This document shows positions 1-64,000 of a stretch of DNA of 64,000 nt, in pieces. Within the stretch, counting starts at the first letter, position 1; each line of letters begins with the position of its first letter. This stretch comes from Rubellicoccus peritrichatus. Its GTDB lineage: Bacteria; Verrucomicrobiota; Verrucomicrobiia; Opitutales; Cerasicoccaceae. The stretch covers positions 992,001 through 1,056,000 of the forward strand of contig NZ_CP136920.1 of assembly GCF_033100135.1 (NCBI RefSeq), in the 5' to 3' direction. The position numbers were made by a program, and so were the translations under genes. Below the pieces are notes generated by a model. It searched no databases. It saw nothing but the letters and a program-made list of their open reading frames with translations, and had not been told where the DNA came from.

Positions 1-173
1 CGATCTTCCGAATCAAAATAAAGAAAGACATTGAGCTCATCGTAGAGCTTGCACCCCTCAGGCACCTCTTTACGCGGTAGCAGGATATCACCAAGCCAGT
101 CTCCATCGACATAAATACCCCGGTCGAATATTTTCATAACGACGAGACGGTTCCATTCTCCAACAGCTACCAT
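1..173 (-). CDS. CvfB-like S1-domain RNA-binding protein, N-terminal part
   Basis: The minus strand is open from an ATG at 173 to the window edge and gives the first 57 residues of a protein. It contains a run like VVMKIFDRGIYVDGDWLGD followed by ILLPRKEVPEG, which is the N-terminal S1-like beta-barrel pattern of the CvfB/YitL family (conserved virulence factor B, an RNA-binding protein with several S1 repeats and a C-terminal winged helix). A GAGGAG sequence sits directly in front of the ATG, which is unusually tight for a ribosome site. The rest of the gene lies outside the window, so the family call rests on one domain only. Confidence 0.6.
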   Translation of the reverse strand, partial: MVAVGEWNRLVVMKIFDRGIYVDGDWLGDILLPRKEVPEGCKLYDELNVFLYFDSED

Positions 174-294
174 CTCCTCATCTAGCCGCTAAACGAAGCA
201 AGGTTCAACCTCAGATATCAAAGTGAAGAGTCAAAAATACGACTGCAATGTCTTGGTTGCTAAATTCCGTAGTCTATTGATTCAGAATTGCTTC

Positions 295-543
295 TTAATC
301 GTGTTCCATATCCAACTTCTTATCATAAGCCATGGACCTTGCCATATTGTGTATTACGTTTCGGAAAAACGTATAGAGGACCACACCTGCGAGATTGGAG
401 AGAATGCATACCGTAAGCCACCCAACTTTCTGAATAGAGTCCAATTCTTCAGACTTTACAATTCGGTAGAGAGTGATGAACCAAAAATAAAGCATCAGAC
501 CGAAGAAAACCAGAGCTAGGAGAATTAATATATAATCAATCAT
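295..543 (-). CDS. Small two-helix membrane protein, PLDc_N-like
   Basis: This 82-residue protein starts with a hydrophobic helix (residues 3-23), has a short polar stretch, and then a second segment around residues 41-63 with the pattern W-x5-N-x2-G-x3-Y. That layout resembles the PLDc_N domain (phospholipase D nuclease N-terminal-like), a two-helix membrane domain found alone in many bacterial proteins. No catalytic residues are present and its role is unknown. It stands alone, with a gap of about 120 bp to the CvfB-like gene. The antisense frame at the same place is open too but has no family signature. Confidence 0.6.
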   Translation of the reverse strand: MIDYILILLALVFFGLMLYFWFITLYRIVKSEELDSIQKVGWLTVCILSNLAGVVLYTFFRNVIHNMARSMAYDKKLDMEHD

Positions 544-578
544 TTTTCATCTACCCAACGCCTCAAAGAAGGGTCTCC

Positions 579-1376
579 CTAATTAGCCTCGGCTGATGCG
601 GCAGGCGGAGGAGGCGGTCGCATATTGTCAGGAAATGGCGGTGGGATGAGCTCCGGCGGAGGTGGAACATCAATGTTCGGAGGTGGTGTTGGCGGGGTGA
701 TTGAAATCCCGCTTTCACGTGCCTTAGCCAGCAATTCTTTGCGATAGGCATCACGTTCTTCAGGGGGCAAACTGCGTATCTTTTCTTTTTCCAGTTTTGC
801 CTGCTCACGCGGCAAAGAACGCCAGTACATTCTCAATAGAAGCCGATCATGAACCGGGATTTGTTGAAACTCTTCCATCATGTGAGCGCGTCTTTCGCGC
901 GTCATGGCGCGATAGCTCGCAATACGCTCCTTCATTGCCTCTTTTTCTTCCGGAGTCATTTGCTCCAACCGTTCGATCAAAGCGCGGATCATTGCCAGGC
1001 GCTCTGGTGGCATCTCTAAAAAGCGTTCAACAACATCCAGTGACTCGCCACCAGCCTGTGGCGGACTCATTCTATCCAATTCTCTTATCTCACGATTGGG
1101 CCCCATCACGTCCCCATGGCGTGAATGTTCTTTTCGATCTTTAAAGCGCGGATAACGCTCAGAACGTTCTCCACGCGACGGAGGAGGAGAACGGTCATCA
1201 GGAAAGACTCCGGAACCATCCCGCCTTGGTGGAGGGAAAGGCCTTTCCTCACGCTCCTGGTCTGGCTCATCCTGCTGCTGCGCATTAACCGCAGGCTGAA
1301 ACAAAGCAACAGCGAGGGCTGTCACAACAAAATGACGTGGGTGATGAACGATGAGAGAGAGAAAGTTCATGGTCAA
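579..1376 (-). CDS. Proline/arginine-rich exported protein, DUF3106-like core
   Basis: This 265-residue protein has a signal peptide (residues about 1-32, ending near NAQ), a long Pro/Arg/Glu-rich segment (33-110), a charged helical core (about 115-215) with repeated phrases such as LEQMTPEEKEAMKERIASY and RSLPPEERDAYRKELL, and a polyproline tail. The helical repeats resemble DUF3106-type proteins of unknown function; I hold that only tentatively. Its ATG overlaps the stop of the upstream anti-sigma gene by 4 bp (ATGA), so the two are translationally coupled and the protein is probably a partner or target of the sigma/anti-sigma pair. It could act as a periplasmic sensor. Confidence 0.65.
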   Translation of the reverse strand: MTMNFLSLIVHHPRHFVVTALAVALFQPAVNAQQQDEPDQEREERPFPPPRRDGSGVFPDDRSPPPSRGERSERYPRFKDRKEHSRHGDVMGPNREIRELDRMSPPQAGGESLDVVERFLEMPPERLAMIRALIERLEQMTPEEKEAMKERIASYRAMTRERRAHMMEEFQQIPVHDRLLLRMYWRSLPREQAKLEKEKIRSLPPEERDAYRKELLAKARESGISITPPTPPPNIDVPPPPELIPPPFPDNMRPPPPPAASAEAN

Positions 1377-1978
1377 TTGGCCAGCATGGCCAGTGTTTGC
1401 CAGTGTTGGTTATCAGTCATGTCATCAAGATCGACAAGCGCAGCTTCCATCAGCAAAAGGTCTTCCCATTCGCTGAGGTCTGGTTCGGTGATAACCGGCA
1501 CTTTGACTGCATTGGTGTTGGATGCCACCATGGTGGCTTCTGGGACAATTGTTTTTGTTTGAGGCAGAATCTCGGGTTGGGCTTGAGATGCTGCTTCAAC
1601 AATTGCGGTCTGCTGGGCGAGAGTTTTCGTTGGCTGCTTGCCGCCTGAGTAAAAGATCATGGCACCAAAGGCAATCATGCCGACAAACAAGGTCGCTGCC
1701 ATGCCGCCAAGAGTGACTGCCCAGACCGGGAAGCCGACGACTTTGTCTTCACCTTTTTCCTGCCCGATACTTGCCATAGTGCGATCGGCAAAATCTGCCG
1801 ATGGCTGGATCGGGCTTTCTGCCAGAAACGTGTCCAGCGCATCATCCAGCGCTTCGGACTCATCCGATGCGGCGTAGATCTTCCCGAGGGTGTCCTCGCA
1901 GAAGTCCTTGCGAGGCTGAATCGGTTGCCCTGAAAGAAGCTTATCCAGCGGGTCTGGCTGGTTGTGTGATGGGTTCAT
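1373..1978 (-). CDS. Putative membrane anti-sigma factor
   Basis: This 201-residue protein has one transmembrane helix (about residues 83-108), a cytoplasmic N-terminal part and an extracytoplasmic tail. It lies 40 bp downstream of an ECF sigma factor gene and overlaps the next gene by 4 bp, the usual place for an anti-sigma factor. The N-terminal part holds two copies of a short motif, IQPRKDFCEDTLGKI and IQPSADFADRTMASI, about 35 residues apart, which looks like an internal duplication. No zinc-binding H-x3-C-x2-C (ZAS) motif is present, so it belongs to another anti-sigma type if the call is right. The function comes from context and topology. Confidence 0.6.
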   Translation of the reverse strand: MNPSHNQPDPLDKLLSGQPIQPRKDFCEDTLGKIYAASDESEALDDALDTFLAESPIQPSADFADRTMASIGQEKGEDKVVGFPVWAVTLGGMAATLFVGMIAFGAMIFYSGGKQPTKTLAQQTAIVEAASQAQPEILPQTKTIVPEATMVASNTNAVKVPVITEPDLSEWEDLLLMEAALVDLDDMTDNQHWQTLAMLAN

Positions 1979-2018
1979 TTTTTTGTCCGGAGTCCATTGT
2001 TTTTAACGTGAAATAAGC

Positions 2019-2657
2019 TTATGAAGCATTTGGATAGAAATCGCTGAGTTGTTCTTTCAGCTTTTGCCGGGCGCGGTGAATCCAACTTTTCACTGCGGTT
2101 ACCGAAGCATCCATTGACTCAGCGATTTGCTCGTAGCTCATCTCTTGTTGTTTAAAAAGCAGAATTGCTGTTCTGTGATTTTCAGGAAGTGTTTGCAACG
2201 CCAGCTCGAAAGCCTCCTCGATTTCCATCAAGTCGAGCTTTTCGCGGCCTTCAGTCGCCCCAGTCAGATCTGCCGGGTCCACCGTTTCAAGTGGTTTTCG
2301 ACTCTGCCGCCGAAATTCATTAATTAAGAGTCTGCGCGCAATGTGAAAAAGGAAAGTGGAAAATTTAGCCCGCGGTTCGTACTTCGGAGCTGCCCGGTAA
2401 ACCCGCACAAAAACGGTCTGCGCAAGGTCCTCCGAAGCCTCTACGGATCGAAGGGAGCGGTAAAAAAAGTTGATCAATGGCCCTTGCCAGCGCTCTACGA
2501 TAGGGCGCATGGCGGAATCATCCCCAGCGGCAACCCGCAGGAGCAGCTCAGCATCTTCATCTACTGCCGTAGCTTCGCTTTCCGCCATTGTATCTACCGT
2601 AAGGCGCGAACCTGTAGAAAGCCAAGTCGGAAGAATTGCCGTCACTGTTGCGCTCAT
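2019..2657 (-). CDS. ECF-type RNA polymerase sigma factor
   Basis: This 212-residue protein has sigma region 2 (about residues 38-110, with EDLAQTVFVRVYRAAPKYEP and the FLFHIARRLLINEFRR segment) and sigma region 4 (about 150-205, with the helix-turn-helix YEQIAESMDASVTAVKSW). It lacks regions 1 and 3, as expected for the extracytoplasmic-function group. It would direct RNA polymerase to a small regulon under control of the membrane protein encoded next. An internal ATG at 2588 would give a 189-residue protein closer to the usual ECF length. Neither start has a clear ribosome site. Confidence 0.9.
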   Translation of the reverse strand: MSATVTAILPTWLSTGSRLTVDTMAESEATAVDEDAELLLRVAAGDDSAMRPIVERWQGPLINFFYRSLRSVEASEDLAQTVFVRVYRAAPKYEPRAKFSTFLFHIARRLLINEFRRQSRKPLETVDPADLTGATEGREKLDLMEIEEAFELALQTLPENHRTAILLFKQQEMSYEQIAESMDASVTAVKSWIHRARQKLKEQLSDFYPNAS

Positions 2658-2773
2658 ACAACAACTTAACCCCCGTTTTTTGGGGAAAGTTGCAGGTTTT
2701 CGCCTCCAGCCAGCCGATTAAGGCGGAATCTGACATTGCAGAGTAAGCACTAAAAATATCTAATGGCGAGACC

Positions 2774-3436
2774 ATGAAAAATCTATCTCACTTATTCGTT
2801 ACTATTTTAATTGGGATCACCCCATTTTTCGCGGCTGCTGAGGACAGCCTGCCGGTGCGAACCGACACCGCGATTCAGATTCTCCAAAAAATCGCCATAT
2901 CCGACAAACCCATCCCTCAAGTCGTGCTGGATGAGGCTGTAGGCGTGGCAATCGTCAAAATTGTCCGCGGAGGATTTATTGTAGGCGGACAACATGGCAA
3001 TGGCATCATCCTGAAGCATCTTGGTGGCGGTAAATGGTCCGCACCCCTCGCCTTTGATATGGGAGGTGGTTCTTTTGGAGCCCAAATTGGCGGCGACGTG
3101 GTCGATTATGTCTTTGTTTTAAACAATGACGTCGCCTTGGAGATGTTCACCAGCAGCAACGAAGTAAAGTTCGATGCTGGAGCCGCTGCTACTGCCGGCC
3201 CGGATAACGCCACTGCAAATAAGAAGGATCTACCGGGCAAATCGATTTACGTTTACTCAACCACCGATGGTGCTTTCGCCGGTGCTACAGTTGGAGGTTC
3301 GTACATCAAGGTGGAGCCCGAGGTCAATCAGGCCACCTACGGGATGGAGGTAACCACCGAGCAAATTCTCTCAGGCAAAGTCAAAGGACTCCCGTCATCT
3401 AAGAAGCTCGTTGCCTTGCTGAACGGCAAAAGCTGA
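2774..3436 (+). CDS. SYLF-domain lipid-binding protein
   Basis: This 220-residue exported protein has a signal peptide (residues 1-23, ending FFAAAE) followed by a SYLF/Ysc84 domain (DUF500). Typical features are the GVAIVKIVRGGFIVGGQHGNG segment pattern, the glycine-rich FDMGGGSFGAQIGGDVVDYV stretch, and TDGAFAGATVGGS near the C-terminus. SYLF domains bind phosphoinositides in eukaryotes; bacterial members are secreted proteins of unknown role. It is divergent from the sigma factor gene (116 bp between starts) and converges on the PEP-CTERM gene with only 5 bp between stops. Confidence 0.85.
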   Translation: MKNLSHLFVTILIGITPFFAAAEDSLPVRTDTAIQILQKIAISDKPIPQVVLDEAVGVAIVKIVRGGFIVGGQHGNGIILKHLGGGKWSAPLAFDMGGGSFGAQIGGDVVDYVFVLNNDVALEMFTSSNEVKFDAGAAATAGPDNATANKKDLPGKSIYVYSTTDGAFAGATVGGSYIKVEPEVNQATYGMEVTTEQILSGKVKGLPSSKKLVALLNGKS

Positions 3437-3441
3437 TCAGA

Positions 3442-5691
3442 TCAATTCCGGCGACGCCGGATGATTAATGAAATCGCCAAACAAAAGGCTCCGAAGATAG
3501 CCACCGTTGTTGTCGGCTCTGGAACGGCAGTCACTCCATACTGGCTGAAGCTGGTAACGGTAAAGGTTAGTTTGCCATCCACATACTCAACAAAATCCGC
3601 GACAAATTCTTCCCAGGCATCACTGTCACCATTCCGATGCCAGATGCGAAGCAATGCGAGAGAGAATCCGTCACCGACATCAAAAGTTAAGGCAACTGTG
3701 CTACCGACAATTGTCGTATCAAAATCAAAAGCTTCCAGAACGTCTTCTCCATCGATCATGGGATTCGCCGATCCAATGTCAGTGGGTGTAAACATCGTGT
3801 CGGTTATATCTTCGGCAAAAGCAACAAGTAGATTATCGCCGTAGGATATTCTCTGCCCGCCCAGTGCCCCACTAGCGTCGCCCGAAGTGACGATTTCGCT
3901 GACGGTAAAAGTGCTCGTCGCATCATCCCAGGTTCCCCCAACTGCATTCAGGATTCCAGTGTCCTGAGCTGAGATACTGCCAGTTGCCGTAATAGGCTGG
4001 TAGCTGCCTGCAGCGAGATTGCTGGAAGCGATCAAGGTTGTGGTACCGTTATTTGTAAAATCAGCATCAGGATCGCCATCAACAGTGGCTCCCGCATTCA
4101 CCTGATTATTGCCGTCAACATAGACGTTCAATTCACCCGTGGTACCCACTGTGATATCTGTATAACTGTTAACCACAGCACCTTCATCAACGGTAAGCTT
4201 ACCAGTTCCATCAGCACCGACCAGGATTCCATATCTGCCTAACAGTTCCGAACCGTTTCCTTCGACGGTGACTTCACCGGAGCTGCCGGGTTGGGCTCCA
4301 ATAACAACGATACCGGCATCAAACAATCCACCATCGGATATTGTAACTGAACCAGTGCCTTGGTCCCCAACGATTAAAACATTGTCTGTGACCCAATTAG
4401 ATCCATTACCACTGATCAAAATCTCTCCTAAGCCTGTCTCGGATACCCCAATAACAGCAGCATCGCTCGCTACACTTCCCCCATCGAGAACGTTGACAAC
4501 ACCGGTTCCGCCCTCGCCAACGAGAATATCGTTGTAACCGCTGATTCCAATTGATTCCCACATGGAGCCACTACCACTGACCATAACTTCGCCATAGGAA
4601 CCTTCATCATCACCGACAACTGCAAAGTCCTGTGATACATATCCACCATTCTGGATTTGCATACCTGCGGTGCCAGAATCGCCGATAAAAAGTTCACCAG
4701 CGACATCCAGAGTGGAGCCCGCCCCATCAACAAGAATGTTGCCGGAACCATTAGAGCGTCTTCCCGCCTTCACATCACCTGCGGCAGTCACATATCCGCC
4801 ATTCGTGATCTCCATATCTCCTACGCCTTCATAACCGACATAGAAGGTATCTGTTTCAGTTATCTCAAAAGTAGACCCGCTGCCAGTCACAACCAGATAG
4901 CCATCTCCAGTGTCATATTCTCCAATCGAACCATAACTACTTGAGAATGATCCACCATTCTGGACCGTCATCGTTCCGATACCCTCATCTCCAATTAAGA
5001 TTGAGCCATCCGATACCTCAACACTTGATCCGGCACCATCAATTGTTAGACTCCCCTCACTTAATGCATCGCCAGTCGCAAACCCGGCCAGGGATAGGAA
5101 TTCTGCAGATACAGTTGCTCCATCATAAACATTCAATGTGCCAACGCCGTTATACCCGACATAAATTTCACCGCCATAGGAACCGTCAGAGATCGCCGCA
5201 AGATTTGAACCTGAACCCGTTACATTGATTTCGCCAACGCCACTTGTTTGCCCCCCAAGAACCGTGCTCATGGTCGTAAGCGAAGCACCATTGGAAATGT
5301 CGACACTTCCATTGCCATATTCTCCAACAATAAAATAGTCTGCTGTTTCCCAGGACGAACCATTGCCCGTCAAATCGACTGTTCCTGTGCTCCCTCCATT
5401 CAAGCCGATGAATACAATGCTGTCACTTGCAAGTGTGCTGCCATTGGTTACTTCGACAGATCCATCGCTGGAAATCCCAACTATTGCAACAGTATCATCA
5501 CCCGTATAACCACTCAGCCAAACCGCTTCCGCTGGAGAGAGCTCACCCGACACGCTAATGATCCCGTGGAGATGGTGACTTGATAATATAGCAAGCGCCC
5601 CCCCAAGGCATAGTTTCTTGCCCAAGCCCTGTAGCAACCAGACTTTGAAGCAATTTTGTAAACGACGTTTACTGAAAGAAGCAGTACACAT
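3442..5691 (-). CDS. PEP-CTERM protein with T5SS/PEP-CTERM-associated repeats
   Basis: This 749-residue surface protein begins with a basic N-terminus and a hydrophobic export segment (about residues 24-45). Residues about 60-540 are a long series of roughly 36-45-residue repeats with phrases such as IVGDQGTGSVTISDGG followed by GEVTVEGNGSEL, the pattern of the repeats shared by autotransporters and PEP-CTERM proteins (TIGR04393 type), expected to form a beta-helix. A non-repeat domain follows (about 560-715). The C-terminus is a sorting signal: VPEPTTT at residue 723, a hydrophobic helix, then RRRRN. Known biology: an exosortase cleaves such signals and the protein goes to the surface or to exopolysaccharide. 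No exosortase gene is in the window. Confidence 0.9.
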   Translation of the reverse strand: MCTASFSKRRLQNCFKVWLLQGLGKKLCLGGALAILSSHHLHGIISVSGELSPAEAVWLSGYTGDDTVAIVGISSDGSVEVTNGSTLASDSIVFIGLNGGSTGTVDLTGNGSSWETADYFIVGEYGNGSVDISNGASLTTMSTVLGGQTSGVGEINVTGSGSNLAAISDGSYGGEIYVGYNGVGTLNVYDGATVSAEFLSLAGFATGDALSEGSLTIDGAGSSVEVSDGSILIGDEGIGTMTVQNGGSFSSSYGSIGEYDTGDGYLVVTGSGSTFEITETDTFYVGYEGVGDMEITNGGYVTAAGDVKAGRRSNGSGNILVDGAGSTLDVAGELFIGDSGTAGMQIQNGGYVSQDFAVVGDDEGSYGEVMVSGSGSMWESIGISGYNDILVGEGGTGVVNVLDGGSVASDAAVIGVSETGLGEILISGNGSNWVTDNVLIVGDQGTGSVTISDGGLFDAGIVVIGAQPGSSGEVTVEGNGSELLGRYGILVGADGTGKLTVDEGAVVNSYTDITVGTTGELNVYVDGNNQVNAGATVDGDPDADFTNNGTTTLIASSNLAAGSYQPITATGSISAQDTGILNAVGGTWDDATSTFTVSEIVTSGDASGALGGQRISYGDNLLVAFAEDITDTMFTPTDIGSANPMIDGEDVLEAFDFDTTIVGSTVALTFDVGDGFSLALLRIWHRNGDSDAWEEFVADFVEYVDGKLTFTVTSFSQYGVTAVPEPTTTVAIFGAFCLAISLIIRRRRN

Positions 5692-5763
5692 TCGGCCATA
5701 ATAACATACGAAGCTGAACCTGAGCTGAACAAGACGAAGAAAAATGAAATTTTTAGTGCTTTT

Positions 5764-7395
5764 CTATAAATTCCACAAAAGCACCAACATGCCGACGCCA
5801 TAAGCCGTCAATACTGCGTAATACCAATGCCATTTTTTTTCACCTTTGAGGTTTCCGGGGTTTCTGCAGGCATATGAGGCAAGATTGCCTTCAAGCTGCT
5901 CGGGCTTTGGCGGTCGTGTCACGTAGCTGACGGCAAAACCTCCAACGACGGCAGCCACCATACCGAAAAGATTCCACCAGAGCCATGAAACACCGGGACA
6001 AAAAAACCACAGCAAAGTATTCAGGGCCAGGCCGATCAAAAAACCGGTCATCACGCCAGGCGCATTAATTCGCCTGGAGAGCATTCCCATGAGGAAGACC
6101 GCCAGGATCGGTCCGTTCACAACTGAACCGATTTTGTTGACGGCCACAATGACAGTTTGAGCAATGTCTCCGACGAAGAAAGAAAAAACAATCGCGAGGG
6201 CTCCCCAAAAGAATGTCGTTGCCTTTGAAAGGTAAAGCTCGGCCTTCTCACTCAAGTTCTTCCCCCAAAAACGCAAAACATAGTCGTGCATTGTGACCGC
6301 GCTCATCGAATTGATCGTTGAGTCAAGTGATGACATTGCCGCAGCAAACAAGCCAATCATGACAAGGCCGATCATGCCATGTGGAAAGTTCTCCAGTATG
6401 AAAGTTGGAACCGCCAGATCGATCCGGGTTTCGCCAGATGCGTTGACCAAGCCTTCGGTAAAGTGAGGGTTTTTCATCGCGTAGGCCCCAATTCCGACTC
6501 CCAGTAAACAGTATGACAAAACAAGCGGGAAACGCAGGATGCCTCCAAGAAACAACGCACGATTGGTGTCATCGACACTTCGGGTCGACAGGCTGCGTTG
6601 AGCCTGGGTTTGGTCACAACCGTAGTATGCCAGATAAAGAAAAAAGCCGCCGATAAACATCGGCCAGAAGCCATAGTTCGTTGGCGTTCTCCCATCACTG
6701 GAAAAATCGAGCCCCCATTCCTTGAAATCAAGGGCTCTCATCCGAGATTCACCCAAAGCCTCTACCGTATCGGCCCAACCACCATTCATATGGAAAGCCA
6801 TGAACGCTGCGGCCAAAATAGCTCCCAAAAGAATGACCACTTGAATCACATCGGAGATAATGACCGCCTTCATCCCGCCAAGCATATCGTAGACAACAGT
6901 AACACTACCAAGCAGTAAGACTGCCGCCCAAAAAGGAATGTCCATGACCAGAGAAATCACCAGCCCAACACCATAGATGGTCACTCCGGTAGCAAAAGCC
7001 CGTAAAAAGAGAAAGATCCCGCTGATTAGCAGACGCGTGTTGAGTGAAAAACGTCACTCCAAATAGGCGTAGATTGATATCAGATGCAACCCGCGCAATA
7101 CAGGCATCAAAAAAGCCATCAAGCCAATCATGGCAAAAGGCAGTGCCAGCTCGTATTGGAGCCAGACCAGGCCACCACCAGCACCAAAAGCAACAAAAGC
7201 AGGGGCTCCAAGCAAACTGTTCGTTGAGCACTGAGTCGCCAGTGTGCTCAGTGCAATAGCCAACGGTCCGGTGTTGTTACCACCCAGGTAATAGTCTTTT
7301 TGGTCGCGTTGCCGTAACGAAAGCCACGCGCTCAACCCGATCATTCCGATCAGATACAATACAATGACAGCCCAATCCAGTAGGTTTAAGCCCAC
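5764..7395 (-). pseudogene. Sodium:solute symporter gene interrupted by an in-frame TGA
   Basis: Both parts lie in one reading frame. From the ATG at 7395, 113 residues run to a TGA at 7056-7054; the same frame then continues without another stop to 5764, for 543 residues in total, the normal length of the SSS family (solute:Na+ symporters, 13 or so helices). Across the stop the text reads ISIYAYLE-stop-RFSLNTRLL, where relatives have an arginine-like YLERRF, so the TGA most likely replaces CGA. A GTG at 6984 could restart translation but would drop the first helices and has no clear ribosome site. It is either a recent nonsense mutation or a base-calling error. The substrate is unknown. Confidence 0.85.
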
Positions 7396-7437
7396 AGAAG
7401 AGCTTTTAAGGCACCCGCCAAAAAAGGAACAGCTTTA

Positions 7438-7941
7438 TTATCCCTCTTTTGTATCCGCAGGCTTGTCCTTCTTATCAGGATTCACCAGCAGTTTCTCAAA
7501 TTCCATGCTCTCAGGCGGCTCCCAGCCAGATTTGACGAGCTTTCTATAGTCTCGAATAATTTCACGGCGAAGCAACCGTTGCTGCTTCAGCTCATAGTTC
7601 AGCTTGGTTGCCATGCCAGTGGCGCGTTGCTGAGCCCAGGGGTTTGAGGCAGCTTTCAGCATGCCATCCATCCGCTCAATCTCAACATTGAGCTTCTTTT
7701 CTTCTTCCAGGTACTTCTCAACTTTGGCTCGAAGATCATCCGGTAAAGCAGACAGGTCATAAGTCTTTTCGACGTTCTTGGCCTCGGTGCCGGTTTGATC
7801 AGCAACCGTGGCGGATGCCGGAGCATCGCTGGTTTCAGCATGGAGACTGCAATACGTCAGCATAAAGGCTGAGATAATAAAAACGCCTTTAAATACGTAT
7901 GCAACCCCCACGCCAGTGTGAGTCTTCTGGTCGTGGTACAT
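7438..7941 (-). CDS. Exported coiled-coil protein of unknown function
   Basis: This 167-residue protein has a hydrophobic export segment (about residues 15-35, ending SLHAE), a Ser/Ala/Thr-rich stretch, and a charged helical region (about 63-130, with LRAKVEKYLEEEKKLNVEIE) that should form a coiled coil. The tail is lysine- and aspartate-rich. I do not recognise a family. It lies 42 bp upstream of the broken symporter gene on the same strand, so the two may be co-transcribed. No motif suggests an activity. Confidence 0.6.
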   Translation of the reverse strand: MYHDQKTHTGVGVAYVFKGVFIISAFMLTYCSLHAETSDAPASATVADQTGTEAKNVEKTYDLSALPDDLRAKVEKYLEEEKKLNVEIERMDGMLKAASNPWAQQRATGMATKLNYELKQQRLLRREIIRDYRKLVKSGWEPPESMEFEKLLVNPDKKDKPADTKEG

Positions 7942-8112
7942 GATAGTGAATTTGAGTATACTAACGGCAATGTGAGGGTTACGTTAAGAAAAAAGTCAGA
8001 ACGGAAAGTTCCAGTGAAACAGGGACATAACCCGACTTTCATGTGCGATTTTTAAGAAACGACCTAGACAAAAGAGCTTACTGACACTTTAAACGACTGC
8101 TCAGGAAAAGTG

Positions 8113-8979
8113 ATGAAAGTATATATCAACGGTGAGTTCTTCGGCAAAGAAGACGCAAAGGTCTCGGTTTTTGACCATGGTTTCCTATACGGGGATGGTA
8201 TTTTTGAAGGAATCCGCCTCTATGATGGTAATGTCTTCAGGCTGGATGAACACCTCGAACGTCTGGAATACTCCGCCAAGGCAATCATGCTTGATCTGCC
8301 CTGGTCACGTGAAGAAATGGCCGAAGCCGTCTGCGAAACCTGCCGTCAGAACGAACTGACCAACGGATATATACGTATGATTGTCACACGCGGTGTCGGC
8401 TACCTGGGACTTTCCCCGAAAAATTGTACCGAACCACAACTCATCATCATTGCGGACAAAATCCAGCTTTACTCAACGGAGTTTTATGAGAAGGGCCTCA
8501 AGGTCATCACATCCTCGACTCGCAGGATGAACCCGGCGGCTCTGCCTCCAATGGTCAAAAGCCTGAATTACCTGAACAACATTCTGGCCAAGGTAGATGC
8601 GGTAAATCTTGGTTTTCAGGAAGCAATTATGCTCAACGATCAAGGTTACGTTGCCGAAGCCACTGGTGACAATATCTTCATCATGCACAAAGGCAGACTC
8701 CTGACACCGCCATCGGTTTCAGGAGCACTTGTCGGCATAACGCGTCAGACTGTTGTTGATATCGCAATGGAACTTGGAATCGAAGTCCAGGAACGCGACC
8801 TGACCCGTTATGATCTCTGGATTTCCGATGAAATGTTCATGACTGGAACTGCTGCCGAAGTGATCCCGGTAACCGAAGTCGATTTTCGTAAAATCGGCGA
8901 TGGCGCACCAGGCGATACCACCAACAAGATTCTTGAAGCTTTCCGGAAACGCGTGACCTTGGAAGGTGCCAAGATTTGA
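8113..8979 (+). CDS. ilvE: Branched-chain amino acid aminotransferase (class IV)
   Basis: This 288-residue PLP enzyme moves the amino group between glutamate and the branched-chain 2-oxo acids, the last step of Leu/Ile/Val synthesis. It matches the fold-type IV family along its length: VFDHGFLYGDGIFEGIR near residue 20, the lysine region VKSLNYLNNILAK (about residue 155) that should hold the PLP Schiff base, EATGDNIFI and the late TGTAAEVIPV. The ATG at 8113 follows AGGAAAAGTG; a GTG directly before it is in frame but less likely. D-amino acid aminotransferase and aminodeoxychorismate lyase share the fold, but the length and motifs fit IlvE best. It is a single gene. Confidence 0.88.
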   Translation: MKVYINGEFFGKEDAKVSVFDHGFLYGDGIFEGIRLYDGNVFRLDEHLERLEYSAKAIMLDLPWSREEMAEAVCETCRQNELTNGYIRMIVTRGVGYLGLSPKNCTEPQLIIIADKIQLYSTEFYEKGLKVITSSTRRMNPAALPPMVKSLNYLNNILAKVDAVNLGFQEAIMLNDQGYVAEATGDNIFIMHKGRLLTPPSVSGALVGITRQTVVDIAMELGIEVQERDLTRYDLWISDEMFMTGTAAEVIPVTEVDFRKIGDGAPGDTTNKILEAFRKRVTLEGAKI

Positions 8980-9056
8980 GATGCGAATCGCATTTTGATT
9001 TTCAAGCCAGCTCGTACCGATAAAGCTCTCAGCAGACTAAAATCCTGGATTGTGGA

Positions 9057-9085
9057 TAAAAAAACGGACTCTTGAGTTGAGTCCG
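9057..9085 (-). terminator. Intrinsic terminator reading leftward, no obvious gene served
   Basis: A 7-bp perfect stem (CGGACTC 9065-9071 and GAGTCCG 9079-9085, loop of 7) is followed on the minus strand by a run of eight Ts (As at 9057-9064 on the plus strand). Both flanking genes point rightward (ilvE ends at 8979, mcsA starts at 9114), so the structure would stop leftward transcription for which no gene is visible. It may instead act as a hairpin in the mcsA leader. Confidence 0.55.
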
Positions 9086-9113
9086 GCATCATTACTGCAT
9101 AGGTATATAAACA

Positions 9114-9647
9114 ATGGCCAAGCCACAAGATTGCGGAAATTGCAAAAAACCCGCTACGATTCATTTAACACAGATCATAAACAACCAGATCAAAAAGCTG
9201 GATTTTTGCGATGATTGTCCCCACCAAAAAGGCGTAACCGATCCAGAAGGATTTTCGCTGGCAGAGTTGCTTGCCAATGGACCAGGAGCCACTGAAGACC
9301 AGACAACTGATTCAACAAATTCATGTCCCAGTTGTGGCTTTACGACTGTTGAATTTAAAAAGACCGGACAATTTGGCTGCCCGGAGTGCTACGAAACTTT
9401 TCGGGATACCATCGGTCCAATGCTTGAAGGTATGCACCGCGGGCAGACCCACGCAGGCCGCGTCCCTCAACGCATGTTGACGCGGGTTAATCGTCGCCGT
9501 GAAATCGAACGCCTAAGCCGCAGCCTTGATGAAGCTGTGACCGAAGAACGTTTTGAAGATGCTGCACGCTATCGTGATGAACTAAAACAACTTAACGAAA
9601 CCCTGGCAGGTGACAGTAAAGAATCGGAGGAGAATGCCGATAAATAA
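9114..9647 (+). CDS. mcsA: McsA, zinc-binding activator of protein-arginine kinase
   Basis: This 177-residue protein carries CxxC zinc motifs at the start (CGNC, CDDC), a second pair in the middle (CPSC near residue 70, CPEC near 87), and a C-terminal UVR motif (about 128-165, with DEAVTEERFEDAARYRDEL). Known biology from Bacillus: McsA binds and stimulates the arginine kinase McsB and links it to ClpC. It is followed after 14 bp by mcsB and then clpC, the same order as in Firmicutes but without the repressor gene ctsR in front. UvrB/UvrC share the UVR motif but not the zinc region. Confidence 0.88.
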   Translation: MAKPQDCGNCKKPATIHLTQIINNQIKKLDFCDDCPHQKGVTDPEGFSLAELLANGPGATEDQTTDSTNSCPSCGFTTVEFKKTGQFGCPECYETFRDTIGPMLEGMHRGQTHAGRVPQRMLTRVNRRREIERLSRSLDEAVTEERFEDAARYRDELKQLNETLAGDSKESEENADK

Positions 9648-9661
9648 TTTTAAACCAACTG

Positions 9662-10750
9662 ATGCAGATACGCCCAATACTTGAAGCCGAAACGGAGTTG
9701 ACTGACAGGAGCCACGCTCCCGAGTCAGTGGTCTTGAGCACGCGTGTTAGATTGGCCAGAAACATCGACGAGACACCTTTTCCCAGCCGTGCCAATAAGT
9801 CTCAACGTAGAGAAATTCTTGCACGGTGCCAGGATGCCATCGCGGGTCTCAAGATGATGCAAAAAGGTTCTGTTTTGGAAATGCAGAACCTGTCCGACCC
9901 GGAAAAACAAGTCCTGGTTGAGCGTCATCTGATCAGCCGTGAGTTATCCAACGACAAAGGTGAATCAGGAGTAATTGTCAGTCGCGACCAGTCCTGTGCA
10001 ATCATGATCAACGAAGAAGATCATCTGCGCATACAGGTGCTCCGCGCAGGATATAACTTCAAGGGTGCCTGGAAGGTCATAGACCGCATAGATACTGGCT
10101 TGGAGGATAAGCTGGACTTTGCCTTCTCGCCCGAATGGGGCTTTCTAACAGCTTGCCCAACCAACCTAGGAACCGCACTCAGAGCTTCGGTCATGCTGCA
10201 TTTGCCTGGGCTGGTGATGGCTTCTCAGATGGAAAAAGTCGTCCGGGCGGTCAACCAGATGGGCATTGCAGTTCGTGGGCTTTACGGAGAGGGCACAGAT
10301 GCCTCTGGCAGTATTTTCCAAATCTCTAACCAACAGACACTTGGCGAAAGTGAACAAGACATCATCAAGCGCCTGACTGGCGTTCTGGATACCGTTATTG
10401 AGCAGGAACAGAATGCACGGCAGAAATTATTGGAGAATGCAGCACCAAAAGTTTTGGATAAAATTGGCCGCGCATTCGGTGCTTTGCAAAATGGGCATCT
10501 TTTAAGCTCTGCAGAAGCCATGAATTTGTTGTCGTTAATCAGACTGGGGGTTGATTTTGGCCTTCTGCCGGAAAACGAACGCAGGTCCGTCGATAAATTT
10601 TTCATGACAACACAACCCGGCCACATTCAAATTATATCGCAAGGAGATCTTGAGAATAGCGACCAAAGAGATGTAGAACGAGCAAGAGTTTTACGGGAAC
10701 ATTTCAGGGGGCTCGCGCCTCTTGATTTTGATACCCTGGAGAAAACATAA
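9662..10750 (+). CDS. mcsB: McsB, protein-arginine kinase
   Basis: This 362-residue enzyme phosphorylates arginine side chains of proteins and so marks them for ClpC-ClpP. It belongs to the phosphagen (guanido) kinase family. Visible marks are VVLSTRVRLARNI near residue 23, NEEDHLRIQ near residue 118, and ACPTNLGTALRAS near residue 164 with the catalytic-site cysteine. The C-terminal helical part keeps the kinase length of Bacillus McsB (about 363). The first gene of the trio ends 14 bp before, and clpC starts 33 bp after. The full set of motifs suggests an active kinase, not a degenerate regulator. Confidence 0.9.
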   Translation: MQIRPILEAETELTDRSHAPESVVLSTRVRLARNIDETPFPSRANKSQRREILARCQDAIAGLKMMQKGSVLEMQNLSDPEKQVLVERHLISRELSNDKGESGVIVSRDQSCAIMINEEDHLRIQVLRAGYNFKGAWKVIDRIDTGLEDKLDFAFSPEWGFLTACPTNLGTALRASVMLHLPGLVMASQMEKVVRAVNQMGIAVRGLYGEGTDASGSIFQISNQQTLGESEQDIIKRLTGVLDTVIEQEQNARQKLLENAAPKVLDKIGRAFGALQNGHLLSSAEAMNLLSLIRLGVDFGLLPENERRSVDKFFMTTQPGHIQIISQGDLENSDQRDVERARVLREHFRGLAPLDFDTLEKT

Positions 10751-10783
10751 ACTTTAACTGATAAATAAGAGGAAATGGAGCCA

Positions 10784-13264
<2,481 letters not shown>

Positions 13265-13293
13265 GCGACCAGTCTTCTTATCTTTCTCATTAA

Positions 13294-13320
13294 GGGTGGA
13301 GTATTTGCTCCACCCTTTTT
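13294..13320 (+). terminator. Intrinsic terminator of mcsA-mcsB-clpC
   Basis: A perfect 8-bp GC-rich stem, GGGTGGAG (13294-13301) and CTCCACCC (13308-13315), with a 6-base loop, is followed at once by TTTTT. It lies 30 bp after the clpC stop. Confidence 0.9.
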
Positions 13321-13415
13321 CATGCCCAGATTTCGAGACAAGCATTAACAGATTTTTCACGCTTGTCATTAATCCTGTGACTCCTAGCTTTGCCGCTTCA
13401 CCCATTGGGCTACAT

Positions 13416-13832
13416 ATGGAAAAGACACTTGTAATACTCAAACCCGACTGCATGGAGAAGGGCCTCTATGGTGAGGTTCTTGGACGATTTGCCCGCATAG
13501 GCATGGAAATCGTAGGCTGCAAGATGATGCATCTTGGTTCCGAAATACTCCGCGAACACTATGCTCATGTCGCTGATAAGCCATTTTTCCCGGAGATCGA
13601 AGGTTTTATGAGCTCTCGCCCGGTTATTGTCCTGATCCTCAAGGGTGACGGTGTAATCGATCGAGTCCGCGCCTTACTTGGGCCTACAAATTCCAAGGAA
13701 GCCCCTGCAGGAACCATTCGTGGCGACATTGGCACAAACATGATGATTAACATCTGCCATGCTTCCGATGGTCCGGATACAGCAGCGGCCGAGATCGAAC
13801 GCTTCTTCAAAGCAGAAGAAGTCTTTGGTTAG
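13416..13832 (+). CDS. ndk: Nucleoside diphosphate kinase
   Basis: This 138-residue enzyme moves the gamma phosphate between nucleoside tri- and diphosphates through a phospho-histidine. The family pattern is clear from the start, EKTLVILKPDCMEKGLYGE, to the active site NICHASDGPDTA, where relatives have N-x2-H-G-S-D and the histidine is kept. The ATG at 13416 gives the normal length; the longer open frame upstream (to 13137) overlaps the end of clpC and should be ignored. It follows the clpC terminator, so it is transcribed separately. Confidence 0.93.
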   Translation: MEKTLVILKPDCMEKGLYGEVLGRFARIGMEIVGCKMMHLGSEILREHYAHVADKPFFPEIEGFMSSRPVIVLILKGDGVIDRVRALLGPTNSKEAPAGTIRGDIGTNMMINICHASDGPDTAAAEIERFFKAEEVFG

Positions 13833-13913
13833 GCACCTTTTTATTTACAGCAACGGCTTTTAATCAAAAAGCCATCCGTCACCGGCAATTTACTTTGCGG
13901 CAATTTCACGCGG

Positions 13914-13931
13914 CCGTAACGCATTCGTCAC
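13914..13931 (+). promoter_or_regulatory. Possible Pho box upstream of pstS
   Basis: Two 7-bp direct repeats, CCGTAAC (13914-13920) and TCGTCAC (13925-13931), begin exactly 11 bp apart, the spacing of PhoB half-sites, and resemble the TGTCAC type. They lie about 70 bp before the pstS ATG. A third similar word, CCGTCAC, is at 13876 but out of phase. The match is loose, so this is a candidate only. Confidence 0.3.
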
Positions 13932-13998
13932 TTGCATCGATTATTGTAGAAGGTTACGGTTTTTCCGGATTACCCGGTTGCCTGGAATTCGGATCACA

Positions 13999-14955
13999 AT
14001 GAAATGCCTATTCAGTGCGATATCGCTGTCGCTATGCCTCTTTTCAACAGCAATCTATGCTGCGGGCGTCAATGAGCTACCGAAATATAAGAAAGTGCCA
14101 GGCGTTCATGGCACTCTGAATGTCATCGGCTCTGACACGCTCAACAACATGATGGCGCTCTGGGCTGAGAGTTTCCAAAAGATCTATCCAGGGGTAACTG
14201 TTCAAATAGATGGCAAAGGCTCGTCTACTGCACCACCAGCCCTGATCAAAGGCACTGCGCAGATTGGCCCGATGAGTCGAGAAATGAAGCCGACGGAAAT
14301 CGTCGCTTTCGAGGACAGCTACGGCTACAAACCCACACGTATCGTCGTGGCGATCGATTCTCTCTCTATTTTTGTTCAAAAGGACAATCCAATGGAAGGC
14401 GTCACGCTGGACCAATTGGATGGGCTCTTTTCCAGCACATACCGGCGCAATGGGAAAGCAATTGAAACCTGGGAGGATATGGGCATCGGCGGAGATCTCT
14501 CCAGGCGGCGAGTAAGCCTTTTTGGTCGAAACAGCGCCAGCGGCACCTATGGCCTTTTCAAGGAATTCATCCTGTATGAAGGTGACTTCAACGAAACCGT
14601 CAAAGAACAGCCAGGAACTTCAGCTGTGGTTCAAGGAGTTGCCGCTGATCCTTTCGGAATCGGCTATGGCGGCATTGGCTATAAAACCTCCGGAGTCAAA
14701 ACGCTCCCGATTGCCGGAGATGACGGAACTTATGTTGAACCAACCTATGAGAACTGTCTGACCGGCGACTATCCCCTCGCCCGCTTCCTTTACATCTACG
14801 TCAACAAACCGCCCAATGCTCCGATTGATCGCCTGACTGGTGAGTTTATCCGTTTCATTTTTTCTCGCGAAGGCCAGGAAATTGTGAAGAAAGACGGGTA
14901 TTATCCAATCCCAGCAGCAACAGCGAGCGATTATGTTGCGTCCCTCACGCAGTAA
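13999..14955 (+). CDS. pstS: PstS, periplasmic phosphate-binding protein
   Basis: This 318-residue protein has a signal peptide (residues 1-22, ending AIYAAG) and a PBP-like phosphate-binding domain. It shows the family's GSDTLNNMMALWAESF entry, the phosphate-contacting segment PMSREMKPTE, GRNSASGTYGLFKEF, and the C-terminal FIRFIFSREGQEIV. It catches phosphate outside the inner membrane and gives it to the PstCAB transporter encoded next. The ATG at 13999 is preferred because the signal peptide starts there; an upstream TTG is in frame. It is the first gene of the pst operon. Confidence 0.92.
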   Translation: MKCLFSAISLSLCLFSTAIYAAGVNELPKYKKVPGVHGTLNVIGSDTLNNMMALWAESFQKIYPGVTVQIDGKGSSTAPPALIKGTAQIGPMSREMKPTEIVAFEDSYGYKPTRIVVAIDSLSIFVQKDNPMEGVTLDQLDGLFSSTYRRNGKAIETWEDMGIGGDLSRRRVSLFGRNSASGTYGLFKEFILYEGDFNETVKEQPGTSAVVQGVAADPFGIGYGGIGYKTSGVKTLPIAGDDGTYVEPTYENCLTGDYPLARFLYIYVNKPPNAPIDRLTGEFIRFIFSREGQEIVKKDGYYPIPAATASDYVASLTQ

Positions 14956-15021
14956 TCGTCCAAACTTCGGTGCTGATTCCAGCTCCATCGACAGCTTGTG
15001 CAGACAAGGCAGAAAATAACA

Positions 15022-17301
15022 ATGCCCCCTTCAAGCCACGATAAGGTCGATAAATACTCCGTCTCAAAGAGTCTTCGCCGTATAGACACTCTGGCAGCAC
15101 TCGCAATCAAGGGAGTTGGATCACTTATCATCCTCGCTGTATTCGGTATATTTGTCTTCATCATTGTCCAGACTTTGCCACTGTTCAAAGGAGCATCCGT
15201 CAAGTTGACGGAGACAACAGTGATTCCCGAAGGAAACTATGTCCTTCTCGGAGTAGACGAATGGAGCGAGTTGCCCTTTCTCATGACTGACCGAGGGGCT
15301 TTTCATTTCTTCCCCCTTAATCAGCCCAACGAAAACATAGTCATCCAGCCTCCTGAACTTGCAGGGCAAAAATTAACAGCTTGGAACTACAATCAAACCA
15401 GCGAAACCGTGCTTGTCGGGATGGAGAACGGAGCGGCAGAGTTTCTGCAAATAAACTACGAACCCACTTTCGATGACGACCTGAAACGAACCATCAAAGT
15501 TGAAATTACCGCTGAAGCTCCTTTTACAATTGGACAGAACGTAACCATCTCAGCAATTGATTTTGATCAAACTGATCGTCAACGGACGATCGTTGCCATC
15601 ACCAAGAGCAATAACATCACACGCTGCAACATTCTTCAATTCGAGAGGCGATTCGGTCTCTTGGGCGCAGGCGAATGGATAATGAAAGGACAAGCCGATG
15701 TCTCGGCCGAAATCGAGGGGCAACCTATCAACGCCATAGTCGGAGGCAGCGGAAACCTTGTCGTCGTAACAGACGATATGAACAATGTTTATGTATTTGA
15801 AAAAAATGCCCGCCAATTTGCACTTCATCAAACCTTTACCTCATTTGATACAAAAGATGAAATCGCTTCCATTGACTGGCTTGGAGGTAGAAGAACCCTC
15901 ATTCTCAGCAGTGCCAGCGGCCTACTCATTTCCTATATTCCGCACCCCGATGCAGAAACCGAAGGGCTGCTTTACTCACAGGCAAATACCTTCAAGCCAT
16001 TGAAGTCCGGAGCAAGCATCTTTGCTTCGAGCAATCTCAATCGCACATTTCTTGTTGCTGACGGCGAGCATATATCGCTGCGGTATGGCACCACTGGAGA
16101 AATACTCTGGAAAGACACCTTTACATTTCCACCTCAGTTTGGATTGATTGGTTCCCGTTACCAAAGCCTCATATTCTTTGGGCAAAATGAAATTCATCGC
16201 TACGCTTTGAACGACCCGCACCCTGAGGCAAGCCTCCAAGGCTATTTTGGCAAAATCCGCTATGAAGGACAGGCCGAACCACGATACATGTGGCAATCCA
16301 CAGGAGGGGGAGATGCTTTTGAACCAAAGCTTTCAATCGTTCCCCTGATTGCTGGTTCATTTAAAGGCACATTCTACGCCATGCTTTTCGCGATTCCGAT
16401 AGCACTCTCCGCCGCTCTTTACTCCGCTCACTTTCTGAGGCCATCACTCAAACGCCTGATTAAACCGACAATGGAAATCATGGCATCACTGCCCTCGGTT
16501 GTCCTCGGATTTCTCGCAGCATTATGGTTGGCCCCAATTATCGATGACCGTATTCCTTCAGTATTACTTGGACTTGCCTCGATCCCCATAACGGCGCTCA
16601 TTATGGGCTGGGTTTGGATGCGGAAACCCCGTTCGCTGAGTCGAATCACAAGCCAAGGAAACGAATTTATCGTTCTGCTCCCACTCATCTTCTGCGCGTT
16701 TTGTCTGGCCTGGTGGCTTGGACCAATAGTCGAACAGTTTTTGTTCACTGTGACGGACCCAACAACCGGCAAAACCATTAGCGATTTCCGCCTCTGGTGG
16801 GAAGAGAGTGTTGGTCTTCGATTTGAACAACGTAATGCGCTGGTCATTGGTTTCATGATGGGCTTTGCAGTCATTCCCATCATTTTTACCTTATCGGAAG
16901 ATGCCCTCTCCAATATTCCAAACTCTCTTGTTTCGGGATCATTGGCATTGGGGGCAAGTCGCTGGGACACGGCACGGCGCATTGTTTTTCCGCTGGCACT
17001 ACCGGGAATTTTCTCCGCGCTGATGATCGGGCTTGGGCGCGCAATCGGCGAAACCATGATCGTTGTCATGGCAACCGGAAATACACCCGTCACCGATTTG
17101 AATATATTTTCCGGTATGCGAACCCTTGCCGCTAACATAGCGATCGAACTCCCGGATGCGCCGGTAGAACCAGTCCCCAGCACACTCTATCGTACTCTGT
17201 TTCTTGGGGCTATGGTTCTCTTTATTCTAACCTTCTGCGTCAACACACTGGCCGAGATCACACGCATGCGTATCCGCCGCAAATACGGGAACTTACCTTA
17301 A
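15022..17301 (+). CDS. pstC: PstC, phosphate ABC transporter permease (long form)
   Basis: This 759-residue permease has one N-terminal helix (about residues 33-55), a long extracytoplasmic insert (about 60-440) made of short beta-like repeats such as RTIVAITKSN and NLVVVTDDMNNVYVFEK, then the usual six-helix BPD_transp_1 region (about 460-750) with the EAA-type loop GASRWDTARRIVFPLALPG. Ordinary PstC is about 320 residues; this resembles the long PstC of Pseudomonas and Vibrio type systems. The insert looks like a beta-propeller but I cannot assign it. An in-frame GTG at 14998 is a less likely start. It pairs with PstA, which starts 14 bp after the stop. Confidence 0.9.
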   Translation: MPPSSHDKVDKYSVSKSLRRIDTLAALAIKGVGSLIILAVFGIFVFIIVQTLPLFKGASVKLTETTVIPEGNYVLLGVDEWSELPFLMTDRGAFHFFPLNQPNENIVIQPPELAGQKLTAWNYNQTSETVLVGMENGAAEFLQINYEPTFDDDLKRTIKVEITAEAPFTIGQNVTISAIDFDQTDRQRTIVAITKSNNITRCNILQFERRFGLLGAGEWIMKGQADVSAEIEGQPINAIVGGSGNLVVVTDDMNNVYVFEKNARQFALHQTFTSFDTKDEIASIDWLGGRRTLILSSASGLLISYIPHPDAETEGLLYSQANTFKPLKSGASIFASSNLNRTFLVADGEHISLRYGTTGEILWKDTFTFPPQFGLIGSRYQSLIFFGQNEIHRYALNDPHPEASLQGYFGKIRYEGQAEPRYMWQSTGGGDAFEPKLSIVPLIAGSFKGTFYAMLFAIPIALSAALYSAHFLRPSLKRLIKPTMEIMASLPSVVLGFLAALWLAPIIDDRIPSVLLGLASIPITALIMGWVWMRKPRSLSRITSQGNEFIVLLPLIFCAFCLAWWLGPIVEQFLFTVTDPTTGKTISDFRLWWEESVGLRFEQRNALVIGFMMGFAVIPIIFTLSEDALSNIPNSLVSGSLALGASRWDTARRIVFPLALPGIFSALMIGLGRAIGETMIVVMATGNTPVTDLNIFSGMRTLAANIAIELPDAPVEPVPSTLYRTLFLGAMVLFILTFCVNTLAEITRMRIRRKYGNLP

Positions 17302-17315
17302 GTCGTACGCACGGA

Positions 17316-18968
17316 ATGAATCAGCAAAATCATAATAAAGTAACAAAGAAAAGGTCCGGTGTGTTGCCGGTCTGGTTACTTGGAGCAGGCCTGGCTACCG
17401 GCCTGCTCATGATTGGCTTACTCTTCGTCATAATAATCATGAACGGCCTGGCTGTTTTTTGGCCACGTGAAGTTGTTCTGATAACACTACATCACGAGAG
17501 TGGTGCCGGCCCAGGTGGAAGAACAGAATTCGGTGCCTCAATTCTCGATCAGCGTTCAATTTCCGGAAGCAGTGAAGGCAGTGAAGAATATTATCTTTAC
17601 GTAGGAAGCGATGAAGTGCTGGGAGATAAATTCCACTATATTCCACTGGAAGATGTCATAGATCTCTCTAAACCAAAAGCTGCCATGGTCGCCGAACGCT
17701 ATGCCCATGGTAGTGCACTGTTGATTCCAGAATCCCTTGAGGACGAGAATGGGGCAATCGTGATGGCAAACTCGCCTCAATTTAATGAAGCGCTGAAAAA
17801 GGCGATTTCCAACAGTGCTGAAAAACGTAAAGCCCTTCACGACCTGGAATCCGGTGATATCGCCAAAGTGAACCGAGCGCTCGAAATGCTCGCAATTAAC
17901 GAACGCAAGTTACTGAATAACTCAACTCAAAGCACTCAACTGGAAGAGCTGAGGAAAGAAAGAACAGCCCTGGAAAAACGTCACGAATCCCTTGCAGCTA
18001 TAGCTCAAAGTCTACGCGATGAGGCAAATCAGGCAAAGCTCTATTACCGCCTGTTGTCAGGTGAGGCAATAACCCAGCCAATCCAGGAAATCCTTTCAGT
18101 GCATCAACCAAATGCGATGGGGATTTTTGACAAAATTTGGTATTTCATAACTCATTTCATAAAGTATGCACTTGACGACCCCAGAGAGGGAAATACCGAA
18201 GGCGGTATTTTTCCAATCATTGTCGGGACATTCGTCCTAACCATATTAATGAGTATCGTTGTTATGCCACTTGGTGTCATCGCAGCAATCTATCTTCGTG
18301 AATACGCTCGCCCCGGGCCTATCGTACAGTTTGTTCGTATCGCAGTCAGTAACCTTGCTGGAGTACCTTCAATTGTCTATGGAGTGTTTGGCCTCGGCTT
18401 CTTCGTTTACTTCCTTGGAGGCCATATCGATACCTTGTTTTTTTCAGATCGATTACCAAGCCCCACTTTTGGGACAGGCGGTATTATATGGGCAGCACTG
18501 ACCCTGGCGCTCCTAACGGTACCAGTCGTTATTGTGGCCACAGAAGAATCACTGGCCGCATTTCCGCAAGGTATTCGGGAAGCATCCCTGGCCTGTGGGG
18601 CATCACGCTTCCAAACTTTAATACGAATTATCCTACCGGCTAGTGCTCCAGGAATGATAACTGGTCTGGTCCTCGCGATTGCCCGGGCGGCGGGTGAAGT
18701 CGCCCCGCTTATGCTCGTTGGCGTTGTAGCCTTTGCCCCGGATTTACCCTTTGATCAAATCGCACCTTATGTTCACCTCGACCGGAAATTCATGCATATG
18801 GGCTATCATATTTACTCACTTGGCTTTTTAACCCAAGACTCGGAAGCCGCCAAGCCCATGGTTTTTGCAACCACCTTCCTTTTGATCATGCTTGTAGTTG
18901 TTCTTAATATAGGAGCAATGCTTCTACGTGATAAAATGCGCAAACGCTATTCGAGTGAAACGTTTTAA
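17316..18968 (+). CDS. pstA: PstA, phosphate ABC transporter permease (long form)
   Basis: This 550-residue permease has an N-terminal helix (about residues 18-46), an extracytoplasmic insert (about 50-270) with a coiled-coil stretch (about 188-240, ERKLLNNSTQSTQLEELRKE), then the core permease (about 285-545) with the EAA loop GASRFQTLIRIILPASAPG. Ordinary PstA is about 290 residues, so both permeases here carry matching enlargements, probably packing against each other or PstS. It forms the membrane pore with PstC and lies 14 bp downstream of it. Confidence 0.9.
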   Translation: MNQQNHNKVTKKRSGVLPVWLLGAGLATGLLMIGLLFVIIIMNGLAVFWPREVVLITLHHESGAGPGGRTEFGASILDQRSISGSSEGSEEYYLYVGSDEVLGDKFHYIPLEDVIDLSKPKAAMVAERYAHGSALLIPESLEDENGAIVMANSPQFNEALKKAISNSAEKRKALHDLESGDIAKVNRALEMLAINERKLLNNSTQSTQLEELRKERTALEKRHESLAAIAQSLRDEANQAKLYYRLLSGEAITQPIQEILSVHQPNAMGIFDKIWYFITHFIKYALDDPREGNTEGGIFPIIVGTFVLTILMSIVVMPLGVIAAIYLREYARPGPIVQFVRIAVSNLAGVPSIVYGVFGLGFFVYFLGGHIDTLFFSDRLPSPTFGTGGIIWAALTLALLTVPVVIVATEESLAAFPQGIREASLACGASRFQTLIRIILPASAPGMITGLVLAIARAAGEVAPLMLVGVVAFAPDLPFDQIAPYVHLDRKFMHMGYHIYSLGFLTQDSEAAKPMVFATTFLLIMLVVVLNIGAMLLRDKMRKRYSSETF

Positions 18969-19025
18969 ATCTGTTTCTTCTCGATCATTAAAAAGTTTTA
19001 AGTAAAAGAAACATTGATCATTCCC

Positions 19026-19853
19026 ATGAGTTCAACCAAAGAGCAATCCGTAGAAAACGACATACCCAATTCGGTTGCCACAAATGAGGAGGCTATCGAG
19101 CCATTTATCGACTTTCAGAATGACTTTAGTTTTTGGTATGGCAAAGAGCAGGTCCTCGTTGATCTAAACTTCTCTATCCCACCAAAGGAAGTCACTGCTT
19201 TCATTGGCCCTTCCGGCTGCGGTAAATCCACGTTACTTCGCTGCATCAACCGAATGAACGACCTGGTGGATCAAACACGACATTCCGGCGATATCAAAAT
19301 TAACGGGAAGAGCATCTACGCGCCAGAGCTGGAAGTTATTTCCCTGAGGCGGAGAGTGGGTATGGTTTTCCAAAAATCCAACCCCTTCCCCAAAACAGTT
19401 TATGAAAATGTCGCCTATGGACTGAGAGTTTCAGGCGAAAACCGAAAGAGTATTCTGGACGATGTTGTTGAGCAAAGCCTGCGACGTGCCGCTCTGTGGG
19501 ATGAAGTGAGAGATCGCCTCAATGACAACGCATTCAGTTTATCCGGAGGACAACAGCAGCGACTCTGCATCGCACGCGCAATTGCTAACGAGCCCGAGAT
19601 CATTCTCATGGATGAGCCCTGCTCAGCCCTTGACCCAATCGCCACAGGAAAAATCGAAGAGCTCATCCACTACCTGAAGAGAGATTTCACAATCGTCGTA
19701 GTTACCCACAATATGCAACAAGCCGCACGAGTCTCGGACCGGACCGCCTTTTTCTACATGGGCAAACTGGTTGAGTACCGTCAAACCGAACAAATTTTCA
19801 TGAATCCCAAAGACCCGAAAACCGAAGCATATGTTTCAGGAAGGTTTGGCTGA
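19026..19853 (+). CDS. pstB: PstB, phosphate ABC transporter ATPase
   Basis: This 275-residue ATPase drives phosphate import. It has Walker [10 protein letters not shown] near residue 63, the signature [14 protein letters not shown] near residue 172, Walker [17 protein letters not shown], and the switch histidine in [15 protein letters not shown]. The phrase [10 protein letters not shown] after the P-loop is typical of PstB. A 30-residue N-terminal extension precedes the nucleotide-binding domain. The ATG at 19026 is favoured over an in-frame TTG at 19014, with no strong ribosome site for either. It lies 57 bp after pstA. Confidence 0.92.
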
Positions 19854-19960
19854 TTTACAGGTCAATTTACCATTTGCCATTCGTTATCAGTCATTTATAA
19901 CTTTAACTATCGTGACTGGCAGCTGGAAAAACAAATGAATAGACGGAGCATAGCATTTTT

Positions 19961-20647
19961 ATGGCGATGAATCCTTATTTTCAGGGAGAACTGAATGACG
20001 TCCGATCAAAGCTGGTTTTGATGGGAGAGAAGTCTATTGAAATTGTTCGCCTGGCATTGGAAGCCCTTGTCACTGAAGAAACGGAATTAGCAAAACAAGT
20101 CATCGAAATGGATGACGAAATCGATCTACTCGAAAAACAAATCGACAGCGATTGCATTCGTTACATTTCACTGAGAGCTCCTGTGGCTTCTGATCTACGT
20201 CTGTTAGCTGTTTCCATGAAGGCCTGCCACGATCTGGAGCGCGTTGGAGATGAGGCATCTTCGGTTTCAAAACGTGCGATTCGCCTGATGCGCTTTGGTC
20301 CAATTAATGATTTGTTTGGAATCAAGCCAATGGGTGATCTGGTTGTGAAACAACTACGAGAAGCTCTTAACAGCTTTATCAACGAGGATTTGAAGAAAGC
20401 TTTTCAAGTTCCACTTAAAGACCGAAAAGTGGATGATATCAATCGGGACAATTTCCAAATCCTGACAGATATGGTGAAATCGAATCCCAATTCGGTGGAT
20501 CAGGCATTTGAGCTGATTTTCATCTCCAAAAGCCTCGAACGAATCGGAGACCACGCGACCAACATTGCGGAGGACGTGATTTTTCTGCTTGAAGGTGATG
20601 ATATACGCCACACCGATGTGACAAAACGCTCTGCAGAAAGCACGTAA
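19961..20647 (+). CDS. phoU: PhoU, phosphate-signalling regulator
   Basis: This 228-residue all-helical protein has two PhoU repeats (about residues 15-105 and 118-210). Each carries the metal-binding type motif, seen as ACHDLERVGDEASSV in the first and KSLERIGDHATNIAED in the second. Known role: it connects PstB with the PhoR kinase and limits phosphate uptake. It is the last gene of the pst operon. PhoR/PhoB-like genes are in the window at 44-46 kb, far from here. Confidence 0.92.
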   Translation: MAMNPYFQGELNDVRSKLVLMGEKSIEIVRLALEALVTEETELAKQVIEMDDEIDLLEKQIDSDCIRYISLRAPVASDLRLLAVSMKACHDLERVGDEASSVSKRAIRLMRFGPINDLFGIKPMGDLVVKQLREALNSFINEDLKKAFQVPLKDRKVDDINRDNFQILTDMVKSNPNSVDQAFELIFISKSLERIGDHATNIAEDVIFLLEGDDIRHTDVTKRSAEST

Positions 20648-20706
20648 GGTGCACGCAATTGCGCCGACAAACTAGTATAAGTACCTACTAAAAAGGTCTT
20701 TAGCCA

Positions 20707-20744
20707 CATTGACTGTAATAATTTTGCGAATATTACAGTCAATG
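20707..20744. repeat. Perfect 14-bp inverted repeat between phoU and the protease gene
   Basis: CATTGACTGTAATA (20707-20720) is matched perfectly by TATTACAGTCAATG (20731-20744) around a 10-base AT-rich centre. It is AT-rich and lacks a T-run on either side, so it is a weak candidate terminator for the pst operon. It could also be a binding site for a dimeric regulator of the protease gene, whose ATG is 58 bp downstream. Confidence 0.7.
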
Positions 20745-20802
20745 ATTGCTCTTGTTTGTAGGCGATAGTAAGCTGCATGATGAATTTTTAGCTCCGTTTC
20801 AT

Positions 20803-23800
20803 ATGTCATCTAGAAAAAATAAACTATTAATTGCTGCTACACTGTTATTGGCAGTGGGTTTTATCGTTTTTCAAAGCCTCAGGAGCACGGATACTCGGTC
20901 AAAATCAAATACTGTTCAGCATGCGAAACAAAACGACGGGAATTTGACTCAAACACCACCTGCGGTTTCACCACAAAACCAGAATCAATATAGTACTCCG
21001 TTTCCCTCTGATCCTTTATTGAATGCTGGAAGCACAATACCAAACAGGCACCCGCGCTGGCCTAAGGCTATCGTTCAAGATTACCGTAATACAGCGAGTT
21101 CAGATTCAGACATCACTATTCGCGAATGGATTCTTGATATCGGCAGACCTGATCTCCCCATCAAGGTTGTTGAAAAAGTAGCCTTCGAAGGAGAGCCAGA
21201 AGAAGAAGTTTTGAGCTATTTGGAAATGGCTGCAAACCGCGTGCTCATTTCAATATCAACAAACGAAATTGAGACGCTTTCCAGTGAGTTTCCAGACACG
21301 GAGTTACAACTACTGGCCGAAAATGCCATGATTTTAACAGCCTCTACTTTTGACCTCGATACGGTTGATAGACTCATGAAAGAGGCCCAGGCAAACGAAA
21401 GTATACTCTTTGCCGAACCAGATTATGTTGTTCGCCCTTCAGTAGTTCCCAACGATCCTAGATTCAGCGGCCAGTGGGGCCTCAACAACGCCAGTTCTTC
21501 AGGAGCGGATATCGATGCTCCTCAAGCATGGGATGTACGTAGAAATGCTGCCAGCCTGATTGTTGCTGTAACCGACTCAGGCCTGCGAACCACCCACGAA
21601 GATATCAGGACCAACCTTTGGACAAATCCAAATGAAACACTCGATGGTATCGATAATGATGGAAACGGTATTATTGATGACGTGAATGGCTTCAGCGCAA
21701 TTAACGACAGCAACAACCTTACTGATAACCTAGGACATGGAACTCATGTTGCAGGGATTATCGGGGCTCAAGGCAACAATGGCCTTGGTATTACAGGAGT
21801 TGCCTGGGACGTGCAAATTATGGCGCTCAAATTCCTGGAAGAAGGAGGTGGGTCAACTTCTGACGCCATTCAGTTGATTGATTATGCCGTAGCAAAAGGT
21901 GCAGATTTGATTAATGCCAGCTGGGGTGGCCCTGGAGGATCCGCCTTGCTGTCTCAGGCAATCGCACGCGCGCAATCAAACGGTATTCCATTCGTTGCGG
22001 CGGCTGGAAATGATTCACTGAATAATGATACCAACGCCTCATTTCCAGCCAATTTCACTCATGACAATATCGTCTCGGTTGGTAGCTCAACTTCAAATGA
22101 TACTCCATCATCATTCTCCAATTTCGGCTCAACCTCAGTGGACGTATTTGCTCCCGGGAGCGGTATTCTATCCATTTGGAACACCAGTAACAGTGCTTAC
22201 CAGAGCCTGAGTGGAACGTCGATGGCAGCACCAATGGTCTGTGGAGCATTAGCGATCATCGCGGCACAGTATCCGCAGGAATCATATCTGGAATGGATTC
22301 AGCGTATTGTTGCAGGTGTTGATCGACCAGCTGCATTACAAGGATTATCAGTATCGGGTGGTAGAATAAATCTGAACACTTCACTCAGTGCTACAGGCGG
22401 TGATTTACCGCCAGTGATAACAACCAGACTCCCAAATCAGCAAATTGCCGTTGGTGGAACTCTCGTGTTGTCCGTTGTCGCAACAGGAACGGAGCCATTA
22501 AGCTATTCCTGGTCACGAAATAATTCTGCAATTCCTGGGCAAACTGGAGCCACCCTGACTTTGAACAACCTACAAATCGGAGACTCCGGAACGTATCAAG
22601 TGCTCGTTAGCAATGCAGCTGGCGTGGCGACAAGCACAGCAGAGGTTCTCGTAACAGACGAGGTGGTTTCAATAGCGGCGGCATTCGACGCTCCAGACCA
22701 GAATTTCCTGGTTTCAGGCGATGCGCCATGGGAGCTGGTTCAGAATAACTCTGTAGTTGGTAGCCAGTCGCTAAGAAGCAGCCCAATCGCTGACAATGAG
22801 TCATCGATCATTCAAACAACTGTCACTGGCCCAGGAACTCTCTGTTTTTGGTGGAGGGTCTCATCTGAATCAGGTTTTGATTACCTTAACTTCTCCATTA
22901 ACGGAATCTTACAAAGGCGCATTTCAGGCGAAACCAGCTGGCAACAGGTGTGTGCCGATTTAGGGGCAGGCAATCATACCTTGCGATGGGGTTATATTAA
23001 AGATTCTGCGGTATCGGATGGCACTGATGCCGGTTTCCTCGACGGTTTCAGCTTTTTTTCAGATGAAGATAATGCACCACAGATCATTAGGCAACCAGTC
23101 AGCCAAGTTGTATCAACTGGGGCATCAACGAGTTTTTCCGTAACAGTAGAATCTCCTGAAACACCACAATACCAATGGCTTAAAAATGAGGGTGAACTTT
23201 TCAACAGTGGCAAGTATTCCGATGTCAATTCTGCTACCTTAAAAATCAACTCAGTCAATGAGGCTGATCATGGGCTCTACTCCGTGCGTGTTATTAATTC
23301 TACAGCTACACGGGTCAGCTCACTAGCCCAACTGACGGTTAATGATGCTCTGGAGCCACGTATTTTGACTCAACCTGAAGGAGCAACGATTGGAGTTAGT
23401 GCTGACCTGACTCTTTCAGTCGAAGTCGATGGTTCTGCTCCATTTACGTATGCTTGGCTCAAAGACGATTCGCCGATATCAGGAGCAACCGAAAAGCAGC
23501 TGAGCATCACCAATTCCAACCTGCAAGACTCTGGGAATTACAAGGTTAGAGTAACAAACACCGCAGGCAGTGTGGATAGTGAAATAGCAGAAATACTGGT
23601 CATCGAAGTTTCGATTCTACCAGTGTTTCTAAAGCACCCGGTTTCTTCACATCTGAAAGCTGGCGACACGCTAAACCTTTCTGTCTCGGTAGGCGGTGCC
23701 ACCCCTCGCACGATTAAATGGTTCAAGAATGGTACCGAAATCAACGGTGAAACGACTGAACAGCTACTGATCAATGAAGCTAGTATTGACGACACCGCGA

Positions 23801-24612
23801 CTTATTGGGCTGAAGTCACCAACGAATTTGGAACAGCCAAGAGCCGCCTGGCAATCGTCAGTGTCTTAAGCCAACCAGATGCCCTAATCGCCGCAATCAA
23901 TGCAGAAGGCAGTGGGATCACCCTTGAAAACACTGAAGGGCCGGGCTGGTTTCCTCAGAGCAATGTCACTGACACAGACTCATTAGCCATGCAAAGTGGC
24001 TCGATAGGCCCCCTACAATCGTCATCTCTCACTTCATACGTCAGAGGCCCAGGAACACTTTTCTTCCGGTGGAAAGTCTCATCGCAGCCCGGAAGTGATT
24101 TTCTTCAATTTCGTGTTAATGGTTCAACCATCTTTGGCATCGCAGGAGAGCACGAATGGGAAACAAGATCTTTTGAACTCCTGGAAGGCATTAATCGACT
24201 TGATTGGGTCTACACCAAAAGTGCCATTGTTGATGCCGGCGAAGACGCTGGCTTCCTCGATCGAATCTTCCTTTCCGATGGAGCCGTCCCTCATGACGCT
24301 TTGAGCTATTTCCCTGGGTCCGCCGACGCTGGTAATGGCTGGATTTTTATTCCGAATATAGAATTTCTTTTTGGTGATGGTTTTCGATGGGTCTATCATC
24401 CACAACACCAATGGTGGTACCTGTTTGGACTAGGCGGTAATGAAACCTGGATTTACGATCTGGGGCTCGGTTGGATCCATTTAACTTCTGCCAATTATCC
24501 ATCAGTCTTCTCAGCAAGAGAAAATGCATGGCTCTTCTACGATATTGGATCAACGAATCCTCGTGTGTTTATTAACATTGAAACACAAAAGGCAGTCGAC
24601 GCTGGGTTTTGA
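20803..24612 (+). CDS. Secreted subtilisin-like (S8) protease with Ig-like domains
   Basis: This 1,269-residue protein has an N-terminal hydrophobic export segment (residues 7-25), a propeptide-like region (about 90-215), and an S8 catalytic domain with Asp258 (VTDSGLR), His312 (GHGTHVAG) and Ser473 (SGTSMAAP). After about residue 535 come Ig-like domains with the W-x-K/R-N and DSGTYQVLVSN pattern (four copies) separated by two lectin-like segments with FWWRVSSESG/FRWKVSSQPG. The C-terminus (about 1165-1269) is a Trp/Tyr-rich domain (WWYLFGLGG, WIHLTSANYPSV) common at the ends of verrucomicrobial secreted proteins. It probably digests extracellular protein. An upstream in-frame ATG exists but the export segment begins at 20803. 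Confidence 0.9.
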   Translation: MSSRKNKLLIAATLLLAVGFIVFQSLRSTDTRSKSNTVQHAKQNDGNLTQTPPAVSPQNQNQYSTPFPSDPLLNAGSTIPNRHPRWPKAIVQDYRNTASSDSDITIREWILDIGRPDLPIKVVEKVAFEGEPEEEVLSYLEMAANRVLISISTNEIETLSSEFPDTELQLLAENAMILTASTFDLDTVDRLMKEAQANESILFAEPDYVVRPSVVPNDPRFSGQWGLNNASSSGADIDAPQAWDVRRNAASLIVAVTDSGLRTTHEDIRTNLWTNPNETLDGIDNDGNGIIDDVNGFSAINDSNNLTDNLGHGTHVAGIIGAQGNNGLGITGVAWDVQIMALKFLEEGGGSTSDAIQLIDYAVAKGADLINASWGGPGGSALLSQAIARAQSNGIPFVAAAGNDSLNNDTNASFPANFTHDNIVSVGSSTSNDTPSSFSNFGSTSVDVFAPGSGILSIWNTSNSAYQSLSGTSMAAPMVCGALAIIAAQYPQESYLEWIQRIVAGVDRPAALQGLSVSGGRINLNTSLSATGGDLPPVITTRLPNQQIAVGGTLVLSVVATGTEPLSYSWSRNNSAIPGQTGATLTLNNLQIGDSGTYQVLVSNAAGVATSTAEVLVTDEVVSIAAAFDAPDQNFLVSGDAPWELVQNNSVVGSQSLRSSPIADNESSIIQTTVTGPGTLCFWWRVSSESGFDYLNFSINGILQRRISGETSWQQVCADLGAGNHTLRWGYIKDSAVSDGTDAGFLDGFSFFSDEDNAPQIIRQPVSQVVSTGASTSFSVTVESPETPQYQWLKNEGELFNSGKYSDVNSATLKINSVNEADHGLYSVRVINSTATRVSSLAQLTVNDALEPRILTQPEGATIGVSADLTLSVEVDGSAPFTYAWLKDDSPISGATEKQLSITNSNLQDSGNYKVRVTNTAGSVDSEIAEILVIEVSILPVFLKHPVSSHLKAGDTLNLSVSVGGATPRTIKWFKNGTEINGETTEQLLINEASIDDTATYWAEVTNEFGTAKSRLAIVSVLSQPDALIAAINAEGSGITLENTEGPGWFPQSNVTDTDSLAMQSGSIGPLQSSSLTSYVRGPGTLFFRWKVSSQPGSDFLQFRVNGSTIFGIAGEHEWETRSFELLEGINRLDWVYTKSAIVDAGEDAGFLDRIFLSDGAVPHDALSYFPGSADAGNGWIFIPNIEFLFGDGFRWVYHPQHQWWYLFGLGGNETWIYDLGLGWIHLTSANYPSVFSARENAWLFYDIGSTNPRVFINIETQKAVDAGF

Positions 24613-24655
24613 GAGAATTGCTGTCAAGTGCACTGAGTTTAGTCGTGAATAAATA

Positions 24656-24681
24656 AACGCATCAACCAATCAGGATGCGTT
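24656..24681. repeat. Inverted repeat in the metK leader
   Basis: AACGCATC (24656-24663) pairs with GATGCGTT (24674-24681) around a 10-base loop. It lies between the protease stop (24612) and metK. Only short T-stretches follow on both strands, so it may be a weak bidirectional terminator or part of a leader structure. I could not match it to a known SAM or SAH riboswitch consensus. Confidence 0.5.
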
Positions 24682-24731
24682 GATGTTTCGACTTGCAAGA
24701 ATCGGTTTTCGGTGCATGTTGTCCAACTTCT

Positions 24732-25907
24732 ATGGACAAAAACTTCATCTTTTCTTCAGAGTCTGTCGGTGAGGGACACCCAGACAAGGTCTCCGATTAT
24801 ATTTCAGATAGCGTTCTTGACGCTTGTTTTGCTCAGGATCCTTCCAGCCGTGTTGCTTGTGAGACCTTGGTCAAAAGCAATTGTGTCTTCCTTGGCGGTG
24901 AAATCACGACCAAGGCCAAATTTGACTACGAAGACATTGTTCGCCAGGCGATTCGCGACATTGGCTACATCAACAAGAAGGACGATGAGGTCTTTCATGC
25001 TGATGACGTTTTCATCACCAATTGCTTGACTAAGCAGTCATCTGACATTGCGCAGGGAGTAGATGCTGCTGCAGCTGACGGTAAAGACACTGCTGAGCAA
25101 GGTGCTGGCGACCAAGGCATTATGTTTGGTTATGCCTGTGACCAAACTCCAGAGCTGATGCCCGCGCCAATCATGTTTGCGCACCGCCTACTCCGTGAAA
25201 TGGCACATCAACGCAAGGAAGTCGGGGTTGAATGGTTACGCCCGGACGTCAAAAGCCAAGTAGCCGTCGAGTTCGTTAATGGCAAGATCAAGGACATCAA
25301 GAATGTCGTAATTTCGACCCAACACACTGAAGACATTAAGCACTCAGAGATTAAAGAATTCTGCATCGAGGAAGTTATCAAGAAAGTACTTCCTGCAGAA
25401 CTCCTAACCGATAGCACTGAGTTTCTGATCAACCCTACCGGTAAATTTGTCATCGGTGGGCCACAAGGCGACGCCGGACTCACCGGCCGCAAAATCATCG
25501 TCGACACCTATGGCGGTTGGGCACGTCACGGTGGTGGTGCTTTCTCTGGAAAGGATCCCTCAAAGGTTGACCGCTCGGCAGCTTACTTCTGCCGCTGGGT
25601 AGCGAAAAACATTGTCGCAGCCGGCCTTGCTTCTGAAGTTGAGCTGCAGGTTGCCTATGCAATCGGATATCCTTACCCGACCAGTATCCACGTTGATACT
25701 TTCGGTTCGGCTAAGAATGGCCTGACCGATCAACAGATCGCAGAAGCCGCTCAAAAAGTATTCAGCTTCAAACCAGCAGACATCATTACACAATTGGACC
25801 TGTTGCGTCCGATTTACCGTGAATCAACCCATTACGGCCACTTCGCCAAGGAGAACATGCCTTGGGAATCAACCGCAAAAGCCGAAGAACTCAAAGCGGC
25901 AGTATAG
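24732..25907 (+). CDS. metK: S-adenosylmethionine synthetase
   Basis: This 391-residue enzyme makes SAM from methionine and ATP. The family signatures are complete: [20 protein letters not shown] at the start, [12 protein letters not shown] near residue 115, and [19 protein letters not shown]-type text (here [19 protein letters not shown]) near residue 265. The ATG at 24732 gives MDKNFIFSS; a longer frame to 24693 has no family match. ahcY follows after 35 bp, so the SAM-making and SAH-clearing enzymes probably share one transcript. Confidence 0.95.
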
Positions 25908-25942
25908 TCTTACATCACCTTTAAGCTTAAGTATTTAGAAAA

Positions 25943-27382
25943 ATGGCAACGGAAACCGCAACCACGACGGATTACAAGGTCCGCGACATCAATCTAGCCG
26001 ATTTCGGCCGCAAGGAAGTTGAGATCGCTCAACATGAAATGCCAGGCCTCATGGCAACCCGTGAGAAGTATGCCAAGGAGCAGCCTCTCGCCGGTGTTCG
26101 CATCATGGGCTCCCTGCACATGACGATTCAGACAGCAGTTCTGATTGAAACATTGAAGGCTCTTGGCGCTGACGTTCGCTGGTGCTCTTGCAACATCTTC
26201 TCCACACAGGACCACGCGGCGGCTTACGTTGCCAAGAACCTTGAGGTTCCTGTCTTCGCCTGGAAGGGTGAAACACTCGAAGAATACTGGTGGTGCACCT
26301 ATCAGGCGTTAACCTGGCCGGACGGCAAGGGACCACAACTGATCGTCGATGACGGTGGCGACGCAACTCTCTTGATCCACAAGGGCTATGAACTTGAGGA
26401 TGGCAGCGACTGGGTAGAGGGTCCTGCGAGCAGCAAGGAAGAAGAAGTCATCAAGAATCTTCTCAAGAAGGTTAAAAGCGAAGACCCAATCCACTGGCAC
26501 AATGTGCTCAAGGACTGGAAGGGTGTTTCGGAAGAAACCACCACTGGTGTTCACCGCCTTTACGAGATGCACAAGAACAATGGTTTGCTCGTCCCTGCAA
26601 TCAACGTCAATGATTCAGTTACCAAGAGCAAATTTGACAATCTTTATGGCTGCCGTGAATCCCTCGTAGACGGTATCAAGCGTGCTACTGACGTCATGAT
26701 TTCCGGTAAGGTAGGTGTGGTCTGTGGTTACGGCGATGTTGGCAAGGGTTGCGCTCAAGCCCTCCGTGCACAAGGCGCACAAGTCGTTGTCACTGAAGTT
26801 GACCCGATTTGCGCACTGCAGGCTGCAATGGAAGGCTTCCGTGTTCTAACCGTTGAAGACACACTTGGCTGGGGTGACATCTACGTGACCACCACAGGTA
26901 ATTTCAACATCATCACGGCAGATCACATGTCGAAGATGAAGGACCAGGCTATTGTGTGTAACATCGGCCACTTCGACAACGAAATCCAGGTCGACAAGAT
27001 CGATGCCATGGACGGTGTGAAGGTTGAAGTCATCAAAGACGAAGCTCAGGGAGCGGTTGATAAATACACTTTCCCTGGTGGAAACTCGATTTACATGCTC
27101 GCGAAGGGTCGCCTCGTTAATCTCGGTTGCGCAACCGGCCACCCATCATTCGTCATGTCGAACAGCTTCACCAATCAGGTCCTGGCTCAGATCGAACTCT
27201 GGAAGCAGGTCGAAAAGTACACACCTGGTGTTTACATCTTACCAAAGCACCTCGACGAAGAAGTCGCGCGTTTGCACCTCGACAAAATTGGCTGCAAACT
27301 GACTGTGCTTTCGCCGGAGCAGGCTGACTATATTGGCGTTCCGCAGAATGGTCCATACAAGAGCGATCACTATCGCTACTAG
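25943..27382 (+). CDS. ahcY: S-adenosylhomocysteine hydrolase
   Basis: This 479-residue NAD-dependent enzyme splits S-adenosylhomocysteine into adenosine and homocysteine and so relieves product inhibition of methyltransferases. Seen motifs are [31 protein letters not shown], the NAD site [16 protein letters not shown], and the C-terminal [20 protein letters not shown] followed by KSDHYRY. The length includes the extra segment (about residues 150-190) found in the longer class of SAHases. It is the second gene after metK and is followed by a strong terminator. Confidence 0.96.
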
Positions 27383-27414
27383 TCACGATCTGACCAAACT
27401 GAGATTTACAAAAG

Positions 27415-27443
27415 GCGAAACCCATCTGGGTTTCGCTTTTTTT
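27415..27443 (+). terminator. Intrinsic terminator of metK-ahcY
   Basis: A perfect 10-bp stem, GCGAAACCCA (27415-27424) and TGGGTTTCGC (27427-27436), is followed directly by seven Ts. It starts 33 bp after the ahcY stop. Confidence 0.92.
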
Positions 27444-27503
27444 GTAGATATTTGAGTCATTGGCTTGCGAAGCCATCAAAGCTTGCCTTGATATCGAGTC
27501 AAT

Positions 27504-28112
27504 ATGGACACTATCACAGCAATCACTGAACGCCGGGCCGTGAAACACTACGACCCTGATTTTGAAATACCCGCCGAAGACGAAACCAAGCTTCTCGAAC
27601 TGGCACGTCTCGCACCCACCTCTTTTAACATTCAGAATTGGCGCTTCGTCAATGTAAAGGACAAGGATTTACGCGAACAAATCAAAGAAGCTGCCTGGGG
27701 CCAGGCTCATGTGGCCGATGCTTCGCTCCTCATCATCATGTGTGCAGACCTCAAGGCATATGAAAAAGAGCCTTCACGCTACTGGTCCAACACCCCACAA
27801 GAAGTCCAGGACATACTTGTGCCTATGATTGTCCCTTTTTACGATGGCAATGATGCACTCCAGCATGGTGAAGCCCATCGTTCATGCGGGCTGGCAGGCC
27901 AAACGCTCATGCTGGCCGCGAAAGCAATGGGTTACGACAGTTGCCCAATGGTTGGGTTCGACCAGAAAAAAGTCGCAGAGCTGATTCGTCTGCCTGAAAA
28001 CCACGTCATCAGTTTCATGATCGCGATTGGAAAAGAAATTAAGCCAGCTTGGCCACGCCCCAATCAGATCGCATCCAGCGAAGCAATTGTCGTAGATCGA
28101 TTTGAGAACTAA
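27504..28112 (+). CDS. Nitroreductase-family flavoprotein
   Basis: This 202-residue protein belongs to the FMN-dependent nitroreductase family. It shows the N-terminal RRAVKHYDPDFEIP, the FMN-binding APTSFNIQNWRF segment, and the C-terminal glycine/loop region GYDSCPMVGFD followed by a second conserved stretch ending IAIGKEIKPAWPR. Such enzymes reduce nitro groups, quinones or enones with NAD(P)H, but the natural substrate cannot be read from sequence. It stands alone after the ahcY terminator and converges on the response regulator gene. Confidence 0.88.
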   Translation: MDTITAITERRAVKHYDPDFEIPAEDETKLLELARLAPTSFNIQNWRFVNVKDKDLREQIKEAAWGQAHVADASLLIIMCADLKAYEKEPSRYWSNTPQEVQDILVPMIVPFYDGNDALQHGEAHRSCGLAGQTLMLAAKAMGYDSCPMVGFDQKKVAELIRLPENHVISFMIAIGKEIKPAWPRPNQIASSEAIVVDRFEN

Positions 28113-28157
28113 GCAAGCGCTTGGAGACCAATGTTCGAGCTGAAGGGCAACAAGTAA

Positions 28158-28733
28158 TCAGGCGCTCTTCAACTCGTCCAATTGTGCGATATCGCCCCCG
28201 GGAGCCTTACTCAATGCGTTCGAAACCGCTTCCAGCCGACCTTCTGTTTGGCTGAGTCGTGCGTCGATTTCGGCCAGTTTTTGGAGCAGACGCTGGTTAT
28301 GCTCCTCCAACTTAGAAAGATTCACTTCTTTCTTTCTCACAACCTTATTGGTGCTTGTGACCTCCTGAACGACACGCAAAAGCTTTTCCTGGTTTATAAA
28401 GGACTTACTCATGTAATGCCTCGTTCCCAGCTTCATCGCCTCAGCAGCTGTGATTTCAACTTCCTGTCCGGTGAGCATAATCACTGGAGCCGCCGTATAC
28501 CCGGGAATGCTTTTCAGCATTCTCATGAAGTCCATACCTCTAACTCCAGGGAGACCGAGGTCGAGGAGGATGCAGTCGATATGGTGTTTACTGCATAGTT
28601 TCAGGGCAGTATCGACATCATCAACCGCCAGCACCGCATTGATACGCTCCATCTTCAAGAGCCCAGTGAGCCATTTGACATCTCTTGGGTCGTCTTCAAT
28701 AAGGAGGATCTTTCGGCGACGATAATCGGACAT
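28158..28733 (-). CDS. Response regulator with C-terminal coiled coil
   Basis: This 191-residue protein has a receiver domain (residues 8-125) with the acidic pair EDD at 13-15, the phospho-acceptor Asp58 (CILLDLGLPG), the LTG switch residue and a lysine in SKSF. Instead of a DNA-binding domain it has a helical tail (about 138-180, LEEHNQRLLQKLAEIDARL) likely to form a coiled coil. It may act as a single-domain messenger or dimeric adaptor. No histidine kinase gene is adjacent, so its partner is unknown. Confidence 0.85.
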   Translation of the reverse strand: MSDYRRRKILLIEDDPRDVKWLTGLLKMERINAVLAVDDVDTALKLCSKHHIDCILLDLGLPGVRGMDFMRMLKSIPGYTAAPVIMLTGQEVEITAAEAMKLGTRHYMSKSFINQEKLLRVVQEVTSTNKVVRKKEVNLSKLEEHNQRLLQKLAEIDARLSQTEGRLEAVSNALSKAPGGDIAQLDELKSA

Positions 28734-28806
28734 TGGTCGAGTTAACGCTGTCTGATACTGCCACTAAATGGGAAACCGTCAAGACGTACTATCGTCAAAA
28801 TATTGA

Positions 28807-28841
28807 GAAAAAAACCCGACGGAGGCAAATCCGTCGGGTTT
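28807..28841 (-). terminator. Intrinsic terminator of eno
   Basis: A perfect 12-bp stem (AAACCCGACGGA 28812-28823 and TCCGTCGGGTTT 28830-28841) lies 25 bp after the eno stop. On the minus strand it is followed by a run of Ts (As at 28808-28814). It is oriented for eno. Confidence 0.92.
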
Positions 28842-28865
28842 CGTAAAAAGTTTGTCTCAAAAGAC

Positions 28866-37522
<8,657 letters not shown>

Positions 37523-37605
37523 ATTTCAAAGTCAGTCTTTTACAGGACGGGAGTGGCAATCGCTACTTCCGTTTTTTTAGCCTTGGAGAGGTAAAGCATT
37601 TATCT

Positions 37606-37665
37606 TCTCGCTAAGACGCAAAGTTTTTTGATCATTAGTTAGGGCTTTGAGCCTCTGCGTGAGAC
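37606..37665. repeat. Short palindromic intergenic element, copy 1
   Basis: Arms TCTCGCTAAGACGCAAAG (37606-37623) and, at 37645-37664, a partly complementary CTTTGAGCCTCTGCGTGAGA. It resembles the larger elements at 41891 and 51972 in the words GACGCA/TGCGT and the terminal inverted layout. It lies between the hydrolase gene and the cassette array and has no coding sense. Confidence 0.5.
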
Positions 37666-37676
37666 TATTTTTATAC

Positions 37677-37747
37677 CCAAAACGTATATGACTGGTAACA
37701 CCTCAGAGCGTAGCGGAGAGATGCTTACCAGATCATACTGGTTCTAA
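37677..37747 (-). repeat. attC-like recombination site, distal end of array
   Basis: Read on the minus strand, TTAGAAC (37747-37741) starts 6 bp after the ORF stop. It is followed by an imperfect hairpin with outer arms GTATGA/TCATATAC and inner arms CTGGTAAGCATCTC/GAGGTGTTACCAG, ending in GTTTTGG (37683-37677). The AAC...GTT frame and the bulged palindrome fit an attC site, although both core sites depart from consensus. Confidence 0.6.
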
Positions 37748-37753
37748 TTTATT

Positions 37754-38188
37754 TTAGCCTCCTCCAAATATCTCACGAAATTGATCTTCTTCAAAAACAA
37801 CGTGAATCCCATAAGATTCATACATGCTTTTCTTTCCAGCCATGAAGTCCCAACGCTTTTCATCCCACTCGTCATTGATTGCAAACATAACTCCTGGTCG
37901 ACAGAAATCCAAAGGTTGCATCGCCTCCTCAATCGCCAAATCTAAATTTTCCTCATCCTCTAAATCACACTCATCAATGCCATATTCATAGCATCTCAGC
38001 TTTTGTTCTATAATTGGAACAAACTCTTGAATCCTATTCAAAATGCTTTCGATGAAGACTTCATCTTCTTTAGAGATTTCGCGGCAGTCTTCTATCACAG
38101 TGACAGTGACTTCAGCATCCTCAAAAAGCTCCGATTCAAACGAGACTTTCGTTTCTAGATCTTGATATTTATTCTTAATCCAATCCAT
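37754..38188 (-). CDS. Hypothetical acidic protein, cassette ORF 5
   Basis: This 144-residue protein is rich in Glu and Asp (for example CDLEDEENLDLAIEEAM) and has no signal peptide or membrane helix. I do not recognise a family. The ATG lies 2 bp after an attC-like site and the stop lies 6 bp before the next one, the tight packing of an integron cassette. Base composition is AT-rich compared with the hydrolase gene upstream. It is probably a soluble cytoplasmic protein. Confidence 0.65.
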   Translation of the reverse strand: MDWIKNKYQDLETKVSFESELFEDAEVTVTVIEDCREISKEDEVFIESILNRIQEFVPIIEQKLRCYEYGIDECDLEDEENLDLAIEEAMQPLDFCRPGVMFAINDEWDEKRWDFMAGKKSMYESYGIHVVFEEDQFREIFGGG

Positions 38189-38190
38189 TT

Positions 38191-38258
38191 TCAGAACGTG
38201 GAAGTGTCACGACGCATGAGGCGCAGCCTCCGGAGTTGTGACGACTGACTTGTTAGAT
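38191..38258 (-). repeat. attC-like recombination site
   Basis: On the minus strand: core ATCTAAC (38258-38252, fits RYYYAAC), AAGTCAGTC, an inner palindrome GTCAC/GTGAC around GAGGC-TGC-GCCTC, and end core GTTCTGA (38197-38191). It is 68 bp long and shares long stretches (CTAACAAGTC, GTCACAACTCCGG, GTTCTGAA) with the site at 39202. Confidence 0.82.
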
Positions 38259-38596
38259 TTTTTATTTCTAATTTCTTTAAATAACTTTTCTCCAGCATAG
38301 ACCATCAGAGGAATCCCAAGCATCCATCCGGATGGGTATCTAATAATCCAAATAGCTCCTAGCAAAAGCATAGAGATTAAAAGCCATTTCTTTTTATATC
38401 CCTTTCCTCCATCACAGACAAATCCTAATATCATCAGACCAAAGAATCCCTGGAATAATCCACCCATAATTCCATATAAAGAAGATACGACCTCCTTTGA
38501 GCTCTCAGAATTCGCAATTCCATTCATTTTCACCTCGATAGTCAGAATCGGGAAGAGCAATAAGAGGAGCCCAATAGATGCGAATACTTTCTTCAT
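38207..38596 (-). CDS. Hypothetical small membrane protein, cassette ORF 4
   Basis: This 129-residue protein has hydrophobic segments at about residues 4-22, 35-62 and 70-95, then a basic tail. No family is recognised. The ATG lies 4 bp after an attC-like site. Its last residues (from about SNKSVVTTPEAAPHAS) are encoded inside the next attC-like site, where the TGA falls, so the array element supplies the C-terminus. Its location in the array marks it as a mobile cassette gene. Confidence 0.65.
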   Translation of the reverse strand: MKKVFASIGLLLLLFPILTIEVKMNGIANSESSKEVVSSLYGIMGGLFQGFFGLMILGFVCDGGKGYKKKWLLISMLLLGAIWIIRYPSGWMLGIPLMVYAGEKLFKEIRNKKSNKSVVTTPEAAPHAS

Positions 38597-38600
38597 TTTT

Positions 38601-38642
38601 ACCTAACGTTGAAGCTGGGGTCACTAAACGCCAACGTAAGCG
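38601..38642 (-). repeat. Short attC-like site
   Basis: On the minus strand a small palindrome ACGTTG...CAACGT ends in the core GTTAGGT (38607-38601, fits GTTRRRY). At 42 bp it is shorter than usual, and the left core (CGCTTAC) is degenerate, so it is probably a decayed or minimal attC. It separates two ORFs exactly. Confidence 0.6.
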
Positions 38643-39113
38643 TCACTTGTGCTGACTGGTTCGATTTTCTAAGTTTTCTAAATATGCTTCGATGACAATA
38701 AAATGTCCACCATAGGTGTACGTCTCTTTGCTTACTTCATGATTTCTTTTGGCTTCAAAGCTTAATTCCATAACCCATCCAGTGGTTACTGTGGATAATT
38801 TATGAGCCTCACCTTCTCGGCATGCTTTCAATAGACCATTCATGAATAAAACATCTATGCCATTTATCCCATATACTTTCTTTTTCCATTCGTCAACTGG
38901 TGCAAATGGATCTTCATCAGGTTGCGTATATACGCTCACAATCTCCTCAGGGTAGTTAAGTATGATAACACCTTTCTGTGCTTCATAACCCATAAGCTGA
39001 GACCACGATATTTTTACCTCGTCGACAGTTGTATCCAAAAAGTCCCATGACAATTCCTCTGCCCAAATGACGTTTGGAAGTAAGAAAACTATAAGGGCGA
39101 TTCGATTTTTCAT
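38643..39113 (-). CDS. Hypothetical exported protein, cassette ORF 3
   Basis: From the ATG at 39113 this is 156 residues with a signal peptide (residues 1-18, ending VIWAEE). The mature part has no recognised family; it contains tryptophan-rich phrases such as ELSWDFLDTTVDEVKISWSQ. An in-frame ATG at 39191, 11 bp after the attC-like site, would add 26 residues ahead of the signal peptide; the signal peptide argues for 39113. The product is probably periplasmic. Confidence 0.62.
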   Translation of the reverse strand: MKNRIALIVFLLPNVIWAEELSWDFLDTTVDEVKISWSQLMGYEAQKGVIILNYPEEIVSVYTQPDEDPFAPVDEWKKKVYGINGIDVLFMNGLLKACREGEAHKLSTVTTGWVMELSFEAKRNHEVSKETYTYGGHFIVIEAYLENLENRTSQHK

Positions 39114-39201
39114 AATATTAGCTAATAAAACTACTGTTGAGTCATAATCGCACTTCTTCATCTCTGATGATGCTAGCCTATCTTTATTCATCTTTTTATC
39201 T

Positions 39202-39269
39202 TCAGAACGTTATAGCTGTCACATAGAGGTAGCGCAGCTACCGGAGTTGTGACCAGCGACTTGTTAGGC
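39202..39269 (-). repeat. attC-like recombination site
   Basis: On the minus strand: core GCCTAAC (39269-39263, perfect RYYYAAC), AAGTCGCTG, palindrome GTCACA/TGTGAC around GGTAGC-TGC-GCTACC, then GTTCTGA (39208-39202). It is 68 bp, the same length as the site at 38191 and closely similar to it. It begins 8 bp after the stop of the upstream ORF. Confidence 0.85.
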
Positions 39270-39277
39270 ATTCATTT

Positions 39278-39670
39278 CTATTTTAGCCTATTTAGTTTAC
39301 CCTTCGTTTTGTAGATGTTCTTGTAGTCCCACTGAATAGTCCTTGATTTCTTTAACCAACGTTTTAGATCTTTCACAATTATCTCTTCAACTGAAGTATA
39401 AATAATGGAAGCATCCTTAAACTTTCCAGTTCCTCGTTTCAGTTGTGTTTCCTCAAAGTCGGCTCCACTCCAGAACATAAGTCTGATACCAGCTTTCAAT
39501 CGACTATAGCCCACCGTCGGATTTTCATCTAGAAACCAAACTGGATGACGATGCCATATTTTGCTTTCTGCCTCAGTTAGATAACCGTCGATTATTGACG
39601 AGAGGAGTTCGCAAATTTCTTGATCCCCTTCACACTGAGATTGGTTAAACGTTTTTATGTCTGGATGCAT
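39278..39670 (-). CDS. DUF1801-like protein, cassette ORF 2
   Basis: This 130-residue soluble protein has text typical of the DUF1801/YdhG-like family: ESKIWHRHPVWFLDENPTVGY, then RLMFWSGADF and a C-terminal VEEIIVKDLKRWLKKS. The function of this family is not established. The ATG lies 19 bp after the core GTTAGGC of one attC-like site and the stop lies 8 bp before the core GCCTAAC of the next. It is the only cassette ORF here with a family I recognise. Confidence 0.72.
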   Translation of the reverse strand: MHPDIKTFNQSQCEGDQEICELLSSIIDGYLTEAESKIWHRHPVWFLDENPTVGYSRLKAGIRLMFWSGADFEETQLKRGTGKFKDASIIYTSVEEIIVKDLKRWLKKSRTIQWDYKNIYKTKGKLNRLK

Positions 39671-39689
39671 TGAAATAAGCCCTTTCTCT

Positions 39690-39776
39690 GCCTAACAAGT
39701 TATTAGCGCGTTTTGATTCCCAGGTGTGATGCTTTAAAATTTGTGTGAATAAAACCTATATTGTAATGTGACGCTA
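39690..39776 (-). repeat. attC-like site with one degenerate end
   Basis: On the minus strand the right core is GTTAGGC (39696-39690, perfect GTTRRRY) preceded by TAATAACTT. The left core is poor; the best candidate is GCGTCAC overlapping the upstream ORF's TAG. The space between is AT-rich. Placement between two ORFs supports the call. Confidence 0.55.
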
Positions 39777-40184
39777 TTCATTGTCTCTATCGATCGGCAC
39801 CAACGTGATTTGAAGCTCAGATGGGTCACTCTCTCCGTATTCGATTGTTCTAGTTTTGTAACCATTCGCACCGACCTGTATTTTGAATCGTCTAACGAAG
39901 ACTACGGATAATCGCACTTCTCCTTCTCCCAGAATTGTCAGTGTGTGCTTTGGTTTAATTTCATCAAAAGAATACATCGGCTCTACACCGATGAACGCTT
40001 CCTTTAATTTCTTTCCTTCTTTGTTTTTGATAATCAGTTGAATATCTCGAAGTGTCAGATCTTCAATTTCCCATTCAAGGTTCGACTTCGAAGACCACAT
40101 GAAAAAAGCTGTGATACCTAACACTAGAATAAGGATGCTGGATGTCGCCGAAGTCGTATCTGAAAGTGCTTTTCCTATCTTCAT
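39774..40184 (-). CDS. Hypothetical single-helix membrane protein, cassette ORF 1
   Basis: This 136-residue protein has one N-terminal hydrophobic helix (about residues 13-31) and a mainly beta-type extracytoplasmic part with phrases such as GEGEVRLSVVFVRRFKIQVG. No family is recognised. The ATG lies 7 bp after the core GTTGAGC of an attC-like site. It is the first cassette in reading order. Confidence 0.65.
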   Translation of the reverse strand: MKIGKALSDTTSATSSILILVLGITAFFMWSSKSNLEWEIEDLTLRDIQLIIKNKEGKKLKEAFIGVEPMYSFDEIKPKHTLTILGEGEVRLSVVFVRRFKIQVGANGYKTRTIEYGESDPSELQITLVPIDRDNE

Positions 40185-40191
40185 TTTTTCT

Positions 40192-40284
40192 GCTCAACAG
40201 TAGTTTTGGATGACGAAATCGTTGTTTAACGAATTTTCAGTATCAGATACTGAATGCTTATTCATTGCAGCAATATTGTTAGAC
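40192..40284 (-). repeat. attC-like recombination site, proximal end of array
   Basis: On the minus strand: core GTCTAAC (40284-40278, perfect RYYYAAC), AATATTGCTG, an internal palindrome TTCAGTATC/GATACTGAA, and end core GTTGAGC (40198-40192, perfect GTTRRRY). It is 93 bp, within the known attC size range. Upstream of it a stop codon (TAG) lies 5 bp before the left core, ending a 31-codon open frame without a start. Confidence 0.75.
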
Positions 40285-40719
40285 ATTGGCTACGATAAAC
40301 CTTCAGGCACACCGTAGACGAACGCTTGCTTGAAACAGGTCTGAACTATAAATGCCGAACTGGAGCGGCGAACAAAATCAGAATGCTAAGCGAGTCTTTT
40401 AGCGCACTTTGAGGCATTCGTTCCTATCAAACGGAAGCACGATCGCCTTGGATTAAGCCAGTAGAAGAGCGGATCTGCTCTCGTTTTCGTCAGTTCTAAA
40501 TTTCTTAAGACACTTAAATTCCTGATATAGAGAACTTTAAAGTTCGAAAGACTGTGTAAATGCCATTAAGAATCAATATTCTGCTTCATTTTGCTGATTT
40601 GATCGCTGATGAACTCGATTGTCCGACTTGTCTGCGTTCAAACGCACCGAATGGAGCAATTTTCAGCGAGTATCGACAAAAGCCTTGGCAACAGCTCTTA
40701 CAAAACTAGGAGTCTCTGT
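40285..40719. other. Intergenic region between cassette array and DUF481 gene
   Basis: No gene is supported in these 435 bp. On the minus strand a 31-codon frame without a start (ends FKQAFVYGVPEGLS) stops 5 bp before the attC-like site and may be the remnant of a lost cassette. A small hairpin AGAGC/GCTCT (40466-40481) and a perfect 14-bp palindrome GAACTTTAAAGTTC (40532-40545) lie upstream of the DUF481 gene and could be regulatory. No integrase gene or attI-like site was found. Confidence 0.5.
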
Positions 40720-41859
40720 ATGCTACTTGCCAAGCTCCGTAATCCTCTGACTGCAGTTTTCACTCTGCTTTTAGTTCTTTTGGCAAATGCGATCAAGGCC
40801 ACAGGTCCAGAAGTGGATTTCGGGGCAACGACGACTCCCGTCGCACCGATGCCGAGCTGGAAACCGTCACCGGAAATCGCGGACGATGATGACTGGATCG
40901 AGCTGACCTCTGGAGAATGGCTCAAAGGTGAAATCAAATACATGTATGACGAGGAGCTGGTTTTCGACAGTGATAAGCTGGGTGACTTGAGCATCGACTG
41001 GGACGACATCAAACAGATTAAGTCGCCGCGAAAGATGAGTTTTCGGCTAAACAACCGGACCACGGTCACCGGGCATGTCCATATGGAGGAAAACGGCGAA
41101 CTGGAAATCAAGGGTGTCGACGGAGAGATTTTGGCGGATGACGTAGTGTCGATGGTACCCGAGGAAAAGGGTCGCTTCAAGAATTGGACGATCTCGATCA
41201 GCATCGGGGCAGATTTTCAAACCGGTAACACGGATGAAACATCCTATAGCGCGAGCGCAAAGTTCAACCGACGCACCGCGCTGACCCGTTTCAATCTATC
41301 CTACCTTGGCAATTACAGCAAAAACGACGGGCAAGTCACAACGAGCAACCAGCGGGCCAACAGCTACTTCGACTACTTCGTCGATAAGCGCCTCTTCATT
41401 CGGCCCATCTTCGCTGAATATTATCGTGACCGCTTTCAGAATATCAACTTTCAGGGAACGCTGGGCAGTGGTATTGGTTATCAGCTCTACAAGAGTTCGA
41501 ATGTTGAGTGGGACATCGTTGCAGGCCCAGCCTATCAAGTGACACGGTTCGACACGGTTGTCGCAGGTAGCAAAAAGACGGTCCAAACCCCGGCAGGCCT
41601 CTTTGTGACGACTGTAAATTATGATATTACGGACGATCTGACCTACGATGGGAACTACCAGATCATTTTTACCAGCAAGAACTCAGGCCTGATCTCCAAC
41701 CATTTTGTCTCTACCCTAAGCTACGAGATCAACGATCTATTCGACATCAATACCTCATTGATCTGGGATCGCGTCCAGAACCCAACGGAAAAGGCAGACG
41801 GCACATTCCCCAAGAAGGATGACTTTAATCTGATCTTCGGGCTGGGTTTCAGTTATTAG
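40720..41859 (+). CDS. DUF481 outer-membrane-type protein
   Basis: This 379-residue exported protein has a signal peptide (1-27), a small beta domain (about 50-140) with GEWLKGEIKYMYDEELVFDS and a second similar strand set, and a DUF481 beta-barrel domain (about 155-379) with SIGADFQTGNTDETSYSA and a C-terminal F at FGLGFSY, as seen in salt-induced outer membrane proteins. The ATG at 40720 has AGGAG 8 bp upstream; the ATG at 40609 starts a longer frame but would bury the signal peptide. Its role is not known. Confidence 0.8.
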   Translation: MLLAKLRNPLTAVFTLLLVLLANAIKATGPEVDFGATTTPVAPMPSWKPSPEIADDDDWIELTSGEWLKGEIKYMYDEELVFDSDKLGDLSIDWDDIKQIKSPRKMSFRLNNRTTVTGHVHMEENGELEIKGVDGEILADDVVSMVPEEKGRFKNWTISISIGADFQTGNTDETSYSASAKFNRRTALTRFNLSYLGNYSKNDGQVTTSNQRANSYFDYFVDKRLFIRPIFAEYYRDRFQNINFQGTLGSGIGYQLYKSSNVEWDIVAGPAYQVTRFDTVVAGSKKTVQTPAGLFVTTVNYDITDDLTYDGNYQIIFTSKNSGLISNHFVSTLSYEINDLFDINTSLIWDRVQNPTEKADGTFPKKDDFNLIFGLGFSY

Positions 41860-41890
41860 AGCTCTGAGGCAAATTCTTATGATGAATGTC

Positions 41891-41988
41891 TTTAGCCACA
41901 AAAATGCACGAAAAGACACAAAAGCAAAGGAACCTTTGAGTTCGTTAAGCTAGTTTTTTGTGAATTCTTGTGCCTTTTGGTGGCTAAA
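41891..41988. repeat. Palindromic intergenic element, copy 2
   Basis: Terminal arms TTTAGCCACAAAAATGCACG (from 41891) and, at the right, CTTTTGGTGGCTAAA (ending 41988) are inverted copies with a few mismatches and inner GACACAAAA/TTTTTTGTG. The layout is a 98-bp imperfect palindrome with no coding sense. It closely resembles the element at 51972. Confidence 0.75.
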
Positions 41989-42038
41989 ATATGCACCTTG
42001 AGCCTTGCACAAAGCTCGGCCAAGAGAAGTTGGGTAAT

Positions 42039-42067
42039 AAAAAAAGCGGGCCGTTTCCAGCCCGCTT
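42039..42067 (-). terminator. Intrinsic terminator of the phosphofructokinase gene
   Basis: An 8-bp stem AAGCGGGC (42044-42051) and GCCCGCTT (42060-42067) is followed on the minus strand by seven Ts (As at 42039-42045). It lies 26 bp after the stop at 42094. Confidence 0.9.
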
Positions 42068-42093
42068 CAAATTGGTTGAACCGATCAGCTCGT

Positions 42094-43356
42094 TTAACCC
42101 AACTGATAAGGAGCCAGCTCCTTGGCAATCTGATTACCGCTGATCGTGACAAATTCAGGGATGCCGTTTTCGAAAGGCACTTCAACTTCGCCCTGGATGA
42201 GCGGGCTGGCATACTTATGGAACTGGAAGCTGAGACTGACACCATCTTCATTAATCCAGGTGGCAGGAAGTGGCTTCACCTGATTGGCGATTCCGCTTAG
42301 CGGCGTAAGTCCGGTTTCACAGCCGTATTGCTCGGACTCAGTGCGAACGAGTGTGACCATCTTGTCGGATTCACCGGCAATAGCAGCTTCAACTGCAGCC
42401 ACGCCGCACATGTAAGCTTCGTCGTTGTCGGCCTGAGAAGAACAATGAGCGGCAGAGCGCTGGGCAATACCGAGTTTGTTCGCACGAACGCGCACACCAC
42501 CAAGGCGCTGCTCAACCAGCTGACGGAGATATTCGGCTGCACCACCGAGAGGCGCATGCCCGAATGAGTCAGCCTGGGAGGCGGCAGCAACATAGTTACC
42601 GTCGGTGTCAACAAGACCTTCGCCAACCACAACCATGCAGTAGCGATTCTTTTTCAGGCTTTCCTGAACGAGATAGAGGAAGCGCTCAGAATCGAAAGCG
42701 ATTTCCGGCAAGAGGATGATATGTGGTGGATCTTCAGGCTGGTTGCGACGCTTGGCCATGGTGGCGCCTGCCGCGATCCAGCCGGCATTGCGGCCCATCA
42801 CTTCAACGATGGAAACGAAATCATGCTGCCCCACGGCCTCGTGGTCCAAAGCCATTTCCTTGATCGTGGTGGAAATGTATTTAACAACGCTGCCATAGCC
42901 CGGGCAATGGTCCGTCACGGGAAGGTCATTATCTACCGTCTTTGGAATACCGATAACACGCAGCTCGTAGTTGCGCTCCTGAGCGAGTTTCGAAATCTGG
43001 TCAGCAGTGTCCTGAGAATCATTTCCACCAATGTAGAAGAAATAACGAATGTTGTGGGCCTTGAAAACTTCGAGGATACGGTCAAAATCCTCGGAACGTT
43101 TGACCTTGTAGCGGCAGGTGCCGAGTGCTGCTGCCGGTGTGTAACGCAGACCGCGAATGACCTGCTGGCTTTCTTCGGCGAGGTCGACCAAATCTTCGGT
43201 CAGAATTCCCTGAATACCGTTGAGACCACCATAGATCTCTTCAATGCAGCCATGGTTAAGGGCTTCGGTGACGACCCCGGCTAGGCTGGCATTTATCACT
43301 GTCGTTGGGCCGCCGGATTGGGCGACGAGGACATTTCCGGATAATTCTTCGGACAT
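42094..43356 (-). CDS. 6-phosphofructokinase, probably PPi-dependent
   Basis: This 420-residue enzyme phosphorylates fructose 6-phosphate. It has the N-terminal SGGPTTVINASLAG, the GGNDSQDTA loop, IPKTVDNDLPVTDHCPGYGS and the substrate site VEVMGRNAGWIA. The lysine in PKTVDND and the absence of the ATP-type GGDGS are known marks of PPi-dependent PFK. With PPi the step would be reversible and could serve both glycolysis and gluconeogenesis. The ATG at 43356 starts the family match; the longer frame from 43434 does not. Confidence 0.88.
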   Translation of the reverse strand: MSEELSGNVLVAQSGGPTTVINASLAGVVTEALNHGCIEEIYGGLNGIQGILTEDLVDLAEESQQVIRGLRYTPAAALGTCRYKVKRSEDFDRILEVFKAHNIRYFFYIGGNDSQDTADQISKLAQERNYELRVIGIPKTVDNDLPVTDHCPGYGSVVKYISTTIKEMALDHEAVGQHDFVSIVEVMGRNAGWIAAGATMAKRRNQPEDPPHIILLPEIAFDSERFLYLVQESLKKNRYCMVVVGEGLVDTDGNYVAAASQADSFGHAPLGGAAEYLRQLVEQRLGGVRVRANKLGIAQRSAAHCSSQADNDEAYMCGVAAVEAAIAGESDKMVTLVRTESEQYGCETGLTPLSGIANQVKPLPATWINEDGVSLSFQFHKYASPLIQGEVEVPFENGIPEFVTISGNQIAKELAPYQLG

Positions 43357-43472
43357 AAGTATCTTGGTTCGGGATTTAAAGAAAAGCGGGCGAATTTGAA
43401 ACCACCCTTGTCTCAATGCAACTCCAAAGTCCAAAGAAGCACTCTGAAAACTGAAATACTCTGACTTCCAAC

Positions 43473-44060
43473 CTAGACTCGCTTCGCAATAAGCGACTGC
43501 CAGGAATCCATCATATCCTGGAAATAGGAGGTTTGTTCAAAAGGCCAGGCCGCATCTGGATCAATTTCCCAGTCGTCATGCTCCTGAAAATGCTCCTTCG
43601 TCCAATCAAAGTAGCCGGAATGATCCGTCCGGAAGAAAAATTGAGCTCCCTTAGGACATTTCTCAGCCAGGACTGAAAGGAAACTGCTTTGAATCATCCG
43701 ATTCTTAAAATGCCTTTTCTTGGGCCACGGATCAGGGAAAAGCATGAACACCTTGGTGATTTGCGTGCTCTCAGGAAAGACCGAGAGGAACTCAGCAGCT
43801 TCGGCCTTGAGAAAACGAACGTACGTTAGATTTCGTTTTTCCACCTTGGCGTTTGCCTTTTCAATCCGCTTCGTCACCAGATCCAGGCCCAGGCATTCCT
43901 CCTGCGGATGGGCTTCTGCATAAGCCGTGAGGTAGTGGCCATGGCCACAGCCAAACTCCAAAGTCAGCTCGTCAATCCCAGTGAGAAGTGTGTGAACTTC
44001 TTTCTCGAGTGATTCAATCCGGCGCTGGATGTGCCGTAGGTATTCCGGTTCTTCAATCAA
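43473..44060 (-). CDS. trmB: tRNA (guanine-N7)-methyltransferase
   Basis: This 195-residue SAM-dependent enzyme makes m7G46 in tRNA. It has the SAM motif LTLEFGCGHGHYLTAYA, the LGLDLVTKRI second strand, the hallmark FPDPWPKKRHFKNR, and FRTDHSGYFDW. The start overlaps the end of the histidine kinase gene by 8 bp, so it is probably co-transcribed with phoB-phoR. Confidence 0.93.
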   Translation of the reverse strand: MIEEPEYLRHIQRRIESLEKEVHTLLTGIDELTLEFGCGHGHYLTAYAEAHPQEECLGLDLVTKRIEKANAKVEKRNLTYVRFLKAEAAEFLSVFPESTQITKVFMLFPDPWPKKRHFKNRMIQSSFLSVLAEKCPKGAQFFFRTDHSGYFDWTKEHFQEHDDWEIDPDAAWPFEQTSYFQDMMDSWQSLIAKRV

Positions 44061-45378
44061 TTTCCGCGTGAGTTTCGATACTCAATTCAATTTGAGCATC
44101 ATCCTCATCGTCCATCTCTATAATTGGAAAATCAACTTCAATACGCGTCCCCTCGCCCAATTTACTGACCGCACGCACATCACCACCGTGCAGCTGAACA
44201 ATGTGTTTCACAATGCTAAGACCGAGGCCGGTGCCCCCCAGCTCACGTGAACGCCCCTTATCTACGCGGTAAAAGCGCTCGAAAATATGCTCAATATCAG
44301 AAGCTGGAATCCCGCAGCCATCGTCTTCGACTGAAATACGAACACGATCCTCAACCAGCTCAGTCGAAACAGTAATCGTAGTAAAGCCTTTGGCGTAGCG
44401 AATGGCGTTATCCAGTAGATTTTGAATCACCTGACCGACCTTAACCGGATCAACCGTGACTTCGTCCGCTCCCTCCCCTATCTTGATGGCAATGACCTCA
44501 ACCCCGTCACGCAGGCGTTGTTGGGCACTATCGGCCAAATCAGAAGCGATCTTGCCGAGCGAACAAACCTCGCGGTTGAGGTTTTCCGTGGCCCACTCCA
44601 ATCGTGAAAGAATGAGCAGATCCTCCAGCAGCAAATGAAGGCGTTGGACGTTCTTATGAATTTTTTCCAGAAAACGAAGGCGGTCGGCATCATCAAGCTG
44701 GTCATAATCCTCCAGCAAGGTATCAGAATAGCCTTTGATAATTGTAACAGGAGTTCTTAATTCGTGAGAAACATTGGCAACGAATTCCTTGCGGACATTC
44801 TCAAGTCGCTTAAGATTGGTCACGTCATGAAGCACAAAGAGCGTCAAGTCTCGCGAGTCGTCTCCCGACTCAGGAATGCGCGCCCCGGCAACCTCGAGGA
44901 AAAGAGTCTGATGCCCACTCATCATCTCGATTTCACCACGACCCGGAGTTTTTCCGTAACGGATCTTGCGCATGAATTCGAGGAAACGAGCACTCTGAAT
45001 GACGCTTTCGATCTTTTGCCCCTCCAGCGTCCCACTGATTCCAAACAGTTTACAGGCTGCCGGATTGGCCAGATAGAGCCGCCCGGAATTATCAACGACA
45101 AAGACCGCCTCGGTCAAATTACCAAGCGTTACATCAAGCTGACGGAGATAGCTGCGCTCCTGCCGGGTAGACTTTTCCCGGTCAGCAGAGAGGTTATTGA
45201 AAAGCCGTCCCAGCTTTTCAATGTGGTACTTTCGCCCCCAGGCTCCTTCTATATCAAACAGGAAAGGCTTCCCGCGCTCGACAGCATTGGCCAATCGCCC
45301 AAGCACATTACGCAACTGGACTAAACGTATCGCCATGTAAATGACGATGACAGACAAAAGGCCTAAGAGAATCCACAT
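44053..45378 (-). CDS. PhoR-like sensor histidine kinase
   Basis: This 441-residue kinase has one N-terminal helix (1-18), a PAS domain (about 85-190, GNLTEAVFVVDNSGRLYLANP), a dimerisation/phospho-acceptor box FVANVSHELRTPVTIIKGYSD near residue 200, and a complete ATPase domain (NLLDNAIRYAKG, DDGCGIPASD, GGTGLGLSIVKHI). This is the PhoR layout. It is 20 bp downstream of the regulator gene. It probably senses phosphate status through the Pst-PhoU system at 14-20 kb, but other signals are possible. Confidence 0.85.
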   Translation of the reverse strand: MWILLGLLSVIVIYMAIRLVQLRNVLGRLANAVERGKPFLFDIEGAWGRKYHIEKLGRLFNNLSADREKSTRQERSYLRQLDVTLGNLTEAVFVVDNSGRLYLANPAACKLFGISGTLEGQKIESVIQSARFLEFMRKIRYGKTPGRGEIEMMSGHQTLFLEVAGARIPESGDDSRDLTLFVLHDVTNLKRLENVRKEFVANVSHELRTPVTIIKGYSDTLLEDYDQLDDADRLRFLEKIHKNVQRLHLLLEDLLILSRLEWATENLNREVCSLGKIASDLADSAQQRLRDGVEVIAIKIGEGADEVTVDPVKVGQVIQNLLDNAIRYAKGFTTITVSTELVEDRVRISVEDDGCGIPASDIEHIFERFYRVDKGRSRELGGTGLGLSIVKHIVQLHGGDVRAVSKLGEGTRIEVDFPIIEMDDEDDAQIELSIETHAEID

Positions 45379-45398
45379 GGTGAGAACACCTTAGGGAA

Positions 45399-46109
45399 TC
45401 AACCGTCATCAACAACCCGGTAACCGACACCGCGTACCGTCTGAATAATGTTCGCGTCATGTCCGAGTTTCTCACGTAAACGACGAATATGCGTATCAAC
45501 AGTCCGTGTTTCGATGTCAGCTTCGTAGTTCCAGACATTAACGAGGAGATTCTCGCGGCTCTGCACCCTGCCCTTACGCTCAATCAAAAGACGCAGGAGC
45601 TTGAATTCAGTCGCGGTCAGATCGATCTCATTGCCAGCAACCGTAATCCGGTGCTTTTCAATATCGACGACCACACGGCCAATGACCAGTGACTTCGCTG
45701 GACCGGCATCATCGCGATTGGCCAAGCGCTTGAAGAGTGCCTGAATGCGAAGAAGCAACTCACGAGAGTCAAATGGCTTGCTAATGTAGTCATCAGCACC
45801 CGTTTCAAAGCCTTTCACCCGATCCTCAGCCTCACCGCGCGCGGTCAGGAAAATAACTGGAACGTTTCGCATCACAGGATCAGCCCGAAGCATTCGACAA
45901 ATCTGAATCCCGTTCAGCTCCGGCATCATGATATCCAGCACGACCAGATCAGGATGAAACTGGCGTGCTTCACCCATAATCAACAGGGGATCATTAATTA
46001 CCGAAACAGAATAGCCTTCTTGGCGGAGCTTGTAATCAAGCAATTCTGTGACGTCTGGCTCATCATCAACTACCAGAACCTTTTTTTCCATTTGGGCTGT
46101 CATTAGCAT
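45399..46109 (-). CDS. PhoB-like response regulator (OmpR family)
   Basis: This 236-residue protein has a receiver domain (about 8-125; DDE pair, phospho-acceptor Asp59 in VVLDIMMPELNG, FLTARGEAEDR, SKPFDSREL) and a winged-helix DNA-binding domain (about 140-235; LTATEFKLLRLLIE, TVDTHIRRLREKLG, TVRGVGYRV). It forms a pair with the kinase encoded next, likely controlling phosphate genes such as pst. The ATG at 46109 or 46103 may be used. Confidence 0.87.
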   Translation of the reverse strand: MLMTAQMEKKVLVVDDEPDVTELLDYKLRQEGYSVSVINDPLLIMGEARQFHPDLVVLDIMMPELNGIQICRMLRADPVMRNVPVIFLTARGEAEDRVKGFETGADDYISKPFDSRELLLRIQALFKRLANRDDAGPAKSLVIGRVVVDIEKHRITVAGNEIDLTATEFKLLRLLIERKGRVQSRENLLVNVWNYEADIETRTVDTHIRRLREKLGHDANIIQTVRGVGYRVVDDG

Positions 46110-46421
46110 TGCAAGTAAGAAAGTTGACTCTCCAAGCCTCTGTTGCCAATCAAGAAAAGCATGCTAATTTACATAACTGTGAAATAGAGAATTAGCAAGA
46201 AAATCACGCATATCGCTGAATACCAATGCCTTACACAACATAGACTTTTGAATGTGACGGTGCCGTTGCGAAATTGTAACAGCCGGTAATTACCCTGATT
46301 CATTCCATTACCTAAGATATCTACATCTTGAATTGAATGCAAAGCAGCAATCAATCGTGGTCGGCACCTGAACACAGTCAAGATGTAGGTGCTTTATGCA
46401 ACCAATCTGAAAACAGTCAAC
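46110..46421. other. Intergenic region between mnmG and the phoB-like gene
   Basis: This 312-bp stretch should contain the promoter of the phoB-phoR-trmB operon. A 70-codon minus-strand frame (46169-46381) has no family signature or ribosome site and its C-terminus is a run of hydrophobic residues; I do not call it. No RNA gene or clear hairpin with a T-run was seen. Confidence 0.45.
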
Positions 46422-48365
46422 CTACCCTGCCCTTTTCGCCTTCTTGTCACTCTTCAGAGCTATCATCAACAGACTGATATCAGTCGGATTGACACCACTG
46501 ATCCGACTGGCTTGAGCAAGGTTCTCCGGTTTGATTTCATTCAGCTTTGCAGCGCTTTCGATACGAAGCCCGGACAAGCTGCTGTAGTCCAAGTCTCGAG
46601 AAAGCTTGATCTTCTCGAGATGACGCATCTTGTCCAAATGCCTCATCTCACGGTCTCGATAACCACGGTACTTTACTCGGTAGAAAAGCTCTTTAAGCGC
46701 AGCATTCGAAGCTCCGTCCAGCTCATCCGGTAGTTTGATTCCATCCATGCTGTCCGAACGCCGAATCACATCGCCGTAAGTTCCTCCGCTAGTTGTACGA
46801 ATCTCTAAATCCCTCTCCCAGCGCTCAACAACTTTAACCTTCTGATCAATACGACCCATACGATCATCCGGAACCAATCCGAGACGCTTTATGTGTTCAT
46901 ACAAGCGAATTTCAGCACTTGCGTGATTGAACAACAAGCGATGCTCAGCACGGCTCGTAAACATACGATATGGCTCACTCGTGCCTTTTGTCACCAAATC
47001 ATCAATCAAAACACCAATGTAAGCCTGATCTCGGCCTAATATCATTGGATCTTCACCTCGTAGTTTACAGACCGCATTCACACCGGCCACAAGCCCCTGC
47101 CCTGCCGCCTCTTCATAACCTGATGTCCCATTGATTTGGCCGGCAAAAAAGAGATTCTCAACCCTTTTGGACTCAAGGCTCGCATAGAGCTGTGTCGGCG
47201 GTGCAAAATCATACTCCACTGCATATGCCGGCCGCAACATGACAACATCCTTTAAACCTTCAATACTGGCGAGCATTTCAAGCTGAACTTCAAATGGTAA
47301 ACTTGTGCTGAGGCCATTGATATACCACTCATTTGTACTCCGCCCTTCAGGCTCTAAAAATAGCTTGTGAGTTGGCTTATCGGCGAATTTCACGTATTTA
47401 TCCTCAATACTCGGACAATAACGCGGTCCAGTCCCCTCAATCTCGCCCCCATACATGGCTGAAAGGTGCAAATTGTCCCGGACAACTTCACTGGTTCGCT
47501 CTGTGGTCGATGTCGTCCAGCACGAGACCTGCTCAGTTCCCGGAAGCCAACCCGGTAATCGCTGGTGTCGATGTTCCACGTGGAACAATCTTTCTGCAAT
47601 CTCCGGATTCTCGTGAAAATGTTCCACGTGGAACAAATCCTTGCCAACCCGTGTGTCGTAAAACCCAAAGAGCGTCGGTGCGCTATCACCGGTCTGTTCT
47701 TCACATTTCGAAAAATCGATACTACTACCAAGAATGCGTGGCGGAGTTCCCGTTTTTAGCCGCTCAAGCTCAATTCCAGCTTCAAGAAAGCTTCCCGAGA
47801 GTCCTTTGGCCGTAAAATCACCCAGCCGGCCACCTTCATTCTTGGTTTTCCCAATATGCATGAGCCCACGCAAGAATGTCCCAGTCGTCACAACGACAGT
47901 CTTTCCGTAGAAATCGACCTCCAAATTGGTCCGAACACCGGTAACTGAACCATTTTCGAAGATGAGGCCAGTAACCATTGCCTGAAAAACCGTCAAATTC
48001 TCTGTCAGCTCGAATATGTGTTTCATTCGGAACTGGTAAGCTTTCTTGTCGCACTGTGCACGTGGAGCCTGAACAGCCGGACCTTTGGAGGCATTCAACA
48101 AGCGAAACTGAATGGCTGTCGTATCGGTGGTTAAAGCCATTTCACCTCCCAAAGCGTCAATTTCGCGGACAATATTGCCCTTGGCTTGCCCTCCAATCGC
48201 TGGATTGCAGCTCATTTGGGCTATCGTATCAACATTGCCAGTCAAAACCAGCACATCAGCGCCCATTCTAGCAGCAGCAAGCGCCGCTTCACAACCAGCA
48301 TGACCAGCGCCACAGACAATAACGTCGTAAGGTCTGGAGGGACCAATTTTTAAAGGATTACTCAT
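46422..48365 (-). CDS. mnmG: MnmG, tRNA wobble-uridine modification enzyme, with parS-bearing insert
   Basis: This 647-residue FAD protein works with MnmE to add the carboxymethylaminomethyl group at U34 of some tRNAs. It has the dinucleotide fold [48 protein letters not shown], and the C-terminal [11 protein letters not shown] region. Compared with usual text, about 30 extra residues sit before EQVSCW, including LFHVEH at 244-249 and 260-265, each encoded by a perfect 16-bp parS-like palindrome. The start is the ATG at 48365, overlapping the mnmE stop (ATGA). Confidence 0.95.
47572..47587. promoter_or_regulatory. parS-like ParB binding site inside mnmG
   Basis: TGTTCCACGTGGAACA is a perfect 16-bp palindrome that fits the bacterial parS consensus (TGTTNCACGTGAAACA type). 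It is read in frame as part of codons for Leu-Phe-His-Val-Glu-His. Confidence 0.88.
47620..47635. promoter_or_regulatory. Second parS-like ParB binding site inside mnmG
   Basis: The same 16-bp perfect palindrome TGTTCCACGTGGAACA, exactly 48 bp (16 codons) from the first copy and in the same reading frame. No parA or parB gene is present in the window. Confidence 0.88.
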
Positions 48366-49720
48366 TTTCCAATGCAAAAAGCTGAGAAAAGCCTGTCCAG
48401 CATGGCTTCATTGTCAATTTCGCCAACAATTTGCTCCAATGCATCAACGGCCATGCGCATATCGGAACCTGCCAGTTCTGTTGGCTCACCATTGATTAAT
48501 TTGGTTCGAGCAGCATCAACGGCGTCGCGTGCCGCATAAAGAGCAGTTGCGTGACGTGCATTGACGACCAAAGAATCAGGGTGGGGAACGATCTCGTGGG
48601 CTTCCAGAAGATCAACTACTTGCTTGCGAATACCATCGATGCCTTCCCCTGAGGTTGCAGAAACACGAATATGCCGCAGTTCAGGCAGGTAATCCGCGCG
48701 GTCCTTACTGGCCGCCAGATCAGTCTTATTCTCGATTACCAGGCATTTCTCCGCCGCAATGAGCTCCAAAGCTTCATCGGGCAGGGTAGGGGGATCATCA
48801 GCGCTATCGATGACCAGCAGAACAAGATCCGCGTGGCTGAGGCGCTGCACGGTCTTTTCAATACCCAAAGCTTCCGTATTATCACTGGCCTTATGAATTC
48901 CAGCCGTATCTGTGATTTTCAGAGTGTAAGGACCTGCAATGATACGCTCTGTAATGTAATCACGCGTCGTCCCAGGCTCAGCACTGACAATGGCACGATC
49001 TTCACCTACCAATAGATTTAGAAGGCTACTCTTTCCGGCATTCGGAGCTCCGGCAATCACAGTGTTGATGCCCTCAGAAAGGCTTTCCTTATAATTGGCC
49101 GTTTGAATCAGAGCGGAAAACTCGGTTGATAGCTTGGCCAAGTCCTGAATCGGACCTGCTTCATTCTCCTCCGGTAAATCTTCTTCTGGAAAATCGATAT
49201 AAGCCTCGATGTTGGCCTGTATGGATAACAATTGATCGACATACTCAGCAACACGTGACCCCAGCGCTCCATCCAGTTGACGACGTGCCATCTCGATCGC
49301 ACGCTCACTGCGTGCAGAGATTAAATCGGCCACTGCCTCCGCCTGCGCCAAGTCCAATTTACCATTCAGAAAAGCAGTCCGTGTATATTCACCAGGCTCA
49401 GCCATGCGGCAGCCACGAGCGACCAAATCTTCCATAAGTCGTTGAATAACAAATGGATTGCCATGGCACGAGAGTTCCAGCATCGGTTCTCCGGTATAGG
49501 ATTTGCCGTCAGCAAAGTAGAGTGCAACAACATCGTCAATTTTGTCACCCCTAAGAGACAAATAGTGGCGTAAACTTGCTACTCGTGGCTCAAGCCCACG
49601 ACTTTCCTTAAAACATTCCTGTGCCAAACGCGAACAATCTGGCCCTGACAATCGAATGACAGCTATTGCAGATTCTCCATGCGGCGTGGAAAGCGAAACA
49701 ATGGTTTCTCCTAACGGCAT
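48362..49720 (-). CDS. mnmE: MnmE, tRNA modification GTPase
   Basis: This 452-residue potassium-type GTPase forms the MnmEG complex for wobble-uridine modification. It has the folate-binding N-terminal domain ([20 protein letters not shown]), a G domain with [12 protein letters not shown] near residue 229, DTAG and NKTD, and the invariant C-terminus FCIGK with the cysteine. It overlaps mnmG by 4 bp, the two partners being translationally coupled. Confidence 0.95.
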
Positions 49721-49868
49721 TTCGGTAGCAGTCTGCTATTTCTGCTGCCAAGGTCACGACGAAAAGAATTATGAGCCCGCAAATGTGATAGAGCACTTCA
49801 ACTGAATTCTGCTAAAGCGCTCTAATCGTTGAGCCTTTTAGCGAATGCCTGGCCTTGTAAATTCGACC

Positions 49869-50165
49869 TTAAATCAAACCAGAAAAGTAGATCTGCAGAT
49901 AGACGAGGATCATTACAGCAAAGAAACCCAGTAGCTTGAATGCAGGCTGCATGGTCGTCTGCAAAATCATACGGCTGCAGAATACAACAGATGCAATACC
50001 GCACATAATGAGGAGTGTAGGGGAGCAGAGGAGACTGACACCCCACGTATTCATCAAAGCAACAGCGAGTCCGAAGTAAATGCTTGGGAGCAAGAGAATT
50101 GGAATAAACAAGACAACTTCGGCCCTTCGGAGAAACCTACCGCTATCAGGGTATGTTGTAATCAT
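49869..50165 (-). CDS. Small membrane protein of unknown function
   Basis: From the ATG at 50165 this is 98 residues with three likely helices (about 16-37, 41-65 and 71-95) and short polar loops. A longer frame to 50186 adds seven residues. I do not recognise a family. It lies between mnmE and recA, with about 150 bp to mnmE on one side and 72 bp to recA on the other. Confidence 0.55.
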   Translation of the reverse strand: MITTYPDSGRFLRRAEVVLFIPILLLPSIYFGLAVALMNTWGVSLLCSPTLLIMCGIASVVFCSRMILQTTMQPAFKLLGFFAVMILVYLQIYFSGLI

Positions 50166-50237
50166 GCGGCATATATAGCACCGCAAACGCCTGAATGCAT
50201 CTATTTCCTGCTACGGAAAGTGTTTTTGACGATGGAT

Positions 50238-51311
50238 TTACTCTTTCTCGATGCCTTCGCTACCCGATTTTCCAAGGCTCGCACCTCCGGTGACCTGAAC
50301 TTTTTCCAGAATCTTATCCTGGATCTCTTTCATAACGTCCGGGTTCTCGCCCAAATAAACTTTGGATGCCTCGCGACCCTGCCCAACGAGATCGCCATTG
50401 TAACTTACCCAGGAACCTTTTTTCTCAAGAATTTTGTGCTCAATCCCCAGGTCGAGAACCGAACCTGTTCGAGAAATACCCTCATTGTACATGATGTCGA
50501 ATTCACAGTCAGTGAAGGGTGGGGCGACCTTGTTTTTGACGATCTTGATTCGCGTCCGGTTGCCCGTCACCTTACCATCAGTGGCTTTGATCTGACCGAT
50601 GCGGCGGATGTCTATCCTGATGGAGGAGAAGAACTTAAGTGCACGACCACCGGGAGTTGTTTCAGGACTGCCGAACATAACACCGATCTTCTCACGGATT
50701 TGATTGGTAAAAATGCAAAGGCAACTGCTGCGGCTGATCGCAGCAGTCAAACGACGCATGGCCTGACTCATCATACGGGCTTGTGAACCAACAGTCGCAT
50801 CACCCATCTGACCGTCTAATTCCTGACGTGAAACCAACGCGGCAACAGAGTCGACTACGACAACATCAACAGCACCCGAGCGGATCAAGGTTTCAGCGAT
50901 ATTCAGTGCGTCCTCTCCAGACTCCGGTTGAGAAACCATCAGATTGTCCAAGTCAACACCCACAACTTTGGCGTATTTGGGGTCAAGCGCGTGCTCAACA
51001 TCGATAAATACCGCATTACCGCCCTTGCGCTGTGCTTCAGCGATAATAGAGAGACATAAAGTCGTCTTACCGGATGATTCCGGACCATAAATTTCAACAA
51101 TTCGGCCTTTGGGCAATCCGCCAACACCTAGAGCGAGATCGATTGCAACAGAACCGGTGGAAATTGTTTCCACCTGCATCTTGGAAGCTTCACCCAGCTT
51201 CATGAGCGTGCCTTCACCAAACTGCTTATTAATTGCTGAAATCGCAAGTTTCAGGGTTTGTCCCTCTTTCCCTGCTGGAACTACTGCTGTTTTTTTGGAA
51301 GCTGCTGCCAT
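50238..51311 (-). CDS. recA: RecA recombinase
   Basis: This 357-residue protein carries out homologous strand exchange and triggers SOS cleavage. It has Walker [10 protein letters not shown] (76-84), the [10 protein letters not shown] segment, [20 protein letters not shown], the L1/L2 loops ([27 protein letters not shown]) and the C-terminal DNA-binding domain with an acidic tail. The start codon at 51311 is followed by a Lys/Ala-rich head as in relatives. No clear LexA box is visible upstream. Confidence 0.96.
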
Positions 51312-51503
51312 GACCGTATAATTTTTGAGTTAACTATTGTTGATTGGTTAAAGATCTGGTCTGGTTTTATTTCGGTTGCAAGCAAATTTGTGGTATTTTG
51401 TTCACTATTTTACTTCAGAAGCTCTATTCCGCATAAATACTTCGCCAGACAGTCCCTACCTAGGGTTGAGATTCTGAAAATTCGAGTAATAGTCTGGCCA
51501 GTG

Positions 51504-51971
51504 ATGAGACAAACTGCAGAAACGGCACCCATGGCACACTTAGATGAAGACGACGCGAAACGTGCGATCAACCGCGACAAAGGCATTGCTTATGCACGGG
51601 CAGCTGGGATCGCGGTTGGGATCTTCCTGCTCGCATGGCTACCACTCAATTCACTTCGCTGGCAAGGAGAGGGCCCAGCATGGTTGCTTAATTGGGAATC
51701 AGTACTTTTTGCACTAATAGGCATCTTCATGCTTCTTCCCTGGAGGCGCTTTCAACAGAAATCTATTTGGAAGCCGCTTTTCGGAATTCTTTGTGCCCTG
51801 GCTGCAATGTTTGTTTTCACCATGGTCATCGATTTGATGTTTCTCTACATGCACGCAGCAGAGTCCAATCAGAAGCCGCCTCCACCCGCATTTCAAAGTC
51901 TGATGATTTTTGTCATCATGATGCAGCCACCTGCGGTGCTTTTCCAACGTCGGCCTCAGCTTCTAGACTGA
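51504..51971 (+). CDS. Four-helix membrane protein of unknown function
   Basis: From the ATG at 51504 this is 155 residues (146 from the ATG at 51531). It has likely helices at about 36-52, 63-79, 92-115 and 130-147 and a polar start (AHLDEDDAKRAINRDKG). No family is recognised. It is divergent from recA with about 190 bp between. The longer frame starting inside recA is not supported. Confidence 0.6.
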   Translation: MRQTAETAPMAHLDEDDAKRAINRDKGIAYARAAGIAVGIFLLAWLPLNSLRWQGEGPAWLLNWESVLFALIGIFMLLPWRRFQQKSIWKPLFGILCALAAMFVFTMVIDLMFLYMHAAESNQKPPPPAFQSLMIFVIMMQPPAVLFQRRPQLLD

Positions 51972-52140
51972 TTTAGCCACAGAGACGCAGAGAACACAAA
52001 TAAGTACAATACGTATTTACACCAAAAAGTGAATGGATACATGCTTTTACAGAACACAATTGGATCGACTTTGATTCATCTGTCACAAACCCAGTTTCAT
52101 AAGCCTATTTCTCTGTGCGCTCTGCACCTCTGTAGCAAAA
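51972..52140. repeat. Palindromic intergenic element, copy 3
   Basis: Left arm TTTAGCCACAGAGACGCAGA (from 51972) is matched by the inverted right arm ending at 52140 (TCTGCACCTCTGTAGCAAAA), with several mismatches and a 100-bp centre. The outer words agree with the element at 41891. It fills the whole gap between two genes and has no coding sense. Confidence 0.75.
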
Positions 52141-52147
52141 TTCGGTA

Positions 52148-53023
52148 ATGACCATACCGACAAAAATCGGGATATTGCTGCTTGGCGTATTCGCCTGTTC
52201 GACTTCAGTTCTCTGGATCAAACTGACTACGGTTGATCCGATATTGCTTGCTACTTACAGAATGCTGGCAGCTGCCCTTATTCTCTCACCAGTCTTTTTC
52301 AGAGCCAGGAAAAGGCACCGAGATGCTTTCGGGAGCAAGGAACTACGTCGCTGCCTGTGGCCGGGAATTCTTCTCGCCGCACATTTCATCACATGGATTA
52401 TAGGTGCACGTCTAACCTGGGCGGCAAATTCATCACTGATCGTTAACGTCATCCCCGTGGCAATGCCGTTCCTGCTTTATTTTGCGGTGGGCGAACGCAT
52501 TACTCGCGGTGAAATCCTTGGAACAGTAATCGCGATAGGCGGAGTCGTTGTGCTTGCACTGGAAAGCTACCAGTTGGACTCAAAGCTCCTGATGGGAGAC
52601 CTTATTTGTGCCGGTTCGATGCTTCTATTTGCCATATACTTGATGCTGGGAAGGAAAAACAGGGACTTTGCCAACCTATGGCTCTATGTCGTGCCTGTTT
52701 ATGCCATTGGCGGAATCGTTTGCCTTTTGGTGGCAATACCATTGGCGAATTTTTCAACTGAGGTACCTGCAATTCAATGGGTTTATGTAGCTGGTCTGAC
52801 GATTGTGCCGACGATTTTCGGTCATTCCTTGCTGAATTGGGGCATGAAACACTTGCGCGGGCAACTCGTGGCCATCGTGAATCTCGCACAGTTCATCTTT
52901 GCAGGGACAATGGGCGCGATTTTCCTGGATGAAATCCCTGGCGGAATGTTCGTACTCGCCGCCGGTCTTGTCGTGGCTGGAGCCATAACCGCAATCAAGA
53001 CCCAACCGCAGGAGAAAGGGTAG
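52148..53023 (+). CDS. EamA/DMT-family transporter
   Basis: This 291-residue protein has ten likely helices in two EamA halves (about 5-140 and 150-285). Each half ends in the usual glycine-rich text, LGTVIAIGGVVVLALE and FVLAAGLVVAGAITAIK. The family exports or imports small metabolites; the substrate cannot be told. The gene starts 8 bp after the palindromic element and stands alone. Confidence 0.85.
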   Translation: MTIPTKIGILLLGVFACSTSVLWIKLTTVDPILLATYRMLAAALILSPVFFRARKRHRDAFGSKELRRCLWPGILLAAHFITWIIGARLTWAANSSLIVNVIPVAMPFLLYFAVGERITRGEILGTVIAIGGVVVLALESYQLDSKLLMGDLICAGSMLLFAIYLMLGRKNRDFANLWLYVVPVYAIGGIVCLLVAIPLANFSTEVPAIQWVYVAGLTIVPTIFGHSLLNWGMKHLRGQLVAIVNLAQFIFAGTMGAIFLDEIPGGMFVLAAGLVVAGAITAIKTQPQEKG

Positions 53024-53066
53024 GGCGGGTAGTAAATAAAATATGGTAACTCACTGGATCGGATAC

Positions 53067-53096
53067 TTGATTGTCATGTAAACACTTGCATATACA
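53067..53096 (+). promoter_or_regulatory. Candidate sigma-70-type promoter
   Basis: TTGATT (53067-53072) and TATACA (53091-53096) are 18 bp apart and lie 27 bp upstream of the Cache gene's ATG. This is a good match for a housekeeping promoter. Confidence 0.45.
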
Positions 53097-53122
53097 GTGC
53101 TACATCAGTAATTAAAATAGCC

Positions 53123-54052
53123 ATGAAAGTAAGCTACAAATTCCTAATTATACTAATCGCTTTTACCCCCTTTCTAGTCCTAAAAAGTCAAGTCCAGGTA
53201 TTTCCGAAAGATTATGACGACAGGTTAATGACAATCGCCGAAGCGGTCAAAAAAGTGAATATTGCTTCGGACAAAATCGAAGCCAAAGGCATTGAGGTCA
53301 TTAAAGAGCCTAATTTCTCACAAGTGCTTCTGGGAGGCCACAACCTTTACATCATCCATGCGGAAAGTGGAGAGATCGTCTACTTTCCCCATAAAGTCCA
53401 AACCGATGATGCTGAGGCTCTTGCCATAAAAGAAATTAATGGAAAGCCTTTCAGCCGTTTAGTTGAAAACAATGGAAGCCATAGCAATATCGGAGTCTGG
53501 TGGAATTTGGTGTCCGATACCTTGATGATGCATCCACACAAGTACTACAGCAGGGCTGTGTCGGCACCAAACGGTGAAAACTACGTGCTGTCTGCCAGCA
53601 ACAACAACGTCAAGATGGAGCGGGTATTCATTGAGACTTTGGTCACAGATGCAGTCATGCTCTTCGAACTGACGGGTGAAAAGGCTTTCGATACCTTTAA
53701 AGATCCAGACTCATACTTTCGCTACAAAGACACCTACGTTTTTGTCATCGATATGGAAGGCACCCTGCTATGCGACCCCGGTATGCCAAGTATGGAACAC
53801 AATCCACTCTTCATGAAAAAATTTGGTGATGGGGTCCAAAAAGAAATTGATATCGTCAACTCAGAGTCGGGGGAAGGCTGGTTTTTCTACCATTTTTATG
53901 AGCCAACGGAGGAAGATAAAATTGAGCCAAAATGGTATTTCACCAAAAGAGCGACACGTAAGGGGAAAAAATATATCGTTGGTTCCGGTATTTACCCAGC
54001 TGACATTAAAGACGCCAGTAGGCTCATAAAAGACACAGTCACTGAAAAGTAA
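53123..54052 (+). CDS. Exported stand-alone Cache-domain protein
   Basis: This 309-residue protein has an N-terminal hydrophobic segment (5-21, signal peptide or anchor) and two Cache-like sensor regions. The first (about 30-160) has HNLYIIHAESGEIVYFPHK. The second (about 175-305) shows the single-Cache pattern TYVFVIDMEGTLLCDPGMP, later GWFFYHFYEP and YIVGSGIY. Cache domains bind small ligands outside the cell in chemoreceptors and kinases, but here no cytoplasmic signalling domain follows. It may be a periplasmic binding partner of another receptor. Confidence 0.72.
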   Translation: MKVSYKFLIILIAFTPFLVLKSQVQVFPKDYDDRLMTIAEAVKKVNIASDKIEAKGIEVIKEPNFSQVLLGGHNLYIIHAESGEIVYFPHKVQTDDAEALAIKEINGKPFSRLVENNGSHSNIGVWWNLVSDTLMMHPHKYYSRAVSAPNGENYVLSASNNNVKMERVFIETLVTDAVMLFELTGEKAFDTFKDPDSYFRYKDTYVFVIDMEGTLLCDPGMPSMEHNPLFMKKFGDGVQKEIDIVNSESGEGWFFYHFYEPTEEDKIEPKWYFTKRATRKGKKYIVGSGIYPADIKDASRLIKDTVTEK

Positions 54053-54072
54053 ACTTCAAGTGAACGTAGCAA

Positions 54073-54633
54073 CTAGTCGGATGGTAAGGTTGAAAGATCG
54101 ACACCTTCCGACTCAAGAAGCCGTTCTTTGCAAACGAGCCCCCAGCGGTAACCACCCAATGCACCACTCTTACGGATGACCCGGTGGCAAGGTATCAGCC
54201 AGGACACAGGATTCGCGCCGACTGCAGTTCCTACTGCACGGACTGCAGAAGGACTGCCGACAGATTCAGCGATTTTCTGATAGGTAACTGTTTCCCCAGG
54301 AGGTACTTTTGTTAATTCCCGCCATACAGCCACTTGCAAGGGAGTTCCACGAACAATCAGCTCAGCACCATCTTCAAAATCGGGTGTTTCTTCAAAGCCC
54401 CTGACCAATTTGAATCCAGGCCAATTCCTGCACAACTCAGCCTTCAATGTCGCCAGAGTAAAACCTTCTGTAAATCCGAGAAAACAAATCCGTGAATCCA
54501 AAACACCAACAAAAGCTTTGCCGATTGGTGTTTCAACAACACCAGTATGGATGACGCGTGTGTCTGATGCATCCGGATCAAACACAGAGACTGCAATCGA
54601 TTTTGATGAGAAAGGCGGCGGAGAAACGCTCAT
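54073..54633 (-). CDS. ogt: Methylated-DNA--protein-cysteine methyltransferase
   Basis: This 186-residue DNA repair protein takes the methyl group from O6-methylguanine onto its own cysteine. The active site is PCHRVI with Cys149. Before it are YQKIAESVGSPSAVRAVGTAVGANP, the helix-turn-helix that reads DNA, and after it GALGGYRWGL. An N-terminal methyltransferase-like domain (about 25-95) is present, as in Ogt/AdaB. It converges on the Cache gene and lies 2 bp downstream of a small ORF on the same strand. Confidence 0.9.
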   Translation of the reverse strand: MSVSPPPFSSKSIAVSVFDPDASDTRVIHTGVVETPIGKAFVGVLDSRICFLGFTEGFTLATLKAELCRNWPGFKLVRGFEETPDFEDGAELIVRGTPLQVAVWRELTKVPPGETVTYQKIAESVGSPSAVRAVGTAVGANPVSWLIPCHRVIRKSGALGGYRWGLVCKERLLESEGVDLSTLPSD

Positions 54634-54635
54634 TT

Positions 54636-54851
54636 TTATAGAATCAGATCGAAGGTGATTAGGAAGAGAACTTGAGAAAACAAGACACCGACTAAGAGAC
54701 TGTAGATAAACCCGCCAAACAGATCCGAACGGAGACGCCGCTCCGGCACTGGTCTGGAAGCAAGTGATGGGCCATTGGAAGATCCCGGCTCAGGATTCCA
54801 ACTGCCCAAAGAATCGGTGATGTCTTTAGGTGAACTCACTAGGTTCACCAT
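54636..54851 (-). CDS. Small tail-anchored protein of unknown function
   Basis: This 71-residue protein has a Pro/Ser-rich start and a single C-terminal helix (about 46-70), suggesting a tail-anchored membrane protein. It ends 2 bp before ogt begins on the same strand, so the two could be co-transcribed. No family is recognised. Confidence 0.5.
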   Translation of the reverse strand: MVNLVSSPKDITDSLGSWNPEPGSSNGPSLASRPVPERRLRSDLFGGFIYSLLVGVLFSQVLFLITFDLIL

Positions 54852-54915
54852 AGACTATTAAGCGATTCCTTCAACTTGAATATTTTGTGAAAATTTCAAA
54901 AGACCTGCGCATCCG

Positions 54916-56361
54916 CTAGGTCGAAAAGCTATCTGGTCTGATAAATCCGACCGGTTGCGGCGTGTCCCCGATATTAACGAAATTGGAAAGATTCGGTAGC
55001 ACGTAAGGCATATCCCCAGCCGATACACCAAACCAACAAGCGAGTTCAGCAAAAAGCTCATCAACGGAAGTGCTAGGCAGAATCCTGCCACCCTGGCCAA
55101 CGTCATCGACGCCATCCAAGGTCAAGCTTGGGAAAGTGCCATAGACTTTTCCGCCTTGGACCGGCCCACCCAAGACCATCTGGACGCCACCCCAGGCATG
55201 GTCCGTTCCGCGTCCATTTGAGCGCAAGGTACGACCGAAATCAGAAGCGGTGTAAGTAATCACCTCATCGGCCACGCCGAAATACTCCAGTGCCTGCTGG
55301 TAAGCAGATAAGGTTTGAGAAAGTTCATCGAGCATTCCTGCTTGGGTCACCAGCAGTTCCCCATGATGATCCCAACCGCCACGCGACACGTAAATGGTGT
55401 TGCGGCGTAGACCCAGGCTTGCCCGTGCTGCAATGGTTTTGGCTGCAGCCCGCATTTCCTGCCCGAATTTACTGCTGGGAAACAGACCGGAGACAGCAGA
55501 ATCATCAATCGCATCGTAATGGCTCTTAAAGGCTTCCTGCACTTCCCGGCTTTCGGTCATATGCTGGGCCAATGCATCCTGCATCATGTTATTATAAGTC
55601 GCCGCCAGTAAATGTTCCATGCCGTAGTTTTTGCGCCCATTCGAGGAAGTAAGATTTGCCGAACCGCCACTGGGTAAAAGCGCACCGTTGCCTGTAATGG
55701 AGAACTGCGACGTTTCATTGCCGATTTGAAATACATTATTACCGGCCAGAGAAATACTCATGGCGGTACTTCCGGTGTTCAGTGAAGAGTGAAGCACATC
55801 GGCCATACGACCGGCCCAGCCTGTCAGTTCAGTCAAGCCCTGTGGTACGGAGGTTTGCCACTGATGAATCTGATCAATGTGTGAAAACAAGGCTTTGGGC
55901 AAAGGCACAGCGCTTGATTGATACTGGGTAAGCGTTGTTGGCTCAACCAGGGTCCCGATATTGGCAATGAAAGCCAAGCGACGCTTGTCGCTAAAAGCAC
56001 CGGAGCCATTAAACATATCAACCAGTTCAGGACAGGATGGATGCAAACCATAGAGGATGCCGTCATTGCCGGTGTCCTGTGAGAGACTAAGCAGTTCGCC
56101 CTGACTGAGCGCCATATCTGTCCGGGCAGCGCTATACTCGGAATACCCGGCATCCCGCCTTACCAGCAGATTGAAGCTGTCACAACCACCCGCCAACATG
56201 ATGCAGACCAGTGTCTTACGATCATCTCCCACTGGCAAAGACGCAGCGGCGGCATTGTTCGCCATTTTCAAATTGATTAATGCAGAGAGGATCGAAGTGG
56301 AGCCAATGGCAGCACAACTGAACTCACCAAGAAATTGCCTTCTGGTTAATTTGGAATTCAT
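54916..56361 (-). CDS. DUF1501 protein with Tat signal
   Basis: This 481-residue protein begins with a twin-arginine export signal (LTRRQFLGEF at about 5-14) and belongs to DUF1501, a sulfatase-like fold family common in Planctomycetes and Verrucomicrobia. Seen features: LVCIMLAGGCDSFNLLV, YGLHPSCPELVDMF, SRGGWDHHGELL and TASDFGRTLRSNGRGTDHAWGG. Members usually lie beside DUF1800 proteins, as here (10 bp downstream of one). The activity of the family is not established; the conserved D/H residues fit a metal site. Confidence 0.92.
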   Translation of the reverse strand: MNSKLTRRQFLGEFSCAAIGSTSILSALINLKMANNAAAASLPVGDDRKTLVCIMLAGGCDSFNLLVRRDAGYSEYSAARTDMALSQGELLSLSQDTGNDGILYGLHPSCPELVDMFNGSGAFSDKRRLAFIANIGTLVEPTTLTQYQSSAVPLPKALFSHIDQIHQWQTSVPQGLTELTGWAGRMADVLHSSLNTGSTAMSISLAGNNVFQIGNETSQFSITGNGALLPSGGSANLTSSNGRKNYGMEHLLAATYNNMMQDALAQHMTESREVQEAFKSHYDAIDDSAVSGLFPSSKFGQEMRAAAKTIAARASLGLRRNTIYVSRGGWDHHGELLVTQAGMLDELSQTLSAYQQALEYFGVADEVITYTASDFGRTLRSNGRGTDHAWGGVQMVLGGPVQGGKVYGTFPSLTLDGVDDVGQGGRILPSTSVDELFAELACWFGVSAGDMPYVLPNLSNFVNIGDTPQPVGFIRPDSFST

Positions 56362-56371
56362 CGAAATAGGG

Positions 56372-59254
56372 TTATTTCAAGCAAGCGCCTTCCGGACTGA
56401 TCAGAGCCAAATAGGCGGCCAGCCGAGCGCGCTCGGTGAGATTATTGGTGGAAGTTAGAACGGTGGCGATGATATCACGGGAGTCGGCACTCATGGTTCC
56501 GGCGCAAAACAAAAGGGATACGCGATCCAGCAAATCGGAAACATTACCCGCCAGATCGACCAGTTCACTCCAGTCCGGCGGAAAATCGTAACTAAGAGTC
56601 GTCCCGTTATTGGCTTTGAAGCCATTGGATGCGATGGTCCATAGACGATTAGGAAAGGCGATCGCCGCGTAGGAATCCGTGATTTGGAATGCTGGTGAAT
56701 CAAGACTGCTACTGGCCAGTTGCCCACGCATCCGAAAATCCGGACGGAAGTAATTGAAAACGGTCGGTGCTCCCATTGGGTCCTGCAGCGAATCCCCGCG
56801 ATAACTTCCCCAATCCCACCACATAAGGTTTGGAAAACGACCCAGATTCATAACTCGGGCAAGATGCATCGTACGGATCGTTGGCTCCCGCAGATGACCA
56901 AAATAGGAGGTACCCAAATGGTTCATCGGATTTCTCGCTTCGGAATCGAAGAGAATGGCTTTGACCACTGCCTCCATGTCACCAACCACACCTGAGCCAT
57001 TATCCTGAAAGACTGCAGCCACGCGCGCGACATAAGCTGGAGTCGGATTGGATGTCACCAGAAATTGAATCAACTGACGGCAAATGAAAGGCGCCGTATT
57101 CGGGTGCCTCACCAAATGGTAAACGGAATCTTCGATGTCCTGCACGGCATTGGCCTCTGTCGGATCACGTGCAGGAATAACATGTCCAGTCACCAGAGTT
57201 TTAGATCCAAAATCATGTTGATCCGGAAAAACCCGCATCGGAGTGGTCATGTAAAAACCATCATCATTCCATCCACCACCAAAACTATTGGCAGCGTAAT
57301 GAGTGCCAGTGAAGACACGCGCCAACTCGGTAATCTCAAAATTGCCATAAGTCGGAATTGGTTCATAGTTGGCATCCAATTTCCGCGTCCCATCAAGATT
57401 CAACTCCCACAAGCCGATGGTGAAGAGTTGCATGATCTCCCGGGCATAGTTCTCATCCGGATAACGACCAATCGATGGATCGGCCTTCTGATTGCCAAGA
57501 CTGCTCAGATAGTGCCCCATCATCGGATGGCGGGAAACCTTGTTCAAGAGGGCCTCGTAATTGCCAAATGCTTCGTCAATGAACTGGTCATAATAATGGG
57601 CAGCGGTCTGCGTGGCGTTTCCCAAACCAGCAGCCGAACGGGAGGCAACGAGTATCTGGCTCAATGCAAAAGCGACACGCTGACGCAACTGATCTTCCCC
57701 CATGATAACCGCACGCGCCCAAGCCGTTGTGAAGGCTGGCCCGAAGACAAATTTGGAATTGCCATCGGATGCCGCATAGCCGGCCAATTCGGGATCCGGA
57801 TTCGGATTTGTGTCGTTGGCGTAGTCTGTTTTAATCGCGCTGATGTAAGTCGAAGTATAAGACTTGGGCAGGGAAACCTGTTCATTGAACCACGTTTGCA
57901 AGCCAATCTCCTTCAGGTACTGAATGTCTTCATAAGTGGGACCAAAAGTCGCCTGGATCAACAGACGGGCTGCTTGCGCCTCGGTCATTTGCCTGGAGGA
58001 ATCCTGCGCAACATAGATCTCGTTAAAGGAAGCTAGATCACCGGACAAAACCGTGTCAGGTGAACCATCTCCATCTGTATCGTAAGCACGCGGCTCACGC
58101 GAGGAATCGCTGTCGCCGGCAAGAGATGTAAAACCAAAAAATCCCTCGACCCAGTCAGGCACAGAATCCAGGTCAGTATCAGGTTCTGTAGGCCTTGCCC
58201 GATAAAAACGTCGTGTTGACGTATCATCGATCATTGCATGGTGGTCTTCCCCAATCATAGCAGAATCAATATCAAGCGTAACCCATGGGTCCGATTGACC
58301 TAAGTCCGTAGATGTTTCGATTAAGTTAGGTCGATCCTTGATATCCGGCCAAACCAGCTGCACCCCACCTGAGTTGTTGCGGTCTACTTTCAGCTCCAGG
58401 CGACTGGAGGCATCAAACGGGTTGGTCCCCGCTAACGCTTCATTGATATTGGTCACGCCATCGCCGTCTTCATCGTGATCAGGAATCAGACCATAGGCTC
58501 CGTAAAGTGCTTCCCACACATCAGGATAACCGTTGCCATCTGCATCCCATTGGGTCGGTTCCAGTGTAACAGGGTGCGGAGGTAAGGTCACGCCTGGACG
58601 CACGTGGACGCTGAACTTGAGGTTATCCAGGTAGGCGAAAACACCAGTCCCTGCATTGAATGAATAATCACTGATTGCCACAAGCGGCTGGATCTCTGCA
58701 ATGGGACTTCCCGAGGCATCCACATCAGGGATAATCCCATCGATACGGGCCTGAATCCAACCACCTGCATCACTCACTTTACTCTGAGCTGATAAGACGG
58801 AAATTTTTTCATTAAAACTGCCATTAGCAGAATAGAACCGAACCAGGAGATAAACTACGTCGTTTCCTCGCATGGTTGTGCCTGACGGAATGTAAAATTC
58901 ACCCTGAAATGAGTAGGGCGTAACCCCGGGAATAATGCGATCACTCCAAACGCGTCGTGACTTAATCAAGTAGGGTGAAGTGGCGACACCTAGCTCTCCC
59001 CATTCTGTTGATGCGCCATTCGTGCCATTCATGGTAAACTGATGCACTCCGCCATGAGTTGTGTCAGTTGGGTCCGTAACCACGGCTGCAACACTATCTC
59101 CCTGTAATCCTAAATAAATACTCGTGTGGGCTTCGCTGATATTCTTTCCGTTACCATCGTCTTGCCACAACGTAAGCGTCTCGGCCCAAGTAGGAATCAC
59201 CTGCATCGACATCAAAATAAGCAAGCAAGGCACATTTCTCTTAAAGAACATCAC
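56372..59254 (-). CDS. DUF1800 protein with N-terminal lectin-like and calcium-repeat regions
   Basis: This 960-residue exported protein has a signal peptide (about 1-24), a beta-rich N-terminal region (about 25-225), a DxDxDG calcium-binding stretch (about 232-285, with DADGNGYPD and DEDGDGVTNINEALAGTNPFDAS), and a DUF1800 domain (about 425-955) with AARLLIQATFGPT, WARAVIMGEDQLRQRVAFALSQI and RYPDENYAREIMQLFTIGLWELN. The pair with the DUF1501 gene is a conserved arrangement. The function is unknown; secretion and calcium repeats point to the outer surface. Confidence 0.92.
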   Translation of the reverse strand: MMFFKRNVPCLLILMSMQVIPTWAETLTLWQDDGNGKNISEAHTSIYLGLQGDSVAAVVTDPTDTTHGGVHQFTMNGTNGASTEWGELGVATSPYLIKSRRVWSDRIIPGVTPYSFQGEFYIPSGTTMRGNDVVYLLVRFYSANGSFNEKISVLSAQSKVSDAGGWIQARIDGIIPDVDASGSPIAEIQPLVAISDYSFNAGTGVFAYLDNLKFSVHVRPGVTLPPHPVTLEPTQWDADGNGYPDVWEALYGAYGLIPDHDEDGDGVTNINEALAGTNPFDASSRLELKVDRNNSGGVQLVWPDIKDRPNLIETSTDLGQSDPWVTLDIDSAMIGEDHHAMIDDTSTRRFYRARPTEPDTDLDSVPDWVEGFFGFTSLAGDSDSSREPRAYDTDGDGSPDTVLSGDLASFNEIYVAQDSSRQMTEAQAARLLIQATFGPTYEDIQYLKEIGLQTWFNEQVSLPKSYTSTYISAIKTDYANDTNPNPDPELAGYAASDGNSKFVFGPAFTTAWARAVIMGEDQLRQRVAFALSQILVASRSAAGLGNATQTAAHYYDQFIDEAFGNYEALLNKVSRHPMMGHYLSSLGNQKADPSIGRYPDENYAREIMQLFTIGLWELNLDGTRKLDANYEPIPTYGNFEITELARVFTGTHYAANSFGGGWNDDGFYMTTPMRVFPDQHDFGSKTLVTGHVIPARDPTEANAVQDIEDSVYHLVRHPNTAPFICRQLIQFLVTSNPTPAYVARVAAVFQDNGSGVVGDMEAVVKAILFDSEARNPMNHLGTSYFGHLREPTIRTMHLARVMNLGRFPNLMWWDWGSYRGDSLQDPMGAPTVFNYFRPDFRMRGQLASSSLDSPAFQITDSYAAIAFPNRLWTIASNGFKANNGTTLSYDFPPDWSELVDLAGNVSDLLDRVSLLFCAGTMSADSRDIIATVLTSTNNLTERARLAAYLALISPEGACLK

Positions 59255-59631
59255 ACGTTTAAGGGGCAGGGTAACTAGATTTATAAGAGCTAGTTCAATG
59301 AAGAATGTTTAAGAAACAAGAATTGTAGTTTTCACGTGTAAAGTCAATCAAGAGGAAATACAATACTTTTCGTATCCACTTGCCACCTACTTCGATCAGC
59401 TAGGAAATTTTGTTTAACCCTTTGATGATGAATAAGCATAGAGAGCATTTCTGGGTAATTGCATCCCATGAAAAAGCCACCACCAGTGCATTAGAAAAAC
59501 TAATCGTGCTGATTTGCGTTTGTATATGATTATCCTGAGTGTGAAATCTAGGATTGACGCGTATCGGGGTATACTCCAACTCAGTAGGGTTTTATTGCTC
59601 GGTGTCTCTGGCACCGTTGGATTGCTCTGTC
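59255..59631. other. Intergenic leader region of the ATP synthase operon
   Basis: This 377-bp stretch lies between the divergent DUF1800 and atpB starts and should contain promoters for both. No gene is supported; a 66-codon minus-strand frame has no signature. An in-frame upstream ATG at 59554 for atpB is ignored because the export-type start MSLLKKLAIL begins at 59632. No atpI or atpZ gene is present. Confidence 0.5.
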
Positions 59632-60576
59632 ATGTCATTGCTCAAAAAACTGGCGATACTCGCTCTCTTTTTATTACCGACAGGTGCCTTCGCTTCATTT
59701 GGAGGCGCGGTAAGCCCTAGGCCGTATGTAATTACCGAGATCTTTGGTCTTCCAGTGACCAATGCCATGCTTACCACATGGGCCATTTCAATCACCTTGA
59801 TTATTGTGGTGCGGCTCATGATAGGCAAGGTCAGCATCGTCCCAACGCACGGCCAGGCGGTTATCGAACACATGATCGAAGGCATTCGCGGTGTTCTTGA
59901 GCCTGTGGTCGGCAAGAAAATGATCGATAAGACTTTTCCGCTGTTGATCGGTTTCTTTGCTGTGATCCTGATTAATAACTGGAGCGGTCTTCTACCTGGT
60001 GTCGGCACCTTCGGCCACTGGGAGGCCCAAACAGAAATTGCTGCCGAAGATGTTGCTGCCTACGAAGCAGAAGGTGGGCATGTTATCGAAATTGACGGCA
60101 AGGACTACACAGCTTCTTTGAAGTACTATTTCCGTCCGGCAAATGCCAGCTTGAGCAACACTCTCGCACTTTCTGTCGTATCCTTCATTGCCTGGCTCTG
60201 GTTCATTTTTAGATACGCCGGCCCCAAAGTCATTGCCTACGATCTCTTTGGTAACAAAGCCGACGCAAAAGAAGTGCCGAAGGTCATGTATGTATTCCTG
60301 GCGATTATCTTCTTTCTGGTTGGCTTCATCGAAATCGTTTCGATCCTCTTCCGTCCCGTCTCACTATCCTTCCGACTTTTTGGTAACGTCTTCGGTGGAG
60401 AAAACCTTCTAAGCAATATGCACGGGATGGCGGCCTATGTTCTGCCGGTACCATTTTACCTCCTTGAGGTTCTCATTGGCCTGATCCAAGCCTTTGTTTT
60501 CACACTGCTAGTAGCGGTCTACATTGGTTTGATCTGCAATCACGACGATGGACACGGAGAGGAGGCTCACCACTGA
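59632..60576 (+). CDS. atpB: ATP synthase Fo subunit a
   Basis: This 314-residue membrane subunit forms the proton half-channels. It has a cleavable-looking leader (1-20), helices from about 45, the VSLSFRLFGNVFGGE segment with the essential arginine near residue 245, and a C-terminal helix pair with GLIQAFVFTLLVAVYIGL. A polar insert (about 125-165) between helices is longer than in E. coli. It is the first gene of the atp operon. Confidence 0.93.
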   Translation: MSLLKKLAILALFLLPTGAFASFGGAVSPRPYVITEIFGLPVTNAMLTTWAISITLIIVVRLMIGKVSIVPTHGQAVIEHMIEGIRGVLEPVVGKKMIDKTFPLLIGFFAVILINNWSGLLPGVGTFGHWEAQTEIAAEDVAAYEAEGGHVIEIDGKDYTASLKYYFRPANASLSNTLALSVVSFIAWLWFIFRYAGPKVIAYDLFGNKADAKEVPKVMYVFLAIIFFLVGFIEIVSILFRPVSLSFRLFGNVFGGENLLSNMHGMAAYVLPVPFYLLEVLIGLIQAFVFTLLVAVYIGLICNHDDGHGEEAHH

Positions 60577-60659
60577 GCCGATTAAGAATTTCCCGGACCG
60601 GGACCATTGCCAACGAGTGTGGGCGGCCGGGTTTAGATAACAAAACAAACTGAATAATC

Positions 60660-60923
60660 ATGTTAGAAATCATTAACTCAATCGATCTCGCAAGTATCGC
60701 GACTTTGCCAACGCAAATCGCGGAAGTCTCTGGTGACATCGGCAAAGGCCTCACAGCTGCATTTGGCTGTGCTGCTGCTGCTATTGGTGTAGGTATGGTC
60801 GGCACAAAGGCTGTTGAAGCTGTTGGCCGTAATCCTGGCGCTTCCGGTAAAGTTCTCGTCCAGTCTATTCTGGGTATGGCGCTCGCTGAAGCGGTCGCGT
60901 TCTATTCTCTCTTTCTATACTAA
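60660..60923 (+). CDS. atpE: ATP synthase Fo subunit c
   Basis: This 87-residue hairpin protein builds the rotor ring. It has helix 1 (about 24-50), the polar loop AVGRNPGAS with the conserved R-N-P, and helix 2 with the ion-binding glutamate in ALAEAVAFY. The residue set lacks the ES/T and helix-1 Gln marks of sodium-dependent rings, so proton use is expected. It starts 83 bp after atpB. Confidence 0.95.
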   Translation: MLEIINSIDLASIATLPTQIAEVSGDIGKGLTAAFGCAAAAIGVGMVGTKAVEAVGRNPGASGKVLVQSILGMALAEAVAFYSLFLY

Positions 60924-60943
60924 GAAGGAAATTTGAAATTCTT

Positions 60944-60976
60944 GGCGGCGTAGGCCAAAACCTGCGTCGCCCTTTT
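60944..60976 (+). terminator. Hairpin between atpE and atpF
   Basis: GGCGGCGTAGG (60944-60954) pairs with CCTGCGTCGCC (60961-60971) with two imperfect positions, followed by CTTTT. It could be a partial terminator or a transcript-stabilising hairpin that keeps atpE mRNA, whose product is needed in many copies, more abundant than the downstream genes. Confidence 0.5.
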
Positions 60977-60987
60977 AACTTAAAATC

Positions 60988-61554
60988 ATGCTCGACCTCA
61001 TCACAATCATCGCTGCCGGCGGCGTCGAAGGCGAAGTAGTTGGCGAAGCCAATACACTGGCTGGTCAATTCGGTGTCGATTGGACGTTCTTTATAGCGCA
61101 GTCCATCAATTTCGTTATCGTCGCAGCCATCCTTTGGTACTTCGCATTCAAGCCTGTCATCAAGACACTTGAAGAGCGTAAACAAAAGATCAACGACGGT
61201 CTCCAGTTTGCCGAAGAGATGAAGGTCCGCCTCTCGGACACTGAGAAACAGGCTGCGGAAAAACTGCGCGACGCTTCGGAAGAAGCTGCCAACATTGTAA
61301 AAGAAGCCCGCGAAAATGCTTCTTCTTTTGTTGAAAAGCAAACCCAGGAAGCCGTTCAGCAGGCAGAGCACATTGTCGCCAAGGCCAAGGAAGCGATGGA
61401 GCAAGAACGCAAACAAATGCTGGCTGAAATCCGTGAGGAAGTCGCCCAGCTTGTCGTTCAAACTTCTGCCAAAGTCCTCGACCGTGAATTGTCAGCCGAC
61501 GAGAAAGGCCGTTTCTCCGAAACCGCTGCCAAAGAAATTTACGCAAACAACTGA
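60988..61554 (+). CDS. atpF: ATP synthase Fo subunit b
   Basis: This 188-residue stator subunit has one membrane helix (about 32-52, IAQSINFVIVAAILWYFAF) and a long charged helix (about 57-188) with heptad-like repeats that dimerises and reaches up to F1. The extracytoplasmic start (about 30 residues) is longer than in E. coli. It starts 64 bp after atpE. Confidence 0.9.
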   Translation: MLDLITIIAAGGVEGEVVGEANTLAGQFGVDWTFFIAQSINFVIVAAILWYFAFKPVIKTLEERKQKINDGLQFAEEMKVRLSDTEKQAAEKLRDASEEAANIVKEARENASSFVEKQTQEAVQQAEHIVAKAKEAMEQERKQMLAEIREEVAQLVVQTSAKVLDRELSADEKGRFSETAAKEIYANN

Positions 61555-61565
61555 TTTACTGAAGC

Positions 61566-61964
61566 ATGCGCAATCGCGAGATCAAGGAATTTGCCAAGAA
61601 GCTTGTCACTCTGTCACTTGACAGTGAGCGGCAGGTATCGCCTGAACGCGTGCGAGAAATTCTCCAGACGTTGAGCAGTAAACCGCCACGTAAGCTAAAG
61701 CCCTTGCTCAAGCAGTATTACGTTTTGCTCCGTCGTGAATTGGCTCAAACCCAGGCTGTCGTTGAATACTCAGGTGAACTGAGTAATGCCACACTTTCTG
61801 AAATTGGCGCCAAATTCACCGAACTAACCGGCCGTAAAGTCACAGCCGTCCTGAAACCAAATCCAACACTGATCGCCGGTCTCCGTGTCCGCGTCGGTGA
61901 TAATGTTTACGAAGACTCGATCGCCACACGACTGGCAGCACTTTCACACGCCGTAGAGGCATAA
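61566..61964 (+). CDS. atpH: ATP synthase F1 subunit delta (short form)
   Basis: This 132-residue protein lies between atpF and atpA, where delta is expected. The C-terminal part matches delta/OSCP: ELAQTQAVVEYSGELS, then KVTAVLKPNPTLIAGLRVRVGDNVYEDSI. At 132 residues it is much shorter than the usual 175-185, so the N-terminal helical domain is reduced. Its role is to join the stator stalk to the top of F1. It lies 11 bp after atpF. Confidence 0.88.
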   Translation: MRNREIKEFAKKLVTLSLDSERQVSPERVREILQTLSSKPPRKLKPLLKQYYVLLRRELAQTQAVVEYSGELSNATLSEIGAKFTELTGRKVTAVLKPNPTLIAGLRVRVGDNVYEDSIATRLAALSHAVEA

Positions 61965-61995
61965 ATCCACTTTCACCCCAGAAAACTTCTGATCC

Positions 61996-63540
61996 ATGAG
62001 TTCCGTTCTCGAAGAAATTCAAAAGGAAATCGATAAGCTCGAAACGAAAACCGTTAAGAGCAATGTCGGTGTTATCACGCAGCTCGCCGATGGCGTTGCC
62101 AAACTCGACGGTCTCTCCGACGTCATGTATAGTGAGATGATCGAGTTTCCAAACAATGTTTTTGGAGTCGCACTTAACCTCGAAGAGGACGAGGTCGGTG
62201 TGGTTATCTTTGGTGATGTCAGTCAGCTGAAAGAAGGCGACGAAGCCAAGACCACCGGTCGCCTGCTTTCTGTTCCAGTTGGTAAGAAGCTTTTGGGACG
62301 CGTGGTTGACGCACTTGGTAATCCTGTTGATGGCAAAGGCGCACTCGACGCAGAAGAGCAGTATCCAGTTGAAAAGATCGCACCTGGTATTCTGCCACGT
62401 AAGTCTGTCGACCAGCCTCTGGCCACGGGTATCATGTCGATTGACTCGATGATTCCAATTGGTCGTGGTCAGCGTGAGCTTATTATTGGTGACCGTGCAA
62501 CGGGTAAGACCACCATCGCCCTGGACACTATTATCAATCAGGCTAACACCAACCGCCAGCACAGGAATGAAGACGGTACCTATCAGGAAGGTTTCCGTCC
62601 CGTTTACTCCATCTATGTAGCGATTGGTCAAAAGCAGTCCAACATTGCACGTACGGTTAAAGCACTGGAAAGTGTGGGCGCGCTTGAGTATTGCACGATT
62701 GTTGCCGCTGCTGCTGCAGACAATCCTGCCAACCAATACATCGCTCCTTACTCTGGTTGTGCGATGGGCGAATACTACATGCAAAATGGCATGGATGCGC
62801 TCATCATTTATGATGACCTCTCCAAGCATGCGGTTGCATACCGCCAGATGTCTCTGATTTTGAAGCGCCCTTCTGGTCGTGAAGCATTCCCAGGTGACGT
62901 TTTCTACCTGCACAGCCGTTTGCTTGAGCGTTCAGCTCGCCTGAATGAAAACAACGGAAATGGATCTCTGACCGCTCTGCCGATTATTGAAACACAGGCG
63001 GGTGACGTTTCGGCTTACATTCCAACCAACGTTATTTCGATTACTGATGGTCAGGTCTTCCTCGAAACCGACCTCTTTAATCAGGGTATTCGTCCGGCGA
63101 TTAGTGTGGGTCTGTCCGTTTCCCGCGTGGGATCCGCCGCACAGGTTAAAGCAACCAAGCAAGTCGCTGGTAAGCTGAAGGGTGAGCTGGCCCAGTATCG
63201 TGAATTGGCTGCCTTCGCACAGTTCGGTTCTGACCTGGACGCTCAAACCAAGGCGATCCTCAGTAAGGGTGACCGTGTTGTTGAGATGTTCAAACAGCCA
63301 CCACTTTCACCAAAGGCAATGGAAGTTCAAGTTGGCGTGATCTGGGCGGTCCAAAACGGTTTCTTTGATGATGTTGACGCCAAGAAGGTGAGTGAGGGAA
63401 CATCTGCCCTGCAGGAATTCCTGACCACAGCCAAGAACGAATTGCTCGGTAAAATCCGTGACAAGAAGAAGCTCGACGACGAACTCGAAGGCGAACTCAA
63501 GTCAGCCGTTGAAGAGTGGAAGCGTTCCTGGAAAGCGTAG
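61996..63540 (+). CDS. atpA: ATP synthase F1 subunit alpha
   Basis: This 514-residue subunit forms the F1 hexamer with beta. It has the P-loop GDRATGKTT near residue 170, [14 protein letters not shown], the [16 protein letters not shown] segment, [24 protein letters not shown], and the signature [17 protein letters not shown]. It starts 31 bp after atpH. A long antisense open frame over this gene is a shadow of its codon use. Confidence 0.96.
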
Positions 63541-63562
63541 ATCAGAATTCTGAAATTCCGAA

Positions 63563-64000
63563 ATGGCTAATCTGAAGGCAATCCGCGGTCGCATCAAGTC
63601 GGTCAAAAACACCGGGCAAATCACCCGGGCGATGCAACTGGTCGCAACATCCAAGATGAAGCGTGCACAGGACAAGGCGACTGCTGGACAGCCCTATGTC
63701 GTACTCCTTGGCGAAATCTTCAGCAGTCTGGCCAGTCGGATTACAGACCTGAAACATCCACTCTTTGAAGAACGAGAAGTCAAAAAACGGGGCATTCTAG
63801 TTGTTTCAACTGACAAAGGCCTTTGTGGTGCGCTTAATGCCAATCTCTTTAAGGAGATTATCAAGCTAGAGGGTGACATCGGCTACGTCACTGTCGGTCG
63901 CAAGGCATCGCAGTTTATTTCACGGACCAAGCGTGAACTAATGGCTGATTTTCCTGTCTCGGACAAAGTTCAGTATGCCGAAGTACGTGGAATCGTCCAA
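63563..64000 (+). CDS. atpG: ATP synthase F1 subunit gamma, N-terminal part
   Basis: The frame opens at the ATG at 63563, 22 bp after atpA, and runs off the window after 146 residues. It shows the gamma N-terminus [34 protein letters not shown], and the conserved [15 protein letters not shown]. It forms the rotating central shaft. The rest of the gene, and probably atpD and atpC, lie beyond the edge. Confidence 0.93.

Follow-up and report, generated by a model that had tools for sequence, protein, structure and literature searches.

The minus strand of the window (the whole 64,000-nucleotide stretch analyzed here) carries, between positions 37677 and 39269, four attC sites with small ORFs between them. 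We are confident that this array is a CALIN, that is, a cluster of attC sites lacking an integron integrase, in which every cassette pairs an ORF with a downstream attC hairpin. The reading, already proposed in the original prediction, is supported by three strong and one weaker attC on one strand, the ORFs that separate them, and a genome without an integrase. Four sites within 1.6 kb of a single strand exceed the two or more close sites that define a CALIN, and no integron integrase is found either in the window or in the whole 5.8-Mb single-contig genome; the array is not a complete integron (intI plus attI), since intI is absent. Its neighbors are a gene for a glycoside hydrolase on one side and one for a DUF481 outer-membrane protein on the other, and, as predicted, it forms an AT-rich island (39.1% G+C vs 49.2% for the remaining window). 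The array is real, but the kind of element is already known: its cassettes are stranded, ordinary in kind and unusually dispersed, and they were most likely brought by an integrase that has since been lost or that acted from outside.

attC sites and cassette ORFs

The sites were scored with R1, a covariance model built from 11 sites, all of them outside the window. Because MAFFT plus RNAalifold recovered no structure from the untrimmed, full-length sites, the loops were trimmed and the structure was named by hand; the trimming is a modelling aid, and all searches were run on natural DNA. In the R1 alignment, 96.7% of cells are paired compared to 68.1% when shuffled, the covariation is 0.779 against 0.177, and every slid version stays at or below 41%. 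With default filters, R1 yields exactly four matches in the 64-kb window, all in the array, on one strand and at ORF boundaries; with the filters off, the same four are the best four of the 64 kb. A covariance model that scored no site had been named as the outcome that would speak against the reading, and four sites are scored. A model-free stem search independently recovers sites A, B and D, all with perfect 8/8 stems, while Rfam (not known here to include an attC family) gives no match in the window.

Site B (38191-38258, minus strand; ATCTAAC-AAGTC-AGT[C]GTCAC...GTGACACT-TCCAC-GTTCTGA) has the highest score (41.5 bits, E 5e-10; stem scan 16/16), and its bottom strand shows the canonical T-N6-G extrahelical bases. 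Site D (39202-39269, minus strand; GCCTAAC-AAGTC-GCT[G]GTCAC...GTGACAGC-TATAAC-GTTCTGA) follows with 37.8 bits (E 6e-9; stem scan 16/16). These are the two 68-bp sites that had been described as sharing their arms, and they do so over 36 nt at 86%. The terminal site A (37677-37747, minus strand; TTAGAAC-CAGTA-TGA[T]CTGGT...ACCAGTCA-TATAC-GTTTTGG) combines a perfect 8/8 L stem, an extrahelical base at L'' position 4, a stem scan score of 16/16 and a bottom-strand fold of z -2.1 with a lower model score, 20.6 bits (E 0.0012) under default filters and 13.8 bits (E 0.14; 37680-37747) with the filters off. Site C (38601-38665, minus strand; ATCGAAC-CAGTC...TCAAC-GTTAGGT), the predicted site ending in GTTAGGT, is scored by R1 at 22.6 bits (E 3e-4); its R boxes and spacers are intact and its L stem is decayed (L-stem score 0, bottom-strand fold z -0.03). 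The array is partly eroded, as seen from the lost L stem of site C and the weakness of site A with the filters off.

Sites A, B and D share the 8/8 stem, one extrahelical base at position 4 (4 or 5 in D) and unpaired spacers of 5 to 6 nt; site C lacks the L stem. The AAC core of R'' and the GTT core of R' are present in 4/4 window sites, in A, B and D also according to the model-free scan. Right ends of the GTTRRRY type, as originally described, do not characterize the true sites, which end in GTTCTGA, GTTCTGA, GTTAGGT and GTTTTGG.

Bulged palindromes had been predicted at six places between the ORFs, and four of them stand. The GTTAGGC site at 39690 does not fold (z = +1.23); instead of the right core of a complete attC, it resembles the R'' end of site D in inverted orientation (TGCCTAACAAGT; 39689-39700, plus strand, 12 nt, 100%) without structure. 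The GTCTAAC/GTTGAGC site at 40195-40287 contains an inner palindrome, but it shows neither L''/L' pairing nor an R1 match, and was likewise rejected. Both of the failed sites had been picked mainly for their fit to the R-box consensus.

Genes are often followed by palindromes, and a terminator-like match (37727-37742) overlaps site A, so the hairpins might have nothing to do with integrons and be ordinary terminators or REP-like palindromes within a small operon. We find this scarcely credible, given that the bulge at L'' position 4, the 5-nt spacers and the AAC/GTT cores recur at 12 loci and in other genera with intergenus covariation, that 4/4 window matches are on the coding strand, at the boundaries of ORFs, and that such sites are found beside IntI.

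The five small minus-strand ORFs are present as predicted, and c1 to c4 show the anatomy of gene cassettes: the same orientation, a start just after R' and a stop beside or inside the next R''. The ORF c1 (37754-38188, minus strand, 144 aa) has its start 2 bp beyond site B and ends 6 bp short of site A; it has no Pfam, NCBIfam or PADLOC match, and relatives were found neither in 373 genomes of the order nor among plasmids. The ORF c2 (38207-38596, minus strand, 129 aa) starts 4 bp after site C, stops inside attC B and has no significant match in the same three collections; the hydrophobic segments in its sequence suggest a membrane-protein-like product. The ORF c3 (38643-39191, minus strand, 182 aa), also without a Pfam, NCBIfam or PADLOC family or a relative in the 373 genomes, stops inside attC C and starts 10 bp after site D, or 85 bp after it if translation begins instead at the ATG at 39116; the latter is the likelier, judging from the signal-peptide-like MKNRIALIVFLLPNVIWA that it would open, and would give 157 aa.

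The fourth, c4 (39278-39670, minus strand, 130 aa), belongs to DUF1801 (PF08818; Pfam E 4.3e-8, 33.9 bits, cut-off 27.2) and stops 8 bp before site D. The fifth, c5 (39774-40184, minus strand, 136 aa), has one N-terminal hydrophobic segment and no recognizable attC on either side; it is probably a cassette. Its homologue in another genome (G094) is 49% identical and has no R1-type attC within 20 kb. As the sites at 39690 and 40195-40287 fail, neither the start of c4 nor any part of c5 is bounded upstream by a recognizable attC. Of the predicted spacings, the stops near the next left core hold for c1 to c4, and the starts 2-19 bp after a right core hold for c1, c2 and c3 (the last with its longer reading).

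A possible relaxed type of attC

A less ordinary side result concerns the extrahelical G of attC, which has been described as absolutely conserved. The attC sites of this order appear mostly to lack this G, while its position is maintained, as is the T located six bases from it. On the bottom strand the extrahelical base is G in B, C in D and A in A, and for the majority of the sites, both in this genome and across the order, it is other than G. The partner T12'' is retained, with A at spacer position 2 of the top strand in 4/4 window sites and in 52/53 sites order-wide. Since the base was first read from matches chosen by R1, its identity was re-read in a model-free manner and against gammaproteobacterial controls, in which the bottom-strand base is G in 7/9 distinct sites, a small set that, in contrast to the order set, was additionally restricted to sites with paired R boxes and scored at a lower stem cut-off.

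The full R boxes are similarly relaxed. Among the intact-core sites of the order, RYYYAAC is matched by 11/53 and GTTRRRY by 6/53, and the outer R pairs amount to 1.15 of 4 compared to 1.40 when shuffled; in the window, R'' matches RYYYAAC in B and D only. The AAC/GTT core, which is the part needed for strand exchange, is kept.

We propose, at a little under even probability, that the integron of this order uses a relaxed attC that is recognized by the resident IntI lineage. In such an attC the R boxes would be reduced to AAC/GTT, and the L'' base would be fixed in position and in distance to T12'' while free in identity (on the bottom strand seldom G and usually C, T or A); cassettes of this type would be scattered over many loci, including genomes left without IntI after its loss. 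Published laboratory tests, in which the extrahelical G was replaced with A, T or C and integration fell only 1.2- to 2.7-fold (PMC2727003), had already suggested that the nature of this base is of little importance. If the relaxed extrahelical base holds, the order is a natural setting in which to see which features of attC are really required by IntI.

Absence of the integrase and origin of the array

No integron integrase is found in the single-contig 5.8-Mb genome, as the search suggested by the original prediction now confirms: the best match to TIGR02249 scores 82.7 bits, where the cut-off is 265, and, as with XerC/XerD, its alignment is interrupted over profile positions 178-237. The claimed absence of intI from the window also holds, and 20 IntI queries detect no leftover of IntI, be it in the window or next to the two other main arrays. 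An integrase fragment at 1469720 was rejected as intI; it is a tyrosine recombinase remnant that matches IntI over the catalytic end only (31-46% over 41-83 aa). Further sites were also looked for across the genome, as had been suggested, and about 32 attC-like sites (at least 20 bits with R1) lie at 12 loci of one chromosome.

The genome encodes XerC/D-like and other tyrosine recombinases, which could in principle have moved the cassettes. This is very unlikely, as none of them has the IntI-specific region (profile 178-237 unaligned), the attC folding, the T-N6-N extrahelical pair and the AAC/GTT cores are features of IntI, and the same attC type adjoins IntI in relatives. In the sister genus g4, three genomes (G003, G007 and G009) encode a full IntI, each with 11-18 attC matches, and R1-type attC lie within 1-3 kb of IntI at five loci (L039, L042, L043, L038 and L040). 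No R1 match is found in G001, G002, G006 or G008. The family comprises one genus with IntI, the present genus with CALINs only, and some relatives with neither.

In G002, which belongs to the same family and a different genus, the same flanking genes are 105 bp apart without cassettes (L204/L174/L073), compared to 3197 bp here. The extent absent from that syntenic locus, estimated from the intergenic distances, is 37580-40670, with approximate limits. The same five genes in fixed order, named beforehand as evidence against the reading, are thus not seen there; because the empty locus is from a different genus, this comparison alone does not separate an insertion here from a deletion there. Homologues of c4 with 82-89% amino acid identity occur in other families (G235, G339, G251 and G036), and c4 is absent from nine family members and from plasmid and viral collections. 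In G235 (L187), an attC of 25.5 bits lies directly downstream of the c4 homologue, and in G036 four same-strand attC matches lie 4-9 kb upstream. The empty G002 locus and the attC beside c4 in G235 together indicate cassette mobility; c1, c2 and c3 would be mobile judging from their anatomy.

IntI acts on attC as a folded bottom strand, which it cuts between the C and the A of 5'-AAC-3' (the GTT of R'), and it excises the cassette as a circle or joins it to another attC or to a secondary chromosomal target. The array would have been delivered in this way by an IntI later lost from the lineage, or acting from a mobile element outside. Delivery would have reached many secondary sites instead of one attI platform, given the 12 separate loci, and the cassettes would today be fixed unless an incoming IntI mobilizes them in trans.

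CALINs have often been proposed to be degraded integrons (PMC9024848), and the array might accordingly be the remnant of a single ancestral integron that decayed in place after deletion of intI and attI, with one eroded site and with 430 bp of unassigned DNA at its upstream end (40290-40720) that could have housed intI. We consider this unlikely: a decayed intI was sought in 40290-40720 and not found, nor do the 20 IntI queries show similarity anywhere in the window, 12 attC loci would demand many decayed integrons, and no cassettes occupy the locus in G002. Had intI been lost from another part of the genome, this would be fully compatible with delivery by an integrase, which we favor.

Relation to known integrons and CALINs

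In this bacterium, which has no integrase, cassettes of unknown function persist at a dozen loci; it belongs to a phylum, Verrucomicrobiota, for which the literature searched holds little on integrons. The family should allow cassette delivery, intI loss and secondary-site insertion to be dated.

The array resembles the CALINs of the IntegronFinder papers (PMC9024848) in having at least two same-strand attC, small accessory ORFs and no neighboring intI, and differs from them in the approximately 12 dispersed attC loci of one intI-free genome and in an attC subtype whose R boxes and extrahelical G are relaxed. For Xanthomonas, CALINs dispersed over the chromosome have been described together with repeated intI loss (PMC12444791); the clusters away from an integron platform and the arrays that outlast lineage-wise intI loss are alike, whereas the present genome yielded no platform locus and belongs to another phylum. 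The insertion of cassettes at attG sites of a non-classical type (Loot et al. 2024, as cited in PMC11641012 and PMC12444791) predicts, as far as these citing papers present it, many scattered insertions per genome; the resemblance to the present genome is one of distribution. Chromosomal integrons of the same family and order (G003, G007 and G009; L039 and L042) have the same attC architecture, match the same model and carry the IntI that this genome lacks.

attC sites of the cassette island

For the search, an attC covariance model, R1, was built from 11 sites of the same genome outside the window (loops trimmed, structure named by hand: AAC/GTT pairs, a 5-nt spacer, and an 8-pair L stem in which a single base, at position 4 of L'', is unpaired); it contains no window sequence, and its bulge (alignment column 16) was set by hand on the eleven sites. 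Standard pairs occupy 96.7% of the pair cells of this alignment, versus 68.1% with shuffled partners, covariation is 0.779 versus 0.177 when shuffled, and pairing goes down to 30-41% when partners are slid by 1-3 columns. Applied to the 64-kb window with default filters, R1 gives four matches only, up to E = 5, all on the minus strand and at ORF boundaries: sites A (37677-37747, 20.6 bits), B (38191-38258, 41.5 bits), C (38601-38665, 22.6 bits), and D (39202-39269, 37.8 bits). With the filters off, these remain the window's four best, the last one at 13.8 bits (E 0.14) and the next match at 10.9 bits. A and C test the model more independently than B and D, to which the 3.478 Mb site included in R1 is closely related.

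A model-free scan, whose sole requirements were AAC, a spacer of 5 nt, a singly bulged stem, and GTT, found perfect 8/8 stems at 37677, 38191, and 39202; its three other window matches have lower scores and bulges at different places. Site C has intact R boxes and spacers and no L stem. The likeness of B and D noticed beforehand is borne out by BLAST of 39202-39269 against the genome, which recovers B and, in the suggested search for further copies, two loci at 3.478 and 4.460 Mb. The original prediction counted six attC sites, of which A to D stand; the one near 39690, which looks like the R'' end of site D in inverted orientation, and the one at 40195-40287 both fail. Two adjacent pieces at 39127-39164, the 5' end of ORF c3, are repeated in or beside the c5 gene: one forms an inverted repeat of 15 nt, without mismatch, with 40193-40207, and the other recurs in direct orientation at 39908-39928 with 19/21 matches.

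An apparently relaxed attC type in the order

Published attC sites have, on the bottom strand, an extrahelical G in L'' that is called absolutely conserved; a T lies at a distance of six to eight bases (PMC2727003, PMC3053210). Across the own genome and the order, 61/67 scored sites are consistent with a bulge at L'' position 4, and 52/53 keep the T12'' equivalent (alignment A3). The position is thus conserved, but on the bottom strand most sites have a base other than G there: the top strand has G in 28, A in 17, T in 12, and C in 4. A top-strand C, equivalent to a bottom-strand G, is the canonical case. Model bias was controlled with the model-free scan, limited to perfect stems with an unambiguous bulge, in which C is found at 2/20 order sites versus 7/9 distinct gammaproteobacterial controls (Fisher P = 7e-4; the controls are few and filtered slightly differently, and sites of related arrays are not fully independent). 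Site B has the canonical T-N6-G. The R boxes are relaxed to AAC/GTT: pairing of their outer positions does not exceed chance level, and the predicted RYYYAAC or GTTRRRY consensus, which fits few sites in the order, is not upheld. Since laboratory substitution of the extrahelical G costs only 1.2- to 2.7-fold (PMC2727003), the non-G sites may well be functional.

Integrase and attC loci in the genome and its relatives

The genome is a single contig of 5.80 Mb, 97.5% complete, with the window at bases 992001-1056000. In it, R1 (genome search, 20-kb stretches, and window) identifies about 32 sites of at least 20 bits at 12 loci, of which those that are single or score lowest (21-24 bits) are less certain: 0.094, 0.293, 1.030 (window, four sites), 2.001 (five), 2.849, 2.917, 3.310, 3.478 (two), 4.167, 4.456-4.461 (nine), 4.944, and 5.425-5.428 Mb. 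The nine-site locus is a clear cassette array. This second cluster of attC sites lacking integron integrase (CALIN; 4456577-4461266) is larger and better kept than that of the window, and just after its site s7 there is additional hairpin DNA similar to an attC-like site of 93 nt at 2001530-2001622. Positions 3478222-3478841 and ten other loci carry attC-like sites, single or in small clusters, chromosome-wide.

As noted beforehand, no integron integrase (IntI) was found in the window, where 20 IntI proteins had no match. The suggested search of the whole genome with the IntI family TIGR02249 gave at best 82.7 bits, against a cut-off of 265; these matches are in pieces and, as with XerC/XerD, do not cover profile positions 178-237. 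Broken tyrosine recombinase genes other than IntI, whose frames are short or interrupted by internal stops, lie at 4059085-4061276, 4091734-4092169, and 1469720-1469923.

Among 104 relatives, IntI exceeds the cut-off in 24 genomes, including three of the same-family genus g4, whose fourth genome (G005) has only fragments. That these are true IntI is supported by sequence likeness, the protein of G007 having 46% identity to IntI1 and IntI3. Within the family, R1 matches 11-18 sites each in G003, G005, G007, and G009, three in G004, and none in G001, G002, G006, or G008. R1-type sites lie 1-3 kb from IntI in several genomes of the order (loci L039, L042, L043, L038, and L040), a proximity that links this attC type to the integrase. 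In a named type strain, that of Cerasicoccus maritimus, contig13 has two same-strand R1 matches (29.2 and 21.3 bits; L074 949-1538) about 4.5 kb from the gene for pyrophosphate-dependent phosphofructokinase (PFP), possibly a CALIN or integron.

Cassette genes, empty locus and origin

The island contains five small minus-strand ORFs, c1 (37754-38188), c2 (38207-38596), c3 (38643-39191), c4 (39278-39670), and c5 (39774-40184), none of which matches known anti-phage defence models. It is AT-rich, as had been noted, with 39.1% G+C versus 49.2% around. For c1 and c3, no relative was found among 373 genomes, and c5 has one in the order (49% identity). Nine genomes of the same family lack the DUF1801 protein c4, but four genomes from two other families of the order have it at 82-89% identity, a distribution characteristic of horizontal transfer. 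In G235, a same-type attC (25.5 bits) directly follows the c4 stop codon, and in G036 there are four attC matches on one strand at 4-9 kb from the homologue.

The adjoining PFP is 80% identical to that of MAG Co_bin.226 and 73% to that of Cerasicoccus, followed by Opitutales/Puniceicoccaceae, which places the host in the Verrucomicrobiota and probably in the family of Cerasicoccus. The proposed comparison of cassette presence or absence found G002 (MAG of L073) with the flanking genes and no cassettes: a glycoside hydrolase gene (71% amino acid identity), 105 bp, a DUF481 gene (~50%), and PFP, the 105 bp corresponding to 3197 bp here. This comparison relies on one genome, the glycoside hydrolase not being kept at that place in other family members. 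Also absent from G002 is a stretch of about 380 bp (40290-40670) that separates c5 from the DUF481 promoter and has no ORF or recognised relative. Positions 30719-37522 encode a 2267-aa multidomain protein with LPMO_10, several CBM2 and Calx-beta domains, and GH9 (Pfam, N-terminal part); its C-terminal part looks chitinase-like (GH18) when read by eye.

In established integron biology, the substrate that IntI binds is the bottom strand of attC in folded form, cleaved at the conserved AAC (PMC11641012, PMC2727003), and the four window sites supply such a strand, with an extrahelical base and unpaired spacers. CALINs may originate when an IntI encoded at another place inserts cassettes off target, when intI is lost, or by rearrangement (PMC8618304). 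The 12 dispersed loci, the empty relative, and the lack of any intI trace favour off-target cassette delivery, after which the enzyme would have been lost, or delivery by a visiting IntI, two alternatives that are inseparable here. The window array is a genuine CALIN, correctly recognised in the original prediction, with two of the six predicted sites and the R-box consensus needing correction. CALINs are a kind of element already known; a specialist may want to follow up how widely the sites are dispersed here without IntI, as well as the relaxed attC type.
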